The translations under genes were made by a program, and so were the position numbers. A stretch of DNA of 64,000 bases from Chloroflexota bacterium. GTDB lineage: Bacteria; Chloroflexota; Anaerolineae; Anaerolineales; UBA4823. Location of the stretch: contig JAJUJL010000008.1 of the NCBI GenBank assembly GCA_029265355.1, positions 1 to 64,000 of the forward strand, in the 5' to 3' direction. Position 1 is the first letter of the stretch. Each line of letters starts with the position of its first letter. Shown here piece after piece: positions 1-64,000 of the stretch. The notes under the pieces were generated by a model, which saw only the letters and a program-made list of their open reading frames with translations, did no database searches and was not told the origin of the DNA.

Positions 1-35
1 ACTTTTCTTCGACATTTTTTTTCTTACTTATTTTT

Positions 36-62
36 GGGGGTTTGGGGGGTGTGGGGCGGGGG
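36..62 (+). other. G-quadruplex-type G-tract cluster
   Basis: Four runs of four to six G (36-40, 44-49, 53-56, 58-62) with 1-3 base loops fit the G-quadruplex pattern. The same stretch pairs with 64-78 as a GC-rich hairpin with one bulge. It lies just past the 3' end of sbcC. The T-run lies on the wrong side for a normal intrinsic terminator of the minus-strand operon. Bases 1-35 are T-rich and hold no recognisable gene. Confidence 0.5.
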
Positions 63-105
63 TCCGCCCCAACACCCCCATCTCTCCCGAATTTTCGGAT
101 GAGTT

Positions 106-2700
106 CTATATAACACGCAAGATGCTCCCCTGCTCCGTCTTTTCGACCTCGATGCGGTTGGGGAAGGCATCTTTTAATTCGTCGATGTGGGTGATGACCA
201 AAATCTTGGAAAAATCCTGGCGCACCAGATTGATGGCTTCGATCAGGCGCTGTCGCCCTTGTGTATCCTGGCTGCCAAAGCCTTCATCGATGACCAGGGT
301 CTGCAAGCGGGCGCCGGCGCGCTGCGCCAGCACCTCCGCCAGCGCCAGCCGCACCGCAAAGTTCACTCGGAAAGCCTCTCCCCCAGAAAACATCTCATAA
401 TCGCGTGTTCCAGCGCTATCGCTGATCTTTATTTCGAGTGTTTCGCGCAGTTCTTCGCGGCGTCGATCCTTATAGGGCGCCTGGGTTTCGAAACGCACCG
501 ACATGCTGCCGCTGCTTAAACGGTCCAGGATATCGTTGGCGCGTATTTCGATCTGCGGCAATGCCTGTTCGATCAATAGCGCCGGGACGCCATCCTTGCC
601 AAAAGCCATCTCCAACTGGCGGTGATACCCGACCTGGCGGGCATGCAGCTCGCGCTCGGCCTGCAGCGCTTTGCGGCGCGCTTTCAGATCATCCAGCACA
701 GCAACTTGCTGACGGGCTGCGCCAACCGCCATGCGCTGCTGATTTTCGCGCTGTTGGATTTCTAGCAAGGCGCGCTCGGTGGCGTGCAAATCCGGCGCTT
801 GAGCCTGTGCGGCTGCCAATGCAGCAGCAGACTGGTCGTGCTCCTCCTGCTGGCGCTGCACTTGTTCCTCCAAGCGGGCGATTTGAGCCTGGATTTCCTG
901 GATTTCCCTCTCTAAAGGCGCCAAAGCTGCCTGGGCGCTTTCCAGTTTGCGCAGCCGTGCTTCGGAGGCGCGCCCCTGCTGTTCTTTTTGACGCGCTGCC
1001 TGGTGAGCCTGGGCATCGTAGCCGATCATCTTCAGCTCTGCATCGATCTCTGCAAGCGCCTGGCGGAGCTGGGGCGCAAAACAATCCTCTTCCAGCAGGC
1101 GCTGCACCTCCTCCAGGCGCAGCGCGGTATCGGTTTGCCAGCGAGCGAGCGCCTGTTCAGCTTGCTCGATCTGCGCCTCCAGGCGTGAAATGTCACTGGA
1201 GGCTCTGAGGCGATCCTGTTCATAGCGCGACAGGCTGCGGATGCGAGATTCCAACTCAGCCACCAATCCGTCTGCCTGGGTCAATGCTGTTGAATTGGCG
1301 CGGTAGCGATCGCCCATTTCAGTGCCCTGCTGTTGCAAAGATTGGATCAGGGCGGCGCGCTCATCAGCGCTCAGAGGCTGCCCGCACAAAGGACAGGTCG
1401 CTTCTGCGGTTTGTTGCAGGCGAGTGATGCGCTCTCTCAGCGCCTCCATGGCTTCTTTCAGGCGCGGGTTTTCTGCGCGCGCTTCCGCCTGCCGCTGGCG
1501 GGCCTCCTGCTGTTGAGCCTCCAGCCCGGCCTTCTCTTGCAATTTGGTCTCGGCAGCCTTGAGCAGCGCCTGGGCTGTTTTCAAGCGTTCCTGCAGCTCC
1601 TGCAACGCAGCTTTTTGTGATTGGGCGTTGACTTGCTGGGCTTGCAGCGCTTCGAGCTCATGTTTGAGGCGGGTCTCTTCAGCTTGAAGTTGGCGCAGCG
1701 GCTCCTGGCGACGCGCCTCTTGTTCGCGAAAACGACTGGCGATTTCTTCCCAGTACTCCAGGTCGGCGATTGCTTGCTGCCATTCCTTGTATGCCTGCTG
1801 AATTTGGCTGGCTTCTTCGAGCAGGCTGGCATACTCAGACTGTTCACGCTGCCGTTTTTGAAGGCGGGCGGCGAGTTCGTCGCGTTGGACACGCAGCGTA
1901 TCCAACTGCCGCCGCAGGGTCTCCACCAGGCGTCCCTGCTCTGCCAGCACGGCTGCCATCTTGCGCGCCGCCTCCAGCTCCGCTTCGCTGTTCCGGCGCT
2001 GTTGAGCCAGGAGCTCCAGCTCGCTTTCCAGTTGCTTCAGGCGCGCCACGCGCTGCGGTTCCTCAGCGATTTCAGCATTGATTTCCGCCAGGCGCCCATC
2101 GCAGGCTTGAATCTCCGCTTCCAGGCCGCGGCGCAATTCGCTGGCGCGCTGGCGATACTGCTCCCAGATCTCCAGGCCCAAGATACTGGAGAGCACTCGC
2201 TTACGATCGCCGGGGCGTTGTTGGGTAAATTGATCGGCCTTGTTCTGCAAGAAAAAAGAGGCGTTGACAAAGGTCTCGTAATCGAGGCGCAGCGTTTTTT
2301 CCAGGCGCTCCTGAGTCTCGCGCAGGCTGCGCTCGTTGAGCGTTTTCCATGCGCCGGGGATGTGCAGCTCGGAGATATCCTGGAAATTGAGATCACCCTG
2401 GTAAATTTGAAACTCTAACTGGCTGGTTTTGCCACGCGGGCTGGTGCGCTGCACACGGTAAAGGTTATTTTCATATTGGAAAATCAGGCTCACCTGGGCA
2501 GCATCGCAGGCAGAGTTTATCAAAGAGTCATCCCGCTTGCGGGCTTGCCCAAACAGCGCCCAGGTGATCGCATCCAGCAGAGATGATTTCCCAGCGCCGT
2601 TGGCGCCGGAGATACAAGCCAGTTCGAACGCAGTGAAGTCCAGGCGGACTGGCTGGCGATAGGAGAGGAAACCAGAGATGGTGAGTTCGATGGGGATCAT
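106..2700 (-). CDS. sbcC: SbcC-type SMC-like nuclease ATPase
   Basis: This 864-residue protein is the ATPase/coiled-coil subunit of the SbcCD (Rad50/Mre11) complex, which opens hairpins and processes DNA ends during repair and replication. The N-terminus carries a Walker A (GANGAGKSS, near residue 36). Long Gln/Glu/Ala-rich coiled coils flank a zinc hook (CPLCGQ, near residue 435). The C-terminus has the ABC signature region (FSGGE) and Walker B (LVIDEGFGSQD). The length is normal for bacterial SbcC. It follows sbcD by 45 bases in the same direction, so the two subunits are probably made from one transcript, last in an operon that begins near 6,690. Several long open frames on the opposite strand are shadows of its biased codon use. 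Confidence 0.95.
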   Translation of the reverse strand: MIPIELTISGFLSYRQPVRLDFTAFELACISGANGAGKSSLLDAITWALFGQARKRDDSLINSACDAAQVSLIFQYENNLYRVQRTSPRGKTSQLEFQIYQGDLNFQDISELHIPGAWKTLNERSLRETQERLEKTLRLDYETFVNASFFLQNKADQFTQQRPGDRKRVLSSILGLEIWEQYRQRASELRRGLEAEIQACDGRLAEINAEIAEEPQRVARLKQLESELELLAQQRRNSEAELEAARKMAAVLAEQGRLVETLRRQLDTLRVQRDELAARLQKRQREQSEYASLLEEASQIQQAYKEWQQAIADLEYWEEIASRFREQEARRQEPLRQLQAEETRLKHELEALQAQQVNAQSQKAALQELQERLKTAQALLKAAETKLQEKAGLEAQQQEARQRQAEARAENPRLKEAMEALRERITRLQQTAEATCPLCGQPLSADERAALIQSLQQQGTEMGDRYRANSTALTQADGLVAELESRIRSLSRYEQDRLRASSDISRLEAQIEQAEQALARWQTDTALRLEEVQRLLEEDCFAPQLRQALAEIDAELKMIGYDAQAHQAARQKEQQGRASEARLRKLESAQAALAPLEREIQEIQAQIARLEEQVQRQQEEHDQSAAALAAAQAQAPDLHATERALLEIQQRENQQRMAVGAARQQVAVLDDLKARRKALQAERELHARQVGYHRQLEMAFGKDGVPALLIEQALPQIEIRANDILDRLSSGSMSVRFETQAPYKDRRREELRETLEIKISDSAGTRDYEMFSGGEAFRVNFAVRLALAEVLAQRAGARLQTLVIDEGFGSQDTQGRQRLIEAINLVRQDFSKILVITHIDELKDAFPNRIEVEKTEQGSILRVI

Positions 2701-2745
2701 GGCAATAAACTCGTCCGCAACTTGCCAAACATGCGTAGGCTCAGC

Positions 2746-3993
2746 TCAAGCAGGTGTTTCATCAGGGTTATGCACATCATTGATCACCTTCTGGGCGAGT
2801 TGCTCCAGCGCCTGCAGATCTTCATTTTCCAGGTGCCGGCTGCGCCAATAGACATCTAGCAATTCCAGGGGCGTCATGCTGCCGATGGCGCGGTCTTGAG
2901 GAATGCGCACACGCGCCTCGACCTGCGGGCGCTTGACCAGGTGGAACTCGAACGCGCCTGCCGCCCGGCGGCGTAGCTCAGCCTCGTCGATGCTTGCCTC
3001 CCAGTCGCGCGGGTACTCCAGGATCAGGCGCACGATGGCGTCTTTCATCTCGCTCTCTGCCGGGAGAGCCTTCTCCAGGCGCGCAGCGATACTATCTTGC
3101 TCTTCCAGGTGCACATAGCGGCTGATGAAGGGGCGGATATTCTTCAGCTCTCGCCATTCCACCCGGGTCCGCCCGCGTTCGACGCTGGCGATGACAAAGA
3201 ATTTATGATCCTCGTACTCGCCGAAATCGACGCGTTCGATAGAGCCGGGATAAACCACCGGCGGGTGAGCGTTTTCATTCAGGTCTTGCGGCTTGTGGAT
3301 GTGCCCCAGGGCAACATAATCGAACTGGGGGTTTCGCACAAAGGCGCCAGAAAGCACCAGGTCATTGCCCAGCATCACGGTGCGCTCGCCGCCGTATTTT
3401 GCGCCTTGCACCGAGGCGTGGGCGGTGAGCACAATGGGCAGCGCAGGATCGGCGCTCTCCAGCCACCCAGACACCAGGGCATGCAGCCTTTCTTCCAGCG
3501 CTTCGTATACGCTAGTGGTATCTGGCCCAGACAGGTTAAGGTGAGCGATCAATCCCGAGCGAGACACCCAGGGAATCGCCATCACCTGCAGCGGCAAACC
3601 GCCCAGGTCGCTGGGTGTCAAAAAAGCGGGTTTCTCCAGCACGCGCACATGGGGCACTTCCAGGGTGGCAAACGTATCCAGGGCGTGCGCCCTGCCCAGG
3701 GCAGGCGCCAAATCGTGGTTGCCGACCAGCAGCAAGGTGGGAATGCCGGCGCGCGAAAGCCGCATGATGCGCCGCCCCCACTCGCGCTGAAAGGTAGGCG
3801 CAGGGTTGCGGTCTTTGTAAGCGTCGCCGGCAAACAGCACCAGGTCGACCCTTTCTTCGATGGCAGTATCGACGATGGTATCCAGCGACTTCAAGAAATC
3901 CATCACCCGCAGGGGCAGGCCGCTGTGTGGATCGTGGCGCCCATAATTCGCCATATCGATGTGGGCATCAGCAAAGTGCAAAATTCTGACCAT
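2746..3993 (-). CDS. sbcD: SbcD-type DNA exonuclease subunit
   Basis: This 415-residue metallophosphoesterase is the nuclease partner of SbcC (Mre11 family). The phosphoesterase motifs are in order: DAHID near the N-terminus, GDAYKD, GNHD, and ALGHIHKPQ. These are the metal-binding Asp/His/Asn set of the active site. The ATG at 3993 has a good ribosome site (GGGAGG, eight bases upstream), which overlaps the stop codon of the preceding gene, so translation is probably coupled. The C-terminal third is less conserved and should contact the SbcC coiled coil. A DNA repair role is well founded from the family. Confidence 0.95.
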   Translation of the reverse strand: MVRILHFADAHIDMANYGRHDPHSGLPLRVMDFLKSLDTIVDTAIEERVDLVLFAGDAYKDRNPAPTFQREWGRRIMRLSRAGIPTLLLVGNHDLAPALGRAHALDTFATLEVPHVRVLEKPAFLTPSDLGGLPLQVMAIPWVSRSGLIAHLNLSGPDTTSVYEALEERLHALVSGWLESADPALPIVLTAHASVQGAKYGGERTVMLGNDLVLSGAFVRNPQFDYVALGHIHKPQDLNENAHPPVVYPGSIERVDFGEYEDHKFFVIASVERGRTRVEWRELKNIRPFISRYVHLEEQDSIAARLEKALPAESEMKDAIVRLILEYPRDWEASIDEAELRRRAAGAFEFHLVKRPQVEARVRIPQDRAIGSMTPLELLDVYWRSRHLENEDLQALEQLAQKVINDVHNPDETPA

Positions 3994-3994
3994 A

Positions 3995-5314
3995 TCAACC
4001 GCCTCCCAGGCGTTCGAGCTGCTGCCAACCGGCAGTGAAATTCGGGTTCAACTGCACCGCTTGTCGCAGGTCATCTCGCGCTCCAGCGGTATCGCCAAGC
4101 GCCTCGCGCGCCAGGGCGCGCCAGTAAAAGCTTTCCTCCAACACCGGTTCGCTGATCGTGTCCAGCAAGGTAATGTTGGCCAGGTTGATCACATCCTGGT
4201 AGCGCCCGGTGTAGTAGTACGCCCGGTACGGGGAAGTCTGGTACCACAGCATGCGGTAAGGGCGCAGACCGTCTTCCGGCAGGGCGGTGTACAGCGTCGA
4301 GAAGGCATAATCGAAGGCATAGGTGGCGTCGGCGTACTCCAGCAGGTTGACATGGCTGGAGCCGATATTGAAATATGCAAAGTACTGGTCGATGCCGGAG
4401 AGGGTTTCGGCTTCAGCTTTGGCCACTTCCAGAGCATGCCGGTTGGCCCAGTCCGGGTCAGCGTAAGCACCCAACAATGCATAAACTTCCTCGGCGCGCT
4501 CCTCGGGGAACACCACCAGGAACAGGTAATTAAACGAACGCCAGCCCTCGATAAAGTCGGCATACGGGAATTCGTGATCCTTACCATCCTTGATATAAGT
4601 ATCCTGGACGATCAGGACGCCTTTTTGATCGTCGTAGCCGGTGACGAACTGGTAATGCCCCAGCCACCCCAGCCGCCCGGTGTAATCGACCTCGTAATAT
4701 CCTTTCTCGGCCACCACCGGAAAACCTCCAGCGATCAGCCGTTTGAGCACCTCGATGTCGCCGCCTATGCGCAGCAGCGAGCTCAGTTGCGGCGCCTGCT
4801 CGGCGATGAAATCCTGCATCTCGTAGGGCATTACGTTTTTATCGTCGCTGTTGGGCTTGAGGGCCTTGCCAACCACATCGCGGTCGCCTTCCCAGCCCCA
4901 GAAAGTGAGCGCCATGGACAGGTTCGCCGGTCCACAATAGTTCCAGCGCCCATGCTGATCTTCATACTTAACGCCCTCCAACACCACGCGCTCTGGCAAC
5001 GGGGTAGGTGTGATGGTCGGGGTAAGGGTGGGAGTGGGCGTCTGGGTTGGCCCTGCCTGTGTGACAATCGGGCTGGCAGGCGGCGCCTGGGTGGCGGTTG
5101 CAGTGCGCACCCTCGGCGGCGGCAGCGGGGAGGCTTCTGGCACGAACACCGCCTGCTGAGGTGGGTTGATGGCGTATTTGAGGCGCGTGCGCAGCTCGTC
5201 CAGCCGCGGCGCCAGCCGTTCGTTCACTGGCGGCAGGAAGTAGAACAGCGTGCCTGCTAACAGCAGGGCGGGGATGGCGATTGCCAGGGTCAGGGCTTGC
5301 TTGCGTTTACGCAT
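3995..5314 (-). CDS. Membrane-anchored C39-like peptidase with TPR
   Basis: About 439 residues from ATG 5314; an upstream in-frame TTG at 5347 is possible but neither start has a strong ribosome site. After a short basic N-terminus comes one membrane segment (LTLAIAIPALLLAGTLFYFL), then a Thr/Pro linker (TPTPTLTPTITPTP). A C39-type papain-fold domain follows, with Cys in NYCGPANL, His in GHYQFVTGYDD and the following QDTY. The C-terminal third has TPR-like helices ending in a recognisable TPR unit (LAREALGDTAGARDDLRQAV). This suggests an extracytoplasmic cysteine peptidase or peptidase-like protein; the substrate is unknown. It is a paralogue of the next gene upstream and lies 47 bases after it. 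Confidence 0.8.
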   Translation of the reverse strand: MRKRKQALTLAIAIPALLLAGTLFYFLPPVNERLAPRLDELRTRLKYAINPPQQAVFVPEASPLPPPRVRTATATQAPPASPIVTQAGPTQTPTPTLTPTITPTPLPERVVLEGVKYEDQHGRWNYCGPANLSMALTFWGWEGDRDVVGKALKPNSDDKNVMPYEMQDFIAEQAPQLSSLLRIGGDIEVLKRLIAGGFPVVAEKGYYEVDYTGRLGWLGHYQFVTGYDDQKGVLIVQDTYIKDGKDHEFPYADFIEGWRSFNYLFLVVFPEERAEEVYALLGAYADPDWANRHALEVAKAEAETLSGIDQYFAYFNIGSSHVNLLEYADATYAFDYAFSTLYTALPEDGLRPYRMLWYQTSPYRAYYYTGRYQDVINLANITLLDTISEPVLEESFYWRALAREALGDTAGARDDLRQAVQLNPNFTAGWQQLERLGGG

Positions 5315-5361
5315 ATCAGGATGGTCAGGAGGAGGGACACGCCACAAGTGCCGGCGTGCCC

Positions 5362-6687
5362 TTACGGGACGCCGACGCCCAATTTCCGCAGCTCATCGGC
5401 AGCAGCGGTCGAGCTCGGGTTGATGCTGTAGGCGCGCTGGAAGTCTTTGATCGCGCCTTCGCTATCGCCCAGGGCTTCTTTGGCCATCCCCCGCCAATAC
5501 AGGCTCTCTTCCAGGATGGGCTGCGCCAGGAACGAGAGCGTGGTATTTGCCAGGTTAATCACATCCTGGTAGCGACCGACGTGGTAGTAGGCAGCATAAG
5601 GCTCGTGGCGGTACCACAGGGTGCGCCAGGGGCGTACATCCTCGGGCAACGCGGCATACTCGGCAAAAGCCTGGTCGAAGGCCTGGGCTGCGGCGAGGTG
5701 ATCCTGCGCCAGGGAGAGGCTGGCGCCCAGGTTGTACCAGGCGAAGAACAGGTCGCGCCCCTGCAGGTTGAGGATCTCCTGCCGCGCTTTCTCCGCAGCG
5801 TATTGGTAGTTTGCCTGCAGATCGGCATGGAGACCCAGTATGCTGAACAGCTCGGGCTCGCGCTCGGCAGGGTAAGCGACCACATACACATAGTTGAAGT
5901 CTCGCCACCAGCGATCTTGCAAATCCGGGTAAGGGAGCGGGTAATCGGGCATGATGTAGGAATCCTGGGTGATGAAGCGCCCACGGTTATCATCATAGCC
6001 ATTGATTGCCTGGTAATGCCCCATCCAGTCTTCTTTGGGGGGCTGGAAACCTTTCTCGACGATCGCCGGGAAGCCGGCAGCCACCAGTTTCTTCAGCAGT
6101 TCGACATCGCCCCCCACCCGCCACAGCGCCCGCAGGCCGGTCTGCGCCTGGATGAAACGCACCATCTCATCGGGGCTGACATTCTTATCATCGACCGACG
6201 CAAAATTGGGTCGCAGATACAAGCGCGTATCGCGCTGGTCGCCCTGCCAACCCCAGTATGAAAGCAACGTTGCCAGCGTCGCCGGACCGCAGTTGTTCAT
6301 CTGCTGGTACTCGTGGGTGAGCCCGGTGAGCACCACCGAGGCCGGTATGGTCGTAGGAGCAGTTGTGGGGGTGACGGTTGGTTCGGGGGTCAGAGTTGGG
6401 CCAGGCGCCGCCGGAGATGGTTCATGAGTGGCGGTCGCTGTTGGCGGCAAATTGATCGCCGATTGGGTGGCTGCCAGCAGGGTGGCCTGCACGATCGCTT
6501 CGATCTGCTGCTCCTGGGGCAAGAAAACGACTTCTTGGGGTGGATTGAAGTAGTAATATACCTGCGAGCGCAGGTCTGCCAGCCGCCAGGCAAGGCGCGA
6601 ATGCACCGGTGGCAGGAAATACACCAATATGCAAACCAGAATGATGACCAATAAACTGGCAGGGACCAGTACCCAGGTCTTTCGCAT
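5362..6687 (-). CDS. Membrane-anchored C39-like peptidase with TPR (paralogue)
   Basis: This 441-residue protein has the same plan as its downstream neighbour: an N-terminal membrane anchor ending YFLPPVHSR, a Thr/Pro linker, a C39-type domain (Cys in NNCGPATL, His in GHYQAINGYDD, then TQDSY) and C-terminal TPRs (ALGDSEGAIKDFQRAY). The pair clearly arose by tandem duplication; both even keep a YY/NPP motif just after the anchor. It is the first gene of the minus-strand run leading into sbcDC. The TATAAT box at 6695-6700 is so close that the mRNA should start at or next to the ATG. The function is not known; secreted proteolysis or peptidoglycan-peptide handling is a guess from the fold. Confidence 0.8.
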   Translation of the reverse strand: MRKTWVLVPASLLVIILVCILVYFLPPVHSRLAWRLADLRSQVYYYFNPPQEVVFLPQEQQIEAIVQATLLAATQSAINLPPTATATHEPSPAAPGPTLTPEPTVTPTTAPTTIPASVVLTGLTHEYQQMNNCGPATLATLLSYWGWQGDQRDTRLYLRPNFASVDDKNVSPDEMVRFIQAQTGLRALWRVGGDVELLKKLVAAGFPAIVEKGFQPPKEDWMGHYQAINGYDDNRGRFITQDSYIMPDYPLPYPDLQDRWWRDFNYVYVVAYPAEREPELFSILGLHADLQANYQYAAEKARQEILNLQGRDLFFAWYNLGASLSLAQDHLAAAQAFDQAFAEYAALPEDVRPWRTLWYRHEPYAAYYHVGRYQDVINLANTTLSFLAQPILEESLYWRGMAKEALGDSEGAIKDFQRAYSINPSSTAAADELRKLGVGVP

Positions 6688-6694
6688 GGCGGGG

Positions 6695-6703
6695 ATTATA
6701 ACA
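6695..6703 (-). promoter_or_regulatory. Extended -10 promoter, near-leaderless
   Basis: On the minus strand the sequence TGTTATAAT is a full -10 with the TGn extension. Its end is only seven bases before the ATG at 6687, so transcription should begin within about a base of the start codon. No ribosome site fits between them. Confidence 0.6.
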
Positions 6704-6759
6704 TCTCGCTGGGTAAAGGCACTTCGTTGGCGCTTCAGGCGGCGCTGAGAGCGACTGAG

Positions 6760-9132
6760 CTAATCGCCCTGCTCTTCAACCGGCGGGGCGGCAGGGCCGT
6801 AATCCAGCACCTGGCGGGCGCCGGTGCCCATCTCTGGCGGACCAACGATGCCTCTCTCTTCCATACTTTCCACCAGCCGTGCGGCGCGGGTGTAGCCAAT
6901 GCGGAATCTGCGCTGCAACATCGAGATCGAGGCGCGCCCCTCGCGCCGCACCAGGTCGACCGCCTCATTGAACAGCGGGTCGCTGTTCTGTTCGACTTCG
7001 ATTTCGTCCCATAAGGGCATCTGCTTGAGCGGCAGGCCGGAGGCAGGCGCATCCACCACGCCACCCGCGGTGGTCGGAGCGGGCGGCGGTCCAGCAAAAG
7101 CCTGCCAATAGCTTACCAGGCGCTGTATCTCACTGTCGGAGACAAACGTTCCTTGCAGGCGCACCGGCGCAGGTGCATCTGGCGCCTGGAAGAGCATGTC
7201 GCCGCGCCCCAACAACCGTTCCGCACCGGGCTGATCCAAGATCACGCGACTGTCTGTATTGGAAGCCACAGCAAACGCGATGCGCGCCGGGAAATTCGCC
7301 TTGATCAAGCCCGTGACCACATCCACCGAAGGGCGCTGCGTGGCAAGCACCAGGTGGATGCCAGTCGCGCGCGCCAACTGCGCCAGGCGGGTCAGCGTGC
7401 GCTCGGTTTCATCAGGCGCCAGCATCATCAAATCGGCCAGTTCGTCGATGATCACCACCAGATAGGGGATCTTTTTCTCATTGCGGGCAACCTGGCGAGC
7501 GTTGTACTCTTTCACATTGCGGCAGCCAGCCTGCGCCAGTTTGTGGTAGCGCTGATCCATCTCACGCAGCACCCATTGCAGCGCAGCGACCACGCGCTCC
7601 ATTTCAACCACCACCGGCGCCAGCAGGTGGGGGATGCCATTGTAACCAGTCAGTTCCACCCGTTTCGGGTCGACCATGATCAGGCGCAGGTCATCCGGGG
7701 TGTTGAATAGCAGCAGGCAGGCAATCAGCGAATTGACGCACACCGATTTACCCGAACCAGTGGTGCCGGCAATCAGCAGGTGCGGCATGGCAGACAGGTC
7801 GGCGGCGAAGGCTTGGCCGGCGACATCCTGGCCAATGGCAAAGCGCAAGGGCGATTTCAGCCGCTTGAAGGCCTCGCTTTCGATCACATCGCGCAGCGCA
7901 ACGGTGCTGATTTCGTCGTTGGGCACCTCGATGCCAACATAACCCTTACCGGGAACCGGCGCCTGGATGCGAATGGTGCGCGCCGAAAGCGCCAAAGCCA
8001 GGTCATCCGCCAGAGCAGCAATTTTGCTGACACGCACGCGCATGCGCCCGTTGCGTGATTCGATGAAATCAGGCTCGACGCCGAACATGGTGATGGTTGG
8101 TCCACGGCTGATCTCGATCACTTTGGCAGGCGCGCCGAACGAAGACAGTGTCTCTTCGATCACTCGCGCCCGGTGCCGGTCGATCTCGTCGTCATGCGCC
8201 ATCTCATCGCCAGGCTCTAAGATCTGCTCGACTTGCGGGAGCGCCCAGGCGCGAACCTGTGCACCTTCAGGCATGTAGCCGCTCACTGGCGCAGGCGCAA
8301 CGGCAATCTGCGGATTCTCCCCGGCAGCCCGCTGCGCTACCAGCGGCGTGGGGCTGCCTGTGTAAGCTGGCGTCGACAGATGCGCCTGTGACGTTGATCT
8401 TCGCGTCCGCAGTTCATCCCAGATATCTTGCAGGCGCTCTATCAGGCCTGGCGCCCAACGGAAGAGATCCGGCACAGAAGTGTCCAAAGTGAAGGCCAGG
8501 CCAATCAGCAACCAGGCCAGTAATGCAATGGCTGCGCCACCCATGCCCAGGGCAGCTTGCAAAACGCTCAGAATGGTGGCGCCGATATAGCCGCCGCCGC
8601 GCCCGGCCTCCGCAAAAGCCAGTGCTTCCCCGCGATTGGCGGGCAGGAGCGACCAGTGCAGCAGCGCCAACAAGTTGGTGAAGAGCAGGCCGATGCCCAA
8701 CATGCGCTCCAGTGAAACCTGGGGAATGCGTTCAAACTTGCGCAGCACCAGCCACAACCCCAGCACAATCATTGCCAGGGGTAAGATATAACCGCCCCAG
8801 CCGAAGCCATCGAAGAAAAATCCCACAATGGAAGACAACATCGGACTGCGGTTGGCAGATGCCAGGCTCAAGGTAATCAGCAACCCGGCGACAGTCAGGC
8901 CGACACCCAAGATATCCAACTGGCGATCCAGCGAAATTTGGGTGGAAACCGGAGCGCTGCGGCGCGGGCGGCTTACCGGGGCCTTCTTGCGCGAGGAACC
9001 GGCGGCGCGCCCGGAGATTGGGCGTGAGGCGGGCTGCTTTGTGGGCGTGGCGCGTTTCACCGGCGCCTTGCCGTCCGGTTTCCCCTTCGAACGACTGGAT
9101 TTGGGTGAGGGTTTTGCCTGTTTTGGCGCCAT
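6760..9132 (-). CDS. ftsK: DNA translocase FtsK/SpoIIIE
   Basis: This protein of about 790 residues pumps chromosomal DNA through the division septum and helps resolve dimers. It has a basic Lys/Pro/Arg-rich N-terminus, then about four membrane segments (roughly residues 70-220), a linker, the RecA-like motor with Walker A (GTTGSGKSV) and Walker B (LVVIIDELADLMM), and a C-terminal winged-helix gamma domain (QRRFRIGYTRAARLVESM) that reads KOPS sites. ATG 9132 is preferred over the in-frame TTG 9159, because it gives a normal start and the upstream residues look like leader. It appears monocistronic, with its own extended -10 at 9171. Confidence 0.95.
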   Translation of the reverse strand: MAPKQAKPSPKSSRSKGKPDGKAPVKRATPTKQPASRPISGRAAGSSRKKAPVSRPRRSAPVSTQISLDRQLDILGVGLTVAGLLITLSLASANRSPMLSSIVGFFFDGFGWGGYILPLAMIVLGLWLVLRKFERIPQVSLERMLGIGLLFTNLLALLHWSLLPANRGEALAFAEAGRGGGYIGATILSVLQAALGMGGAAIALLAWLLIGLAFTLDTSVPDLFRWAPGLIERLQDIWDELRTRRSTSQAHLSTPAYTGSPTPLVAQRAAGENPQIAVAPAPVSGYMPEGAQVRAWALPQVEQILEPGDEMAHDDEIDRHRARVIEETLSSFGAPAKVIEISRGPTITMFGVEPDFIESRNGRMRVRVSKIAALADDLALALSARTIRIQAPVPGKGYVGIEVPNDEISTVALRDVIESEAFKRLKSPLRFAIGQDVAGQAFAADLSAMPHLLIAGTTGSGKSVCVNSLIACLLLFNTPDDLRLIMVDPKRVELTGYNGIPHLLAPVVVEMERVVAALQWVLREMDQRYHKLAQAGCRNVKEYNARQVARNEKKIPYLVVIIDELADLMMLAPDETERTLTRLAQLARATGIHLVLATQRPSVDVVTGLIKANFPARIAFAVASNTDSRVILDQPGAERLLGRGDMLFQAPDAPAPVRLQGTFVSDSEIQRLVSYWQAFAGPPPAPTTAGGVVDAPASGLPLKQMPLWDEIEVEQNSDPLFNEAVDLVRREGRASISMLQRRFRIGYTRAARLVESMEERGIVGPPEMGTGARQVLDYGPAAPPVEEQGD

Positions 9133-9170
9133 GAGAATATCGATCGGAACTGCTCGCAAACCGTGCAGCC

Positions 9171-9179
9171 ATTATAGCA
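9171..9179 (-). promoter_or_regulatory. Extended -10 promoter for ftsK
   Basis: The minus strand reads TGCTATAAT here, a perfect -10 with TGn extension and no good -35. It predicts a start near 9164, about 30 bases before the chosen ftsK ATG. The rest of the gap to 9354 holds nothing recognisable. Confidence 0.55.
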
Positions 9180-9354
9180 CATCGGTTCGGTTAAACTGCA
9201 GGCACCCTGCAACAGCCAGCGCTGCAGTCAGCAAAGCTCGAGCCGCCAGACTGGCACAACGCGCTCAACCGCCGAACTCGTCCAGATCAACCGCTAAAAA
9301 CCTGCTCCAGCAGTGGGCCGGCGCGCGTAACAGCAAGTCAACACGCCTGCGAAT

Positions 9355-10329
9355 TCATGGCGTCGTGCGCCAGGCCAGGCTATACCAGCGTAGATATTGT
9401 TCGACATGCGCCGACCAGTAAGCCTCTTCATGGTAGCCCGGGAACAGATACCATTCGTGCGGAATGCCTTTTTCGGTGAGCAGATTTTCGAACCAGCGCG
9501 CCGATTCCAGGATGGCAGGGCGATCTTTATCCCCGATGTCGAGGTAGATGCGCGGCAAGTGCTCCGGGGATATAACATCCAACCAGCCGCGCACCTTGCC
9601 GGTATCCTCCCAAAAGATAGGCAGGCTGTGCCCGCCAATGGCGCCGAACAACTCCCAATGGGATAATCCCAGGTGCACGGCCCAGCCAGCGCCGCGCGAC
9701 AAGCCGCCTATGGCGCGACCAGCCCGCTCCGCTCGGGTGCGATAGTTTTCATCGATGTGGGGGATCAGCTTCTCGACCAGTACGGCGCCAAACGGATCTT
9801 CGCTGGGCTGAGCCCAGGAGCGATCGCGCGGCAGCAGGATCAGGAAAGGCGGCGCCTCGCCGGAAGCGATCAGGCGGTTGGCGGCTTCATCGGCGCCCAG
9901 GCGGTCCCACTGGTCGTGATTGTAGTTCATGCCGTGGATCAGGATCAGCAGCGGGTATCTCGCCGAGGGAGTCTGGTCATAGCAGGGCGGCAAATATATG
10001 GAGTACTCCAGGGGGAGCTTGAGGCGTGGGTCGCGCAAACTGCCCTGCTCAAAGCGCCCGCCCTGCGCCAGGCATGCCAGCGGCGTGGGACTGCCTGTCG
10101 CTATCGGTCTCGGGAGCAGCGTGGCAGGTGTTGAGCTGGCTGTTGGCACTGGCGTTTGCGTGGCTGGGACCGCAGCAGTTGGGGAGATCGTGCGGACAGC
10201 AGAAACAGCAAACGTTGGAGGAAGATTCGGGGTCTGGTCAACCTGTGATGACTGGGACTGCGGGCTGGCCTGGCAACCCGCCATCAGCAGTATCAAAATA
10301 CACCATAGAGATACACTGCGCGCCAACAT
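9355..10329 (-). CDS. Lipoprotein alpha/beta-hydrolase esterase
   Basis: This 324-residue protein has a lipoprotein signal peptide (LLMAGC, Cys near residue 19), a Thr/Pro/Ala-rich linker, and then an esterase-D-type alpha/beta hydrolase. The oxyanion region is LILIHGMNY, and the nucleophile elbow GGLSRGAG holds the catalytic Ser. A late HEE (YPGYHEEAYW) is the likely catalytic His. It should act on the outer face of the membrane on an ester substrate that cannot be named from sequence. It stands alone between ftsK and spoVS. Confidence 0.85.
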   Translation of the reverse strand: MLARSVSLWCILILLMAGCQASPQSQSSQVDQTPNLPPTFAVSAVRTISPTAAVPATQTPVPTASSTPATLLPRPIATGSPTPLACLAQGGRFEQGSLRDPRLKLPLEYSIYLPPCYDQTPSARYPLLILIHGMNYNHDQWDRLGADEAANRLIASGEAPPFLILLPRDRSWAQPSEDPFGAVLVEKLIPHIDENYRTRAERAGRAIGGLSRGAGWAVHLGLSHWELFGAIGGHSLPIFWEDTGKVRGWLDVISPEHLPRIYLDIGDKDRPAILESARWFENLLTEKGIPHEWYLFPGYHEEAYWSAHVEQYLRWYSLAWRTTP

Positions 10330-10378
10330 TACGCTGCGAGTGTATCAAAAGATCGCCCGCCAGTCCAGGAAGAGCCGA

Positions 10379-10645
10379 TTACGCGCCGCGCAGCTCGATG
10401 GTGAACTTGATAGCTGTGCGCACCTTCGCGTCGATTTCTACATCAACAAATTCCGGTACGAAAACGATGCTGTAACCGTCCTCCGCGAGATAACTCTTGG
10501 CCAGCGCCATGGCTTTGACAGCCTGGTTGATGGCGCTGGCTCCGATGGCTTGAACCTCGACGTGCTTGTGCTCCCGAAACACGCCAGCGATTGCGCCCGC
10601 CACTGCAGAGGTGCGCGATTTGCCAGATACTTTGATGACGTCCAT
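10379..10645 (-). CDS. spoVS: SpoVS-family protein
   Basis: This 88-residue protein matches the stage V sporulation protein S family throughout (MDVIKVSGKSRTSAVAGAIAG at the start, KFTIEL at the end). The start is set by a strong ribosome site (GGGGAGG) eight bases before ATG 10645; an in-frame extension to 10702 is not used. SpoVS is a small nucleic-acid-binding fold, needed for spore coat assembly in Bacillus but widespread in non-sporulating thermophiles and Chloroflexota. No sporulation genes are seen here, so the role is probably regulatory and is unknown. Confidence 0.93.
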   Translation of the reverse strand: MDVIKVSGKSRTSAVAGAIAGVFREHKHVEVQAIGASAINQAVKAMALAKSYLAEDGYSIVFVPEFVDVEIDAKVRTAIKFTIELRGA

Positions 10646-10723
10646 GGATCCATCCTCCCCGATAGTCCATCGCGCTGACAAGTAGGGCTGGTTCACGACC
10701 ATTCGACCACCTCACCCAAATTT

Positions 10724-10752
10724 ATTGTACAAGAATTTTTGCAACGGCGCAA
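10724..10752 (-). promoter_or_regulatory. Promoter for spoVS
   Basis: On the minus strand TTGCGC (-35, 10747-10752) and TACAAT (-10, 10724-10729) are separated by 17 bases. The predicted leader is about 70 bases. The remainder of the divergent gap to 10929 contains an extended -10 (TGCTATATA, 10836-10844) facing the plus-strand aminotransferase gene. Confidence 0.55.
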
Positions 10753-10929
10753 CAGGTATTCGTTCAAAATCCAACTGGCTTTTTTCGGTCATGCACCACC
10801 TTGACTCCCCCCGCTGGCATATTTGATGTACACTATGCTATATAGGATTAGAATTGTTTGGGCGGATAAACGCTGCCCAAACGCTCCGAAAATCCAGCCA
10901 AAGACCCTCTTTTCACAAGGAGTTCACCA

Positions 10930-12051
10930 ATGGAAGCCAGCTCAATGCGCGACCTTGACGTGCCCACTCGCATTCTACTTGGACCCGGACCCAGCACCGC
11001 GGCGCCGCGCGTGCTGCGCGCTATGGCAACCCCTTTGCTGGGACACCTGGACCCGGAATACCTGAAGGTGATGGATGAGGTGCAGGCGCTGCTGCGCTAC
11101 CTGTTCCAGACAGAAAACGAGCTCACGCTGCCCATTTCGGGCACCGGCACCGCCGGTATGGAGACTGCCCTGTGCAACTTGATCGAACCCGGGGATGCGG
11201 TGCTGGTGACAGTCAAAGGCTATTTTGGCGAGCGGCTGTACGAGATGGCCTCGCGCTGGGGCGCTCAGGTCGACCGCCTCGATCGTCCCTGGGGACAGGT
11301 CTTCGAACCCGAGGAGATCGAAACTGCGCTGAAGTCCAGGCGCTACAAGCTGCTGGCGCTGGTGCACGCCGAGACCTCCACCGGCGCCTGGCAACCGGGC
11401 ATCGCTGAGATTGCCGCCGCTGCCCACCGTCACGGCGCGTTGCTGCTGCTCGACACAGTCACTTCCCTGGGCGGTTTGCCGGTGCAGATTGACGAATGGC
11501 AGGTAGATATCGCCTACAGCGGCTCGCAAAAATGCCTGTCGGCCCCTCCCGGATTGGCGCCGTTGACCGTCTCGCCGCGCGCTCTGGAGGCTATTCGTAA
11601 ACGAAAAACACCCGTGCCCAGCTTTTACCTGGACCTGGTGCAGCTCAGCCGCTACTGGGGGCAGGAGCGCAGTTACCACCACACTGCGCCGATCAGCCTG
11701 AATTACGCCCTGCGCGAGGCGCTGCGCATGGTGCAGGAAGAAGGCTTACAGGCGCGCTTTAACCGGCACCAGGCCAACGCCGAATTGCTATGGGAAGGCC
11801 TGGAAGCGCTGGACTTGCCGCCGCTGATGCCACGTGCTCACCGCCTGCCCACATTGACCACGCCGCAGCTCTCACCAGCCATCGATGACATTGCCGTGCG
11901 TCGCCGCCTGCTGCAGGATTTCAATATCGAGATCGCTGGCGGTTTTGGCCCGCTCAAGGGCAAGGTGTGGCGCATTGGGTTGATGGGCAATTCCAGCCGG
12001 CGCGAATATGTTACCCTGCTGTTGGCTGCCCTGCGCGAGGTGTTGGCTTGA
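10930..12051 (+). CDS. Alanine-glyoxylate/serine-pyruvate aminotransferase family
   Basis: This 373-residue PLP enzyme is of fold type I, class V. Family landmarks are the N-terminal LLGPGPS, the cofactor-binding SGTGTAGMET, LLLDTVTSLGG with the Asp that contacts the PLP ring nitrogen, and the Schiff-base Lys in YSGSQKCL. Proteins of this type transfer the amino group of serine or alanine to glyoxylate. AAGGAG lies at normal spacing before ATG 10930. The next gene starts inside its stop codon, and both are aminotransferases of the same class, so a two-enzyme operon is likely. The exact substrate cannot be told from sequence. Confidence 0.88.
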   Translation: MEASSMRDLDVPTRILLGPGPSTAAPRVLRAMATPLLGHLDPEYLKVMDEVQALLRYLFQTENELTLPISGTGTAGMETALCNLIEPGDAVLVTVKGYFGERLYEMASRWGAQVDRLDRPWGQVFEPEEIETALKSRRYKLLALVHAETSTGAWQPGIAEIAAAAHRHGALLLLDTVTSLGGLPVQIDEWQVDIAYSGSQKCLSAPPGLAPLTVSPRALEAIRKRKTPVPSFYLDLVQLSRYWGQERSYHHTAPISLNYALREALRMVQEEGLQARFNRHQANAELLWEGLEALDLPPLMPRAHRLPTLTTPQLSPAIDDIAVRRRLLQDFNIEIAGGFGPLKGKVWRIGLMGNSSRREYVTLLLAALREVLA

Positions 12052-13223
12052 ATCAGGGTGAAACAGCGCCTGCCCCAAACTGGGATGCCTGGCGGGCTGA
12101 ATTCCCCGGCCTGCGGCAGCGCACTTACCTGAACACGGTCTCCCTGGGACAGCTCTCCAGGCGCTCGCGCGCCGCGGTGAATCGTTTTCTAGACCTGTGG
12201 ACAGAGTACGGCGCCTCGGCCTGGTACAGTTTCTGGCTCCAAGAAGTGAATGCGCTGCGCGGCGAATTCGCCCGCCTGATCAACGCCAGCGTTGATGAAA
12301 TTGCTATCCTGCCCAATATTTCCTCCGCCCTGGCCGCTGTAGCTTCTTGCCTGGATTACCAGTCTCGCCCGCGGGTAGTTTCCTGCGAGCTGGATTTCCC
12401 TACCGTGCCTTATCACTTCCAGGCTCGCAGCAGAGAAGGTGTGGAGAGCGTGCTGTTGGCCTCGCCCGACCGGGTGAGCGTGCCTTTGGAAGATTTCGCT
12501 CGGGCTATCGACCAGCGCACCGCGCTGGTGGCCACCTGCCGGGTGTACTTTACCAGCGGCTACATCCAGGACATAAAAGCCCTGGCGGAGATGGCGCATG
12601 ACCAGGGGGCGCTGCTGCTGGTGGATGATTACCAGGGCACCGGTCAACTGCCTATCGACGTCAAATCCACAGGGGTGGATTTCCTGGTGACCGGCGGGTT
12701 GAAGTGGTTGCTTGGCGGGCCGGGTGTGGCTTACCTGTACGTGCGCCGAGAGCTGGCTGTTCGCCTGCAGCCGCGCATCGCGGGCTGGTTTGGTCACCGG
12801 CGGCAGTTCGATTTCGACCCGCACACCTTCGAATACCGCCCAGACGCGGCTCGCTTCGAGGCTGGCACACCGGCTGTTGCCGCTGTTTACGCCGGCAAGG
12901 CCGGCCTGGAAATCATCAACGAGATTGGGCCAGCGCAAATCCGCCGCCGTGCTGCAGCCTTGAACCAGGACCTGGTATCGCGACTGCGTTCCCATGGCTA
13001 CCGCCTGCGCATACCCGCCGATCCCGACAGGCAAGCCAGCATCACCCTGGTGGAGCTGGCGGATCCCATGTTGGTCACCCGCCAACTGGCCGAGCGCGGT
13101 ATCATCGTGGACAAACGCCCCGGTGTCATCCGCATCTCACCCTATTTTTACAACACGCTCGATGAAAACGAGATCATCGTGCAGGCGTTGGACGACATCG
13201 TGACCCCACAGGATCGGGATTGA
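12048..13223 (+). CDS. Class V aminotransferase (cysteine-desulfurase-like)
   Basis: About 391 residues from a TTG at 12048 that overlaps the previous stop (TTGA) and has GAGG seven bases upstream; the longer frame back to 11967 lies inside the previous gene. Landmarks are YLNTVSLGQ near the N-terminus, LLVDDYQGTGQ with the PLP-contacting Asp, and GGLKWLLGG with the Schiff-base Lys. It resembles kynureninase and cysteine-desulfurase-like enzymes, but no desulfurase Cys loop is obvious. Translational coupling to the upstream aminotransferase suggests a shared pathway, which I cannot name. Confidence 0.82.
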   Translation: MNQGETAPAPNWDAWRAEFPGLRQRTYLNTVSLGQLSRRSRAAVNRFLDLWTEYGASAWYSFWLQEVNALRGEFARLINASVDEIAILPNISSALAAVASCLDYQSRPRVVSCELDFPTVPYHFQARSREGVESVLLASPDRVSVPLEDFARAIDQRTALVATCRVYFTSGYIQDIKALAEMAHDQGALLLVDDYQGTGQLPIDVKSTGVDFLVTGGLKWLLGGPGVAYLYVRRELAVRLQPRIAGWFGHRRQFDFDPHTFEYRPDAARFEAGTPAVAAVYAGKAGLEIINEIGPAQIRRRAAALNQDLVSRLRSHGYRLRIPADPDRQASITLVELADPMLVTRQLAERGIIVDKRPGVIRISPYFYNTLDENEIIVQALDDIVTPQDRD

Positions 13224-13279
13224 ACCATGCCAAAGCGAAGTGCTTTGTCTGCCTCGCCGGTTTGCATTAAAATACAACC

Positions 13280-13636
13280 ATGAAGCGTTGGTTTTGGTTC
13301 TTGCTGGCTTTGCTCGCTGGGGCAAGTGCTGGTCTGTTTTATGGTTGGCGCCTGGATCCGGTCAAGTATGTAGATACCACGCCTGACACGCTGCGCATCG
13401 ATTACCAGAGCGACTACGTGCTGATGACTGCGGAAGCTTACCAGGGAGAGGGCGATCTTGAATTGGCAGCTCGTCGCCTGGCGCTGCTGGGCAACCGCCC
13501 TTTGGCGGACATTGTCCGCCAGGCGATACTGTTTGGTGAGAGCCGCGGTTATACCGACTCCGACCTGGAGCGCATGCGCCGGCTGGAGGCTGACCTGCAA
13601 GCGCAATTTCCGACAGGGGCTGGTAGCGCGCCATGA
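13280..13636 (+). CDS. Small membrane-anchored protein of unknown function
   Basis: This 118-residue protein has one N-terminal membrane segment (FWFLLALLAGASAGLFYGW). A conserved-looking block follows (VKYVDTTPDTLRIDYQSDYVLM), and then helices rich in Leu, Ala and Arg. Its stop overlaps the start of the next gene (ATGA), and that gene repeats the same block, so the two are duplicates. I do not recognise a family. Confidence 0.75.
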   Translation: MKRWFWFLLALLAGASAGLFYGWRLDPVKYVDTTPDTLRIDYQSDYVLMTAEAYQGEGDLELAARRLALLGNRPLADIVRQAILFGESRGYTDSDLERMRRLEADLQAQFPTGAGSAP

Positions 13637-14640
13637 ACAGAGAGGCGCGCGGTCCCTGGTACCTGCTCACCGGGCTGCTGTTGGGCGCCGTGCTGGGCGT
13701 GGCGTATGCCTGGATGGTGCAGCCGGTTGAGTATATCAACACCTCGCCCGCCTCTCTGCGCTCGGATTTCAAAGACCGCTATCGCGCCTTGATCGCCTCA
13801 GCCTACATGGCGAATAGCGACCTGGTGCGCGCCCGGGCGCGCCTTGAGCTGCTGCAAGATGCAGACGTGTACCAGGCCCTGGCAGAGCAGGCGCAGCGCA
13901 CACTGGCCGAAGGTCGCTCTCCAGAGGAGGCCCGCGCCCTGGGTTTGTTAGCCGTTGCCATCCGACAGTCCAGCTCGGCTGCAGGCTCTGGAGGCGTGCC
14001 AACTTCCGGCGAGACGCCCTCGCCTCCCCCGCCTGCTACACCTCAATCTACAACCAACTTCACTGCCACCCTGCAGAGCATCCCTGTCATCACAACCACC
14101 CAGGCCGCACCGCTCGGTACGCCCACCGCACCGGTGACCACGACCCAGGTCTTGAGCGTTACGCTGGCCATATCGCCCACCCTGCCGCTTCCAACTGCGC
14201 GCTCCGCGACGGCCACACCCTCCCCGTCGTCGATCCGCTTTGCCACCCTCACACCCACGCGCACCCCCACCCCGTTGCCCACGCGCACGTCCACGCCCAC
14301 TCCGGGCGCTCCTTTCGTGCTCGACTCGCTGCGCCAGGTTTGCGACCGCCAATGGACCGAGCCGCTTCTACAAGTGGAGACATTGGATGCAGCCCGCCAA
14401 CCCGTCTCCGGTGTGGAAGTGTTGGTACAATGGCCTGGCGGGCAGGATCGCTTCTTGACCGGTCTCAAGCCAGAGATCGGCCCGGGGTACGGCGATTTCA
14501 CCATGACGCCCGGCGTCACTTACTTGCTCCAGATAGCCGGCGGGGGCCAGCCCGTGCCCGACTTGACTACGCCGGAATGCGAGGATGCGACCGGGACGCG
14601 TTACTGGGGCTCGTGGCGCCTGATCTTCGCGCAACCCTGA
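13633..14640 (+). CDS. Membrane-anchored protein with Thr/Pro-rich stalk
   Basis: This 335-residue protein begins with a membrane segment (YLLTGLLLGAVLGVAYAW). The same block as its neighbour follows (VEYINTSPASLRSDFKDRYRAL), then helices to about residue 120. A low-complexity Thr/Pro/Ser linker of about 100 residues follows, ending in a small beta-rich domain (about residues 235-335) with two Cys (RQVCDRQW and TPECEDA) that could form a disulfide. The layout suggests an extracytoplasmic domain held away from the membrane. It is translationally coupled to its short paralogue upstream. Function unknown. Confidence 0.75.
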   Translation: MNREARGPWYLLTGLLLGAVLGVAYAWMVQPVEYINTSPASLRSDFKDRYRALIASAYMANSDLVRARARLELLQDADVYQALAEQAQRTLAEGRSPEEARALGLLAVAIRQSSSAAGSGGVPTSGETPSPPPPATPQSTTNFTATLQSIPVITTTQAAPLGTPTAPVTTTQVLSVTLAISPTLPLPTARSATATPSPSSIRFATLTPTRTPTPLPTRTSTPTPGAPFVLDSLRQVCDRQWTEPLLQVETLDAARQPVSGVEVLVQWPGGQDRFLTGLKPEIGPGYGDFTMTPGVTYLLQIAGGGQPVPDLTTPECEDATGTRYWGSWRLIFAQP

Positions 14641-14658
14641 GCCAACTTGGAGCCTTTC

Positions 14659-15441
14659 ATGCCCTTTGGGGAAATCTACGCGCTGGCTGGCGCTGCCCTG
14701 TTGGCCATCATGAGCGCGCTGTGGCTGTTGAGCCTGACGCTGAGCGATGCCAGCATCGTAGATGTTTTCTGGGGGCCAGGGTTTGTGATCTGCGCCTGGA
14801 TTTTTGCTGCGTTCACCCCCCAAGGAGCCATGCCGCGCAAAGCACTGCTGCTTGCGCTGGTCAGCATTTGGGGACTGCGCCTGGCGCTGCACATCTGGCT
14901 TCGCAACCGGGGCAAAGGTGAAGACCAGCGTTATCAGAGCTGGCGCAAGCAGCACAGCAAACACTGGTGGTGGCGGAGCTTCTTCCAGGTTTTTTTGCTG
15001 CAAGGCATCCTCTTGTGGCTCATTTCGGCTCCGCTGCTGGCTGCGCAACTCGCTGCACAACCAAAACAGTTGAGCTGGATAGATTGGCTGGGGGCGATGG
15101 TATGGGCAGTTGGCTTTTATTTCGAGGCGGTGGGCGACTGGCAATTGAACCGCTTCAAATCCGACCCAACGAACCGGGGTAAGCTGCTCACCAGCGGCGT
15201 GTGGCGCTATACGCGCCACCCCAACTATTTCGGCGACGCCGTCCAATGGTGGGGCTATTACTTGCTGGCAGTCTCGGCTGGCGGCTGGTGGACAGTCTAC
15301 AGTCCACTGCTGATGACCTGGTTGCTGCTGAAAGTCTCTGGTGTGGCATTGCTCGAGCGTTCGCTCCAGGATACCAAGCCGGGATACCAGGAGTACACGC
15401 GCACCACCAGCGCCTTTTTTCCCTGGTTTCGCAAAAAATAG
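14659..15441 (+). CDS. DUF1295 membrane protein
   Basis: This 260-residue protein has about seven membrane segments. The C-terminal motif YTRHPNYFGD is typical of the steroid 5-alpha-reductase/isoprenylcysteine methyltransferase superfamily (DUF1295). ATG 14659 is chosen because GGAG lies six bases upstream; the in-frame TTG 14647 has none. Members bind NADPH or SAM and modify lipids, but the substrate here is unknown. It starts 18 bases after the stalk protein and may share its transcript. Confidence 0.85.
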   Translation: MPFGEIYALAGAALLAIMSALWLLSLTLSDASIVDVFWGPGFVICAWIFAAFTPQGAMPRKALLLALVSIWGLRLALHIWLRNRGKGEDQRYQSWRKQHSKHWWWRSFFQVFLLQGILLWLISAPLLAAQLAAQPKQLSWIDWLGAMVWAVGFYFEAVGDWQLNRFKSDPTNRGKLLTSGVWRYTRHPNYFGDAVQWWGYYLLAVSAGGWWTVYSPLLMTWLLLKVSGVALLERSLQDTKPGYQEYTRTTSAFFPWFRKK

Positions 15442-15463
15442 CTGGACGAATCCAACCTTGCTG

Positions 15464-15620
15464 TGATATACTTTTTCGCCGTGCCCGCTGCAAGCGGCGC
15501 GCCCGCTTGGCGCGGGAATACCCCATCTCACACGCTTCTGGACCGTTCCGGGCGTGCCGCACATGCGGCGCCGGGGCGGGATGAAGGAAGCGGAGGCAAA
15601 ACGCAAAGGAGTTATAAGCA
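15464..15620 (+). promoter_or_regulatory. rpsB promoter and structured leader
   Basis: An extended -10 (TGATATACT, 15464-15472) precedes a GC-rich untranslated leader of about 140 bases with several self-complementary segments (for example CCCGC/GCGGG around 15500). It ends in AAAGGAG, 11 bases before the rpsB ATG. Long structured leaders on rpsB operons are often autoregulatory sites for S2; this one is an inference from length and structure only. Confidence 0.45.
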
Positions 15621-16613
15621 ATGGCGATCGTTCCTATGAAATCGCTGCTTGAGAGTGGTGTGCATTTTGGACACCGCACACACAAGTGGCACCCAGCGAT
15701 GAAGCCGTACATCTTTACCGAGCGTAACGGCATCCACATCATCGATCTGCAAAAAACCGTCAAGGCGCTAGAACAATCCTATAACCTGGTGCGTGATACC
15801 GTTGCCGGTGGAGGCACGGTGTTATTCGTTGGCACCAAGCGCCAGGCCCAGGAAACCATCCAGGCTGAGGCGACCCGCGCCGGCATGCCCTACGTGACGC
15901 AGCGTTGGCTGGGCGGTATGCTGACCAACTGGCGCACCATCCGGGCGCGCATCAATGAGCTCGAAAAGCTGGAAAGAATGCGCTCGCGGGGCGATTTCGA
16001 GCGCATCACCAAAAAAGAGGCCCTGCTGCTCTCCCGCAAGATCGAGCGCCTGGAAATGCTGCTGGGCGGCATTCGCAGCCTGGTGCGCGTGCCTGAGCTG
16101 CTGTTCGTTGTCGACGTGCGCCGCGAAGCCACTGCCATCCATGAAGCTAACCTGCTTGCCATTCCAGTCATCGCCCTGGTCGACACAAACTGTGACCCGA
16201 GCAGCGTTGATTACGTCATTCCATCCAATGATGACGCCATACGCGCCATCAAGCTGCTGGTCGGCAAAATCGCCGATGCGGCGCTGGAAGGCCGCGCGAT
16301 GCGCAAGGAAGAGGACATGGAGGCCATCCCCGCCGGTGCAGCCGCAGGCGTCGAGGAACCTGAGCTCGCCGACGAAGATCTGCTCGGCGAGGCGACCCTG
16401 GCCAAGCTTTCTGGTGGTCGTACGCAGGTGTTCAGCGCAGAGGACGAGGATATCAGCACCGATTGGATCGAAGAAGAGGCCGAAGCCGAGGAAGCAGCCT
16501 TCGAAGATGAGGACATTCTGGAAGAGGAGATCATCGCAGAAGAATTCGAAGAAGAATTCGATGAGGAAGCTGGGCGCGGTCATGACGATGAAGACGAGGA
16601 CGACGAGGATTAG
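15621..16613 (+). CDS. rpsB: 30S ribosomal protein S2
   Basis: S2 binds the head-body junction of the 30S subunit and recruits S1. The first 230 or so residues match S2 closely ([19 protein letters not shown] at the start, [22 protein letters not shown]). The protein is 330 residues, well above the usual 230-260. The extra C-terminal 75-100 residues are extremely acidic, with runs of Glu and Asp to the end. The gene opens the conserved rpsB-tsf-pyrH-frr-uppS-cdsA cluster and ends two bases before tsf. Confidence 0.97.
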
Positions 16614-16615
16614 CA

Positions 16616-17218
16616 ATGGCAATCACCACTGAACAGATTAAAGAACTGCGTGCAGCCACCGGCGCAGGCATCCTGGACTGCCGCAAAGCCCTGGAACAGG
16701 CCGAGGGTGACTTCGACAAGGCGGTTGATTTCTTGCGCGAGAAGGGCCTGGCGACGGCGGCCAAGCGCGCCGATCGGGAAGCATCGGAAGGAAGAGTTGA
16801 ACTGTATTCACACGGCGGTGGTCGCGTGGGTGTGATGGTCGAAGTGAACTGCGAAACCGATTTTGTCGCCCGTTCAGATGCCTTCAAAACCCTGGCGCAC
16901 GAAATTGCGCTTCAAATTGCCGCCTCCGCCCCACGCTACATTCGCGATACAGAGATCCCCGAAGAAGTGCTGGAACACGAACGCGGCATCGCCCGGGCGC
17001 GGGCGCTGGAAGAAGGCAAACCGGAAGCTGTGCTCGAGCGAATTGTCGCCGGCCGCATCGAAAAGTTCAAAGATGAAGTCTGCTTGCTACGCCAACCCTA
17101 CATTCGGGATGAGTCGATCACCATCGATCAGTTAATTATGCAAAATGTGGCCGCCATCGGCGAGAATATCCTGGTGCGCCGCTTTGCACGTTGGGAGGTT
17201 GGCGAGGGCCTGGCTTGA
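16616..17218 (+). CDS. tsf: Elongation factor Ts
   Basis: EF-Ts recycles EF-Tu by exchanging GDP for GTP. At 200 residues it is the short form found in several deep-branching phyla. The N-terminal UBA-like domain (IKELRAATGAGILDCRKAL) and the core motif NCETDFVARSDAF are both present. It starts two bases after the rpsB stop codon and is co-transcribed with it. Confidence 0.97.
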   Translation: MAITTEQIKELRAATGAGILDCRKALEQAEGDFDKAVDFLREKGLATAAKRADREASEGRVELYSHGGGRVGVMVEVNCETDFVARSDAFKTLAHEIALQIAASAPRYIRDTEIPEEVLEHERGIARARALEEGKPEAVLERIVAGRIEKFKDEVCLLRQPYIRDESITIDQLIMQNVAAIGENILVRRFARWEVGEGLA

Positions 17219-17328
17219 TCCTGGTTTTATGCCCAATGTGGTGTTGCAAACCTGTGCCTGACGCTGAACCCATGATGCCTCAAACCGATCTCGCCCCCTT
17301 GGCTGGAGGGCAAGGATAGTGGAAATCG

Positions 17329-17366
17329 AATGCCTGCAGCGAGTATCGCCAGCAGGCATTTATTTT
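17329..17366 (+). terminator. Probable intrinsic terminator after tsf
   Basis: A nine-base perfect stem (AATGCCTGC, 17329-17337, with GCAGGCATT, 17352-17360) with a 14-base loop is followed by TATTTT. It could end the rpsB-tsf transcript or attenuate read-through into pyrH. Confidence 0.55.
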
Positions 17367-17372
17367 GCCTGA

Positions 17373-18125
<753 letters not shown>

Positions 18126-18231
18126 ATAAGCATACACCCTTTTCGCCATCTGCATTTTCGAGTATCCTATAAGGGTATCGGGTTCATCATGCTCTCAGCG
18201 CGCACTGCTGCCTGAGGTTGTGGAGGGCGTT

Positions 18232-18789
18232 ATGTTGAATGATGTTTATAAGGAGACCGAAGCCCGTATGAAAGGCGCTGTTCAAGCTCTGGAAGAAGAC
18301 TTGAGCGGCATTCGCACGGGACGCGCCAGCCCAGCATTGGTAGAAAGGCTGCCGGTTGAATACTACGGCAATCCGACACCCCTGATCCAGCTTGCCAGCA
18401 TCAGCGTGCCCGAGCCGCGTTCCCTGCTGATACGCCCATTCGATGCTTCTACCTTGAGAACGATCGAACGAGCTATCCTGGCTTCCGACCTGGGACTCAC
18501 CCCCAACAATGACGGCAAAACGATCCGTTTGAATTTGCCGCCGCTGACCGAAGAGCGCCGGCGTGAGTTGGTCAAAGTGGTGCACAATCGGGTAGAAGAA
18601 GCCCGCGTCGCGGCGCGCAATGTGCGCCGGGATAGTATCCGCGACCTGCGCGAGCTCGAACAAGAAAAACTGATTTCGGAAGACGAACTGAAACGCGGCG
18701 AGGAAGAGCTGCAAAAAATCACCGATCGCTATATCGAGGATATCAATGCGATTGGCGAGCGCAAAGAAAAGGAAATCCTGGAGGTCTGA
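18232..18789 (+). CDS. frr: Ribosome recycling factor
   Basis: RRF splits post-termination ribosomes together with EF-G. The gene encodes 185 residues, exactly the family length, from ATG 18232, which has GGAGG at ideal spacing; an in-frame GTG 12 bases earlier is inside that site. Conserved segments are [25 protein letters not shown] and [15 protein letters not shown]. It lies between pyrH and uppS as in many bacteria. Confidence 0.97.
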
Positions 18790-18805
18790 CCACCAGCAAT
18801 TGAGA

Positions 18806-19576
18806 ATGGCAAGCTCTCCTTCAACCACCGTTTCTGAAATCTCTGCGCTTCCCGAGCGTATACCCACTCATGTCGCCATCATTATGGACGGCAACGGGCG
18901 CTGGGCGCTGGCGCGTGGGCTGCCGCGCCTGGCAGGCCATCGCGCCGGCACCGAAAATTTGCGCCGTGTCATCGAGGCCTGCATCGAATTCGGCGTGCGC
19001 TATCTCACCATCTATGCCTTCTCCACCGAGAACTGGGGGCGCCCGCAGGAAGAAGTGCAAGGTCTGATGCGCATTCTGGAAGATGTAATCGATAAAGAGC
19101 TGCAAGAACTGAACGACCAGGGCGTGCAACTGCGCCATATCGGCCGCCTGGATCGCTTGAGCCCGGTGCTGCAGGAAAAAGTGCTGCAAGCCGTTGACCT
19201 GACCCGCCATAACGAGCGCCTGGTGTTGAATGTGGCCTTCAACTACGGCGGGCGAGATGAGATTGTTTGCGCTGTGCAACGCATCATCGAGGATGGCTAC
19301 AAGGCGGAAGAAGTCACCAGTGAGTTGCTCAGCCAGTATCTCTTCACCGCGGGCGTGCCCGATCCAGACCTGATCATCCGCACCTCAGGCGAACTGCGCG
19401 GCAGCAATTTTCTGATCTGGCAGGGCGCCTACTCTGAATGGTATTTCACCCCCACGTATTGGCCTGATTTTGACCGTCAGGAACTATTCAAGGCGCTACA
19501 GGAATATGCTCATCGTGAGCGGCGCTACGGCGGCATAAACTCATTCGAAGAGGACACCGCCGGGCATGCTGGTTAA
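18806..19576 (+). CDS. uppS: Undecaprenyl diphosphate synthase
   Basis: UppS condenses isopentenyl diphosphate units onto farnesyl diphosphate, in cis, to make the lipid carrier for cell-wall synthesis. The 256-residue protein shows [10 protein letters not shown] with the catalytic Asp, then [17 protein letters not shown] and a C-terminal [18 protein letters not shown] 18806 is 16 bases after frr; longer frames run into frr. The stop overlaps cdsA by 11 bases. Confidence 0.96.
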
Positions 19577-20381
19577 GCGCACGCTGGTCTCCCTGCTACT
19601 GCTGCCGATTGGCCTGCTGGCGATCGCCGCCGGCGGCTGGATCTTCGCCGGTACGATCACGCTCATTGTTACCTTAGCTGCCTGGGAGTACGTGCAGCTT
19701 TTTCGCAAGAATGGGGATCAACCGGCTGGCATTCTGATCCTGACGGGCACCGCCCTGCTGCTGCTGGCCCGCGCCTGGGATGGTTTCGAGAGCGCCCCTG
19801 TGCTTCTCAGTCTACTTACCTTGGCCAGTATGACCTGGCATGTCGTGGCTTACGAACGCGGCCGCGACCAGGCTGCCAGCGATTTTGCGATCACACTGGC
19901 AGGCATCGTCTATTTCGGCTGGATCGGCGGCTACCTGATCTCGCTGCGCCAGCTCCCGGATGGGGAATGGTGGTTCTTGTTGGCTGTGCCTTCCTTGTGG
20001 CTTGTGGATAGCGGCGCCTACATGATCGGCAGCCGCTTCGGTAAGCACAAGCTCAGCCAGCGCATCAGCCCGCGCAAGAGCTGGGAGGGGTATTTTGGCG
20101 GGTTGGTCACAGGCGCCATCGGCGGCGCTCTGCTGGCAATGCTGTGGAGCATCGGCGCCGGGCCCGAGGCAGGGCTGACCCCCATGCGTGGCGCGCTGAT
20201 CGGCATCACCATGGGACTGTTCACGATATTCGGCGACCTGGGAGAGAGCATGGTCAAGCGCCAGGTGGGTGTGAAAGACTCGGGCAACCTCCTCCCAGGC
20301 CACGGGGGCGCCTTCGACAGGATCGATTCGTGGCTGTGGGCGGGGGTGATTGGGTATTATTTGGTGGTGTGGATGGTTTGA
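19566..20381 (+). CDS. cdsA: Phosphatidate cytidylyltransferase
   Basis: CdsA makes CDP-diacylglycerol from phosphatidate and CTP, the branch point to all phospholipids. The 271-residue integral membrane protein has about seven hydrophobic segments. The full CdsA signature lies near the C-terminus ([20 protein letters not shown] followed by GGAFDRID). It overlaps uppS by 11 bases and is the last gene of the cluster. Confidence 0.96.
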
Positions 20382-20459
20382 GGTCAGTTTCCGACCGTTT
20401 GACATTAAGGCTTCATCATGGTATTATCTCCAGCTACAACAATATAGCCCCTGATGGCG

Positions 20460-20634
<175 letters not shown>

Positions 20635-20639
<5 letters not shown>

Positions 20640-20696
20640 GGCTGGCACTGCCTGATGTGTTGCCCTTTCACGATACCCGAAGGGGCAATTTTATTT
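20635..20696 (+). terminator. Riboswitch expression platform: terminator and antiterminator
   Basis: A ten-base-pair stem (20660-20669 with 20679-20688) followed by TTTTATTT is an intrinsic terminator just before metK. The competing antiterminator pairs GAGAGGGC (20635-20642), which overlaps the 3' strand of P1, with GCCCTTTC (20662-20669). SAM binding stabilises P1, frees the terminator and stops transcription. Bases 20382-20459 hold nothing else I recognise. Confidence 0.88.
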
Positions 20697-20714
20697 AGAT
20701 GTGGAGGTATCCCC

Positions 20715-21947
20715 ATGAGTACAACTTTTATGAACTCCCCCAGCCTGATGTTCACCTCTGAGTCGGTCACAGAAGGGCACCCGGATAAAATCTGTGACCA
20801 GGTCAGCGATGGTGTGCTGGACGCCTGCCTGGAGCAGGACCCCTTCTCGCGCGTGGCGTGCGAAACCGCTACCAAGACCGGCTACCTGATGCTGCTGGGA
20901 GAGATCACCACCCGCGCTCAGATCAACTTTGACGAGCTGGCACGCAAGGTGGTGCTGGATATCGGCTACGACGACAGCGCCAAGGGCTTCGACGGCAACT
21001 CCTGTGGCGTATTGGTAGCGATCGCCAAGCAATCTGGCGACATCGCCATGGGCGTGGATAAGGCGCTAGAAGCCAAGCGCGGCGAGATGAGCGAAGCCGA
21101 AGTGGACGCCATCGGCGCTGGCGACCAGGGCATGATGTTTGGTTTCGCCTGCAACGAGACGCCGACGCTGCTGCCGATGCCCATTTACCTGGCGCACAAA
21201 CTGGCCCGCCGCCTGAGCGAGGTGCGCAAGAACGGCACTTTGCCCTGGCTGCGCCCCGATGGTAAAACCCAGGTAACGGTGGAATATCGCTACGGTAAAC
21301 CGTACCGCGTGGAAACCGTTTTGGTGAGCACCCAGCATGCTCCAGAAATCAGCCAGGCTGATATTCGCCAGGCAGTGATCGAGCATGTGATCAACGCCAC
21401 CATCCCCGCCGAGCTGCTGCGCGGCTCGCCGAAGATCTATGTCAACCCCACCGGGCGCTTCGTGATCGGCGGCCCGCAGGGCGATGCTGGCTTGACCGGG
21501 CGCAAAATCATCGTCGATACCTACGGCGGCATGGGGCGCCACGGCGGCGGCGCTTTCTCGGGCAAAGATCCGACGAAAGTGGACCGCTCGGCAGCCTACG
21601 CAGCGCGCTGGGCGGCGAAGAACGTGGTGGCGGCCGGCCTGGCGGATCGCTGCGAGATCCAGGTGGCCTATGCCATCGGCGTGGCCCGCCCTCTGAGCGT
21701 CAATGTGGAAACCTTCGGCACTGGACGCATCGCCGATGAGCGCATCGCCGGGCTGGTGCAGCAACATTTCGACCTGCGCCCAGGAGCGATCATCCGCGAT
21801 TTGAAGCTGCGGCGACCCATCTACCGCCAGACGGCGGCTTACGGGCACTTTGGCCGCGACGACCTGGATCTCCCCTGGGAGCAAACCAACCGCGTCGAGG
21901 CGCTGCGCGAAGCTGCCGGCATCAACGTCGCTGTGCCGGCAGATTAA
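20715..21947 (+). CDS. metK: S-adenosylmethionine synthetase
   Basis: MetK makes SAM from methionine and ATP. The 410-residue protein has all landmarks: [20 protein letters not shown] at the N-terminus, [10 protein letters not shown], the metal/phosphate loop [19 protein letters not shown], and a C-terminal AYGHFGR. ATG 20715 is set by GGAGG seven bases upstream; the longer frame to 20655 lies in the riboswitch. It is controlled by the SAM-I riboswitch. Confidence 0.97.
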
Positions 21948-21965
21948 ACCCCATCTTCGATGAAA

Positions 21966-22003
21966 AAACTCAGCGGGACGTCCACTCTGTGAGACGTCCC
22001 GCT
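21966..22003 (-). terminator. Intrinsic terminator between convergent metK and cbiO
   Basis: A perfect 11-base stem (AGCGGGACGTC, 21972-21982, with its complement at 21993-22003) has a ten-base loop. On the minus strand it is followed by GAGTTTTTT, so it ends the cbiMQO transcript; it may also stop metK transcripts on the plus strand. Confidence 0.8.
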
Positions 22004-22008
22004 GTCGC

Positions 22009-22722
22009 TTAAGGCAACTCTAAACCGTGCGCCTCCAACAAAGCCTGGTCTTTGAGCAACACTGCCGTTTCGCCATCGGCGACAATCCGCCCTTCGTCCA
22101 TGATCACCATGCGTGGGAAAAGCTCCTGCACCATGCGCAGATCATGGGTCGATACCAGCATGGTGATGGGCAGGTCGTCCAGCAATTTGATCAAGTCGCG
22201 GCGGGCGCGCGGGTCGAGGCCAGCAGTGGGTTCATCCAGCACCAGGATCTCGGGCTTCATCGAAAGCACGGTAGCTATGGCGATGCGCTTCTTCTCGCCC
22301 ATGCTCAGGTGATGCGAGACGCGCCGTGCATAATTGCTCATGCGCACCGCCTGCAGCGCCTCGCGCACGCGCCCATCAACTTCTGCTGCTGATAGCCCCT
22401 GGTAAATCGGTCCATAAGCCACATCGTCGTAAACGGTTGGCGAGAAAAGCTGGTCGTCCGGCGATTGAAACACCAGCCCAACCATGGCGCGCACCCGCGC
22501 CAGGTTTTCCTTCTTAACTTCCAGGCCGCACACGCTCACCGTCCCGCTCCCCCCGTTGAGAATACCGTTAAGGTGCAGGATCAGCGTTGATTTTCCGGCG
22601 CCATTCGGCCCTACCAGGGCGACTTTTTCGCAGGGGGTAATATGCAATGAGACATTGCGCAGCGCAACGTGCCCGTCAGGATAGGCGAAAGAAAGCCCGC
22701 TTACTTCGATTTCATGGTGCAT
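22009..22722 (-). CDS. cbiO: Cobalt/nickel ECF transporter ATPase CbiO
   Basis: This 237-residue ABC ATPase energises uptake of Co2+ or Ni2+. It has Walker A (GPNGAGKSTL), the Q-loop (VFQSPDDQLF), the signature HLSMGEKKR and Walker B (ILVLDEPTAGLD) with the switch His (STHDL). It ends a minus-strand operon with cbiQ (six-base gap), cbiM and a Fur-type regulator. The metal cannot be decided from this subunit. Confidence 0.92.
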   Translation of the reverse strand: MHHEIEVSGLSFAYPDGHVALRNVSLHITPCEKVALVGPNGAGKSTLILHLNGILNGGSGTVSVCGLEVKKENLARVRAMVGLVFQSPDDQLFSPTVYDDVAYGPIYQGLSAAEVDGRVREALQAVRMSNYARRVSHHLSMGEKKRIAIATVLSMKPEILVLDEPTAGLDPRARRDLIKLLDDLPITMLVSTHDLRMVQELFPRMVIMDEGRIVADGETAVLLKDQALLEAHGLELP

Positions 22723-22728
22723 AGCCTG

Positions 22729-23535
22729 TTATCCATAGAAAAGAAACCCGAAGATGGCCAGCATGCCCAGCAGCGCCACGCCGCAGATAAGCACCAGCCA
22801 ATGTAGGGCGCGCAGGGGCGGGAGAGGCAAGTCGCGCACTTCGCCATCGTAACCGCGTGACAGCATGGCAACATAGATGCGGTCGGAGCGCTCTATGGCG
22901 CGCAAGAACAAATTGCCCGCCATTCCGCCAGCCACACGGCCGCGCCAGGAGATGCTGCCGCCCACCTTCATCCCGGGCAGCCCGGTGGCACCGCTGCGCG
23001 CTGAACGCGCCCGCAGCAAACGCATGGCTTCGTCTGCCAGCACGAACAGGTAGCGCCACATCAAGCCGAATATGCTCACCAACAGGCGTGGCACCCGCGC
23101 CGCCCGCATGGCGACCATCAACTCGGGGAATGGCGTGCTTGAAGAAAGCACGATGGCAATCTGCACCGAGATCCACGACTTCAAAGCGATGCTCACAAAA
23201 CGTTCCACACCGTCTGCTGTAGCAGTCAACCCCCAGGAGCCCAGCGATAGGCTAAAAAGCGGGACGCCCGGCAAAGTGAAGATGACCGGCAGGGCAGCTA
23301 AAACGAACGGTAGCGCCAGCACGGCGCGCCTGAAGACAAAGCCCACCCCCAGTTCGGAAAGCACAATCACACCCATCGCCAGGGCAAACAGCAGCACATA
23401 GACTGGCCAGGCTCCACTGGGAGTGAGCGCTGCAGTCAAGATGAACGCCACCGCCAACACGAATTTCACTCGCGGATCGAGGCGGTGGATGGCGCTTTGA
23501 CCGGCAATGAACGGATCCAGAAAATGGATGTGCAT
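22729..23535 (-). CDS. cbiQ: Cobalt/nickel ECF transporter membrane subunit CbiQ
   Basis: This 268-residue T-component couples the ATPase to the metal-binding S-component. It has about six hydrophobic segments and the family's cytoplasmic Ala-Arg-rich coupling motifs (AMRAARVPRLLVSI and LLRARSARSGAT). The N-terminal MHIHFLDPF and HRLDPRVKF are typical of the family. ATG 23535 gives the usual length; the longer frame overlaps cbiM. It lies between cbiM and cbiO. Confidence 0.92.
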   Translation of the reverse strand: MHIHFLDPFIAGQSAIHRLDPRVKFVLAVAFILTAALTPSGAWPVYVLLFALAMGVIVLSELGVGFVFRRAVLALPFVLAALPVIFTLPGVPLFSLSLGSWGLTATADGVERFVSIALKSWISVQIAIVLSSSTPFPELMVAMRAARVPRLLVSIFGLMWRYLFVLADEAMRLLRARSARSGATGLPGMKVGGSISWRGRVAGGMAGNLFLRAIERSDRIYVAMLSRGYDGEVRDLPLPPLRALHWLVLICGVALLGMLAIFGFLFYG

Positions 23536-23554
23536 GAGTTCCGCCCGAGATGGC

Positions 23555-24508
23555 TCAGGAAGCCGTACCTCGCTTGCGGCGTGTGTATGCAACGCCCAGG
23601 GCAATGAAGAACACGATCAGCGCCCCCAAAATGCCGGCCAGGATAGTTGCCAGGCTCTCATTTGCAATGCCCGGCAAGACGTAATCAGGGATCACGTTGT
23701 ACAGCGGTTCTCGAGCAGCATCCAAGAAACCTCGCTGCTCTGCCACCCATTCCAATCCATCGGGGTGAGCCGAAGCCAGGGGCGAAGCAATTGCCAGCGC
23801 CAGGGCGATCAGCAGGCCGGCTACCCACACGGCGGAGCTGGCTTTGACCTGCCCCTCGCCGGCTGTCACCAGGTCTCGGCGCGTGGCGTACAGGAAAGCC
23901 AACGCGCCGACGGTGATCAAGCCCTCCCCCAGGCCAATCAACGCGTGAATGCCACCCATGGCCGGCAGGGCAATATTGGCAGGAGAAGTACCGGAGAAGG
24001 CAAGTTGCAATGCAACGGCCAGGGCAGCGATGAAGATCGAAGCCCAGGCAGCGATGAAACCACCCACAAAAATTCCCCACGGTTTGCCATTCGCCAGGCG
24101 CTGGAAAGTCCGGTATACAAAATAAGACACCGCCACACCGACGATGCCCATGTTGAAGATATTAGCCCCCAGCACCAGCAATCCACCGTCCTGGAACACC
24201 AACGCCTGCACACCAACAACCGTGGTTAAGACCAGTATTGCCGCCCACGGTCCGAGCAGGATGGTGGCAATCGCTGCCCCCATCAAGTGTCCAGAAGTGC
24301 CGCCGGCGACGGTGAAGTTGAGCATCTGCCCTGCAAAGATCGCTGCCGCCAGCACGCCCATCAGCGGCGCCTGGCGCTCGCCCAGGTCCTGCCCAACGCG
24401 CCGCAATGAGTAGCCGACGACAAGTATCGTGGCTGCCCACAGGACCAAGGAAACCAGCACTGAAAGAAAGCCATCGGGAATATGCATGGGAAGCGGAGCA
24501 TACAACAT
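23555..24508 (-). CDS. cbiM: Cobalt/nickel ECF transporter CbiM with PDGLE tail
   Basis: The 317-residue substrate-binding S-component has six to seven membrane segments. The N-terminal signature MHIPDGFLS and the GGTSGHLMGA motif carry metal-ligand His residues. A C-terminal PDGLEW plus one more membrane helix corresponds to a fused CbiN/PDGLE module. A perfect ribosome site (AAGGAGG) lies eight bases before ATG 24508. That start puts MHIPDG at residue 8, although in studied members the Met-His pair is at the very N-terminus; internal ATG 24487 would restore this but has no ribosome site. The frame extending upstream to 24862 overlaps the fur gene and is not coding. Confidence 0.92.
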   Translation of the reverse strand: MLYAPLPMHIPDGFLSVLVSLVLWAATILVVGYSLRRVGQDLGERQAPLMGVLAAAIFAGQMLNFTVAGGTSGHLMGAAIATILLGPWAAILVLTTVVGVQALVFQDGGLLVLGANIFNMGIVGVAVSYFVYRTFQRLANGKPWGIFVGGFIAAWASIFIAALAVALQLAFSGTSPANIALPAMGGIHALIGLGEGLITVGALAFLYATRRDLVTAGEGQVKASSAVWVAGLLIALALAIASPLASAHPDGLEWVAEQRGFLDAAREPLYNVIPDYVLPGIANESLATILAGILGALIVFFIALGVAYTRRKRGTAS

Positions 24509-24527
24509 GATCGAACCTCCTTTTTTT

Positions 24528-24953
24528 TTAACTTCCTCGGCATTTTTCGCACACGCCGACCAGCGAAATGTGTTGCAGGTCGGCCTGGAAAGAATATTTG
24601 GATTCCAATACCTGTTCAATATCTGAGAGCAGGCTGGCATCGGCCGTGAAAGTAGCTGCACACTGGCGACAAACCAGGTGCAGGTGCGGACCATGCTGGA
24701 CAGTAGAGTAGAGCGCCTGACCATCGGCCATGAGCACGCGACTGGCCAGGCCAGTGTCCACCAGCAGATCCAGCGTGCGGTACACCGTTGCCAGGTTGAT
24801 CGCCTGTGAGCGCTGGCGAACGTCTGTATAGACCTGCTCGGCAGTGGCATGGGCGTTGCCATGCGCCAGGGCCTGGATGATCATCTCGCGCTGTGGGGTG
24901 ATGCGAAATCCTCGGCGGCGCAATGTATCAATGAGTGAAGCGCAGTGTGTCAT
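24528..24953 (-). CDS. Fur-family metal regulator
   Basis: This 141-residue protein is of the Fur/Zur/Nur family: a winged helix (RGFRITPQREMII, then ATVYRTLDLL) and a dimerisation domain with HLHLVCRQC and a C-terminal CEKC that form the structural Zn site. It lies 19 bases upstream of cbiM in the same direction, so it probably controls cobalt/nickel uptake, perhaps as a Nur- or Zur-type sensor. A palindrome covers its leader (24970-24983), consistent with autoregulation. Confidence 0.9.
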   Translation of the reverse strand: MTHCASLIDTLRRRGFRITPQREMIIQALAHGNAHATAEQVYTDVRQRSQAINLATVYRTLDLLVDTGLASRVLMADGQALYSTVQHGPHLHLVCRQCAATFTADASLLSDIEQVLESKYSFQADLQHISLVGVCEKCRGS

Positions 24954-24969
24954 TGCAAATATTATCTCC

Positions 24970-24983
24970 TGCGAACATTCGCA
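24970..24983 (-). promoter_or_regulatory. Candidate Fur-family operator
   Basis: TGCGAA-CA-TTCGCA is a perfect inverted repeat 17 bases before the fur-family ATG and directly beside its ribosome site. Its position suggests that the regulator represses its own operon. The exact metal specificity cannot be read from the box. Confidence 0.5.
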
Positions 24984-25103
24984 ATTATATCACTTGGGAT
25001 CCCCCCAGTGTTACATTTTGATTTCAGGGAAATTGCTCTGATTAAACACAACATACCCTGGAGAGCCAGGGTATGCGTGGTATTGCCTTTGGATCTGGCA
25101 GAA

Positions 25104-25436
25104 TCAGGCCATCATCAGGTGTGGTTTGAAGCGCGCCACCAAACGGTCTTTCGGCTGGTAACCAGTCACGCGCTCGCTGGGCTGACCATTGACGAAGAGC
25201 ATGAGCGTGGGAACACCCATCACCTGGTAGCTCATCGCCAGGCCAGGATTATCGTCCACATCCAGCTTCACCACCTTGACCTTGCCAGCCCATTCATCGG
25301 CGAGTTGATTCACAATCGGATCCAACATTTTGCACGGACCACACCACACAGCAGTAAAATCCACCAGCACGGGCATGACCGAATCGAGCACCTCAGCTTG
25401 AAAACTGGCTTCGCTCACATGGGATAAATTTGCCAT
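25104..25436 (-). CDS. trxA: Thioredoxin
   Basis: This 110-residue thioredoxin has the active site WCGPCK at about residues 31-36 and the cis-Pro in GVPTLMLF. It reduces cytoplasmic disulfides. GGAGG lies eight bases upstream of ATG 25436, and its own promoter precedes it (TTGACA 25498-25503, N17, TACCAT 25475-25480). It is the only classical thioredoxin in the window; the others are variant folds. Confidence 0.95.
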   Translation of the reverse strand: MANLSHVSEASFQAEVLDSVMPVLVDFTAVWCGPCKMLDPIVNQLADEWAGKVKVVKLDVDDNPGLAMSYQVMGVPTLMLFVNGQPSERVTGYQPKDRLVARFKPHLMMA

Positions 25437-25474
25437 AACATTGCCTCCTGTCGGGCACGGGAAAGCACCCTATA

Positions 25475-25503
25475 ATGGTATCCAAACCAGGGTGAAATGT
25501 CAA
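25475..25503 (-). promoter_or_regulatory. Promoter for trxA
   Basis: On the minus strand a consensus TTGACA (25498-25503) and TACCAT (25475-25480) are separated by 17 bases, giving a leader of about 35 bases with the ribosome site near its end. Confidence 0.55.
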
Positions 25504-25579
25504 TAACTCCAGGCGTCAGGTGAGTGATTTCTCAACTTGCGAATAAACACCACCGGCGAGGCGCGAACACGCAGCGCGG

Positions 25580-25608
25580 TTGACGCCTCCTGCTGTGCGT
25601 GATAGAAT
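25580..25608 (+). promoter_or_regulatory. Promoter for tRNA-Lys
   Basis: TTGACG (25580-25585) and TAGAAT (25603-25608) are separated by 17 bases and sit ten bases before the mature tRNA 5' end, a strong stable-RNA promoter layout. Confidence 0.7.
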
Positions 25609-25618
25609 TCAGTTACCC

Positions 25619-25690
25619 GGGCGCGTAGCTCAATGGCAGAGCAGTGGCCTTTTAAGCCATTGGTTGAAGGTTCGAGTCCTTCCGCGCTCA
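25619..25690 (+). tRNA. tRNA-Lys (UUU)
   Basis: A complete 72-base cloverleaf. The acceptor stem is GGGCGCG/CGCGCTC with discriminator A. The D arm is GCTC...GAGC, the anticodon arm is GTGGC-CTTTTAA-GCCAT with anticodon UUU, and the T arm is GAAGG-TTCGAGT-CCTTC. CCA is not encoded. A second copy of the 3' half follows at 25750. Confidence 0.95.
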
Positions 25691-25749
25691 TCCAAATGGC
25701 CCGTTGTGGGCCATTCTTGCTTAATCAATCTGCCGTTCAACCAATGCCC

Positions 25750-25785
25750 GCCATTCGGTTGAAGGTTCGAGTCCTTCCGCGCTCA
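25750..25785 (+). repeat. Partial copy of the tRNA-Lys 3' half
   Basis: Bases 25757-25785 repeat 25662-25690 of the tRNA exactly (29 bases: variable loop end, T arm, acceptor 3' strand and discriminator). The match extends upstream through GCCATT with one inserted C. The copy cannot form a tRNA. It looks like the trace of a recombination or integration event at the tRNA 3' end, or of slippage duplication. Confidence 0.85.
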
Positions 25786-25790
25786 CTCAA

Positions 25791-25842
25791 TTTTTCCCCG
25801 CAGGAAAAAACACCTCTCAGGTCCGCCGGATAGCGGGTTTTT
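25791..25842 (+). terminator. Hairpins downstream of tRNA-Lys
   Basis: TTTTTCC/GGAAAAA (25791-25797, 25803-25809) is followed by TCCGC/GCGGG (25822-25837), which leads into TTTTT. The second hairpin is a plausible intrinsic terminator for the tRNA transcript. The gap from here to the next gene at 26033 otherwise holds only a TATAAT box at 25962-25967 that probably serves xdhC. Confidence 0.5.
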
Positions 25843-26032
25843 GCCTCTACTCCCCTCGTGGATTTACCCACACGTCTGCCGACTGAGGATGGATTAAAAA
25901 AAAGCTCGGGCGCCTATGCCCCAGCATGACCTGGGATAAAGTTCGAAGAATATTAAAAGGGTATAATAAATTGTCGAAAGCAACGGCATATCTTCCGTTG
26001 TGCCAGCCCTTTCGACTCCAGGAGTTGGAGGA

Positions 26033-26782
26033 ATGAACAAACCGATACCTCTGCTGGCTGAAGCCATTGCCAAGAAGCAAGCCGCTGTACTGGCAACCGT
26101 GATAGATGTCATCGGCGCCTCGCCAGCCAAACCAGGCGCTCAAATTGTTCTACTAGAAGATGGAACTCGCGCCGGGACGGTCGGCGGCGGTAAGTTGGAA
26201 GCTGCCATACTCGCCGATGCAAAGGCTGCCCTGCAAGCCGGCGCGACGCTGCTGCGCCATTACAGCCTGACCGAAGAAGGCGCCGACTCCGTGGGCACGC
26301 TATGCGGCGGGGAGGTGAGCGTCTTTATTCACCCCTTTCTACCCCCACCCCAACTGATCATCGTCGGCGGCGGTCACATCGGACGCCCGCTGAAAGTGAT
26401 GGGCGAAGCCGCCGGTTTTGAGGTGATTGTGGTCGATGTCGAACCGGGTCGCGCCGATGTCCCCGAGCTCTCTGCCATTCACCTGACAGCAGACACTTAT
26501 GTGGTGCTGATCACCACCGACCACGTTTCCGATGAAGCCGCGCTGCGCCAGGTGATTGGCTCGCCGGTGCGCTATATCGGTATGATCGGCAGCCGCGCTA
26601 AATGCCGCACGATCCTGAACAACTTAAAGGCCGACGGCGTGGCGGACGAAACGCTGCAGCGTGTGTATGCTCCGATTGGTCTTGACCTGGGCGGGACATC
26701 CCCCGAGGAAATTGCGGTGGCGATCCTGGCAGAGGTGATCGCTGTCCGGCGCGGTGGGAAGGGCGGCAGTCGTTCGCGCTGA
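26033..26782 (+). CDS. XdhC/CoxI-family molybdoenzyme maturation protein
   Basis: This 249-residue protein belongs to the XdhC/CoxI family, which inserts or sulfurates the molybdenum cofactor of xanthine-dehydrogenase-like hydroxylases. The N-terminal XdhC domain has the RAGTVGGGKLE motif. The C-terminal Rossmann domain has IVGGGHIGRPL, then YIGMIGSRAK and PIGLDLGGTSPEEIAVAI, the family signature. GGAGG precedes ATG 26033. No molybdenum hydroxylase is adjacent. The molybdoenzymes in this window are of the DMSO-reductase family, so a direct link to them is doubtful. Confidence 0.9.
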   Translation: MNKPIPLLAEAIAKKQAAVLATVIDVIGASPAKPGAQIVLLEDGTRAGTVGGGKLEAAILADAKAALQAGATLLRHYSLTEEGADSVGTLCGGEVSVFIHPFLPPPQLIIVGGGHIGRPLKVMGEAAGFEVIVVDVEPGRADVPELSAIHLTADTYVVLITTDHVSDEAALRQVIGSPVRYIGMIGSRAKCRTILNNLKADGVADETLQRVYAPIGLDLGGTSPEEIAVAILAEVIAVRRGGKGGSRSR

Positions 26783-26805
26783 ATGTCATCACAATTCCGT
26801 GACAT
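26783..26805 (+). promoter_or_regulatory. Inverted repeat upstream of the arsR -35
   Basis: ATGTCA (26783-26788) and TGACAT (26800-26805) form an exact inverted repeat with an 11-base centre, ending eight bases before the -35 box of arsR. The place fits an activator site or a distal operator. It does not match the ATTCG-N6-CGAAT box found elsewhere in the window. Confidence 0.4.
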
Positions 26806-26812
26806 CTAATCC

Positions 26813-26841
26813 TTGCTGTCTAGATCAGCCTCCACTATAAT
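26813..26841 (+). promoter_or_regulatory. Promoter giving near-leaderless arsR mRNA
   Basis: TTGCTG (26813-26818), a 17-base spacer and TATAAT (26836-26841) form a strong sigma-70-type promoter. The arsR ATG at 26849 is only seven bases past the -10, so the transcript should begin at the start codon. No ribosome site is present. Confidence 0.7.
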
Positions 26842-26848
26842 TCAATGT

Positions 26849-27241
26849 ATGTTGAACTATACTGCTCCACCGACACCTGCACCTGTAGATCTGGCGCGTT
26901 TGGCGAAGTGGCTGAAAGTTCTGGCTGAGCCCAACCGCCTGCTCATCTTTCACTTGCTAATGGAAGGCGTGCAATGCAATTGCGAACTGGGCGAACATCT
27001 GAAAATGGCCCCCAACCTGATCTCGCATCACCTGCGTGTGCTGCGTGAGGCAGGCTTGATCGAAGTGGAGCGAGACTCGCTGGATGCGCGCTGGATCTAC
27101 TATTCGGTCAACCGCCAGGCGCTTCAGGCTCTCAACCAGGTTTGGAGTGCATTCTTCGACCCGCAGCGCATCAAACCACGACGCCTGACCTGCGGACCGC
27201 AGGGCGAGATGATTCGCCTCAGTCAGGTGCATGAGGGGTAA
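26849..27241 (+). CDS. arsR: ArsR-family arsenite-type repressor
   Basis: This 130-residue winged-helix repressor has the alpha-3 Cys pair of As(III)-sensing ArsR proteins (QCNCEL, C43 and C45) just before the recognition helix (MAPNLISHHLRVLREAGLI). It heads arsR-arsD-arsA, so arsenite or antimonite is the likely inducer. ATG 26849 is the only sensible start, and the promoter implies a leaderless message. Confidence 0.9.
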   Translation: MLNYTAPPTPAPVDLARLAKWLKVLAEPNRLLIFHLLMEGVQCNCELGEHLKMAPNLISHHLRVLREAGLIEVERDSLDARWIYYSVNRQALQALNQVWSAFFDPQRIKPRRLTCGPQGEMIRLSQVHEG

Positions 27242-27279
27242 ATTTTTTTAACCAACCATTTCAATGGAGATTGAACTAA

Positions 27280-27639
27280 ATGAACGATTTTGTGCCTTTT
27301 TTCGATGCTGCGCCCGCTGTTTCATCCAAAGCGGATGTTGAAATTTTCGATCCGCCCATGTGTTGCCCCACCGGCATCTGCGGGCCGACCATTGACCAGG
27401 CCTTATTGGATTTGAACGAAACGGTGTTGTCGCTCCAGGCAAAAGGGATCAGCGTGGCACGCTACCAGATGACCAGCCATCCAAATGCCTTCCTCAACAA
27501 TGCGGACGTGATGAAGCTGGTGCGCGAGCAACAAATAGCTGCATTGCCCATCACCGTGGTGCAGGGCAGAGTCATTAAAACACAGGCTTACCCTACTCTG
27601 GAAGAAGTGCTGATTCACCTTAACGGAGCCTCCGTATGA
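27280..27639 (+). CDS. arsD: ArsD arsenite metallochaperone
   Basis: ArsD hands As(III) or Sb(III) to the ArsA ATPase. In this 119-residue thioredoxin-fold protein the binding cysteines lie in MCCPTGICG (C28, C29, C34), with the same spacing as the C12/C13/C18 set of plasmid ArsD. A 16-residue N-terminal extension precedes the domain. The stop overlaps arsA (ATGA), so the chaperone and its client ATPase are translationally coupled. Confidence 0.93.
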   Translation: MNDFVPFFDAAPAVSSKADVEIFDPPMCCPTGICGPTIDQALLDLNETVLSLQAKGISVARYQMTSHPNAFLNNADVMKLVREQQIAALPITVVQGRVIKTQAYPTLEEVLIHLNGASV

Positions 27640-29492
27640 CCAGTTATCTCTTTTTTTCCGGAAAGGGAGGCGTGGGCAAGACCAGCATGGCTTGCATCCA
27701 CGCCGTGCGCTATGCCGACCAGGGCCGGCGCACCCTGATCGTCACCACCGACCCTGCATCTAACCTGGCAGATGTTTTCGAGCAGGAAATCGGCCATCAT
27801 ATCACCCCGATCGCCGGCGTTCCCAATCTCTACGCGATGGAGATCGACCCAGATCAAGCCACGAAGGAATACATCGATCGCGCCATGGCGCCCATTCGCT
27901 TCGCCTTCCCGCCTCAAATGGTGCAGGTGATGGAGGAGCAAATGAGCGGCCCCTGCACGGCCGAAGTGGCAGCCTTCGATCGCTTCACCGACTTCCTGGA
28001 TGTCCCAGCCTGTAAAGAGGAAACCTTCGACGTGGTGATCTTCGACACGGCGCCCACCGGCCACACAATCCGTTTGCTCGAGCTGCCTGCCGAGTGGAGC
28101 CAGTCGATCGAGACTGCCAGCGCCGGCAGCGGCCAGACCTGTCTAGGACCGGCTGCTGCCATCCAGGATGCCAAGCTGAAGTACGAGCGTGCCCTGGCTG
28201 CCATGCGCCAGTCCTCCCAGACGATCTTTATCTTTGTCTTGCACCCCGAGGCAATCTCCATCAAGGAAACCCGCCGGGCGATCAGCGAGCTCAAGAAATT
28301 GGACATCGAGAACTACCGGTTGATCATCAACGGCATTATCCCACCCGAAGGCACGCAGAACCCACTCTTCGCTGCCCGTGCAGAAATGCAGGCACATTAC
28401 CTGTCTGAGATCGAGGCCAGTCTGCCTTACCCGAAACAGCAGATGGGGCTGCTTCCCAGCGAAATCAAGAGCGTGGAACGATTGCGCCAGGTGGGGAGCG
28501 TCTTCTTCGATGGCAACCCAAATCTAAAGATCGAAGATTCCATCATTGAAGCTGAAACACTTAAGCCAATCCAGCCTTCCAACTTGCAACTTTCCCACCT
28601 GCTAACCCCTAACGGTCATCGCCGTACGCTGTTCTTTGCGGGCAAGGGTGGGGTCGGCAAGACGGTTGCCTCGTGCATTGCCGCCGTCTGGCTGGCGCGG
28701 CAAGGATACAAAACCCTGCTCTTGACTACCGATCCCGCCGCCCACCTGGGCGACGTGCTCGGGGTGCCGGTGGGCGCCGAGCCTGCACCCGTGCCTGGAG
28801 CGAAAAACTTGTGGGCGGCCAATATTGACGCCAAAGCCGCTGCTGAAACCTACAAGGCGCGCATCCTGGATAACGCCCGCCAGCGCGGGCGGCCCGAATC
28901 GGCCATCCAGATCATGGCGGAAGAGCTTGACTCGCCCTGCACGGAAGAGATGGCCGCTTTCGACAAGTTCATTGAGTACGCCTCGCAAGAGGTTTGGCAG
29001 GTGGTGGTTTTCGATACCGCCCCAACCGGCCACACCCTGCGCCTGCTCGAATTGCCGATGGACTGGAGCAAGCAGATCGATGTGAAGATCTTTGCTTCTG
29101 TGGATACCGCTGCCGCAGACGATGTGGCCAAGCAGCGCTTCGGTAAGGTGATCGAGATGATGCGCGACCCGCAGCAGAGCGCCTTTGCCTTCGTGATGTA
29201 CCCAGAATCCACCCCCATCCTCGAAGCCTGGCGCGCCGCCAGAGAATTAAGCGCAGTCGGCATCCGGCCCAGCCTGGTGGTGGCTAACATGGTCATCCCA
29301 CCCGAGCAGGCAACCACGCCTTTCACCCGCTCCCGAAGGAGCATGCAGGAAAAGTACCTGGCGGAGATCGCCGAACGCTTCCAGGTACCTGTTGTGCAGA
29401 TTCCCCTGCTTTCACATGAGATCAAGGGATTGGCTATGCTTGCAGAGCTTGGCGAGTTGACTTATCAGCAGGAAGAAAGTAGGGTTTCTTAA
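27636..29492 (+). CDS. arsA: Arsenical pump-driving ATPase ArsA
   Basis: This 618-residue ATPase has two homologous halves. Each has a Walker A of the deviant type (GKGGVGKTSMA near residue 9, GKGGVGKTVAS near residue 335), a DTAPTGHT signal motif and Cys in PCTAEVAAFD/PCTEEMAAFD, as expected for the soluble ATPase of an arsenite efflux pump. ArsA normally docks on ArsB or Acr3, but neither is seen next to it. The closest membrane candidate in the window is the UPF0718/ArsP-type permease at 57,199, which is not a known ArsA partner. Confidence 0.95.
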   Translation: MTSYLFFSGKGGVGKTSMACIHAVRYADQGRRTLIVTTDPASNLADVFEQEIGHHITPIAGVPNLYAMEIDPDQATKEYIDRAMAPIRFAFPPQMVQVMEEQMSGPCTAEVAAFDRFTDFLDVPACKEETFDVVIFDTAPTGHTIRLLELPAEWSQSIETASAGSGQTCLGPAAAIQDAKLKYERALAAMRQSSQTIFIFVLHPEAISIKETRRAISELKKLDIENYRLIINGIIPPEGTQNPLFAARAEMQAHYLSEIEASLPYPKQQMGLLPSEIKSVERLRQVGSVFFDGNPNLKIEDSIIEAETLKPIQPSNLQLSHLLTPNGHRRTLFFAGKGGVGKTVASCIAAVWLARQGYKTLLLTTDPAAHLGDVLGVPVGAEPAPVPGAKNLWAANIDAKAAAETYKARILDNARQRGRPESAIQIMAEELDSPCTEEMAAFDKFIEYASQEVWQVVVFDTAPTGHTLRLLELPMDWSKQIDVKIFASVDTAAADDVAKQRFGKVIEMMRDPQQSAFAFVMYPESTPILEAWRAARELSAVGIRPSLVVANMVIPPEQATTPFTRSRRSMQEKYLAEIAERFQVPVVQIPLLSHEIKGLAMLAELGELTYQQEESRVS

Positions 29493-29535
29493 GTTGCTCA
29501 GAATCACAGCTCGAGCGTTCGGCCAGGAGAAGAAC

Positions 29536-29715
29536 ATGGAAAATACCCAGCTTGAAGATCTGGAAATTGCCTCCCTTTTGGTAGTTATGCAGGCAGCGCA
29601 TGATTTTGCCGATGTGCTGGCAGAGACACCACAGTTCAAAGCCTTCGAACAGGCAGCTTACGCTTTACTCGGCGAGCAAGAAGCCCAGAGAGCAGTGCGG
29701 GCGTACCAGAAATAG
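29536..29715 (+). pseudogene. YlbF-like fragment, N-terminal part
   Basis: ATG 29536 follows AGGAGA and encodes 59 residues (ASLLVVMQAAHDFADVLAETPQFKAFEQA...) that match the N-terminal helices of YlbF/YmcA-type proteins, then ends at TAG. The next frame continues with family-like sequence (DKFQRAELETLIAANDQLPQVQA, about 29,740-29,820) before a second frame change. I read this as a YlbF gene broken by frameshifts. A short functional protein cannot be excluded. Confidence 0.5.
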
Positions 29716-29783
29716 TAAAATCTCCAAGAGCCCTGTAGATGCTCAACGCGATAAGTTTCAGCGCGCTGAATTGGAAACTTTGA

Positions 29784-30140
29784 TTGCAGCCAATGACCAA
29801 CTCCCTCAAGTGCAGGCGCACAACACAACTGGCGCCTGAAGCGTTTTTCCGCTATCAACAAGCCAATAAATTCTTCGACGAAGATCACCAGGCCTGCGCG
29901 CGGCTGCGGCAGTTCGCCCGATTTCAAGGTCGGTTATGTCGCAAACCGAATCCGATTTCGCGCGAAAACCTTGGATTTCTGCGGGCCGTGCAAGCGGGAG
30001 CGCAACGCAAGCCTGTGATCAAAGCTTACAGTCTGGCACAAAAAGAAGCTGTCGACTTCCTTCGAGAAGTGAACGCCGAGATCATCCAACGATGGGGGAT
30101 CAGCTTTACCTCTTATTATGTGAACCGCTCGACTTGTTAG
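29784..30140 (+). pseudogene. YlbF-like fragment, C-terminal part
   Basis: A 118-codon frame without a convincing start (TTG, no ribosome site) encodes YlbF-like helices (EAFFRYQQANKFFDED, then VIKAYSLAQKEAVDFLREVNAEI) ending in Cys. Together with the 29,536 fragment it suggests one or two decayed YlbF-family genes. Its stop codon overlaps the ribosome site of the next small gene, so some translation through it may persist. Confidence 0.45.
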
Positions 30141-30152
30141 GAGAAAGACCGC

Positions 30153-30431
30153 ATGACTGTTCAGGTGCACATTATCGGCGCCCCCACTGCATGCCAGGAT
30201 GGCATCAAAGAAACCTGGCGAGAGATTGCTGGCTGGGCGGCAAAGCAATTAAGAGCCCGCTTTGGTGAAGCCGTCCAGGTGAAATATTACGATCTGTTCG
30301 ATCCAGATTGCCCATCTATGCCGCCTGATACCCAGCTACCGTGCGTTTTGGTGAATGGGCAGGTTTTGAGCAGTGGAGAGAAGGTTTCGGTGCCTGCCAT
30401 CCGCAAGAGATTACAGGAGCTGGGATTCTAG
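30153..30431 (+). CDS. Small thioredoxin-like protein
   Basis: This 92-residue protein opens with VQVHIIGAPTACQDG and later has LPCVLVNGQVLSSGEKVSVPAIRKRLQELG, the layout of a thioredoxin/glutaredoxin-like fold with a single Cys at the active-site end and a cis-Pro-like LPCV. It is not a known arsenic gene, but it follows arsRDA and the YlbF remnants in the same direction, with AGGAGA at its start. Proteins of this style occur beside redox and metal genes; the function is unknown. Confidence 0.7.
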   Translation: MTVQVHIIGAPTACQDGIKETWREIAGWAAKQLRARFGEAVQVKYYDLFDPDCPSMPPDTQLPCVLVNGQVLSSGEKVSVPAIRKRLQELGF

Positions 30432-30520
30432 TAGGGGGAAAATTTTCCACCAAGGGGGGAATCGACCAGGGCTTGCACTGCGTATTTCTCAATCGGCAAA
30501 GCGCAATTCAGCACAATAAA

Positions 30521-30564
30521 TGTGACGTTTATCACTATACAGCCCTGCGCGTACTTGCTATACT
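30521..30564 (+). promoter_or_regulatory. Crp/Fnr-type site and -10 of the phs operon
   Basis: TGTGA-N6-TCACT (30521-30536) is centred 35.5 bases before the end of TATACT (30559-30564), the spacing of a class II activator site overlapping the -35 region. The transcript would have a leader of about 120 bases to the ArsR gene at 30691. No ATTCG-N6-CGAAT box is present here. The rest of the 30,432-30,690 gap is AT-rich without other recognisable elements. Confidence 0.65.
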
Positions 30565-30690
30565 AATCAGGTATTTTGTATATTTGGCTATCTGCATAAG
30601 TTAATATTTTGACAGGCAAATGGGTCGGGATGGATTCGTGCTTGGAATTGCCCAACAAGTCTGGACGCCCTCTAAGTGATTGGGAACACC

Positions 30691-31041
30691 ATGGATCATA
30701 TTACTTCGCTGTATGAGGAAATCACGCAATTGCATGCTGATGTCTGCTCAGCGCTGGCGGATCCCAAACGCATCCTGTTAATCTACACCCTGGCTGAAAA
30801 GCCGCGCAACGTGGGCGAGCTTGCGCAGGCTTTAACCATGAATCAGCCAACTGTTTCTCGCCACCTGAAACTGCTGCGGGAGCGCGGCCTGGTGCAGGCT
30901 GTGCGTCGGGGCGCCTGCGTGGAATACCAGCTCACCGACCGCCGCCTGGTGCAGGCCCTGGATCTGTTGCGCGCAGTGCTACACGATCGCTTGAATTACC
31001 GGGCGCAGTTGGCGCAAGCCGATCAAATTGCCAAAGAATAA
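30691..31041 (+). CDS. ArsR/SmtB-family regulator
   Basis: This 116-residue winged-helix protein (NVGELAQALTMNQPTVSRHLKLLRERGLV) lacks the alpha-3 CxC of arsenite sensors. It has two isolated cysteines, one before the first core helix (HADVCSALADPKR) and one in the wing (RRGACVEYQL), which could form a redox or persulfide switch as in SqrR/BigR-like proteins. It is the first gene of the sulfur-respiration operon, so it is probably its local regulator. Confidence 0.82.
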   Translation: MDHITSLYEEITQLHADVCSALADPKRILLIYTLAEKPRNVGELAQALTMNQPTVSRHLKLLRERGLVQAVRRGACVEYQLTDRRLVQALDLLRAVLHDRLNYRAQLAQADQIAKE

Positions 31042-31092
31042 GCCTGGCCTGATATTAGCTTGAGTAAATTTCATTCTAAAGCGGAGTCAAGC

Positions 31093-32004
31093 ATGAACAA
31101 AAACAAAGTGACGCCTCTCACATTCATCATTGGCGGCGCAATGCTTCTGGTGGGAATTGCGCTTTGGATATCCACCAGCCCGGTGCAGGCACAGTGCGGT
31201 TCGCAAGCTTCTTCCTGCAAAAACTGTCACGAAATCCAGGGACAGGATCCGGTGAATTCCGATGGCACAGGCTGGCACCAGTCGCACGCGTTCGGAGATT
31301 TTTGCTATGTGTGCCACGCCGGAAACAACCAGAGTATGGTGGCTGAGGAGGCGCACGCGGGCATGGTGCCGCCTATGTCGGATGTGAAAGCCGCATGCCA
31401 GGCCTGCCATCCGGCTGATTTGATGGAACGCTCCCAGGTATACGCCGCAGCCCTGGGAGTCGAGATTGGCACCGGAGACGGCTCAACCAGCAGCGCAGCG
31501 AGCGGGAGCGCCCCTGCTGAGCCATCTGCGGAACAATCCGCTGACCCGCCTGCCGCAGGCGCTGTCGTCGTGGCGAGTTCCGAGGTTATTGACTACAACC
31601 AGCGCTATGCTGAAACCGTGCTGGGCCAGCGCACCATCAACTGGGGCAATGTGATTCTATGGGTGCTGTTGATAGCCACCCTGGTGGGCGGAAGCGCCTT
31701 TGTATATTGGAATGAGCGCCGGTTGCGTGGCTTACCCTTGGTCAGCAAGCGAGTCCCAGCGGCGGCTGCGGTGGAAATTCCGGTCGTTGAGGGATACTCC
31801 AGCGAGGTGACTGCCCTGCTTCCGTTTCTCGCCCGGCTAAACCCGGTCGGATTGCACGCCTTGAAGCGCCTGTTGCAACACCCTGATGACGCGGCTGAGT
31901 TGCTGCACCATCTATCGCAGCTTGATCCAAACCTGGTGAAGAACATCCGCTCGTTGGACCCTGCATCTCGCAATCTTCTGCTGGCGCTGGCGGGCGATCG
32001 ATAA
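31093..32004 (+). CDS. Membrane-anchored triheme cytochrome c
   Basis: 303 residues. An N-terminal signal or membrane helix (FIIGGAMLLVGIALWI) is followed by three CxxCH heme sites (CKNCH at 42, CYVCH at 71, CQACH at 102) and extra His residues that can be axial ligands. An Ala/Pro/Ser linker, a second membrane segment (VILWVLLIATLVGGSAFVYW) and a cytosolic C-terminal domain of about 80 residues follow. It probably carries electrons between the membrane quinol system and the extracytoplasmic molybdoenzyme encoded downstream. No close named family. Confidence 0.8.
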   Translation: MNKNKVTPLTFIIGGAMLLVGIALWISTSPVQAQCGSQASSCKNCHEIQGQDPVNSDGTGWHQSHAFGDFCYVCHAGNNQSMVAEEAHAGMVPPMSDVKAACQACHPADLMERSQVYAAALGVEIGTGDGSTSSAASGSAPAEPSAEQSADPPAAGAVVVASSEVIDYNQRYAETVLGQRTINWGNVILWVLLIATLVGGSAFVYWNERRLRGLPLVSKRVPAAAAVEIPVVEGYSSEVTALLPFLARLNPVGLHALKRLLQHPDDAAELLHHLSQLDPNLVKNIRSLDPASRNLLLALAGDR

Positions 32005-32043
32005 ACCCGGAGAAGTGCACCAATTTTCGAACAGGAGCTGAAT

Positions 32044-32577
32044 ATGAACTGGTTTCGCAAACAACTGGCCAAAGAATTGTGGTCGCCCTATACCGCCGGT
32101 GTGCTGTTGGGTGTGGTCGGCGTGCTGGCAGTGTGGCTCAGCGACAGCCTGCTGGGAGCTTCGGGGGCTTTCGAAAACCTGGCTGGGCTCATCGGAAAAG
32201 CCGTTGCACCGCAGGTGTTCAATAACATGTACTTCAACTTCATTATGCCAGCCGGTATCACCTGGGGAGTGGTGCTGCTGGTGGGCATCTTCCTGGGGGG
32301 CATGGTGGGGGCGCTGCTCTCTGGCACTTTCAAACTGCGCTTCAATGATGATGCCCAGTGGAAAGCCACCTTTGGACCGCAAGCCTGGAAGCGTTGGGTG
32401 ATCGCCTTTTTCGGCGCCATTGTGCTGGAATACGGCGCGGGAATCGCCGGCGGCTGCACCAGCGGGCTGGCCATCTCGGGAGGCATGCTGCTAGCGCCGG
32501 CGGCGTTCATTTTCATCGGGGCGATGTTTGCCTCAGGGATCGTTACGACCCTTCTCGTCTACCGCAAAAATTATTAA
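32044..32577 (+). CDS. YeeE/YedE-type sulfur transporter, first half
   Basis: 177 residues with about four membrane segments. The family signature is in the third quarter (GAGIAGGCTSGLAISGGM), whose Cys takes part in thiosulfate passage in TsuA-type transporters. Full-length YeeE/TsuA is about 350 residues with two pseudo-repeats; here the repeats are separate genes, and the second half follows 26 bases later. It should import thiosulfate or a related sulfur (or selenium) compound, which fits the reductase genes behind it. Confidence 0.85.
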   Translation: MNWFRKQLAKELWSPYTAGVLLGVVGVLAVWLSDSLLGASGAFENLAGLIGKAVAPQVFNNMYFNFIMPAGITWGVVLLVGIFLGGMVGALLSGTFKLRFNDDAQWKATFGPQAWKRWVIAFFGAIVLEYGAGIAGGCTSGLAISGGMLLAPAAFIFIGAMFASGIVTTLLVYRKNY

Positions 32578-32603
32578 CCCATCCCTGTTGTGGAGGAATA
32601 ACC

Positions 32604-33161
32604 ATGCTCAATTACACGCTGGCATTGTTTCTCGGTATCGCCTTCGGCTTCTCGCTGAACAAAGCCGGGCTAACCCGTTACCACAAAATCGTAAACGTCT
32701 TCCGCTTTACTGATCTGGCCGTCTTGAAATTCATGATGACCGCCCTGGTCGTATCCATGACCGGTCTGTATACACTGCGTGGCCTGGGTTTGATCACATT
32801 TCCGAATATCCCTGCTACCTACGTGGCCGGCAATCTGGTGGGTGGGCTGATTTTCGGTGTGGGCATGGCTCTCACCGGGTTCTGACCGGGCACCTGCGCC
32901 GCCGGGAGCGGCGAAGGAAAACTGGACTATCTCATCCCCGGTATGCTCGGCTTCCTGACTGGGGCAGCGATTTTTGGACTTACCTACCAGCAGGTCTTTC
33001 CGCAGATCGAAAAAGTCGCCAAACTTGGCAATGTGGTCATCCCTGATCTCTGGAACCTGAACCCCTACCTGGTGGTTGCGCTGTTTACACTGATCAGCCT
33101 GCTGCTGTTCTATGCCATCGACCGGGCAGGCTTGCAGCGTAAGGATAAAGTAAGGTCTTAA
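32604..33161 (+). CDS. YeeE/YedE-type transporter, second half; candidate selenoprotein (Sec94)
   Basis: GGAGG precedes ATG 32604. The frame encodes 93 residues to GVGMALTGF, meets TGA at 32883-32885, and continues in the same frame with PGTCAAGSGEGKLD and membrane helices to 33161 (185 residues in all). In YeeE proteins this place reads GYCPGT, so the TGA stands exactly at a conserved functional Cys. A hairpin follows (CGCCGC-CGGGA-GCGGCG, 32897-32913) whose loop begins 17 bases after the TGA and has G among its first two bases, within the accepted range for bacterial SECIS elements. Selenocysteine insertion explains all of this better than a pseudogene, but no sel genes are in the window. 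Confidence 0.72.
32897..32913 (+). promoter_or_regulatory. SECIS-like hairpin
   Basis: A six-base-pair stem (CGCCGC with GCGGCG) carries a five-base loop CGGGA. It starts 11 bases after the in-frame TGA and its loop starts 17 bases after it. It lies inside the coding frame, where bacterial SECIS elements must be to bind SelB. Confidence 0.6.
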
Positions 33162-33204
33162 ATGCAGGCCAGGAACGGTCGTTCCGGTTTGCGAGGGATA
33201 CGTT

Positions 33205-35391
33205 ATGGCCAATAAAACGCTCAGTCGAAGGGACTTTCTGAAGGTCGGCGGCGCAGCCGGCGGGGCGATGCTGCTCGGCAGCTTCGTCGCTCCACCCATC
33301 GCCCAGGCGGCGCGCCGCTTGGGCAGCCTGGATGCCAATGGCGATGGATATATTCCCACGATGTGCGAAATGTGCGTATGGCGCTGCGGTGTGCTGGCCA
33401 AAGTGGAGGGCGGGAGAATCGTCAAACTGGAGGGCAATCCAGAACATCCCCATTCACGCGGCCGCTTGTGTGCGCGCGGGCAATCCGGCTTGATGAACAC
33501 TTACGATCCTGACCGGGTTCTAAAGCCATTGGTGCGCGTCGGGCAGCGCGGCGAGGGCAAATTCCGCACAGCCAGTTGGGATGAAGCCCTGGACATTGTC
33601 GCCGACAACATGCTCAAAATCAAGCAAAATTACGGGCCGGAGGCGATGGTTTTCTCTTCCACCCACAACTTGAGCCAGGTGCAATTCGAGAATCTGCTGA
33701 ACGGCTTCGGTTCGCCCAACTATGGCACACAGCGCAGCCTGTGCTTCAACGCCATGGTGACCGCTTTCTCGTTGACCTACGGCGTGGAGGAACCCGCCCG
33801 GAACTACGATGAGGTCGAATTCATCCTGCTGGTGGGACGTAACCTGACCGAAGCGATCTCCACCTCCGAGACAGCCGAACTGGTGGAGGCAATCTCGCGC
33901 GGGGCAAAGCTGGTCTACCTTGACCCGCGCTACACCAAGACAGCGGCAAAGGCCAGCGAATGGATCCCGATTCGCCCAGGTACAGATGCAGCTTTCTTGC
34001 TGGCAATGATCCACGTCATCGTCAGCGAAGAGCTGGCTGATTGCGAATTCGTCAAGAAGTATGTGTTGGGTTGCGATGATATTGTCGAGGCCATGCAGCC
34101 CTACACGCCGCAGTGGGCAGAGACGATCACCGGTGTACCCGCCAGCACCATCGATCGTATCGCTCGCGAGTTTGCGGCGGCAAAGCACAAGGCCCTGGCA
34201 CACCCCGGCTGGCGCACATCAAACTTCATCAACTCATTCCAGACCGAGCGCGCCATCGCTACCCTGAATGCGCTGAGCGGCAACGTGCTCACACCGGGCG
34301 GCTGTCTGGCAGCCGAGAGCCCGGAAGCCGCCAGCATTGGCCTGGGCAAACCGCCGCAGCCCCCTTACCCGCGCATCTCAGCGTTGCGCCTGGATGGTGT
34401 ACCCTGGAAATATCCGCTCGTGCCGCTCAAACTGGGCGTTTTCCAAGAGCTGCGCGATGCCATCCTCAGCGGACAACCTTACCAGGCTCATGGCTGGCTG
34501 GTAGCCCGGCAGAATCCAGTGCTCTCTTTACCTGACCGGGCGCGCACTTTGCAGGCGATCAGCAAGCTTGACTTTTTGGTGACGGTGGATATCATCATGA
34601 ACGACACCTCCTGGTACTCTGATGTCGTTCTACCGGAAGCCTCCTACCTGGAACGCTACGATCCTCTCCATATCGTAGACAGGAAAATCTACCTGCGTCA
34701 GCCAGTCGTTGAGCCACAAGGTGAAGCCAGGTCGGCGCTGTGGATCTATAAACAGCTTGGCGAGCGCCTGGGCCTGGGTGATTTCTTCCAATACGAAGAT
34801 GAAGAAGACTACATCCGCCAGCAACTGGCGCCATTGAACCTGGATTTCAACGAATTGAGGATCAAGGGCTATCTCGATCCAGGCGTGGCGCAGGAAGAGC
34901 GCGAGATTGTTTTCAACACCCCTTCCGGCAAAATCGAGGTCTATTCGGAAACGCTTGGCAAGGCCGGTTTCTCTCCCTGGCCCACCTGGGAAGATCCCGT
35001 TTATCCCAGGCCGGGCGAATTTTATCTGCTAACCGGCAAGGTTGCCCAACACACCCAGTTTGGCACCCAGAACAACCAGTTACTGCACAAATACCAGGAT
35101 GAGCCCAGGTTGTGGCTGCACCCAGAGCCCGCAGCGAGCCTGGGATTGAAAGACTGGGATGTGGTGGAAGTGACCAGCCAGGTCGGAAGCGTCAAGGTGC
35201 CCGTAAAAATTACTCAAGCCATCCGGCCAGATTGCGTTTACCTGACACCCGGGTACGGGCATGCCTCCAAAGGGCTGCGCACGGCTTACCAGGTAGGCGC
35301 AAACGCCTCAGATCTGCACGTCACCTACACCGACCCCATCAGCGGAGGCCAGGCGCTCAGCCAGACCTTCGTCACGATCAAGAAGGCGTAG
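33205..35391 (+). CDS. phsA: Thiosulfate/polysulfide reductase-type molybdoenzyme, catalytic subunit
   Basis: This 728-residue molybdopterin protein of the DMSO-reductase family carries a Tat signal (SRRDFLKVGG), so it is exported folded. A [4Fe-4S] cluster is held by CEMCVWRC and C89 (GRLCARG). C180 (QRSLCFNAM) is the likely Mo ligand, as in PsrA/PhsA. The length is typical of PhsA. The order A (catalytic), B (Fe-S), C (cytochrome b) and the YeeE transporters upstream support thiosulfate or polysulfide as substrate. Arsenate or another oxyanion cannot be excluded from sequence alone. Confidence 0.85.
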   Translation: MANKTLSRRDFLKVGGAAGGAMLLGSFVAPPIAQAARRLGSLDANGDGYIPTMCEMCVWRCGVLAKVEGGRIVKLEGNPEHPHSRGRLCARGQSGLMNTYDPDRVLKPLVRVGQRGEGKFRTASWDEALDIVADNMLKIKQNYGPEAMVFSSTHNLSQVQFENLLNGFGSPNYGTQRSLCFNAMVTAFSLTYGVEEPARNYDEVEFILLVGRNLTEAISTSETAELVEAISRGAKLVYLDPRYTKTAAKASEWIPIRPGTDAAFLLAMIHVIVSEELADCEFVKKYVLGCDDIVEAMQPYTPQWAETITGVPASTIDRIAREFAAAKHKALAHPGWRTSNFINSFQTERAIATLNALSGNVLTPGGCLAAESPEAASIGLGKPPQPPYPRISALRLDGVPWKYPLVPLKLGVFQELRDAILSGQPYQAHGWLVARQNPVLSLPDRARTLQAISKLDFLVTVDIIMNDTSWYSDVVLPEASYLERYDPLHIVDRKIYLRQPVVEPQGEARSALWIYKQLGERLGLGDFFQYEDEEDYIRQQLAPLNLDFNELRIKGYLDPGVAQEEREIVFNTPSGKIEVYSETLGKAGFSPWPTWEDPVYPRPGEFYLLTGKVAQHTQFGTQNNQLLHKYQDEPRLWLHPEPAASLGLKDWDVVEVTSQVGSVKVPVKITQAIRPDCVYLTPGYGHASKGLRTAYQVGANASDLHVTYTDPISGGQALSQTFVTIKKA

Positions 35392-35404
35392 AGCGGAGAG
35401 CAGC

Positions 35405-36187
35405 ATGAAAAGAAAAAACCACTACGCATTCGTCATTGATGTCGCTCGTTGCATCGACTGCCGCGCCTGCCAGGTGGCATGCAGCGTTGAGAACCACGTG
35501 CCTATGGAAAACACCCGCATCTGGGTGCAGGACCTGGGAGTGCAGGGCGAGTTTCCCAACTTGCAGCATATCTTCGTGCCCTACAACTGTATGCACTGCG
35601 AACACCCGCCATGCACGGAAGTCTGCGTCAGCGGTGCAACATACAAAGATAAAGATACCGGGCTGGTGCTGGTGGATCAAGATGCCTGCATCGGCTGCGG
35701 CTACTGCGTGGATGCCTGCCCTTACAATGTGCGCTACCTGGATAAGAAGCGCGGTGTGGTCGATAAATGCAACGCCTGCGCCCAGCGCCTGGAAGTTGGC
35801 CTGGAACCAGCCTGCGTGGCGACCTGCATTGGAGGTTCGCGTTTGTTCGGCGATCTGAACGACCCGGTTTCCAAAGCTTCCGTAGCGCTGCAAAATGCCA
35901 GGAACATCGTGCGGCTGGATTACGAAGCCAACGGGCACGATACAGACCCCAACATTTACTACATCAACCTTCCGAACATGGAACAGCTAAACATGCCAGA
36001 ACTGTTCCAACCGCTGGTTTCACAGAGCGGCGCGCTGCCCCGCGCGCCAAAGTACACCCTTTCGGAGCAGGGCTGGAAACATGTGGCTGTGCCGCTGCTG
36101 GCAGCCGGCATCGGAGCTTCTTTCCTGGTACAGGCAATCTATTTCACCAAGCAATTGATCGAGGGCGAGAAAGAGTTCGAGGAGTAA
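35405..36187 (+). CDS. phsB: Electron-transfer Fe-S subunit (PhsB/PsrB type)
   Basis: This 260-residue ferredoxin-like subunit has the four cysteine clusters of the PsrB/DmsB family (CIDCRACQVAC, CMHCEHPPCTEVC, CIGCGYCVDAC, CNAC with CVATC), predicting four [4Fe-4S] centres in a chain between the catalytic subunit and the membrane. A C-terminal hydrophobic helix (VAVPLLAAGIGASFLVQAIYF) anchors it, unlike most PsrB proteins, which are soluble. It starts 13 bases after phsA. Confidence 0.9.
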   Translation: MKRKNHYAFVIDVARCIDCRACQVACSVENHVPMENTRIWVQDLGVQGEFPNLQHIFVPYNCMHCEHPPCTEVCVSGATYKDKDTGLVLVDQDACIGCGYCVDACPYNVRYLDKKRGVVDKCNACAQRLEVGLEPACVATCIGGSRLFGDLNDPVSKASVALQNARNIVRLDYEANGHDTDPNIYYINLPNMEQLNMPELFQPLVSQSGALPRAPKYTLSEQGWKHVAVPLLAAGIGASFLVQAIYFTKQLIEGEKEFEE

Positions 36188-36190
36188 GCT

Positions 36191-36994
36191 ATGGGTCACA
36201 AGAATATCCCCCTGCCTGAGCGGCGCCGGCTGCGCTCCAAGATGTACAAAAAGCACAACCTGGCCAATATTCTGACGCACTGGTTCAATGTCGGCATGTG
36301 GTTGCTCTTGCTGCCCACCGGGATTGCAATCCTGTCTTCACCGCGCCTCGGCCTCAGCCCACTCTGGATGCAAGAAATGTTTCGCAATGTGTTCGGGGGA
36401 ACCGCCAACCTGATTCGCTTTCATTACACAGTTGGCTTGCTGTGGATCTTCGTACTGGTTTTCAATATCCTGGTTGGTTTCAGGCGCTACTTCGTACCAT
36501 TCGCAGCCACGCGCCTGCTGCTCGACCAGGATGATATCGAATGGCTGAAAACCAAGCCGCTGCAAATGCTGGGGTTCATGAAAGACAAGGAGCTGCCCCC
36601 TCAGGATGCTTATAACGCTGGGCAGAAGTTGTATATGTACGTGGTGATCTTTGGAACGATCGGTATCATGGTGAGTGGCGTCGTGATGACCTTCAATCAG
36701 GTATTCCCACCCCTCCTCAAACAGATCGCCCAGCCGGTTCATTGGGTATCCGTGTTTTCGATTGTCGCCGGGTTAATTATCCACGTGTACATGGGCGCCG
36801 TCTTTCCCGAAGAAAAGGAAGCTTTCTTCTCGATGTTCAGCGGAAAAGTGTCTGCCTGGTATGCCCGAGCACACCATGAAAAATGGTACAACGAGAAGCT
36901 GCGTGAAGAAATGGCGTGGGAGGATCTCGTCCGTCAAGAGCTGGCGCGCAGTGCGGAGCAGCACGCTCAAGAACAACCCGCCACGGCGGATTAA
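36191..36994 (+). CDS. phsC: Membrane cytochrome b subunit (PhsC/FdnI type)
   Basis: 267 residues with four membrane segments (near 30-50, 75-95, 150-170 and 190-215 by hydrophobicity). His residues in helices 1, 2 and 4 (LTHWFNVGMW, RFHYTVGLLW, VHWVSV and HVYMG) are suitable heme b ligands, as in FdnI and PhsC. It should oxidise or reduce quinol and pass electrons to the Fe-S subunit. It starts three bases after phsB, and the C-terminal tail is soluble and charged. Confidence 0.88.
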   Translation: MGHKNIPLPERRRLRSKMYKKHNLANILTHWFNVGMWLLLLPTGIAILSSPRLGLSPLWMQEMFRNVFGGTANLIRFHYTVGLLWIFVLVFNILVGFRRYFVPFAATRLLLDQDDIEWLKTKPLQMLGFMKDKELPPQDAYNAGQKLYMYVVIFGTIGIMVSGVVMTFNQVFPPLLKQIAQPVHWVSVFSIVAGLIIHVYMGAVFPEEKEAFFSMFSGKVSAWYARAHHEKWYNEKLREEMAWEDLVRQELARSAEQHAQEQPATAD

Positions 36995-37003
36995 CGCCCT
37001 GAA

Positions 37004-38038
37004 ATGCGCCCCTCGTTTTTTCACCACCTGCACCCACCCACTATCCCAGCCAGGCAGGCTCGGTTAAGGTATACCTGGGGTGCAGGTGGATTCTCCGTCT
37101 TCTTGCTGCTGGCAGTGATCTTCAGCGGCTTGCTGGAGGTGTTTTTCTACGTTCCCACTCCGGAGCAGGCGCCGCTTTCGATCCAGAGCCTGACCTTCCT
37201 CATCCCCTACGGTGGGTTTGTACGCAACCTGCATTACTGGTCTGCTCAACTGCTGGTGCTGGCAGCAGGTTTGCACCTGGTGCGGGTAATTTTCACAGGC
37301 GCGTATGCCCCGCCGCGCCGCTTCAACTATCTATTGGGTATCGGCCTGTTCGTAGCGCTGCTGCTGCTCGATTTCACCGGTTACATACTGCGCTGGGATC
37401 AAGATGTGCAGTGGGCGCTGGTCACAGGCACCAATTTGCTCAAGTCAATCCCGGGCATAGGGCAGTGGCTGTATGCGCTGGTCACAGGAGGAGACCGGCT
37501 GGGAGCGGTCACGCTGATTCGCTTTTACGGCTGGCATATCTTCGGCTTGATGCTGCCGGCCGTGATCATCGGCGTTTGGCACCTGTTTCGCGTGCGCCGG
37601 GATGGCGGCATTGCTGTACCTCCGCCGGCGCAGCGCCAGGATGCCGAGCGCATCAACCGAACTGAATTGGTTCGCCGTGAGGCGCTTGCCGCGCTGTTTG
37701 GCGCCGCCGGGCTGGTGTTTCTCGCCGCGTTCTTCCCTGCACCATTGGCTGCGCCCATCGGTGAACCAGACGCGGCTAAACAGGCTGCCCTTGCTCCCTG
37801 GTTCTTTCTGTGGGTGCAGCAAATGCTGCGTTGGGGCGATCCGTTTCTTTTCGGCGTGCTCATCCCGGTTGGCTGGCTGGCGCTGCTGGCACTGCTGCCT
37901 TATTTTACCCCGGCTCCCAGCGCAGTCGAATTGGGGCGCTGGTTTCCGCCATCAGGACGAGCGGCGCAACTCATCTTTTCAGCCCTCGCTGTGACAGTGC
38001 TGGTCTTCAGCCTGTGGGCCTGGCTGGCGGCAGCTTGA
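37004..38038 (+). CDS. Cytochrome b (bc1/b6-type)
   Basis: 344 residues. The first 210 resemble the N-terminal four-helix half of cytochrome b, with the two pairs of heme-ligand His (HYWSAQLLVLAAGLHLVR and GWHIFGLMLPAVIIGVWHL). The last 130 residues add three helices resembling subunit IV or a cytochrome b C-terminus. With the Rieske and multiheme genes behind it, it forms an alternative quinol-cytochrome c oxidoreductase, placed in the same operon as the reductase. Confidence 0.85.
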   Translation: MRPSFFHHLHPPTIPARQARLRYTWGAGGFSVFLLLAVIFSGLLEVFFYVPTPEQAPLSIQSLTFLIPYGGFVRNLHYWSAQLLVLAAGLHLVRVIFTGAYAPPRRFNYLLGIGLFVALLLLDFTGYILRWDQDVQWALVTGTNLLKSIPGIGQWLYALVTGGDRLGAVTLIRFYGWHIFGLMLPAVIIGVWHLFRVRRDGGIAVPPPAQRQDAERINRTELVRREALAALFGAAGLVFLAAFFPAPLAAPIGEPDAAKQAALAPWFFLWVQQMLRWGDPFLFGVLIPVGWLALLALLPYFTPAPSAVELGRWFPPSGRAAQLIFSALAVTVLVFSLWAWLAAA

Positions 38039-38042
38039 TGAC

Positions 38043-39278
38043 ATGCAGCGCACACGCCTGGTTGCTTCAATTTTGCTGCTGGCAGCAATGGCTATCAGCA
38101 TCTGGCGGGTTGAAACAGCGCCACAGCCGGTTCCACTGGCGCCAACCCTGACCAGGCAAACCGAATACTGCCTCACCTGCCACAGCGAGCTGGCAGAGAT
38201 CAGCCCGTCCCATCCAATAGAGACCTTTGGCTGTGTAATCTGCCATGGAGGTGAACGCCTGGCGTTGGATGCCGACCTGGCGCACAGCAGTCTGCGCGGG
38301 GGACGCAACCCGTCGGATTTCTCGGTCGTGCAAGAGTCCTGCGGCGGGGAAGACTGCCATTCTGGTTCCGCCGCACAGGCGCGAGATCACATCCCGCGCG
38401 TATTGCGCAGCATTCAGGCAACGTATGCTGGCGCCATTGCCAACATGCGCTACACTTTCGGCGCCCAGGAGGACTTAAGCGCTCGAATGGGCATCTTCGC
38501 CATCCAAGACCCCAATCCCACATCCTCCAGCGTGCCAGGCCTGTCTGCTTTCGACCCGTCTCAAGAAACACACCCTTCCCTGATCGCCTTCTCGCAAAAC
38601 TGTCTGAGCTGCCACCTTTCATCCGAGCCGCTGCCGGGGAAGGAATATGCCCGCCTGACCGGCTGTGCTGCCTGTCACACACCCACTGCAGGGACTGATC
38701 TGGAACAACCTCTTCACCGGTTGACGACTGCCATTCCCTATACACAGTGCAATACCTGCCACAACCGCGGCAACTATGAGCTGCGCAGTATGCATTTTCA
38801 AGCGAGGTCCGACCAGCCTACCAACCGACTGGACGACTACTACCAGCCGATTGCCCAGTTCGTTCGCTGCGAATGGACGCTGGACTGCATCGACTGCCAC
38901 ACCCGCCAAGAAGCTATGGGAGATGGTCATATCTACTCCAGTCAAAAAGAAGCCGAGTATGTGCGCTGCTACACCTGCCACGGCACGCTCGACGAGCTGC
39001 CGCTCACCCGCACGATCAGCGACCCGAATGATCTTGCCCTGCGCCTGGCATTCGTCAATCCCCAGTTCGACTTACAGGTTGGCGATACCATCATCATCAC
39101 CGACCGGGGTGAGCCGCTGTGGAACACGCGCCGGCTGCCAGATGGCAGTTATGAGCTGCTCGCCAAAGCCAGCGGGCAGCGCTTCACCTTCCGGGCGGTG
39201 AAGGGCAGCGCCTGCCAGCAATCCGCCGAGCAGCAAGAATCGAGCTACTGCCATGCCTGCCATGCCGTCGAGCGATAA
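38043..39278 (+). CDS. Multiheme cytochrome c (about nine hemes)
   Basis: 411 residues with a signal peptide (LVASILLLAAMAISIW). There are eight CxxCH sites (CLTCH, CVICH, CLSCH, CAACH, CNTCH, CIDCH, CYTCH, CHACH) plus one CX4CH (CGGEDCH), a spacing known from some multiheme cytochromes. It takes the place of cytochrome c1 between cytochrome b and the Rieske gene, so it should be the electron outlet or inlet of that complex. The last heme site lies where the next gene's start overlaps by 26 bases. Confidence 0.82.
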   Translation: MQRTRLVASILLLAAMAISIWRVETAPQPVPLAPTLTRQTEYCLTCHSELAEISPSHPIETFGCVICHGGERLALDADLAHSSLRGGRNPSDFSVVQESCGGEDCHSGSAAQARDHIPRVLRSIQATYAGAIANMRYTFGAQEDLSARMGIFAIQDPNPTSSSVPGLSAFDPSQETHPSLIAFSQNCLSCHLSSEPLPGKEYARLTGCAACHTPTAGTDLEQPLHRLTTAIPYTQCNTCHNRGNYELRSMHFQARSDQPTNRLDDYYQPIAQFVRCEWTLDCIDCHTRQEAMGDGHIYSSQKEAEYVRCYTCHGTLDELPLTRTISDPNDLALRLAFVNPQFDLQVGDTIIITDRGEPLWNTRRLPDGSYELLAKASGQRFTFRAVKGSACQQSAEQQESSYCHACHAVER

Positions 39279-39699
39279 CCTCCCGACAACACCGGTCAAC
39301 CGGCGCGATTTCCTCGCTCTGGCAACCCGAGGTGTACTGGCGCTGAACGGCTTGCTGGGCGTAGGGATGCTCTTGCGCTTCTTGAGTCACCCCCCCGCTC
39401 CCAGCTCGGCGAACGAAGTCGATCTTGGCCCCGCCAGCAACTTTCCCATCGGTTCGCAGACCGTCATGGCTCAAGCTAACCTGGTACTGCTGCACACCGA
39501 AGCCGGCTTCCAGGCGCTAAGCCTGGAATGCCCCCACCTGGGCTGCCTGTTGAACCCCGAGCCAGGCGGCTTCTCCTGCCCGTGCCATGGCAGCCGCTTC
39601 GACAGCTCAGGAGCCTTGCTGCGCGGCCCGGCATCCAAAAACCTGAAGCCCTTAAGCATTGAACAGAACCATGAAGGTCACCTGATCGTGCGCTATTGA
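39253..39699 (+). CDS. Rieske [2Fe-2S] protein
   Basis: 148 residues with a Tat-type N-terminus (NRRDFLALATRGVLALNGLLGVGML) serving as membrane anchor, then the Rieske domain with both cluster loops (CPHLGC and CPCHGS) and a closing GPASKNLKPL. It is the high-potential electron acceptor of the bc-type complex. The start codon overlaps the end of the multiheme gene; ATG 39262 is an alternative. It is the last gene of the operon that starts at 30,691. Confidence 0.9.
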   Translation: MPAMPSSDNLPTTPVNRRDFLALATRGVLALNGLLGVGMLLRFLSHPPAPSSANEVDLGPASNFPIGSQTVMAQANLVLLHTEAGFQALSLECPHLGCLLNPEPGGFSCPCHGSRFDSSGALLRGPASKNLKPLSIEQNHEGHLIVRY

Positions 39700-39743
39700 T
39701 AAGCCGATCTGGGACAGCGCTGCACAAAGCAGCCAGAGCAGTA

Positions 39744-39804
39744 TGTTACATTCATCACTATTGCACAATTTAAATTATATGCTATAATATTCGATAAATC
39801 GAAT
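39744..39804 (+). promoter_or_regulatory. Dual-control promoter of the 39,858 operon
   Basis: A Crp/Fnr-type site (TGTTA-N6-TCACT, 39744-39759), -35 TTGCAC (39761-39766), -10 TATAAT (39783-39788) and the ArsR-type box ATTCG-N6-CGAAT (39789-39804) follow each other. The activator site is centred 36.5 bases before the end of the -10; the repressor box covers the expected transcription start. Confidence 0.75.
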
Positions 39805-39857
39805 GTAATGTGGTGCTCAGACAACTGCACCAAGATTCGATCCGCAAGGAGGTTTTC

Positions 39858-40058
39858 ATGCCCATCTACACCTATGAGTGTGAAAAATGTAAAACGATCT
39901 TCGACGCTTTTGCTTCAATTAAAAAGAAACAGGTTGGTTGGCAACCAGCCTGCCCTAAATGCGGCAGCCCTCAAACCCGGCAGATATTCCGACCGGTCAT
40001 GATCGTTAAGAACACCAGGTCATCTACTCCACCCGGTGGAGGCTGTTGCTCCCGGTAA
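39858..40058 (+). CDS. FmdB-type zinc-ribbon protein
   Basis: This 66-residue protein begins MPIYTYECEKC and holds a second CPKCGS pair, the zinc ribbon of FmdB/YrrI-type regulators, and ends in GGGCCSR. AAGGAGG precedes ATG 39858. FmdB proteins were named from formamidase/amidase operons, but their role is unclear. Here it opens a four-gene set of small Cys-rich proteins under the ArsR-type operator. Confidence 0.88.
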   Translation: MPIYTYECEKCKTIFDAFASIKKKQVGWQPACPKCGSPQTRQIFRPVMIVKNTRSSTPPGGGCCSR

Positions 40059-40071
40059 GGAGATTGGCGCC

Positions 40072-40365
40072 ATGCCACCCATGCTGCCAGGTTCTGATGG
40101 CTGTTGCCTGCCCACCGCAGATGGCATCACATACTTGAAAATAGGGCCTCAGGCGCACACGATCGGAATGAGAGGCCTGGATTTGGTATTTCAGCAGTTA
40201 TCGTTGATGCAACGTAATCCATCTGAAGTCACCGATGAGGAATTGGTGGGGATGGCGCGCAAGTTCAATTGGATCCCCGAAAAACCGGCCATAGAAGCCG
40301 ACTATGCGCTTGCCCTGCGCCAGGCGTATGCCGCGTATTGTGCTCGCCTGGAAAAACCGACGTGA
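40072..40365 (+). CDS. Small conserved-looking protein of unknown function
   Basis: 97 residues from ATG 40072 behind AAGGAG. A GCC motif lies near the N-terminus (GSDGCCLPTADG), after which come mixed beta/alpha residues with no membrane segment. The vicinal Cys pair could bind a soft metal or metalloid, or act in thiol chemistry. It lies between the FmdB-type and zinc-ribbon genes in one operon. I do not recognise the family. Confidence 0.65.
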   Translation: MPPMLPGSDGCCLPTADGITYLKIGPQAHTIGMRGLDLVFQQLSLMQRNPSEVTDEELVGMARKFNWIPEKPAIEADYALALRQAYAAYCARLEKPT

Positions 40366-40438
40366 GCATGACCGGCGAGATGCTTCGCACAGAAAAAAAA
40401 TCCTGGCGCGATCAAAATATGTGACAAAAGAGGCTTAT

Positions 40439-40726
40439 ATGGATGATGAAACCGACGAGAAGCCCGATGAGTGTCTTGTTGAAACCGAGCCAAACCATGA
40501 CAGGCTTGTGTTGTGCACGTGTGCACAGGATCCATTCACAGATGTACCGCCCGAACTGAGACCCCGGGCAGTAAAACGAGACTTTGGCTTGCGCAAGGTC
40601 AAATGCCCTCATTGCGGCTTTGTCTACTGGACTACCCGCAAGACTGATCTGTGTGTTTCGTGTGAAAAGATGGGCGTCAAGCTGCCAGAGCCCGATCCTG
40701 ATAAAGAGAAAAAACCAGGAGGATAA
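40439..40726 (+). CDS. Small zinc-ribbon protein
   Basis: 95 residues from ATG 40439. The N-terminal half is acidic (MDDETDEKPDECLVETEP); the C-terminal half has CPHCGF and CVSCEK, spaced as a zinc ribbon, plus an earlier LVLCTC. It ends two bases before the thioredoxin-fold gene. Function unknown; the context points to thiol or metalloid handling. Confidence 0.65.
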   Translation: MDDETDEKPDECLVETEPNHDRLVLCTCAQDPFTDVPPELRPRAVKRDFGLRKVKCPHCGFVYWTTRKTDLCVSCEKMGVKLPEPDPDKEKKPGG

Positions 40727-40728
40727 GA

Positions 40729-40998
40729 ATGCTCAATATCAAGATTCTCGGTCCCGGTTGCGCCAAATGTTACGCTGTCGAACGGGCTGCCACAGCAGGT
40801 TTGGAAGCTTTATTGCGTAAAAATCCTGACCTGGAAGCCACATTGGTGCACATTGAAGATTACGCAGAGATCGAAAAATACCCCGTTTTGTTTACCCCAG
40901 CGCTGGTGATCAACGAGCAGGTGATATGCGCTGGCCGCATTCCAAAGAAAGAAGAAATCATCCGCTGGTATGAAGACGCGTTGAACCATGGCAAATGA
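40729..40998 (+). CDS. Redox-active disulfide (TM0996-type) thioredoxin-fold protein
   Basis: 89 residues with the glutaredoxin-like start IKILGPGCAKC (CxxC at about 10-13), a cis-Pro in FTPALVINEQV and a GRIP end motif. The family is the small 'redox-active disulfide protein 2', often coded beside permeases and ArsR regulators. Two further members of this family occur at 58,737 and 60,348. It is the last gene of its operon. Confidence 0.88.
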   Translation: MLNIKILGPGCAKCYAVERAATAGLEALLRKNPDLEATLVHIEDYAEIEKYPVLFTPALVINEQVICAGRIPKKEEIIRWYEDALNHGK

Positions 40999-41035
40999 CC
41001 CAGCGTAGCAAGGGTATAGAATAGGAGATTGCCAC

Positions 41036-41271
41036 GACCAGCACAGGCGGGTAAAGACCACCCGACGCTGGTCTACTCATGACATATTTGTCATTTCTTC
41101 ATTTGAGTGCCGCCTGGCGGCATAGCCGAATCGCAATGACAGCTAAGATCAAATAAGGTGCTAAGTAAACCGCCGAAAGTGTTTAGAGTAAATCCGCCAT
41201 CGCGTCGGCGGTTTACTCCAGGGTTTCGCCGGTGCTCGTTCACATTTTTGTAAAAACACTTCCGGCGAAAC
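41036..41271. repeat. Nested inverted repeats in a convergent gap
   Basis: The 275-base gap between convergent genes is filled with hairpins: GACCAGC/GCTGGTC (41036-41042, 41067-41073) enclosing CGGGT/ACCCG; TGACA/TGTCA (41080-41093) followed by a pyrimidine tract; a perfect 12-base arm pair, GTAAACCGCCGA/TCGGCGGTTTAC (41165-41176, 41205-41216); and GTTTCGCCGG/CCGGCGAAAC (41223-41232, 41262-41271). They probably act as bidirectional terminators. No gene is visible. Confidence 0.6.
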
Positions 41272-41273
41272 AC

Positions 41274-41894
41274 CTAGCTTGTGGCAGTGGCCGTTTGCCG
41301 GAGCTCGAGCCGGATGGCCGGCGCTTGTTGGTAGTAGGCTTCCCCGGCGCAGGCTTTGCATAGCAGGAGACCACCGCGCTGCACCTGGCGCTCATTGATG
41401 ATCTCCTCGCCGCACAGCATGCAATTAACCCTCACGCCTGCCCGGCTGATGAGCGCTTCGACCGGGGTGGTCAGGGAAACTTCTTGAACCGACAGCAGCT
41501 CATGGTCCGGCATCACCTGGTATGCGACCAACTGGGCAAAATAATGGCGCTTTTCCTGCGGGGCGTAGGTATAGGCACGTTGGCGCACATCCAGGTTGGG
41601 AGCTACCCGTATCGCCTGCCCAGTTTTTGTATCCACAAATGTGGCTGCAATCTTGCCGTAATCTTCCACACGCAGGGTACGGTGACCAACAGTGCAGCCG
41701 GTAGCGGTGGCGACGCCATCGGCAAAGCAACCATCTGTCTCGACGATGACCAGTAAGCGCTTGTCGCCTCGCGGCGCTTCCAATCCCAGGGCAGCCGCGC
41801 CTGCCAGGCCAATGCGAGCGCCCAGCACCTGGCGCGGGCACAGGTGGCTGTGCTGGGCAGCAGATTGTTCCAAAATATCCGTGAGAGAAAGCAT
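41274..41894 (-). CDS. FmdE-domain protein with C-terminal zinc ribbon
   Basis: 206 residues. The N-terminal FmdE-like domain has HSHLCPRQVLGARIG, an ETDGC motif and ATGCTVGH, the Cys/His pattern of the formylmethanofuran dehydrogenase subunit E family. A C-terminal CMLCGEE...CKAC zinc ribbon follows. FmdE proteins occur in many anaerobes without methanofuran, and their job there is unknown. It is the last gene after ttrBCA and the monoheme cytochrome, four bases from the latter. A paralogue lies at 55,699. Confidence 0.82.
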   Translation of the reverse strand: MLSLTDILEQSAAQHSHLCPRQVLGARIGLAGAAALGLEAPRGDKRLLVIVETDGCFADGVATATGCTVGHRTLRVEDYGKIAATFVDTKTGQAIRVAPNLDVRQRAYTYAPQEKRHYFAQLVAYQVMPDHELLSVQEVSLTTPVEALISRAGVRVNCMLCGEEIINERQVQRGGLLLCKACAGEAYYQQAPAIRLELRQTATATS

Positions 41895-41898
41895 CTGA

Positions 41899-42261
41899 TT
41901 ACTCGATCGACTGCAAATAGGCGATGATGGCAAATATTTCTGCATCGGAGAGGCGAAAATTGGGCATAGCGGTGCCTCTTGCCACGGCGTTGGGGTTGCT
42001 GAGCCAGCGGTAGAGCGCCTGGTCATCCAGGCGTTGTGTCACACCGTCCAGCGCAGGGGCCTTCAACGCTCCCTGGCCAAGGATCTTATGGCATTGTCGG
42101 CAGCCATACTGCTCGACCAGGCGTTCCCCCGCAGCGACAGGATCGCTGCTATCCACTCGCTTGACCAGGTTGAGCCAAAAGCGCGGCGGGGAAAGCCAGA
42201 GCCACAGGAAAACAGCCAGTGTCGTGATACCAGCCACCAATAAAAACGGATTTTTCTTCAT
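41899..42261 (-). CDS. Membrane-anchored monoheme cytochrome c
   Basis: 120 residues: an N-terminal membrane anchor (FLLVAGITTLAVFLWLWL), one heme site (CRQCH), and a later AMPNF whose Met is the likely sixth ligand, all typical of class I cytochrome c. It follows ttrA and probably exchanges electrons with the molybdoenzyme or its membrane subunit on the outer face. Confidence 0.88.
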   Translation of the reverse strand: MKKNPFLLVAGITTLAVFLWLWLSPPRFWLNLVKRVDSSDPVAAGERLVEQYGCRQCHKILGQGALKAPALDGVTQRLDDQALYRWLSNPNAVARGTAMPNFRLSDAEIFAIIAYLQSIE

Positions 42262-42275
42262 AAGGTTAATGAGAC

Positions 42276-42309
42276 ACCTGGGGTAGGGATTACGCTCCCT
42301 ACCCCAGGT
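42276..42309 (-). terminator. Strong hairpin after ttrA
   Basis: A perfect 14-base-pair stem (ACCTGGGGTAGGGA with its complement) and a six-base loop lie between ttrA and the cytochrome c gene. There is no U-run on the minus strand, so it may be a partial terminator or an mRNA-stabilising end that lowers expression of the two downstream genes. Confidence 0.55.
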
Positions 42310-42319
42310 TCAGGCAAGG

Positions 42320-45300
42320 CTATACCTTTTCGACTTTCACCTTGCTGTCATAGAAGACGGCGCTGCCGCCCGCCAGGTCAGAGAGAGTGACATTGCCCAG
42401 ATGTGGGTCAACACGCATGGCGGCGTTGCCGTGCAGCGGCGCCGCCCGGCGCGGGTCTCCCTTGACCACCATCCCATCGATGGTGATATCGTGGCTGCCG
42501 CTGGCCCAATGCCCATAACCCAGCGGGAAGGCTACCACGCCGGGGCGCAGTCCTTCGACGATATGCGCCTTACCGATCATGGGCACTTTGCGTCCGCCTT
42601 TCACATCCCAAACTCCATCCGGGTTGCTGGCGGATGATAGCCGGACGCGATCGCCATGCTGGATGCCCAGGCGCTCGGCATCAGCCCGGTTCAGCATCAC
42701 GTAGCCTTCCGGCTGCACAGCCATCAGCCAGTAATTGGTGACCGTGCGTGCCTTGGTCATGGTGATCATCTTAAAGGTGATCAGGTTGAACTCGTAGCCC
42801 TCGTCTTCGATCTCCTCGCCGGTGGAGGACAGGCCGGCAGGAACATAGGTGGTGTAGCCGGTAAAGGGCTTACCTGTCATGGTATTGATCGAAGTGTAAG
42901 TCTTCTCTTGATACAGGTTGATCAAACGCCCGTATTTGTTGGCTACCAGATCACCTTTGTAACCCTTGGCAAAGTCCTGGTAGCGCCCGCCGCGGTTGAG
43001 CACGAAGACCGTCTTGCGCCACAGGCTTTCATCGCCACCCACCGCAGCCTTCCAAACCTCGGCGTCGAAGACGGATTTGGGCAAATGGCGGCGCGCCTCC
43101 AGGAAAATGCGCATTTCCTCATCGTCGGCTTCTGGCACGTTATCCGAGCCATCTTCTTTATCGCCGAAGGCGATATCGGCTACCTGCTTCAGGTAGAAGT
43201 GCTCGGGGCGGGTGAAGGGAATGCCCTCGCCGAAGCCATTGGGCCCAAAACCGGGCAGTTCCAGCTTCTCGGCAATGGCCATCAAGAGAGCCTCGAACGA
43301 CATCGGGATCTCTTCGCCATACACCTTGACAGTGGGCCAGCCCGGCAGAGAGATGGCTGGCTGGCGGACGTTCTCCACCTTCCAGGGCACAGATGGGTGA
43401 GAGCCATGGAATTCCCAGCGCTCCAGGAAAGACAGGTCCGGAAAGATGTAATCCGCGTAAGAAGAAGTCTCGCCCACCAGGATATCACTGGCGATGTGCA
43501 GCGGCACCTTCTTGGTATCCGCCAGGATTTCGATGGCGGTATGCCCGGCAGGCAAGCTGTAGACGCTGCCGTTCATGTACGTCATCAATACTTTGATTGG
43601 ATAGGGATAGGCATCGCCAATCGAAGGAATGTCTTCCTGGTAGACATCGGTGGCGATGGGGAACCAGGGGCGCCTGGTTGGGTAGGTGCCATCAAACAGG
43701 GTGCTCTTTTCGTAAGCAACCCTGGTGCGCAGCATGTCCACTCCAAAGGAAGTGAAGTGATGCTCGCCGAACATGGTGGTCACCGGGAAAGGCTGGCCTT
43801 TCTTGCTGCCCTTGCGGTCGTAGGTGCTGGCTTTAATCGTGCCACCAGCGTAGTCGAAATTGCCGATCAGCAGGTTGACTACGTACCAGGCGTTGTTGTT
43901 GTAGAAACCGTTGGTGTGCTGGGATGGGCCGCGGTGGATATCAGCTACCGCTTTACGCCCGTGGGAGGTGAACTCGGCAGCCAGTTCCAGGATGTCTCTC
44001 TCTTTTACGCCCGCAATCTCAGCCCATTCAGCGATGGTGTGCTGCTGCGCCGATTCGAGCAGGATCTGCAAGCCGCTCTTCACTTCGAACTCGCCAACAG
44101 TCTGGTTGACCAGCAAATCGCCCACCACCGGCGCAGCTTCAGGATCGAGCACATCAATAGGCGTTGGCGCACCGCCCACCAGGGCGACCGGTGTGTCGCC
44201 CGGATACTGCACACCAGCAGCATCTACATAAACGGTGACATCTTTGCCATCTTTCTGAACAGTCTGCGGGGTAAGCAGGCCCAGCTCACTGGCGCGCAGA
44301 TGCTTGCCGGGCTGCCCATCTTTGATCTTGACCAGCCAGGCGGCGTTGGTATAGTTCGGTTCGCCGGCTGCTGTGGCGGCCGCCTGGTTGGCAATCGCCA
44401 GGTAAGCAGCGTTGTAACGCTCGTTCTCCAGCATCCAGCGGATCATCCCCAGGGCAAAGGCTGCGTCCGTGCCGGGTTTGATTGGCACCCATTTCCAGGC
44501 TTTTGCAGCCACTTTGCTCAGGCGAGGATCGATCACGGCAAACTTTTTGCCATTGATCAGGCCCTCCGTGGCTTTTGGCGTGCGTTGCGGCGGGCCGTAG
44601 TTGGCCTCGAACAGGTTGGCTCCAACGTAGATGACGAACTCGCTGTTACCGGTATCACCCTGCCAGTAAAACTTATCGCCGCTATCCCACGAGCTTTTAG
44701 CAGCATTCCACTTGGCGCTCATGGCTTTGCCGGTGAAGTAGAGCGAACCCTGGCACACAGTCGTGTGACCGTTCATGTTGACTGTGCCATAAGCTTCCTG
44801 GAAGAAGCGGTGCACCACATCTTCGCGGCCACCCTTCATGCGTCCCCAGACAAACATGAGCTGGTTGTTCTTCGGTCCCAAGTCTGGGTGCTCTGGATCG
44901 ATGAGCGCCTCCAGGTGATCAGCATGCTTTGCCTTGAACTCTTCCACCAAGGCTTTCTTCTTATCGGCATCATTTTCATCCCAGATGGCCTTGATCTCGG
45001 CAGCCATCTCGGCTGCTACCTCGGTATCTGTCAGGGCGCGAATCGATTTCAGGCCTTCCACCGGGCCTTCTCCGAACAGGTCGCCGCCGTTGACGATCTC
45101 GTCGATGGCCTGATCGAAAGGAATGCTGACCCACTGACCCTCGCCGCGCTTGGTGCCGGGCTTGCGTTTGAGCACGCTGGTGATGCGGTATGGGTCATAG
45201 GCGCTCTGCAAGCCGGCCTGCCCCTTGGGACAGATGCCGCCTTCCATCGTTGCCATGTCCTTGACCGGTGTATCGTACGCCGGGTGCGGCCAAAGCGTCC

Positions 45301-45598
45301 AGGGACTGTACGGATTGCCATCAATCTTAGCCGCCAGTCCATCGAGCAACTTGACCTTGATAGCGCAGCCAGTGTTGCACTGTAAGCAGACTGTGTAGAT
45401 CTGGTTCTCGGGTTTACTTTCGAAAAAACCACCCTCTCCAGCAGCCATTACCTTTTGGATAGCCTGGCGGGCCTGCGGGATGTTACCCAACAGCGCCAGG
45501 GCGCCGCCGGTTACTGCTGAAAGTCGAATGAAATCACGCCGCGAGACTGTGGGGCGCTCCGCGATTTGATCGCTGTTTTGTGGTTGCTGTTTAGCCAT
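42320..45598 (-). CDS. ttrA: Tetrathionate reductase-type molybdoenzyme, catalytic subunit
   Basis: 1092 residues with a Tat signal ([10 protein letters not shown], 19-28). The [4Fe-4S] ligands are C71, C74, C78 and C123. C282 (GHTTVCQGS) is the likely Mo ligand. Molybdopterin-binding blocks follow ([33 protein letters not shown]). The size is near TtrA (about 1020) and well above PhsA or ArrA. The gene order ttrB-ttrC-ttrA is the same as in Salmonella. It should reduce tetrathionate to thiosulfate, or a related sulfur or metalloid oxyanion. A 909-codon open frame runs antisense to it and is a codon-bias artefact. Confidence 0.8.
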
Positions 45599-45599
45599 T

Positions 45600-46727
45600 T
45601 CATGCCTCCTTGCTGCTCAAAGGCAGGCGATCTTCGCCAATCAGAAATGCCAGCACCGCCATGCCGACGATGCCCAGTGTGACCGCCCATTCCATGAGGC
45701 TTGGGAAATAATCAAATGTGAGATGTGGACCACTAAAGGCAGTGGTCAGCGCCTGGATTTCCGGCACCGTGAGAGCGGGGAAGACGATATTGGCGCGGGC
45801 GACGGCAAAGCCAAACAAGACCAGCACGCCCATCCAGCCGGCCCAACCGTTGTGTCGCGCCAGCTTGGGCTGCACCAGCACGAAGATCGGAACCAATGTG
45901 CCGATTAGAATTTGCAGTATCCAGAAAGCCCACCAGTATGGGCCGTACAGCACCGCGCGCACAGCTTCGACGTTCTGCGGCACGTTGCCGTACATACTCT
46001 GTGAGAAGTCCGCCCACAAAAAGTACAGTTTGACGACTGCCAGGGCAACTGTTAAGACAGATAGCACCCAGAGCTGTTCTGAACGATTGGGCGACTCTTT
46101 TTGCCCAAACAGGCCGATCACAACCAGCATGGCGGCAGCTCCAGATGCTAACGAGAAGACCGGGAACTGCACCGGCAGCAAACCAACATGCCAGAACAGG
46201 CGGCTGGCTTCTACACCCAACAGTGCTCCCACTGCGCCACTGACGAACAGAGAGAGAGGCAGGCCTACGATCATCAAAGTTCGCAAGAGACTGCTCTGCG
46301 GATTGCGAATGGACAGGTAGAGTGAGGCCAACATGAGCAGTCCAAACAAAGTGTAGCCCCACACCATTTGAGCCATCACCGAACCCAGGTCGCCTTGCAG
46401 GTACACTTTCCAGATGCGCTCCATGTGACCCAGGTCAAGCCAGATCGAAAGCAAGGCAGCCGCCAGGCTCACCAGCCCCACCCACAGGGCTGTGCGCCCG
46501 GTACCTTTGAAGATTTTGATATGGAACAGCAGATCCAGAGTTGAGATCATGAAGGCCCCTGCCGCTGTGCCGGCGAAGAATAAGTACATCGCCACCCACA
46601 GTCCCCAGACCACGTAGGAACCGTAGGCTGCTTCACGGTGGCCTGTTGTCAGCCGGACGAAGACGCCCCACAAGCCAAACAGAAGGGCCAAGGCGCTAAT
46701 GGTATAAATCGCACGCTTGAAGTTCAT
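45600..46727 (-). CDS. ttrC: NrfD/PsrC-type quinol-oxidising membrane subunit
   Basis: 375 residues with nine to ten membrane segments in the NrfD/PsrC/TtrC pattern. There is no heme ligand set, but quinone-pocket residues are likely near the N-terminal helices (YGSYVVWGLWVAMYLFFAGTAAGAF). It links the quinol pool to the Fe-S subunit. It ends one base before ttrA and starts 11 bases after ttrB. Confidence 0.88.
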   Translation of the reverse strand: MNFKRAIYTISALALLFGLWGVFVRLTTGHREAAYGSYVVWGLWVAMYLFFAGTAAGAFMISTLDLLFHIKIFKGTGRTALWVGLVSLAAALLSIWLDLGHMERIWKVYLQGDLGSVMAQMVWGYTLFGLLMLASLYLSIRNPQSSLLRTLMIVGLPLSLFVSGAVGALLGVEASRLFWHVGLLPVQFPVFSLASGAAAMLVVIGLFGQKESPNRSEQLWVLSVLTVALAVVKLYFLWADFSQSMYGNVPQNVEAVRAVLYGPYWWAFWILQILIGTLVPIFVLVQPKLARHNGWAGWMGVLVLFGFAVARANIVFPALTVPEIQALTTAFSGPHLTFDYFPSLMEWAVTLGIVGMAVLAFLIGEDRLPLSSKEA

Positions 46728-46738
46728 CTCATTGCTCC

Positions 46739-47488
46739 TTACACCAGGTAGTACACGCGTGGCTCGGTGCCCAGCTCTTCTTTGAGTCGCATCACGTTCG
46801 GGCTGGCGATCATCTCGGCTACCAGGCTATCGGGATCGTTCGCGTCGCCGAACAGGGTAGCGCGACCAATACAGGTAGTGGTGCAGGCCGGCAGCATGCC
46901 CTCCGCCAGGCGGTGCAGGCAGAAGTGGCACTTGCGGACGTTGCCAATAGGAGATTTTTCGCCTTCGCGCTGGCGGTTCTCGCCATACTCGTAATTGGCA
47001 TGGCGCTCGTAGTCATCGGCGTTGGCCTGCCCAAACAAGAAGGGGAAATTATCGGGCGTGTTATCCGTGTAGGTCAAACCGAAGTCGAAGGTGCGCGCTC
47101 CATACGGGCAGGCTGTCACGCAGTAGCGGCACCCGATGCACTGGTCATAATCCACGACGGTGACGCCCTCATTGTTTTTGTAGGTGGCATTCACCGGGCA
47201 GACCGGCACACAAGGCGGCTCGTCACATTGCATACAAGGGCGGGGGATAAAGCGGCGGGTCACATTCGGGTAGCTGCCGAACTCCTCATCGAGCACCGGG
47301 CGGTAGACGACGCCGGGTGGCAGCTTATTTTCGGCAACACAGGCGATGGTGCAGGCGTGGCATCCCACGCACTTGCGCAAGTCTATCACCATCACCCAGC
47401 GCCTTTCTTCGGGCTTCTTTTTCAGCGCCCGCTGGAGTTCTGCGTGCATTCGCACCAGCACATCTTGCTGTTCGAGCACTCCGAGCAT
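46739..47488 (-). CDS. ttrB: Tetrathionate reductase-type Fe-S subunit
   Basis: 249 residues with four ferredoxin-like clusters ([46 protein letters not shown] with CTTTC) for an electron wire between the NrfD subunit and TtrA. Like other TtrB/PsrB-type proteins it has no clear Tat motif here and probably travels with the TtrA signal. AAGGAGG precedes the start. First gene of the minus-strand operon, divergent from the 47,748 sensor kinase. Confidence 0.88.
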
Positions 47489-47644
47489 AACATACCTCCT
47501 TCCAGGACAGGGTAAGTAAGATGAAATACCAGCTTAAATGTATCGCCGAAGGGCGTTCGCTTGTATCAGGTAAAGTCAGTATTTATGGCTGCCGCTTGTC
47601 AGGGAAAACCCTACGAAACGAAAAACGCGCTCGGGTTACAGAAA

Positions 47645-47706
47645 GGTGACATTTATCACTAATCTTGAAAAGCGGTTATGATTATAATGAATTCGATTTT
47701 CCGAAT
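47645..47706 (+). promoter_or_regulatory. Dual-control promoter of the kinase/regulator pair
   Basis: A Crp/Fnr-type site (GGTGA-N6-TCACT, 47645-47660), -10 TATAAT (47683-47688) and the ArsR-type box ATTCG-N6-CGAAT (47691-47706) are spaced as in the 39,744 promoter, with the activator centre 35.5 bases before the end of the -10. No good -35 is seen, as expected for an activator-dependent promoter. The rest of the divergent gap (47,489-47,644) must hold the ttr promoter, which I could not place. Confidence 0.75.
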
Positions 47707-47747
47707 ATGCAGGCCGACTCTTTGGCGCTTCAGCCATGGAGGTGCAC

Positions 47748-48863
47748 TTGGATCACATCTTGATGCTCAAGAAAATGGTGTGTTTGCTTTCTTGCCAACC
47801 GCGGAACCTGCAAAGCCAATTAAACGACGCCTTGGACTGCTTGCTGGCCGCGACCTCTGCACTTGCAACGGGAATTCTCTGGCCGGATGCCAACGGCTTC
47901 ATCCAATTGCGGGCGCAGTCTCCGCTCAACTTCTTTGCAGATCCAAAATCCTGGCGCAATTTCACCAACCCGGACAATCCGGACGCTCTTACCTGGGGGC
48001 AGGAAGCGTACGCCTGGCTGGCAGCGCCGATGAAGGTTGGTGGAACGCCGATTGGCAGGCTTTGGGTAGTCGACCACGTTGGGCGAAATTTTGACCAAAA
48101 TGATCGTGAGTTCATCATGATGGCTGGCAATCAACTGGCTCTTGCGATTGAAAACAGCCGCCTGTATGAGGAAGTACAGCGCCTGGCAATCAAGCGCGGC
48201 GAGCTCTTGCGCAGGGTGATTGCTACCCAGGATGAACGCTGCCGGCGTATTTCACGCGAACTGCACGACGAGATCTCACAATCGCTTACTGCCATGTCGC
48301 TGGATATCGAAGCCATTGACCTTGATGACCAATTGCGACACCACCCTGTGCTCCAGCGGCTGAGCCACATGCGCCCGCGTTTGCAAACCGCATTGAAAGA
48401 GATCAATCGAATCATCCTGGATTTGCGGCCCACCTTGCTAGACGATATGGGGCTGATCGCCGCAATTCGCTGGTTTGCGATGCAACGCCTGGGCACTTCC
48501 GGTGTTAACGTGCACATAGATTGCAGCGACCCTGCGATAAACCCGGAATCGCATGTAGAGACCACACTGTATCGCATCGCCCAAGAGGCGATCAACAACA
48601 TCGCCAGGCATGCCCATGCCAGGAATGTTTGGCTGTCATACCAAAAAACCAATCACACAATCCAGTTATCCATTCGGGACGATGGCTGTGGCTTCGATCC
48701 TGAAGCCGTCATGAACCAGCCGGATGATCGCAAGGGAATTGGGCTGTTTGGTATGCAAGAAAGAGCCTCTGTGATCGGCGCCTGCACACAAATCAACTCC
48801 GCTCCCGGGCAGGGCACCTGCATTTTGGTGCGATATCCCGCAAGAGAATTCAAGGCTGGGTAA
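47748..48863 (+). CDS. Soluble GAF-domain sensor histidine kinase
   Basis: About 371 residues from TTG 47748, which has GGAGG five bases upstream; ATG 47736 overlaps that site and is the alternative. No membrane segment. A GAF-like domain (about 20-150) is followed by a HisKA_3 dimerisation helix (RRISRELHDEISQ, phosphoacceptor His) and a HATPase domain (DDGCGFDPE, GIGLFGMQERA). Cys in MVCLLSCQ near the N-terminus and in the GAF domain could make it a redox sensor like NreB-type kinases. It forms a pair with the next gene. Confidence 0.85.
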   Translation: MDHILMLKKMVCLLSCQPRNLQSQLNDALDCLLAATSALATGILWPDANGFIQLRAQSPLNFFADPKSWRNFTNPDNPDALTWGQEAYAWLAAPMKVGGTPIGRLWVVDHVGRNFDQNDREFIMMAGNQLALAIENSRLYEEVQRLAIKRGELLRRVIATQDERCRRISRELHDEISQSLTAMSLDIEAIDLDDQLRHHPVLQRLSHMRPRLQTALKEINRIILDLRPTLLDDMGLIAAIRWFAMQRLGTSGVNVHIDCSDPAINPESHVETTLYRIAQEAINNIARHAHARNVWLSYQKTNHTIQLSIRDDGCGFDPEAVMNQPDDRKGIGLFGMQERASVIGACTQINSAPGQGTCILVRYPAREFKAG

Positions 48864-48867
48864 TCGC

Positions 48868-49512
48868 ATGGCAGCCCCGATACGCGTCATGCTGGTCGAC
48901 GATCATACCGTATTGCGCGATAGCTTGAAAGCATACCTGGCGCTCTATCCTGATATCGAGGTGGTGGGAGAAGCCGCAGATGGGATCGAAGCGCTTTCAA
49001 AAGTTCGCCAGCTTCATCCAGATATCCTGCTCTTGGACCTGGCGATGCCTGGCCTGAGCGGGGTGGATGTCCTGCGCCGGATTCGCAAGGATGCCCCAGA
49101 ATGTAAGGTGGTTGTTCTGACCCAACATGAGCTACCTGAATACATCCTCCCGGCGCTGCGTGAAGGAGCTAAAGGATACATATTGAAGCGCGCCGGGGGG
49201 AATGAAGTCGTGCAGGCGATTCGAGCGGTGGCGCAGGGAGAGAGTTATCTCCATCCTGCCATCACTTCTTTCATCATCGAAGCGGCGCTCAGACCAGATC
49301 TCCCCTCGCGCGCTGGAGGCCCCGCAGAAGACCTGACCGAACGCGAGCGAGAGGTGCTGGCGTTGATTGGCGAAGGAAAAACCAATGCCGAAATTGCCGC
49401 TCTGCTCTCCATCAGCGCCAAAACCGTCGACAAACATCGCGCCAGTGTCATGTCCAAGTTGAATATCACAACGCGAGCCGGCCTGATCAAGTACGCCTTA
49501 TCCAAAAAGTAG
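48868..49512 (+). CDS. NarL/FixJ-family response regulator
   Basis: 214 residues. The receiver domain (VMLVDDHTVLRDSL, phosphoacceptor Asp in ILLLDLAMPG, Lys in YILKRAGG) is joined to a LuxR-type helix-turn-helix (LTEREREVLALIGEGKTNAEIA). It starts four bases after the kinase, its partner. The target is unknown; the octaheme gene directly downstream and the divergent ttr operon are the first candidates. Confidence 0.92.
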   Translation: MAAPIRVMLVDDHTVLRDSLKAYLALYPDIEVVGEAADGIEALSKVRQLHPDILLLDLAMPGLSGVDVLRRIRKDAPECKVVVLTQHELPEYILPALREGAKGYILKRAGGNEVVQAIRAVAQGESYLHPAITSFIIEAALRPDLPSRAGGPAEDLTEREREVLALIGEGKTNAEIAALLSISAKTVDKHRASVMSKLNITTRAGLIKYALSKK

Positions 49513-49632
49513 ATTTTTTCCACCTCTGTCTAAGGCATTTTCCCCATTTTTTCTAATTGAAATTTAATCTATACTGTGTGCAGAAATTCACAAGGCAGTT
49601 TTTTTTCCTATTGACCGATTGAGGAGAATGCT

Positions 49633-51057
49633 ATGGCCGAGAAAATAAAACAGCTCACTCTCACCGTGCTATTGATCAGTGTTTTGGCGCTTGCCATCCT
49701 TCTGGCAGGCTGCCAGCCGCAAATTGTGGAGAAGATCGTCACTCAAGAAGTGAAGGTCGAGGTCACGAAAGAAGTGCCAGTGGAGGTGATCAAGACCGTC
49801 GAAGTGCCAGTCGAAGTGGTGAAGACGGTGGAGGTGCTGCCACCCGATCCCAATGAAGAAGCCCTGGCGCTGCTGGAGGGATCGCTTCATGGTACCACCG
49901 CAGGAAAGGCGTATTTCTATTCCAAAGACCAGGGTGGCATGGAAATACTCACTGGCATTCCCTACGAGAACCTGAAATGCCGTGAGTGCCACACCCGTTA
50001 TAACAAAGAGGAAAAGCTGGAACAGATTCGCTGCGAAGGCTGCCACATCACCGATCCGGCAAACAGCGCGCCGCCCATGGCAATGCTTTCATTACCGCAG
50101 TTTGCATCAACGGGTCCTTCAGGTTGTCTCTCCTGCCACCGCCGCCAGGGATTTGAAATCGTTGCTCAAAAACCCAAACTGGATCCTGCTACCAACCAGC
50201 CGGTAACCGACTCCCTTGGCAATCAGGTGATGGTTCCATTGACCACCGATGTGCACCGCAGCCCGGCACCGGTTGGGAAAGCCATGCAGTGTGTCAACTG
50301 CCACTCGCAGGCTGAAATCCATGGAGATGGCAACAGCTACAATTCCCTGATCGAATCACCAAGCGTCAAGTGCGTGGACTGCCATGCAGTCGAGAATCTG
50401 TCTAACAATCCGGCCCATGAGCAACACGGCGAAAACGTGACCTGCGCCGCGTGCCACGTTCAAACAGTGACGAGCTGCTACGGCTGCCATTTCAACGTAG
50501 TGGTGCCCGATGAGAACGGTGTCGCGGGCAGCGAGTTTCCATACAAGCGCTTCACCGGTTGGAAATTCCTGGTGATGCGGGATGGCAAGTATGACCTGGC
50601 AAACTTAATGGCAGTCACCTACTCCGAAGGCGAAGAAACCAAGACCTTTGCCGTGATTGCCCCCAATTACGGGCACACCGTGAGCAGCTTGAAAGGTGAT
50701 ATCAATAAGGCTTGCGCACAGTGCCACGATAACGCCAATGTGAAGACCTACAACGAGACCGGTGAAATTGTGCTGACCCGCTACAACCCGGAAACCAAAG
50801 CTTTAGAATTCCCGGCTGCGGCTGGGTTGGTTGTGCCAGTGCCGCAAGACTACCAGCAAGCCTTCAAGCTGGCCTTTATGCGCATCGCCAACATTGAAGA
50901 TGTGCGCGCGGCCGAACCTGCCAAGCAAGAAGCTACTGCAACCTGGGAATTTGCCAAGGAGGGTGTCGATCTGTGGCAGATGCTGTTTGCAGAACCGCTC
51001 GAGAAAATGCCCCCCCAGATGCAGTTCAATTTCCCAACACCCACCCCGAACCCTTAG
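49633..51057 (+). CDS. Octaheme cytochrome c lipoprotein
   Basis: 474 residues. The lipoprotein signal ends LLAGC (Cys near residue 27). A Val/Lys/Glu stalk of repeated VEV-KTVEVPVEV type, common in Chloroflexota lipoproteins, leads to eight CxxCH heme sites (CRECH, CEGCH, CLSCH, CVNCH, CVDCH, CAACH, CYGCH, CAQCH). The size and heme number resemble octaheme tetrathionate reductase-like and related cytochromes, but no CxxCK heme is present, so catalysis is uncertain. It may be an outer-face electron shuttle for the ttr system. Confidence 0.85.
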   Translation: MAEKIKQLTLTVLLISVLALAILLAGCQPQIVEKIVTQEVKVEVTKEVPVEVIKTVEVPVEVVKTVEVLPPDPNEEALALLEGSLHGTTAGKAYFYSKDQGGMEILTGIPYENLKCRECHTRYNKEEKLEQIRCEGCHITDPANSAPPMAMLSLPQFASTGPSGCLSCHRRQGFEIVAQKPKLDPATNQPVTDSLGNQVMVPLTTDVHRSPAPVGKAMQCVNCHSQAEIHGDGNSYNSLIESPSVKCVDCHAVENLSNNPAHEQHGENVTCAACHVQTVTSCYGCHFNVVVPDENGVAGSEFPYKRFTGWKFLVMRDGKYDLANLMAVTYSEGEETKTFAVIAPNYGHTVSSLKGDINKACAQCHDNANVKTYNETGEIVLTRYNPETKALEFPAAAGLVVPVPQDYQQAFKLAFMRIANIEDVRAAEPAKQEATATWEFAKEGVDLWQMLFAEPLEKMPPQMQFNFPTPTPNP

Positions 51058-51080
51058 TTGTTCGAGACCGCAAGTCATCA

Positions 51081-51127
51081 GGGATGTTTGTGCGCCATAT
51101 AGCAGCGCACAAACATCCCGGTTTCTT
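51081..51127 (+). terminator. Intrinsic terminator after the octaheme gene
   Basis: A perfect 15-base-pair stem (GGGATGTTTGTGCGC with its complement, 51081-51095 and 51105-51119) and a nine-base loop are followed by GGTTTCTTT. Confidence 0.8.
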
Positions 51128-51209
51128 TGCACTCGGTTTACAGTGGCAATCCCAGCGCCATGACTCGCATAAAGAATTGAGGCTCACCCCTCTAAGAGGA
51201 TGGACTCCG

Positions 51210-51869
51210 TCACTCGGCCGAGATTAAACCCTTCCTCAATGCAAAACGGACCAGGGCCGCCCGGTTGGCCAAGCCCAATTTTTCCATGCCGCGCGCTCGG
51301 TAAGTCTCCACGGTCTTCACGCTCAGGTTGAGCTTTTCTGCGATTTCACTGCCGGTGTATCCCAAAGCAGCCTGGCGAAGCACCTCTTGTTCACGCTCGC
51401 TCAGTGTATTCCATAAATCGGGTTCACTGGTGTTGCCCGGCTGTGGGAGCAGGTCTTCTAATAGATCGCGTGTCATGGAGGGATGCACATACACCTCACC
51501 GCGCAACACGGCGCGGACCGCTGAGAGCAGCTCCACATCGGCGGCTTTTTTCAGCACATACCCTGCGGCCCCACTTTTTAGCGCCTGGCGCAGGTACTGG
51601 GGATCGTCATGCATGGTCAGGATCAAGATTCGGGAAGCGGGGGAGCTCCGGTGCAAGGCTGGAAGCGCATCCATTCCACCCAACCCAGGCATACTCAAAT
51701 CGAGCAAAATCAAATCGGGTCGGGTTTGTTCCGCGAGAGCGAGCGCTTCAAGCCCGCTGGCTGCTTCACCAACCACTTCGAGATCTGCCTGGCTGTTGAG
51801 CAGCAAGCGCAGGCCTGATCGCAGTACAGCGTGGTCATCAGCCAGTATGATGCGCGTCTTGGGCGTCAT
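51210..51869 (-). CDS. NarL/FixJ-family response regulator
   Basis: 219 residues from ATG 51869, which overlaps the kinase stop (ATGA). The receiver domain (IILADDHAVLRSGL, Asp in ILLDLSMPGL, Lys in YVLKKAAD) is followed by a LuxR-type DNA-binding domain (LSEREQEVLRQAALGYTGSEIA). It is the output of a three-gene signal system with the kinase and PhnD-like lipoprotein, comparable with TtrR beside ttr genes. Confidence 0.93.
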   Translation of the reverse strand: MTPKTRIILADDHAVLRSGLRLLLNSQADLEVVGEAASGLEALALAEQTRPDLILLDLSMPGLGGMDALPALHRSSPASRILILTMHDDPQYLRQALKSGAAGYVLKKAADVELLSAVRAVLRGEVYVHPSMTRDLLEDLLPQPGNTSEPDLWNTLSEREQEVLRQAALGYTGSEIAEKLNLSVKTVETYRARGMEKLGLANRAALVRFALRKGLISAE

Positions 51870-53323
51870 GGCTTCCACCCGATGAGGGGGTCAATCTCGG
51901 CAGGTTGATTGAGCGGCAATTGGATGTACAGGCTGGCGCCGGAGCCGGGGGTGCTCTCAATGGTCAGCGATCCGCCTAATAGCTCGGCACGCTCGCGCAT
52001 GCCTGCCAATCCCAAATGGCCTTCGCCGTGATTTTGATTGACGTCGAAGCCGACGCCATCGTCTTCAATCACTGCAACCACGTCGTAATGACGACGCTCC
52101 ACCAGGATGCTGACCGATTTGGCGTGTGCATGGCGGGTGATATTGGTGAGCGCTTCCTGCAAGATGCGGTAGAGAGCTGTCTCAATCGCCTCGGGTAAGC
52201 GCTCATTGCCCAGGTGCACTACCAGATCCACGCGGATGCAGTGGCGCTTGGACCAATCGTGCACCAGGCGATTCAGTGCCGCTGGGAGGCCCAAGTCATC
52301 CAGCACAGAGGGACGCAACTGCACAGCCAGCGTGTGCACGTCGTCCAGCACTCTGCCAACCACCTGGCGCAGTTCCTGGGTATGATCATGAACCTGCGGG
52401 GTATCACAGGCATTCTCCAGGGTGCGCAGCCCCACCATAAGAGAAGTGAGGTTTTGAGAGGTGCTGTCGTGCAGCTCCCGCGAGATGCGACGGCGCTCCT
52501 CCTCCTGGGCAGCGATGACCCGCTCCAAAAGCTGCCGGCGCAGCAGTTCACGCTCGCGACGCAGTTCATCAGCCCGTTCCAGCTCGACCGCCATCTGGTT
52601 AAAGGCATCAGCCAGCTCGCCAATTTCATCATTCGCCCAACGTCGTACCCGGCGGGAAAAGTCGCCTCGCCCGATTGCCCGGGTAGCATCGACAAGTTCC
52701 AGGATGGGGCGGGTGAGTACGAATGTCAAGAAAGTGGCAGCCAGCAGACTCATCACCAAAACGATTGCAGTGGTCAACGCAACCTGTGAGGTGAGATCGA
52801 GAAGCACACGGCGCACGCCCTCGTTAGAGATTCCAACCCGGGCAGTGCCAGCCTTACCGCCAAAAATTGGAACGGCGATATCCCAAACCAGTCCCTCTGG
52901 GGTATCCAACGACACCGTGTGCTGGTACTCTTCGGGCGTAGCCCGATTCATGGAGATCAAATCGACTGGAAAGCCCTGACCAAAGGTGTGCGCCAGCACC
53001 TGCCCTTGAGTATCCAGGATGAAGGCATAGCGTACATTGCGGTTGTTAGCCTGCGTCTCCAGTAGCAACTGCCGCAAGGCGTATAGATCGTTGACCAGGA
53101 TCAAGTCGGTGGCTCGCGCCGCCAGGTCGCGCCCGATCGAAGCTCCCTGCGCACCCTGCTCCTCTTCCAATACCCGGGTCAATGAGTAATGCACCTGGAT
53201 GGTGAGCACCGTGCTGAGCAAGATGGTGCCACCGAGCACGATGCCCATGATCTTTGTCCGTACATTAACACTGCCAGCGATATCCCAAAACCGCGAAACC
53301 AGGTTATGCCAGAACGAGTTCAC
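51866..53323 (-). CDS. Membrane sensor histidine kinase (TtrS-like core)
   Basis: 485 residues. Membrane helix 1 lies near 25-45 and an extracytoplasmic sensor of about 130 residues follows. Helix 2 is near 185-205 (VALTTAIVLVMSLLAATFLTF), followed by HAMP, HisKA_3 (RRRISRELHDSTSQN) and HATPase (EDDGVGFDV, GLAGMRERA). The start overlaps the stop of the PhnD-like gene (ATGA), so the three proteins are made together. TtrS of Salmonella fuses a PhnD-like sensor to such a kinase; here the binding protein is separate, as in the AioXSR and ArrXST systems. Confidence 0.9.
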   Translation of the reverse strand: MNSFWHNLVSRFWDIAGSVNVRTKIMGIVLGGTILLSTVLTIQVHYSLTRVLEEEQGAQGASIGRDLAARATDLILVNDLYALRQLLLETQANNRNVRYAFILDTQGQVLAHTFGQGFPVDLISMNRATPEEYQHTVSLDTPEGLVWDIAVPIFGGKAGTARVGISNEGVRRVLLDLTSQVALTTAIVLVMSLLAATFLTFVLTRPILELVDATRAIGRGDFSRRVRRWANDEIGELADAFNQMAVELERADELRRERELLRRQLLERVIAAQEEERRRISRELHDSTSQNLTSLMVGLRTLENACDTPQVHDHTQELRQVVGRVLDDVHTLAVQLRPSVLDDLGLPAALNRLVHDWSKRHCIRVDLVVHLGNERLPEAIETALYRILQEALTNITRHAHAKSVSILVERRHYDVVAVIEDDGVGFDVNQNHGEGHLGLAGMRERAELLGGSLTIESTPGSGASLYIQLPLNQPAEIDPLIGWKP

Positions 53324-54243
53324 GGAGCAACCTCATCAAAAGGCACCAGAGAGTCGATTATTTCAGCAGACTGGTAGTCGTCAGCAGACACATGGACAAA
53401 TCGATCGTAATTCAGCACCTGCAAAGCCGCCAATCCATCGGCGTCTTCGTGCATATTCAACAAGATGGATTCTAGCTCAGCGCGAATCGTGGGACGCAAA
53501 CCGGGACTGACAACCACTGGCGGCATACCGAATGGTGGAGATGTGTAAATAATACGAATTTGTCGCGCCAGTTCAGGAGTGCGCTTAAGTGCAAAGCCCA
53601 GCACCACACTGTCCACCGAGGCGCCATCGGCAATCCCATCAGCCACGGCGCGGATGGCATCATCGTGACTGTATGTGAAGAAGGTGCGCGCGAAGAAAGT
53701 TTCTGGCTCCTCTCCCATGTTTTTGAGTAAATAGGTGGGGTACACTCGTCCGGTGAATGAAGTGGGATCGGTGAAGGCAAAAACCTTGCCGCGCAGATCT
53801 TCGATCTTATCCGCCGCGCTCTCGCGCGGCACAATGAGCTGGGCGCGGTAGACCACCTCTCCGCCGACCTGAGGCGCAACCAGGAGCTCCAGGTCAAATT
53901 CACGCTTACCAAGCAAGTAGGAACTGGTGCATACAAATGCCAGGTCAACTTCACCGGAGCGCAACAGCTCATTCACCTCAGAGTAGGTGCGCCGCTGGAC
54001 GCGCTCAACCGGGCGGTTCAACTTGGCGCTCAAATACTCCAATAACGGAGCATAGCTCTCGGCAGTACCCTGAGGAGAAATCACTGCCGCAATTGCCACC
54101 TTCAATGGGCGGATCTCATTTTGCACGGGTGTGGGCAAAGGCTCAAGCCGATTGAGGTCGACAAACCCTGCCGAGGGCGCTAACGGCGGCGTCGCACAAC
54201 CAGCAAGCATCAGAACCAGCAACATAAAGATGCACCTGTACAT
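53320..54243 (-). CDS. PhnD-like periplasmic binding lipoprotein
   Basis: 307 residues with a lipobox (LMLAGC, Cys 16). The fold is that of phosphate/phosphonate binding proteins of the PhnD group (PLKVAIAAVISPQGTAESYAPLLEYLSAKLNRPVERV, VDLAFVCTSSYL, FTDPTSFTGRVYP). No transporter genes are nearby; instead the kinase and response regulator follow with overlapping starts. It is therefore probably the ligand-sensing part of a three-component system, sensing tetrathionate, thiosulfate or an arsenic oxyanion. Confidence 0.88.
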   Translation of the reverse strand: MYRCIFMLLVLMLAGCATPPLAPSAGFVDLNRLEPLPTPVQNEIRPLKVAIAAVISPQGTAESYAPLLEYLSAKLNRPVERVQRRTYSEVNELLRSGEVDLAFVCTSSYLLGKREFDLELLVAPQVGGEVVYRAQLIVPRESAADKIEDLRGKVFAFTDPTSFTGRVYPTYLLKNMGEEPETFFARTFFTYSHDDAIRAVADGIADGASVDSVVLGFALKRTPELARQIRIIYTSPPFGMPPVVVSPGLRPTIRAELESILLNMHEDADGLAALQVLNYDRFVHVSADDYQSAEIIDSLVPFDEVAP

Positions 54244-54370
54244 GATGGAACCTCCAACCGGATATTACCATTAAAAATACTCGATCTTAGCCCATACTGC
54301 CAGTGTCAAAGCTCATGTTTATCGCATATTTTGATCTGCATTGGGGTGTTGAGCAATTCCCCAGCCGGGC

Positions 54371-54417
54371 TTGACAAAGGCGGGTGACCAGAATAGAATA
54401 CATTCGGTATATCGAAT
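54371..54417 (+). promoter_or_regulatory. ArsR promoter with self-operator
   Basis: TTGACA (54371-54376), 17 bases, TAGAAT (54394-54399), then ATTCG-N6-CGAAT (54402-54417) across the expected start. There is no Crp/Fnr-type site here. The layout is that of simple autorepression by the ArsR protein encoded at 54436, which makes it the best candidate to bind the same box at the five other promoters. Confidence 0.8.
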
Positions 54418-54435
54418 ATATTTCACGGATAAGCC

Positions 54436-54846
54436 ATGAAAAATTATCAAATCCAAACCCAAATGTACAAAGCGCTGATGCACCCCACCCGCCTGGCCAT
54501 CCTGGATATTCTTCGAGACGGTGAACAGTGTGTGTGTCACATGGAAGCGGTTTTCGGACTGCGCCAGGCGCATATCTCGCAGCACCTGATGGTGCTGCGC
54601 GACGCCGGGCTGGTTTCTGACCGCCGCGAGGGCTGGAACATCTTCTACCGGGTGAGCAAACCCGAGATCTACGAGGTCATTGATGCCATGAACAGCTTTT
54701 GTGGCGATACTACTGGTAGCACGGTCTCTACTAAACCAGAGGCAAGCGCGAAAGCCTGCCTCTGCCCAAAATGCAGCGCAGGTACATCCCCATCGGGCGA
54801 ACAACCGGGTCTGCTATCGATGGATATCATCCAAACCAGCAACTAA
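54436..54846 (+). CDS. ArsR-family repressor, likely owner of the ATTCG-N6-CGAAT box
   Basis: 136 residues: a winged helix (HPTRLAILDILRDG, then RQAHISQHLMVLRDAGLV) with an alpha-3 Cys pair (QCVCHM, C32 and C34) typical of metalloid sensing, and a Cys-rich C-terminal tail (ACLCPKCSAG). The inducer could be As(III)/Sb(III) or a reactive sulfur species. Its own promoter carries the palindrome found at five other promoters in the window. Confidence 0.85.
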   Translation: MKNYQIQTQMYKALMHPTRLAILDILRDGEQCVCHMEAVFGLRQAHISQHLMVLRDAGLVSDRREGWNIFYRVSKPEIYEVIDAMNSFCGDTTGSTVSTKPEASAKACLCPKCSAGTSPSGEQPGLLSMDIIQTSN

Positions 54847-54896
54847 CAAACCCACAACCCCAGGCAGCCCAGCCGCCTATTGTTTTGCGAAATAAT

Positions 54897-54912
54897 ATTC
54901 GATAAAACGAAT
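54897..54912 (+). promoter_or_regulatory. ArsR-type box before the TSUP gene
   Basis: ATTCG-ATAAAA-CGAAT lies 19 bases before the start codon at 54931. An AATAAT directly ahead may be the -10; no good -35 was found. This is a second operator within 500 bases of the regulator gene. Confidence 0.7.
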
Positions 54913-54930
54913 TTTATAGACTGCATACAC

Positions 54931-55686
54931 ATGACAATATCCACCTACTTGATCAGCGCGGTGCTGGTTTTTAGCTTCTCAGGATTGTTAGCAATGTCGG
55001 GCCTGGGCGCTGCATTTTTGTTCGTACCGCTGTTTTACTACCTGGGTGTGCCTTTGGCCGAAGCCACCCCGAGCGCCTTGTTGCTGAACGTGGTCAGTTT
55101 ATTTTTTGCGGGAATCAACTACTGGCGCGGCAAACTGGTCAACTGGCGTGTGGGTTTACCCATACTGGTCACCGCGGTTATTCTCTCACCGCTGGGAGCG
55201 CGCCTCACACCCCACGTAGACAAGAAAATCCTGCTGAGTTTATTCGCTGCCTTTCTCATTTTCGCTGGTTTTATGATGCTGTTTTATCGGGGTAAACAGC
55301 ACTCCACAGCCATCAGCCGCAACCTGGAAATCAGCGCTGGCGCTGGAGTTGGCTCACTCGCGGGCTTTCTAGGTGGCCTGCTCGGGGTGGGTGGTGGAAA
55401 TTTCATCCTGCCCGTTCTCAATTGGGTCGGTTTGGACCCCAAGGTAGCCGCCGGGACAACCGCTGTGGTGGTCGTTTTCTCATCCCTATCAGGATTTCTC
55501 GGGCATGTCACGCTGGGAGGCCTGGATCCGCTGTTCATCGGCGTCACCGCTGTGATGGCTGCTGCAGGCTCGATCATCGGCTCGCAGTTGATGAAAACAA
55601 AAATATCCAGCGCTCAACTCAAGAAAATCATTGGCGTTGTACTGTGGCTGATCGCCATAAAGATGGTCTACGATTTAGTCAAATGA
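54931..55686 (+). CDS. TSUP (TauE/SafE-type) membrane exporter
   Basis: 251 residues with seven to eight membrane segments and the TSUP repeats (PLAEATPSALLLNVVSLFFAG and GLLGVGGGNFILPVL). The family moves sulfite, sulfoacetate and related sulfur compounds. ATG 54931 is preferred because the longer frame runs through the operator. The FmdE gene follows after 12 bases, so both are under the ArsR-type box. Confidence 0.87.
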   Translation: MTISTYLISAVLVFSFSGLLAMSGLGAAFLFVPLFYYLGVPLAEATPSALLLNVVSLFFAGINYWRGKLVNWRVGLPILVTAVILSPLGARLTPHVDKKILLSLFAAFLIFAGFMMLFYRGKQHSTAISRNLEISAGAGVGSLAGFLGGLLGVGGGNFILPVLNWVGLDPKVAAGTTAVVVVFSSLSGFLGHVTLGGLDPLFIGVTAVMAAAGSIIGSQLMKTKISSAQLKKIIGVVLWLIAIKMVYDLVK

Positions 55687-55698
55687 TGAGGAGTTGAT

Positions 55699-56301
55699 AT
55701 GGACGACAAACAGATTCTATTGGACGCATTGAAATTTCACGGTCACCGCTGCTGGGCCAGCGTCGCCGGTGTGCGCGCCGGCCTGGCGGCGCTGCGAACG
55801 CTGGGAGTGAAACGGTCCGGCGGTACGCAACTGCATGCCATCATTGAGATCGGCGAGGAGCATGGTGGAATGTGCTTTGGCGATGGCGTGCAATACGCCA
55901 CGGGATGCACTTTTGGCAAAGGCAACATCCAAAAACAGCCTCTGGGCAAACTGGCGGTCACCGTCATCGACAAGGCCAGCGACCGAGCCGTGCGCGTTTC
56001 GTACAAGCCGACACTACAAAAGCAAATTGCCGAGTCGACGTTCATGCAGCAGCGCGCCGCTGGTATCTCGCCAGACGAGATTGCGGAAGCCGATCAGATG
56101 GAGCTGGTGAACCTGGTATGGGATGCGCCTGAAAGCGACGTGCTTACTGTCGGTGCAGTCTTCGATTATCCCAAGAACTGGATTCCGGAAGTGCTAGGTT
56201 TCAGGAAGTGCGATGCCTGCGGGGAGCTGGTAGCGCATGCTTACCTGCGCGCCGTGGGCGCGCAACTGGTGTGTATCCCGTGCTCTGGATACGATCGATA
56301 A
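55699..56301 (+). CDS. FmdE-domain protein with C-terminal zinc ribbon (paralogue)
   Basis: 200 residues. The FmdE domain has KFHGHRCWASVAGVRAG, GGMCFGDGVQYATGCTFGKGN and a Lys/Gly-rich stretch; the C-terminal CDACGEL...CIPC is a zinc ribbon. GGAG precedes ATG 55699. It is closer to canonical FmdE at the GCTFGKGN motif than the copy at 41,274. Its operon with a TSUP exporter hints at sulfur or metal handling rather than C1 metabolism. Confidence 0.85.
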   Translation: MDDKQILLDALKFHGHRCWASVAGVRAGLAALRTLGVKRSGGTQLHAIIEIGEEHGGMCFGDGVQYATGCTFGKGNIQKQPLGKLAVTVIDKASDRAVRVSYKPTLQKQIAESTFMQQRAAGISPDEIAEADQMELVNLVWDAPESDVLTVGAVFDYPKNWIPEVLGFRKCDACGELVAHAYLRAVGAQLVCIPCSGYDR

Positions 56302-56388
56302 CATAACCTGAAAATTTACAGGCTTGATCAGCATCTATCGCAATTACTGCGCCGTAACAACAAAGCCCGAGGACTCGCCCGGTCGAAA

Positions 56389-56452
56389 TGTGATTTAAAT
56401 CACAATTGACTCCGGCGCGATTAATGATTAAACTGCATTCGGAGAATCGAAT
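56389..56452 (+). promoter_or_regulatory. Dual-control promoter of the 56,515 lipoprotein
   Basis: A perfect Crp/Fnr-type palindrome (TGTGA-TTTAAA-TCACA, 56389-56404), -35 TTGACT (56406-56411), -10 TTAAAC (56428-56433) and the ArsR-type box (ATTCG-GAGAAT-CGAAT, 56437-56452). A further half-site ATTCG lies at 56459. The gap 56,302-56,388 contains nothing recognisable. Confidence 0.75.
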
Positions 56453-56514
56453 ATACCATATTCGGTAAATAACTCATCGGGGTTTCCTGCAAAAAGAAGA
56501 AGGAGCTATAAACG

Positions 56515-57039
56515 ATGACGCCAAAATTCTCTCTGGGAGTGTTGATGCTTTGCCTGAGTCTCATACTGGCGGGATGTAACGGGGCTGTGATTCAAGTCCA
56601 TGCTGCCCAGGCGGTTGTTGGCGAGAGCGCAATGAGTAAAAAATCCGTCGAGATTTACAATTGTGATCAGCAAACCGACCTGCACCGCCCCTTATCAGAA
56701 GAAGCTCAGGTTACCTGTACGCTGACGATCTCAGACATTGCCACATCCACCAGCACCAGCGACACCCTGGAATTATCCGATGAGTTAAAAGCGGAACTGA
56801 CCGCTCGAATCGAAAGCGCCTATCGGAAGCACGTTGATGAAGCAAAAAAACAAGTGGAAGCAGTAGATTTGTTCGTCCCCGTCGGGAAAATCCGCATGTA
56901 CGACATATTCTGGAGGCAAGAGACGTATAGCTCGACTGTCTCTTTCAAAGCCGACAGTGACACATACACCGCGGCATACACCTACACGGTGAACATTCCG
57001 GATGCCGTGGTGAACACGGAGATCTCCTGCACCGGTTGA
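56515..57039 (+). CDS. Lipoprotein of unknown function
   Basis: 174 residues with a lipoprotein signal (LILAGC, Cys 20). The mature part is polar and beta-rich with four Cys, one near each end of the domain (EIYNCDQ, VTCTLTI, EISCTG), which may form a disulfide. No family recognised. It is alone between the TSUP/FmdE operon and the permease operon, but its promoter has both the Crp/Fnr-type and ArsR-type sites, so it belongs to the same regulon. Confidence 0.75.
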   Translation: MTPKFSLGVLMLCLSLILAGCNGAVIQVHAAQAVVGESAMSKKSVEIYNCDQQTDLHRPLSEEAQVTCTLTISDIATSTSTSDTLELSDELKAELTARIESAYRKHVDEAKKQVEAVDLFVPVGKIRMYDIFWRQETYSSTVSFKADSDTYTAAYTYTVNIPDAVVNTEISCTG

Positions 57040-57106
57040 AAGCGCTGACCAGTCATCTGCCGTGTGCAGATACCTACCCCCAACCGAACTAAGATCAGCG
57101 AGGCAA

Positions 57107-57170
57107 AGTGACAAATGTCACGATTGACAATCGAGGTGATGTTAAGTAGAATATATTCGACAAATCGAAT
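57107..57170 (+). promoter_or_regulatory. Dual-control promoter of the permease operon
   Basis: A Crp/Fnr-type site (AGTGA-N6-TCACG, 57107-57122), a consensus -35 TTGACA (57124-57129), 17 bases, -10 TAGAAT (57147-57152), and ATTCG-ACAAAT-CGAAT (57155-57170). This is the most complete promoter of the set. Confidence 0.8.
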
Positions 57171-57198
57171 ATGTTGACAGACAAAGAATGAGGAAAGT

Positions 57199-58680
57199 AT
57201 GGATTTCACCGCACTTCTCACCAAACTGATTCAAGGCGGCCTGGGTAACCTGGCTGCATACTTAGCCGCGCATGTGTTACTCTGCCTTGTGCCAGCCTTT
57301 TATATTGCCGGGGCAATGACGGCTCTCATCCCCAAGGAATCAGTAACGCGCTTCCTGGGACGCAATGCCCCCAAGTATGTATCTTATCCCGCGGCAGCGC
57401 TGGCAGGCTCAGTGCTGGCGGTTTGCTCCTGCACCATCGTACCGCTCTTTGCGGGTATTTATAAAAAGGGAGCGGGGCTTGGCCCGGCAATCACCTTTCT
57501 GTTCTTTGCGCCGGCGGCCAACATCCTGGCGCTGGTGTACACCGGCGGCGTGATCGGAGCGGACCTGGCCTTTGCACGCCTGTTCCTCTCCCTGGTCTTT
57601 GGCATCGGCATTGGCTTGATCATGGCATTAATCTTCCACCGTTCAGACCTGGCTCATGACAAAGCCACGGATGCAATGTTCGCCGGTCAGCGCCAGAAGG
57701 GCATGCGCCGCGCTGCCCTGGCATTCCTGCTGATCCTGGTGGCGCTCTTGCTCTCAGGCACGCTCAAAATCGGGTTGCTGACCAATTCCTACGCCCAGGT
57801 GACGGTACCCATTGCGGGCCTGGATCGCTTCCAGGACTTTCTCTACCAACTTGTGCCCTTTGATCCAGCCAAAGGCGAGGAAGGCGTGACCGCACAAGGC
57901 GCAATCCTCATCGGCCTGTTGGCGCTGATCGGCTTCAGCTCCTGGAAGGGCATGGAAAACATACACGAAGGTTTCAATCACTGGACATGGATCGCCCTGG
58001 GCCTGGTCGGGTTGACCCTGCTGACCGCGGCGCTGGGCATGACGCCGCATGTTGACGGGCTGGATATCGCCTTCACTGGAAAATTCTTCGGCGTATTGCT
58101 GGCGCTTGGATTGCTGACCTGGCTCTTGCGGCGGCGATTGAGTGAAGACGAGCAGCGCGATTTCCTGTGGGAGTCGTGGCGCTTTGTCAAGCAAATCTTC
58201 CCGCTGTTGGTTGTGGGCGTCTTCACCGTGGGTGTGATCCGCGTGCTCATCCGCCCAGAGTGGATCGAGGCCCTGGCGGGTGAAAATACTTTGCTGGGCA
58301 ACCTGGCTGGTGTGGTCTTCGGTGTTTTCATGTATTTCCCCACACTGGTGGAGGTGCCCATCGCCAATATGTTCCTCAGCCTGGGCATGCACCGAGGGCC
58401 ACTGCTGGCCTACCTGATGGCAGACCCCGAATTGAGCTTGCAGAGCATCTTGATCACCGCCACCATCATTGGGCGATTGAAAGCCTGGGTGTACGTGTTT
58501 TGGGTAGCGCTGTTCAGCACATTGGCTGGCCTGATCTACGGCGCGTGGATCGACGGCACCGGCATCGGAGTGATTGTCCTGTACCTGGCAGCATTCCTGG
58601 CAGTGCTTGCCGCCACGCTGTGGCTGGTGAGCCGGCGCAGCCAGGTAAAAGTGGTCCCACACGGAGCCACGACTGATTGA
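57199..58680 (+). CDS. UPF0718/ArsP-type permease
   Basis: 493 residues with ten or more membrane segments. The family core is CSCTIVPLFAGIYKKGAGLGPAITF followed by APAANILAL. A second similar block lies late (YFPTLVEVPIANMFLSLGMHRGP). The family (DUF318) includes ArsP, which exports trivalent organoarsenicals, and many uncharacterised permeases coded with ArsR and small disulfide proteins, as here. The Cys pair CSC in the first block suits a thiophilic cargo. First gene of a ten-gene run. Confidence 0.85.
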   Translation: MDFTALLTKLIQGGLGNLAAYLAAHVLLCLVPAFYIAGAMTALIPKESVTRFLGRNAPKYVSYPAAALAGSVLAVCSCTIVPLFAGIYKKGAGLGPAITFLFFAPAANILALVYTGGVIGADLAFARLFLSLVFGIGIGLIMALIFHRSDLAHDKATDAMFAGQRQKGMRRAALAFLLILVALLLSGTLKIGLLTNSYAQVTVPIAGLDRFQDFLYQLVPFDPAKGEEGVTAQGAILIGLLALIGFSSWKGMENIHEGFNHWTWIALGLVGLTLLTAALGMTPHVDGLDIAFTGKFFGVLLALGLLTWLLRRRLSEDEQRDFLWESWRFVKQIFPLLVVGVFTVGVIRVLIRPEWIEALAGENTLLGNLAGVVFGVFMYFPTLVEVPIANMFLSLGMHRGPLLAYLMADPELSLQSILITATIIGRLKAWVYVFWVALFSTLAGLIYGAWIDGTGIGVIVLYLAAFLAVLAATLWLVSRRSQVKVVPHGATTD

Positions 58681-58736
58681 GCAATAACAGGCTGGTAATG
58701 CCTGCAATACTGTCCAACATCTCATGGAGGTTTAAC

Positions 58737-58982
58737 ATGCTAAGCATCAAAGTTCTGGGACCGGGTTGCCCAAATTGTAAGAAGGTGGAGATGATCTCCC
58801 GCCAGGCGCTGGAGGCCATCGGCGCGCAAGCGGAATTCACGAAAGTCACCGATTACAACCAAATCATGCAATACGACATCCTTTCCACTCCTGGGCTGGT
58901 CATCAATGAAAAGGTGGTTTCCTCCGGGCGCATCCCCACGCAGGCGGAGGTCATCACCTGGATAGCTGATGCACTTTCATAA
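58737..58982 (+). CDS. Redox-active disulfide (TM0996-type) thioredoxin-fold protein
   Basis: 81 residues, with IKVLGPGCPNCKK at the N-terminus (CxxC), a cis-Pro in STPGLVINEKV and SGRIP near the end. GGAGG precedes ATG 58737. It is paired with the permease upstream, the usual neighbourhood of this family; a role in handing thiols or a thiol-bound metalloid to the permease is an inference. Confidence 0.9.
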   Translation: MLSIKVLGPGCPNCKKVEMISRQALEAIGAQAEFTKVTDYNQIMQYDILSTPGLVINEKVVSSGRIPTQAEVITWIADALS

Positions 58983-58995
58983 TTAATCCACCGTC

Positions 58996-59033
58996 GGAGA
59001 GGCAGATTATTTTTAAAAATAATCTGCCTCTCC
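58996..59033 (+). repeat. Perfect 38-base palindrome
   Basis: GGAGAGGCAGATTATTTTT (58996-59014) is followed directly by its exact complement (59015-59033), ending three bases before the next start codon. As RNA it forms a very stable hairpin; as DNA it could extrude or bind a dimeric protein. It may be a processing or attenuation site inside the operon. Confidence 0.8.
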
Positions 59034-59036
59034 GGG

Positions 59037-59801
59037 ATGCTTCCAATGTTATATGCGATCATCACCTTGCTTTTATTCGGGCTCTCCTTCATTGCTGGCA
59101 TGATGGGCTTGGGCGTCGCCTTCATCGCCACGCCCGTTTTGGGGCTGTTTGATTTTGAGCTCAAGCACGTTATCATGCCCTGGTCTCTATGGCTGAATGG
59201 CTTGACAGCCATCTCTGGCGCAATCGCTTTTGCGCGCGCAAAAATGGTGGACTGGCGCACGGCTATCCCCTTGCTGATCATCACCACTCTGGTAGCCCCG
59301 ATCGGTGTATGGTTGTTACAGTACATACCCACAACCACGCTGTGGTGGATGTACGTGGGCCTGCTCTTATTCCTCGCTTACCGCATGGCATTCCCTCCCA
59401 AGCAAGATGACAGCAAAGCTGTTACCATCACAGATGCCACCCGGATCAAAGGTGGGGTTTTCAGCGCATTGATTGGCGTCCTGGCCGGATTGCTCGGCGT
59501 TGGCCCCGGTTTCCTGATGATGCCTACCCTCGTGCTGCTGGGCTATACCGCCCGGCTGGCAGCCGCCACCAACAGTGTCATCGTCACACTGCCCTCATTT
59601 TCTGCATTTATCACGCACCTGTCGGATGCTCAATTCGACTGGTTAATGCTGATCCTCACCTCGATCTCGGCGATTATCGGGGCGCAGCTTGGGGCGCGTT
59701 TTATGGCAAAGCGCGTCAAGTCGCTGACCTTAACTCGCTTATTTGCATTCGCCCTGGTACTGCTGGCAATTCAAAGAGCGTACATTTTGTTAAGTGGTTG
59801 A
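59037..59801 (+). CDS. TSUP-family membrane protein
   Basis: 254 residues with about eight membrane segments and the TSUP repeats (GMMGLGVAFIATPVLGLF and AGLLGVGPGFLMMPTLVLLG). The family exports sulfite-type or organosulfur compounds. The start at ATG 59037 lies directly behind the 38-base palindrome and has no clear ribosome site, so translation is probably influenced by that structure. Second TSUP gene of the window. Confidence 0.85.
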   Translation: MLPMLYAIITLLLFGLSFIAGMMGLGVAFIATPVLGLFDFELKHVIMPWSLWLNGLTAISGAIAFARAKMVDWRTAIPLLIITTLVAPIGVWLLQYIPTTTLWWMYVGLLLFLAYRMAFPPKQDDSKAVTITDATRIKGGVFSALIGVLAGLLGVGPGFLMMPTLVLLGYTARLAAATNSVIVTLPSFSAFITHLSDAQFDWLMLILTSISAIIGAQLGARFMAKRVKSLTLTRLFAFALVLLAIQRAYILLSG

Positions 59802-59802
59802 G

Positions 59803-60324
59803 ATGCAAGCCATACACAGCCAAATACTCGCCGTCATTGGCGCTGGAAACATTGGACGCATTCTGATCAAGCGCTTATTGGCCAGCGGCGTATCATCGCA
59901 ACACATGCTGGTGGTGGATGCAGACGAGGCGCGCGCCCAATCAGCCGCCTTAGAATTCGGCGTCAAGCCTGCCGCGCTGGGCGAAGCGGAGGTTTCGAAC
60001 GCTGACGTCATCCTCATCTGCGTACCTCCCAAAACAGTGCTCGAGACGCTGCAATACCTGGCGCCGCGCTGGCACCCTGGGCAGTTGGTAATCTCTTGTG
60101 CAGCCGCTATCCCGCTCGAACGGCTGGAGAAGCTGCTCCCAAGGGGTGTGGCGGTAATCCGTGTGATGCCCAACGCCCCCTCCCTGGTTGGGCGCGGCAT
60201 GAACCCTGTCGCATTTGGCAGCCAGGTAAGTGAGCCGGGGCGCGCCCTGGCATTGGAATTGCTGAAATGCCTGGGTGAAACGATCGAAGTGCGCGATGAA
60301 CAAGAGAAGTTGATGCACGCCTGA
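59803..60324 (+). CDS. Pyrroline-5-carboxylate reductase-like NAD(P) domain protein
   Basis: 173 residues: a Rossmann fold (LAVIGAGNIGRILIKRLL) and the following ProC/F420-oxidoreductase-like blocks (ADVILICVPPKTVLETL, VIRVMPNAPSLVGRGM). Full ProC proteins are about 270 residues with a C-terminal helical dimerisation domain, which is missing here. It begins two bases after the TSUP stop. It may be a cut-down redox enzyme or a nucleotide-binding regulatory protein; true proline synthesis is unlikely in this operon. Confidence 0.75.
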   Translation: MQAIHSQILAVIGAGNIGRILIKRLLASGVSSQHMLVVDADEARAQSAALEFGVKPAALGEAEVSNADVILICVPPKTVLETLQYLAPRWHPGQLVISCAAAIPLERLEKLLPRGVAVIRVMPNAPSLVGRGMNPVAFGSQVSEPGRALALELLKCLGETIEVRDEQEKLMHA

Positions 60325-60347
60325 AAGTGGGAATGATGGAGGAAGCC

Positions 60348-60605
60348 ATGAAAATTAAGATATTGGGCACCGGCTGCTACAACTGCATCAAACTGGAAAC
60401 CCTGATACACGATGTGCTCACAGAGCTAAACAAAAGCGATATTCCGATCATTCGTATCGATGATGAACATATCATTCGGAAATATATGCCCATCGACCAG
60501 CTTCCCGGATTAGTCATCAATGAAACGCTTGTTTGCACCCTGGATTTACCAGATCGAGATACGCTGAAAGCATGGCTTCAAAATTCCGGGATAGAGTCAG
60601 CATAA
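60348..60605 (+). CDS. Redox-active disulfide (TM0996-type) thioredoxin-fold protein
   Basis: 85 residues with IKILGTGCYNCIKLE (CxxC) at the N-terminus and a cis-Pro in LPGLVINETL. GGAGG precedes ATG 60348. Third member of its family in the window and second in this operon. Confidence 0.88.
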   Translation: MKIKILGTGCYNCIKLETLIHDVLTELNKSDIPIIRIDDEHIIRKYMPIDQLPGLVINETLVCTLDLPDRDTLKAWLQNSGIESA

Positions 60606-60733
60606 AACATTATCAAACCCTGGCTGAATGTTCGATTGCCACTCTGCCAGGCCAGGTGCATTTCTTTACAGTGGTAGCGGATGGACGGCTTTCGAGCATC
60701 GTCGATTGGCCAATCTTTATCCCACAAAAGTGA
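60572..60733 (+). CDS. Possible 53-residue protein
   Basis: A frame beginning MASKFRDRVSIKHYQTL overlaps the end of the thioredoxin-fold gene by 34 bases and ends seven bases before the next start. It has no clear ribosome site and no family that I recognise. It would fill the only sizeable gap in this operon, but it may be chance. Confidence 0.25.
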   Translation: MASKFRDRVSIKHYQTLAECSIATLPGQVHFFTVVADGRLSSIVDWPIFIPQK

Positions 60734-60740
60734 GCACAAA

Positions 60741-61913
60741 ATGCAGCGGAAAATTTGGCGCATAAACTCTTTCCTGGTCACAACCATCAGCTTGATCCTC
60801 ATGGCCTTCTCTCTAACGGCGTACTCCAATTCCCCAGCATCGCCTTCGCTCGATTCTCGCAAACGGTGGCCTGTTTCGATGAGCTCCGAAATCCTGGCCC
60901 AAGCCGCATCTCGCCAATTGCAAAGCACGCCGCAGACCCTGACAGGCCAGCCCGTGGTGCGGGCGATCATGTTCTGGATGAACGGCTGCCCACACTGCCA
61001 CGAAGTTCTGGAGAACGTCCTGCCGCCCCTGCAGGAGAAATACGGTGCGCAGCTCGAAATCAGGCTGATCGAAGTGGTCAATACCGAGGATGTCCGGTAC
61101 CTGCACGCCGTGGCAAAGACCTTTGGTATTCCCATTGACCGGGCCAATGTGCCGTTCCTGATCATCGGCGATCATGTGTTGATCGGCTCGCAGCAAATTC
61201 CAGATGAATTACCCGGATTGATCGAAGATTTCCTGGCGCAGGGCGGTGTGGATTGGCCCGCAATACCCGATAGATCCATCGTAGCTGATACACCTGAAAA
61301 AGAGGCTCCACCAGAAACACATGCGGATGGTTATGCGATTGCCATTGCCACGCTTGCCTTGATGGCAGCGGCGCTGATCTACAGCGCGGCAGCCTTCGCG
61401 CTGGGCAAGGCTCCATCGCTGCCAGGCTGGGCAGATTGGCTCTTTCCCGTTCTTGTGTTGATAGGCCTAGTTGTAGCAGGCTACCTCTCGTATGTGGAGA
61501 TCCTGATGGTCGATGCAGCCTGCGGGCCGGTTGGCGACTGCAACACGGTGCAAGGTAGCCCCTACGCTCGCTTGTTTGGTTTTCTGCCAGTGGGCGTGAT
61601 GGGCGTGACCGGCTACATCGCTATCCTGGCAGCCTGGATGATCAAGCGTTGGGCTTCGGGCCACAAGGTTACCCTGGCTGCCCTGGCTGTATTTGCCCTG
61701 ACGTTTATCGGGGTCGTGTTCTCTTTATATCTGACTTACCTGGAGCCATTTGTGATCAAAGCGGTGTGCATGTGGTGTATCAGCTCGGCTGTGATCATGA
61801 CGCTCCTGCTAGTGTTGAGTTTGCCGGCAGCGATCGATTCGCTTGACACGCTGAGGCTGCGGCGCCAGACAGCCCGACCAGGCCGGAGATATTATGCCCA
61901 GAAAAAAAAGTAG
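60741..61913 (+). CDS. VKOR-family disulfide-forming protein with thioredoxin domain
   Basis: 390 residues. After an N-terminal signal anchor comes a thioredoxin-like domain with NGCPHCHE (C83, C86) and a cis-Pro in NVPFLIIGD. A VKOR domain of four to five membrane helices follows (loop cysteines CGPVGDCNTVQGSPYA and redox CMWC). Bacterial VKOR proteins pass electrons from folding proteins to quinone and act like DsbB; here the thioredoxin partner precedes the membrane domain. It would form disulfides on exported proteins. Overlaps the next gene by 20 bases. Confidence 0.9.
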   Translation: MQRKIWRINSFLVTTISLILMAFSLTAYSNSPASPSLDSRKRWPVSMSSEILAQAASRQLQSTPQTLTGQPVVRAIMFWMNGCPHCHEVLENVLPPLQEKYGAQLEIRLIEVVNTEDVRYLHAVAKTFGIPIDRANVPFLIIGDHVLIGSQQIPDELPGLIEDFLAQGGVDWPAIPDRSIVADTPEKEAPPETHADGYAIAIATLALMAAALIYSAAAFALGKAPSLPGWADWLFPVLVLIGLVVAGYLSYVEILMVDAACGPVGDCNTVQGSPYARLFGFLPVGVMGVTGYIAILAAWMIKRWASGHKVTLAALAVFALTFIGVVFSLYLTYLEPFVIKAVCMWCISSAVIMTLLLVLSLPAAIDSLDTLRLRRQTARPGRRYYAQKKK

Positions 61914-62340
61914 GACTCCCCAGTATGCTCAGCTCCTGATCGTCGGTGGGGTGATACTCCTGACGGCGGTGATCCTGGCGCTCAAGGGGCAGCCCGGAAC
62001 ACGCGCGCCGATTTCCAACACACCCCTGCCTGAATCTCAATTGGAGCAAGCCTTGAGCGCGGGTGAGCCAGCCCTGGCTTTTTTCCACTCCAATAACTGC
62101 GAACAATGCCTGATCATGATTGATATCGTCAAGCAGGTGTTGCCAGATTATGCAGGAGTGGTGAGGCTGGTGGATGTCGATGTCTATGATCCAAACAACC
62201 AACCGCTGCTCAGAAAGATTGGACTGCAGTATATCCCGACCCTGGTATTCTTCGACCAGCGGGGTCAAGGTAAAACTTTTGTGGGGGTGATGGAAGCAAA
62301 TACGCTGCGCGAGCAGTTGAACCAGCTAACCGGAGAATGA
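61894..62340 (+). CDS. Membrane-anchored thioredoxin-fold protein
   Basis: 148 residues: an N-terminal membrane helix (LLIVGGVILLTAVILAL), then a thioredoxin-like domain with CEQC (FFHSNNCEQCLIM) and a cis-Pro in YIPTLVFFD. It should act on the outer face, reduced by the CcdA protein encoded six bases downstream. Overlaps the VKOR gene by 20 bases. Confidence 0.88.
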   Translation: MPRKKSRTPQYAQLLIVGGVILLTAVILALKGQPGTRAPISNTPLPESQLEQALSAGEPALAFFHSNNCEQCLIMIDIVKQVLPDYAGVVRLVDVDVYDPNNQPLLRKIGLQYIPTLVFFDQRGQGKTFVGVMEANTLREQLNQLTGE

Positions 62341-62346
62341 CCAGAT

Positions 62347-63021
62347 ATGCCTTTCGATCTGAGTTCACTTCAAAATATCTCGCTGATTGGGTATGGAATC
62401 GTGTTCTTGGGCGGTATTCTCACCAGCCTGGGGCCATGTAACCTGGCTACCCTTCCCCTTATCATTGGCTATGTTGGTGGATCGCGTGACTTACCTCGCC
62501 AGCGCGCTTTTATTTTATCGCTGGCTTTCGCCCTCGGCTTAGCGATCACGTTCATGACGTTGGGCATCCTGGCGGCGCTGGTTGGCGCATGGATTGGGTT
62601 GGGAGCCAGCTGGTGGTATTATCTGGTGGCTGGCATTTGCTTCGTGATCGGTTTGCAGATGCTGGATGTGCTCCACATCGATTTACCGCTGCTCTTCGGC
62701 GGCCTGCGCCAACGCGTCGGCTGGAAAGGGGTGCCAGGCGCATTGGCTCTCGGCTTGATCTCAGGCCTGGTGGCCTCGCAATGCGCCACGCCGGTTTTGG
62801 CTGCCATCCTGACCTATGTCATGGCAAAAGGAGCGCTGGTCTATGGCGCCTCGCTGCTCTTCGTTTATGCTATGGGACGCGGCGCGCCGGTGGTCCTGGC
62901 GGGAACATTCACCGGTGTGATGAAGAACTTCCAACAGATAGGCCGCTGGTCGCCCGTGATCGAAAAGGTCAGCGGTGTAATCGTGCTTATGGTTGGTTTT
63001 TATTTCTTGTGGATCGCATGA
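62347..63021 (+). CDS. ccdA: CcdA-type thiol-reductant transporter
   Basis: 224 residues with six membrane segments and the two redox cysteines of CcdA/DsbD-beta proteins (SLGPCNLATLP in the first helix and SQCATPVLAA in the fourth). CcdA carries reducing power from cytoplasmic thioredoxin across the membrane, commonly for cytochrome c maturation. The many multiheme cytochromes in the window need such a supply. Confidence 0.92.
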   Translation: MPFDLSSLQNISLIGYGIVFLGGILTSLGPCNLATLPLIIGYVGGSRDLPRQRAFILSLAFALGLAITFMTLGILAALVGAWIGLGASWWYYLVAGICFVIGLQMLDVLHIDLPLLFGGLRQRVGWKGVPGALALGLISGLVASQCATPVLAAILTYVMAKGALVYGASLLFVYAMGRGAPVVLAGTFTGVMKNFQQIGRWSPVIEKVSGVIVLMVGFYFLWIA

Positions 63022-63031
63022 GGTGAGTTCG

Positions 63032-63460
63032 ATGAACCCTCAGCAGCGTAAAGCCAGTGGGCTGGCATTCCTGGGAATACTCTTCATCGCCTTGGGAGTC
63101 AAATACCTGCCAGACGTGTTGGCGATGGCAGCCCTGCAGCAGAAGATGAGCAACAAGCCCTTCATCCTATTCTTCTCTATCGAAGAACCCTGCGAGTGTA
63201 TGGTCGAACTTACCCAGCGAGCAGAGGCCCAGATCGTCGGTTGGCCTGTCGAACGGCGCAAAGGTGTGGAAATTGTTCAGCTTGCAATCGACCAGCGCAG
63301 GGATTTGGAGGCAAAATACCAGGTTTTCCGCGCCCCATGCCTGGTGCTGGTAAGCGCGGATGGGCGGGTGCTCTGGCGCCAGGACTACCCACTTATAGAA
63401 GGTGGACCCTTCAAGTTAGAAGAATTGGAAGCTGCCATTGCCGAGATGGGTGCACAGTGA
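63032..63460 (+). CDS. Membrane-anchored thioredoxin-like protein (atypical Cys)
   Basis: 142 residues: an N-terminal membrane helix, then a thioredoxin-like domain in which the active site appears as EEPCECMVEL (CxC rather than CxxC), with a cis-Pro-like RAPCLVLVSADGRVLW later. The extra Cys next to that position is unusual. It follows ccdA by ten bases and is probably another outer-face thiol carrier or a metal/heme chaperone. Confidence 0.75.
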   Translation: MNPQQRKASGLAFLGILFIALGVKYLPDVLAMAALQQKMSNKPFILFFSIEEPCECMVELTQRAEAQIVGWPVERRKGVEIVQLAIDQRRDLEAKYQVFRAPCLVLVSADGRVLWRQDYPLIEGGPFKLEELEAAIAEMGAQ

Positions 63461-63476
63461 GAGAAAGGAGGGATGA

Positions 63477-64000
63477 ATGTTAATCGAACAATATGATCTT
63501 GAAGTCTTCACCCCGCCTTGCGAGCCAGGCGCGGAACGCTACGCGGCGCGAGCGCGTTTGAAAGTTGACATCTCCGAAGTTCTGCCCTATTTGAACGCCA
63601 CGCTGCGCGGCGCGGTGTACCTGCCAGATGCACATGCGCTGACCTGGAAGAAGGGCGGCCACAATATTGCCTTTCACGCCTATGAGATCGCCACCAGCAA
63701 TGTGGAAGATCGCGAAGGCGCCGAGAGTGAGCTGCAAGGGCTGATCGATCTGGTCAACCGCACCTGGGAACGGCGGGCTGAGATCCAACCCGATACCCGC
63801 ACCCGCCAGCGCCCCAGCTCAATGGCGCTCTACAAGCTGCTCCCGCAAACCAACTGCAAGCAATGCGGCGAGCCTACCTGTTACACCTTTGCGCTCAAGC
63901 TGGCTGCTTCTCAGAGAAAACTGGCCGACTGCCCACCGCTGTTCGAGCCGCAGTACGCTGAGAAACTTGCCGCCCTGCAAGAGTTGGTGATCGACGCGCC
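63477..64000 (+). CDS. Fe-S domain protein (partial, runs off the window)
   Basis: 174 residues are visible from ATG 63477 behind AAAGGAGG. The first 120 residues have no named domain. Then comes a four-Cys [4Fe-4S] motif (LLPQTNCKQCGEPTCYTFA, with a fourth Cys in LADCPPL), the PF04060-type domain also found in corrinoid Fe-S proteins and RnfB-like proteins. Last gene of the visible operon; the 3' end is outside the window. Confidence 0.8.
   Translation, partial: MLIEQYDLEVFTPPCEPGAERYAARARLKVDISEVLPYLNATLRGAVYLPDAHALTWKKGGHNIAFHAYEIATSNVEDREGAESELQGLIDLVNRTWERRAEIQPDTRTRQRPSSMALYKLLPQTNCKQCGEPTCYTFALKLAASQRKLADCPPLFEPQYAEKLAALQELVIDA

Follow-up and report, generated by a model that had tools for sequence, protein, structure and literature searches.

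A single in-frame TGA codon at positions 32883-32885 (+ strand) of the 64,000-nucleotide stretch of Chloroflexota DNA analyzed here (the window) is, on the sequence evidence, almost certainly recoded as selenocysteine (Sec). It lies in a gene (32604..33161, + strand) whose product is a half-size, PmpB-type subunit corresponding to the N-terminal half of YeeE/YedE proteins, and it is likely that this product is jointly a selenoprotein and a split-YeeE subunit with some sulfur- or selenium-conduit role. The features that can be read at the sequence level are the recoding signature, the column that the codon occupies in the family, a downstream SECIS hairpin, the Sec decoding machinery and a conserved operon. 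A preliminary description had interpreted the gene as a Sec-containing YeeE/YedE sulfur transporter; the Sec assignment held, given selA-D, the TGA/Cys column and the SECIS element, but the protein is a half-size subunit instead of a whole transporter.

The frame is open on either side of the TGA, as that description had also noted, and readthrough yields a 185-aa protein that scores 76.5 bits against PF04143 (Sulf_transp; Pfam gathering cut-off of 27 bits), with an E-value of 3.4e-21 over profile positions 10-159. The codon stands in the place of the Cys of the G-F-[C]-P-G-T motif, in agreement with the earlier reading, and this Cys is invariant in an alignment of 58 relatives with identities as low as 31%. 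In an alignment with Spirochaeta thermophila TsuA, residue 94 falls on Cys91, one of the three relay cysteines (C293, C91 and C22) that line the path through that protein (PMC11073785). The TsuA set is not reproduced here, with Sec at the C91 position and an invariant Thr24 at that of C22, so the relay would differ from that of TsuA. The half-size subunit also misses the NCBIfam TsuA equivalog cut-off (40.8 vs. 400 bits). AlphaFold2 predictions of the monomer reached a pLDDT of 49 with 14 orthologues and of 74 with 58 relatives; the latter model does not reproduce the TsuA fold, and the PDB yielded nothing better than E = 4. Since the monomeric half matches no PDB entry, structure prediction lends no support to the assignment.

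To place the codon in its family context, as the preliminary description had proposed, we compared it across homologues. A search of 61 related genomes returned 13 further orthologous copies (70-82% identity), 11 with TGA and 2 with TGC at this codon, and a scan of GTDB genomes yielded 72 named Chloroflexota orthologues (59-82% identity; Anaerolineae wherever the class is given), 43 of which present TGA and 29 TGC or TGT. Eight distant relatives from the Pseudomonadota, Gemmatimonadota, Planctomycetota and Dependentiae all encode Cys. A misread base at 32883, raised earlier as a possible explanation, cannot recur in 43 independent assemblies, and the scattered stops or frameshifts that would have spoken against the Sec reading were not seen among the orthologues: the few extra stops are all natural termini, and no other internal stop is present. 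Furthermore, differences downstream of the TGA are distributed over the three codon positions in the same manner in Sec forms (0.295/0.163/0.577) and Cys forms (0.295/0.185/0.591), indicating that the stretch past the TGA is translated protein.

The six-pair hairpin with a CGGGA loop 17 nt after the TGA that had been pointed out previously is present at 32897..32913 (+ strand), with its 5' arm at 32897-32902 (CGCCGC), its loop at 32903-32907 and its 3' arm at 32908-32913 (GCGGCG). The bacterial SECIS (bSECIS) model calls for a loop of 3-9 nt, a stem of 4-16 bp, a G in the first two loop positions, a distance of 16-37 nt from the TGA and a folding energy of at most -7.5 kcal/mol (PMC13188914). 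With 6 bp, a CGGGA loop, a 17-nt distance and -10.2 kcal/mol, the window hairpin fits this model. Its single-sequence fold is unremarkable (z = -1.29), with 24 of 200 shuffled sequences folding equally well. For comparative analysis we required a G in the first two loop positions, a distance of 16-20 nt from the codon and -7 kcal/mol or better. Hairpins of this kind occur in all 43 TGA genes, with energies of -7.4 kcal/mol or better (three being marginal at -7.4), and in only 2 of the 29 Cys genes (Fisher 8.6e-18, a value that overstates the association because related sequences are not independent). When synonymous codons were reshuffled in 44 Sec genes, the hairpin was kept in a mean of 9.5 and a maximum of 16, whereas in the Cys genes observed and reshuffled counts agree (2 vs. 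3.4). The hairpin takes two forms. In 24 genes it is CGCCGC-loop-GCGGCG, and the other 20 have UCGCCG-GGUC-CGGCGA or a shortened variant carrying the Ser codon TCC. In the first 12 TGA genes, the stem codons (Ala GCC, Gly GGC and Glu GAA) are shared by 12 of 12, and the stem is broken in both Cys genes. Because the hairpin tracks the TGA across orthologues and exceeds what synonymous reshuffling produces, it is not a product of chance.

The absence of selA, selB, selC or selD would have spoken against Sec decoding, and all four components are encoded in the source genome (5.05 Mb, 98% complete), with scores of 543 bits for selA, 344 bits for selB, 75 bits for tRNA-Sec and 358 bits for selD. 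The selD gene (G000:C31:236905-237837, L068) contains an in-frame TGA of its own and is itself a probable Sec gene. Against Sec decoding stand a few genomes, all of them draft metagenome assemblies: three with the TGA gene (G005, 95% complete; G019; G025) contain selB but no tRNA-Sec that passes the cut-off, and G008 contains tRNA-Sec but no selB that passes it. A scan of the window for further TGA-interrupted reading frames did not reveal a second convincing case.

These data bear directly on two readings that dispense with Sec. TGA otherwise serves as a normal terminator in this genome, ending 24 of the 52 ORFs in the window, and a downstream reading frame could restart at 32943, so that the codon might mark the end of a truncated protein or pseudogene with merely coincidental homology beyond it. 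We regard this as very improbable, since 43 orthologues keep TGA at the exact codon, the coding constraint downstream equals that of the Cys forms, no other internal stop appears and the hairpin accompanies the TGA. Reassignment of TGA in the lineage, or its reading as Trp or Cys without Sec, would be compatible with a column that otherwise holds Cys, but it deserves equally little credence: the same use of TGA as a terminator contradicts it, the Sec pathway is complete in this genome, which also has a TGA-containing selD, and dependence on a hairpin fits SelB decoding. The TGA/Cys pattern among orthologues, the hairpin and TGA stop usage thus led us to reject a reassigned opal code, a pseudogene and a sequencing error alike.

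Immediately upstream of the Sec gene, a second half-size YeeE protein of 177 aa (32044..32577, + strand) matches PF04143 over profile positions 168-309 with 67.4 bits (cut-off of 27 bits) and represents a PmpA-type C-terminal half. Its only cysteine, Cys138 in a GGCTSG motif, is encoded by a Cys codon in 74 of 74 relatives and, by homology to PmpA and not by direct alignment, probably stands in for TsuA Cys293. The two genes thus encode adjoining half-size proteins that cover the C- and N-terminal halves of the profile with one relay residue each, as expected of a split YeeE, and they are adjacent in orthologues wherever the contig extends far enough. The Sec subunit probably works with this upstream half.

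The pair is embedded in a set of genes on the same strand. It is preceded by an ArsR-family repressor (30676..31041) that resembles the sulfur-sensing BigR and TsoR below their cut-offs, and by a multihaem c-type cytochrome (31060..32004) with a weak Cytochrome_C7 match and a conserved upstream location. It is followed by the catalytic subunit of a PhsA-like Mo-bis-MGD oxidoreductase with a Tat signal (33205..35391; 595 bits against a PhsA cut-off of 694), and then, on the basis of profile matches and conserved context, by a PhsB/TtrB-like 4Fe-4S electron-transfer subunit (35405..36187) and a cytochrome b561/formate dehydrogenase gamma-like membrane subunit (36191..36994). A cytochrome b/b6 (37004..38038) and a multihaem cytochrome c (38043..39278) complete the set. 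The order cytochrome c, YeeE half A, YeeE half B, PhsA-like subunit and Fe-S protein is kept across the order where contigs allow, mostly with ArsR on the upstream side and with cytochromes b and c on the downstream side. No TsuB/YeeD gene was identified among the genes of this operon. Elsewhere in the window, ArsR, ArsD-like and duplicated ArsA-type ATPase genes (26813-29492) lie upstream of the operon and were not found beside the orthologous operons examined, and a second Mo enzyme set on the minus strand (42320-47488) encodes a TtrA-like 1092-aa Tat protein, an Fe-S protein and an NrfD-like membrane subunit; its A and B subunits stay below every NCBIfam equivalog cut-off.

Taken together, these observations suggest a mechanism in which SelB, tRNA-Sec and the downstream hairpin would decode TGA 32883 as Sec94 of a 185-aa membrane protein, placing Sec at the position of the middle relay cysteine of TsuA. 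From homology to PmpA/PmpB, we infer that the Sec half would pair with the product of 32044-32577 in a heterodimeric channel, in which a thiol-selenol pair could relay a reduced sulfur species through the cytoplasmic membrane, namely thiosulfate or sulfane sulfur, the direction of this transport being likewise conjectural. Sulfur transport by the Sec subunit is proposed by analogy, from homology and context, and thiosulfate or sulfane sulfur is the somewhat favored substrate. The channel would be coupled through its operon to the PhsA-like thiosulfate/polysulfide-type reductase and the multihaem cytochromes, probably under the control of a sulfur-responsive ArsR repressor, and Sec may serve as a faster or less easily over-oxidized relay group.

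The main functional alternative retains the selenoprotein but has the split channel carry a selenium or tellurium compound for Ext-like selenite/tellurite reduction. The neighboring cytochromes b and c find their nearest NCBIfam models in ExtP and ExtM of selenite/tellurite operons, and YedE relatives are tied to selenium transport, with archaeal YedE split in two (PMC5322559). Both Ext matches nevertheless fall below cut-off (210 vs. 290 bits and 141 vs. 800 bits, respectively), the reductase is nearest to the PhsA thiosulfate reductase, and the Sec subunit scores higher against the NCBIfam TsuA model (41 bits) than against the YedE selenium models (32 and 23 bits), which together make this alternative unlikely. 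An even less probable proposal is that the selenoprotein is not a transporter and that a Sec94-Cys98 selenenylsulfide links the cytochromes and the Mo enzyme by electron transfer. The operon is rich in electron carriers, and Cys98 (32895-32897, within the motif UPGTC) is present in 43 of 43 Sec orthologues but in 22 of 29 Cys orthologues (p = 0.001, uncorrected for relatedness). Several Cys forms therefore lack a Cys at residue 98, and PF04143 membership, like the presence of a partner half with the other relay Cys, is in keeping with a channel.

Comparison with known systems locates this putative sulfur channel among several relatives. TsuA/YeeE of S. thermophila and E. coli is homologous, with its relay Cys91 aligning to residue 94, but is a single chain with three relay cysteines, whereas the protein described here is split, with Sec for Cys91 and Thr for Cys22. 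An architectural parallel comes from two Serratia proteins: PmpB corresponds to the N-terminal half of YeeE and bears the equivalent of Cys91, PmpA corresponds to the C-terminal half and bears that of Cys293, and a heterodimer of the two has been proposed (PMC11582611). Both systems consist of adjacent half-size C- and N-terminal halves with the Cys91-type position in the N-terminal half; in contrast, PmpB has Cys, the Pmp proteins are about 130 aa long (vs. 177 and 185 aa here) and the pair described here lies in a reductase operon. SoxT transporters associated with SoxR/sHdrR likewise place a YeeE-family protein beside an ArsR-type repressor, but they are full-length, contain only Cys and reside in sulfur oxidation clusters. 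In the Ext selenite/tellurite operons and the Tso selenoprotein operon of NCBIfam, the models of ExtP, ExtM and TsoR resemble the neighboring cytochromes and ArsR; all matches lie below cut-offs, and the Sec subunit matches none of the Tso selenoprotein models (TsoA, B, C, X and Y; E up to 0.001).

The preliminary description knew of no established example of a Sec-containing YeeE, a statement that has to be revised, because reviews list a predicted YeeE/YedE selenoprotein of PF04143 with the motif GUxSG (WP_012471001.1; PMC13188914, PMC9312934). As here, a single predicted Sec replaces a conserved Cys, but the motif differs from the GUPGT(C) of the window protein, and the Sec of WP_012471001.1 may occupy either the Cys91 or the Cys293 column, the Cys91 motif of TsuA itself being GCASG. 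That accession is close to Trichlorobacter lovleyi numbers, whereas the present protein is a half-size subunit in a respiratory operon of the Chloroflexota. Hence, this is not the first Sec YeeE, and what sets the Chloroflexota case apart is the split form and the GUPGT motif. In the papers searched, we found no description of this form, although an earlier one may exist.

Soluble redox enzymes account for nearly all occurrences of Sec, in contrast with its predicted location here, at a relay residue of a membrane conduit for sulfur. Only tentatively can the protein be advanced as an undescribed type of selenoprotein, namely a split PmpAB-like channel whose central relay residue is Sec, widespread in the Anaerolineae and working with a respiratory Mo-reductase, with Sec having arisen at least twice at the column (here and in a rhodanese-fused paralogue of one genome). 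If true, two such origins would point to direct selenol-sulfur chemistry inside the membrane conduit. Sec and Cys orthologues occur in the same operon and in genomes retaining the Sec machinery, and such close pairs make the effect of a single S-to-Se exchange on transport directly testable. This comparison bears on a question in the TsuA/SoxT literature, namely whether YeeE channels operate through covalent S-S/Se-S intermediates or through hydrogen bonds only (PMC11582611). On a practical level, standard annotation will split or truncate this gene in many Chloroflexota genomes.

As far as the sequences indicate, Sec and Cys have been exchanged repeatedly at this column, with at least 10 changes of label on a quick tree, 3 of which are forced by strongly supported branches. 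Both Cys-form genomes checked (G001 and G041) retain selB and tRNA-Sec, so their Cys forms are not due to loss of the machinery. One Cys form (TGT; L120:3001-3540) groups with a Sec form as its sister (L124; starred branch), and its hairpin, still perfect, looks like what remains after a recent replacement of Sec by Cys. In G043, a rhodanese domain is joined to a distant paralogue of the YeeE N-half (30% identity; L150:5495-6790, minus strand), in which TGA interrupts the frame at the corresponding Cys (GGY*PGTSLVG) and a weaker hairpin follows. Although found in one genome only, it is probably a second, independent Sec event and a sign that the column favors Sec. Three YeeE-family genes of a distant Chloroflexota genome (G124; L161 and L162) contain one TGA each; these were rejected as Sec sites on inspection, as they do not lie at Cys motifs, and an assembly error or decoding as Trp may be among their causes. 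Relatives were not found in the viral contigs searched, and those on plasmids are only distant (best, 38% identity). Finally, one genome (G020; completeness 92, contamination 9%) has three copies of the gene with TGA, on separate contigs (C583, C560 and C557, corresponding to L060, L061 and L062).
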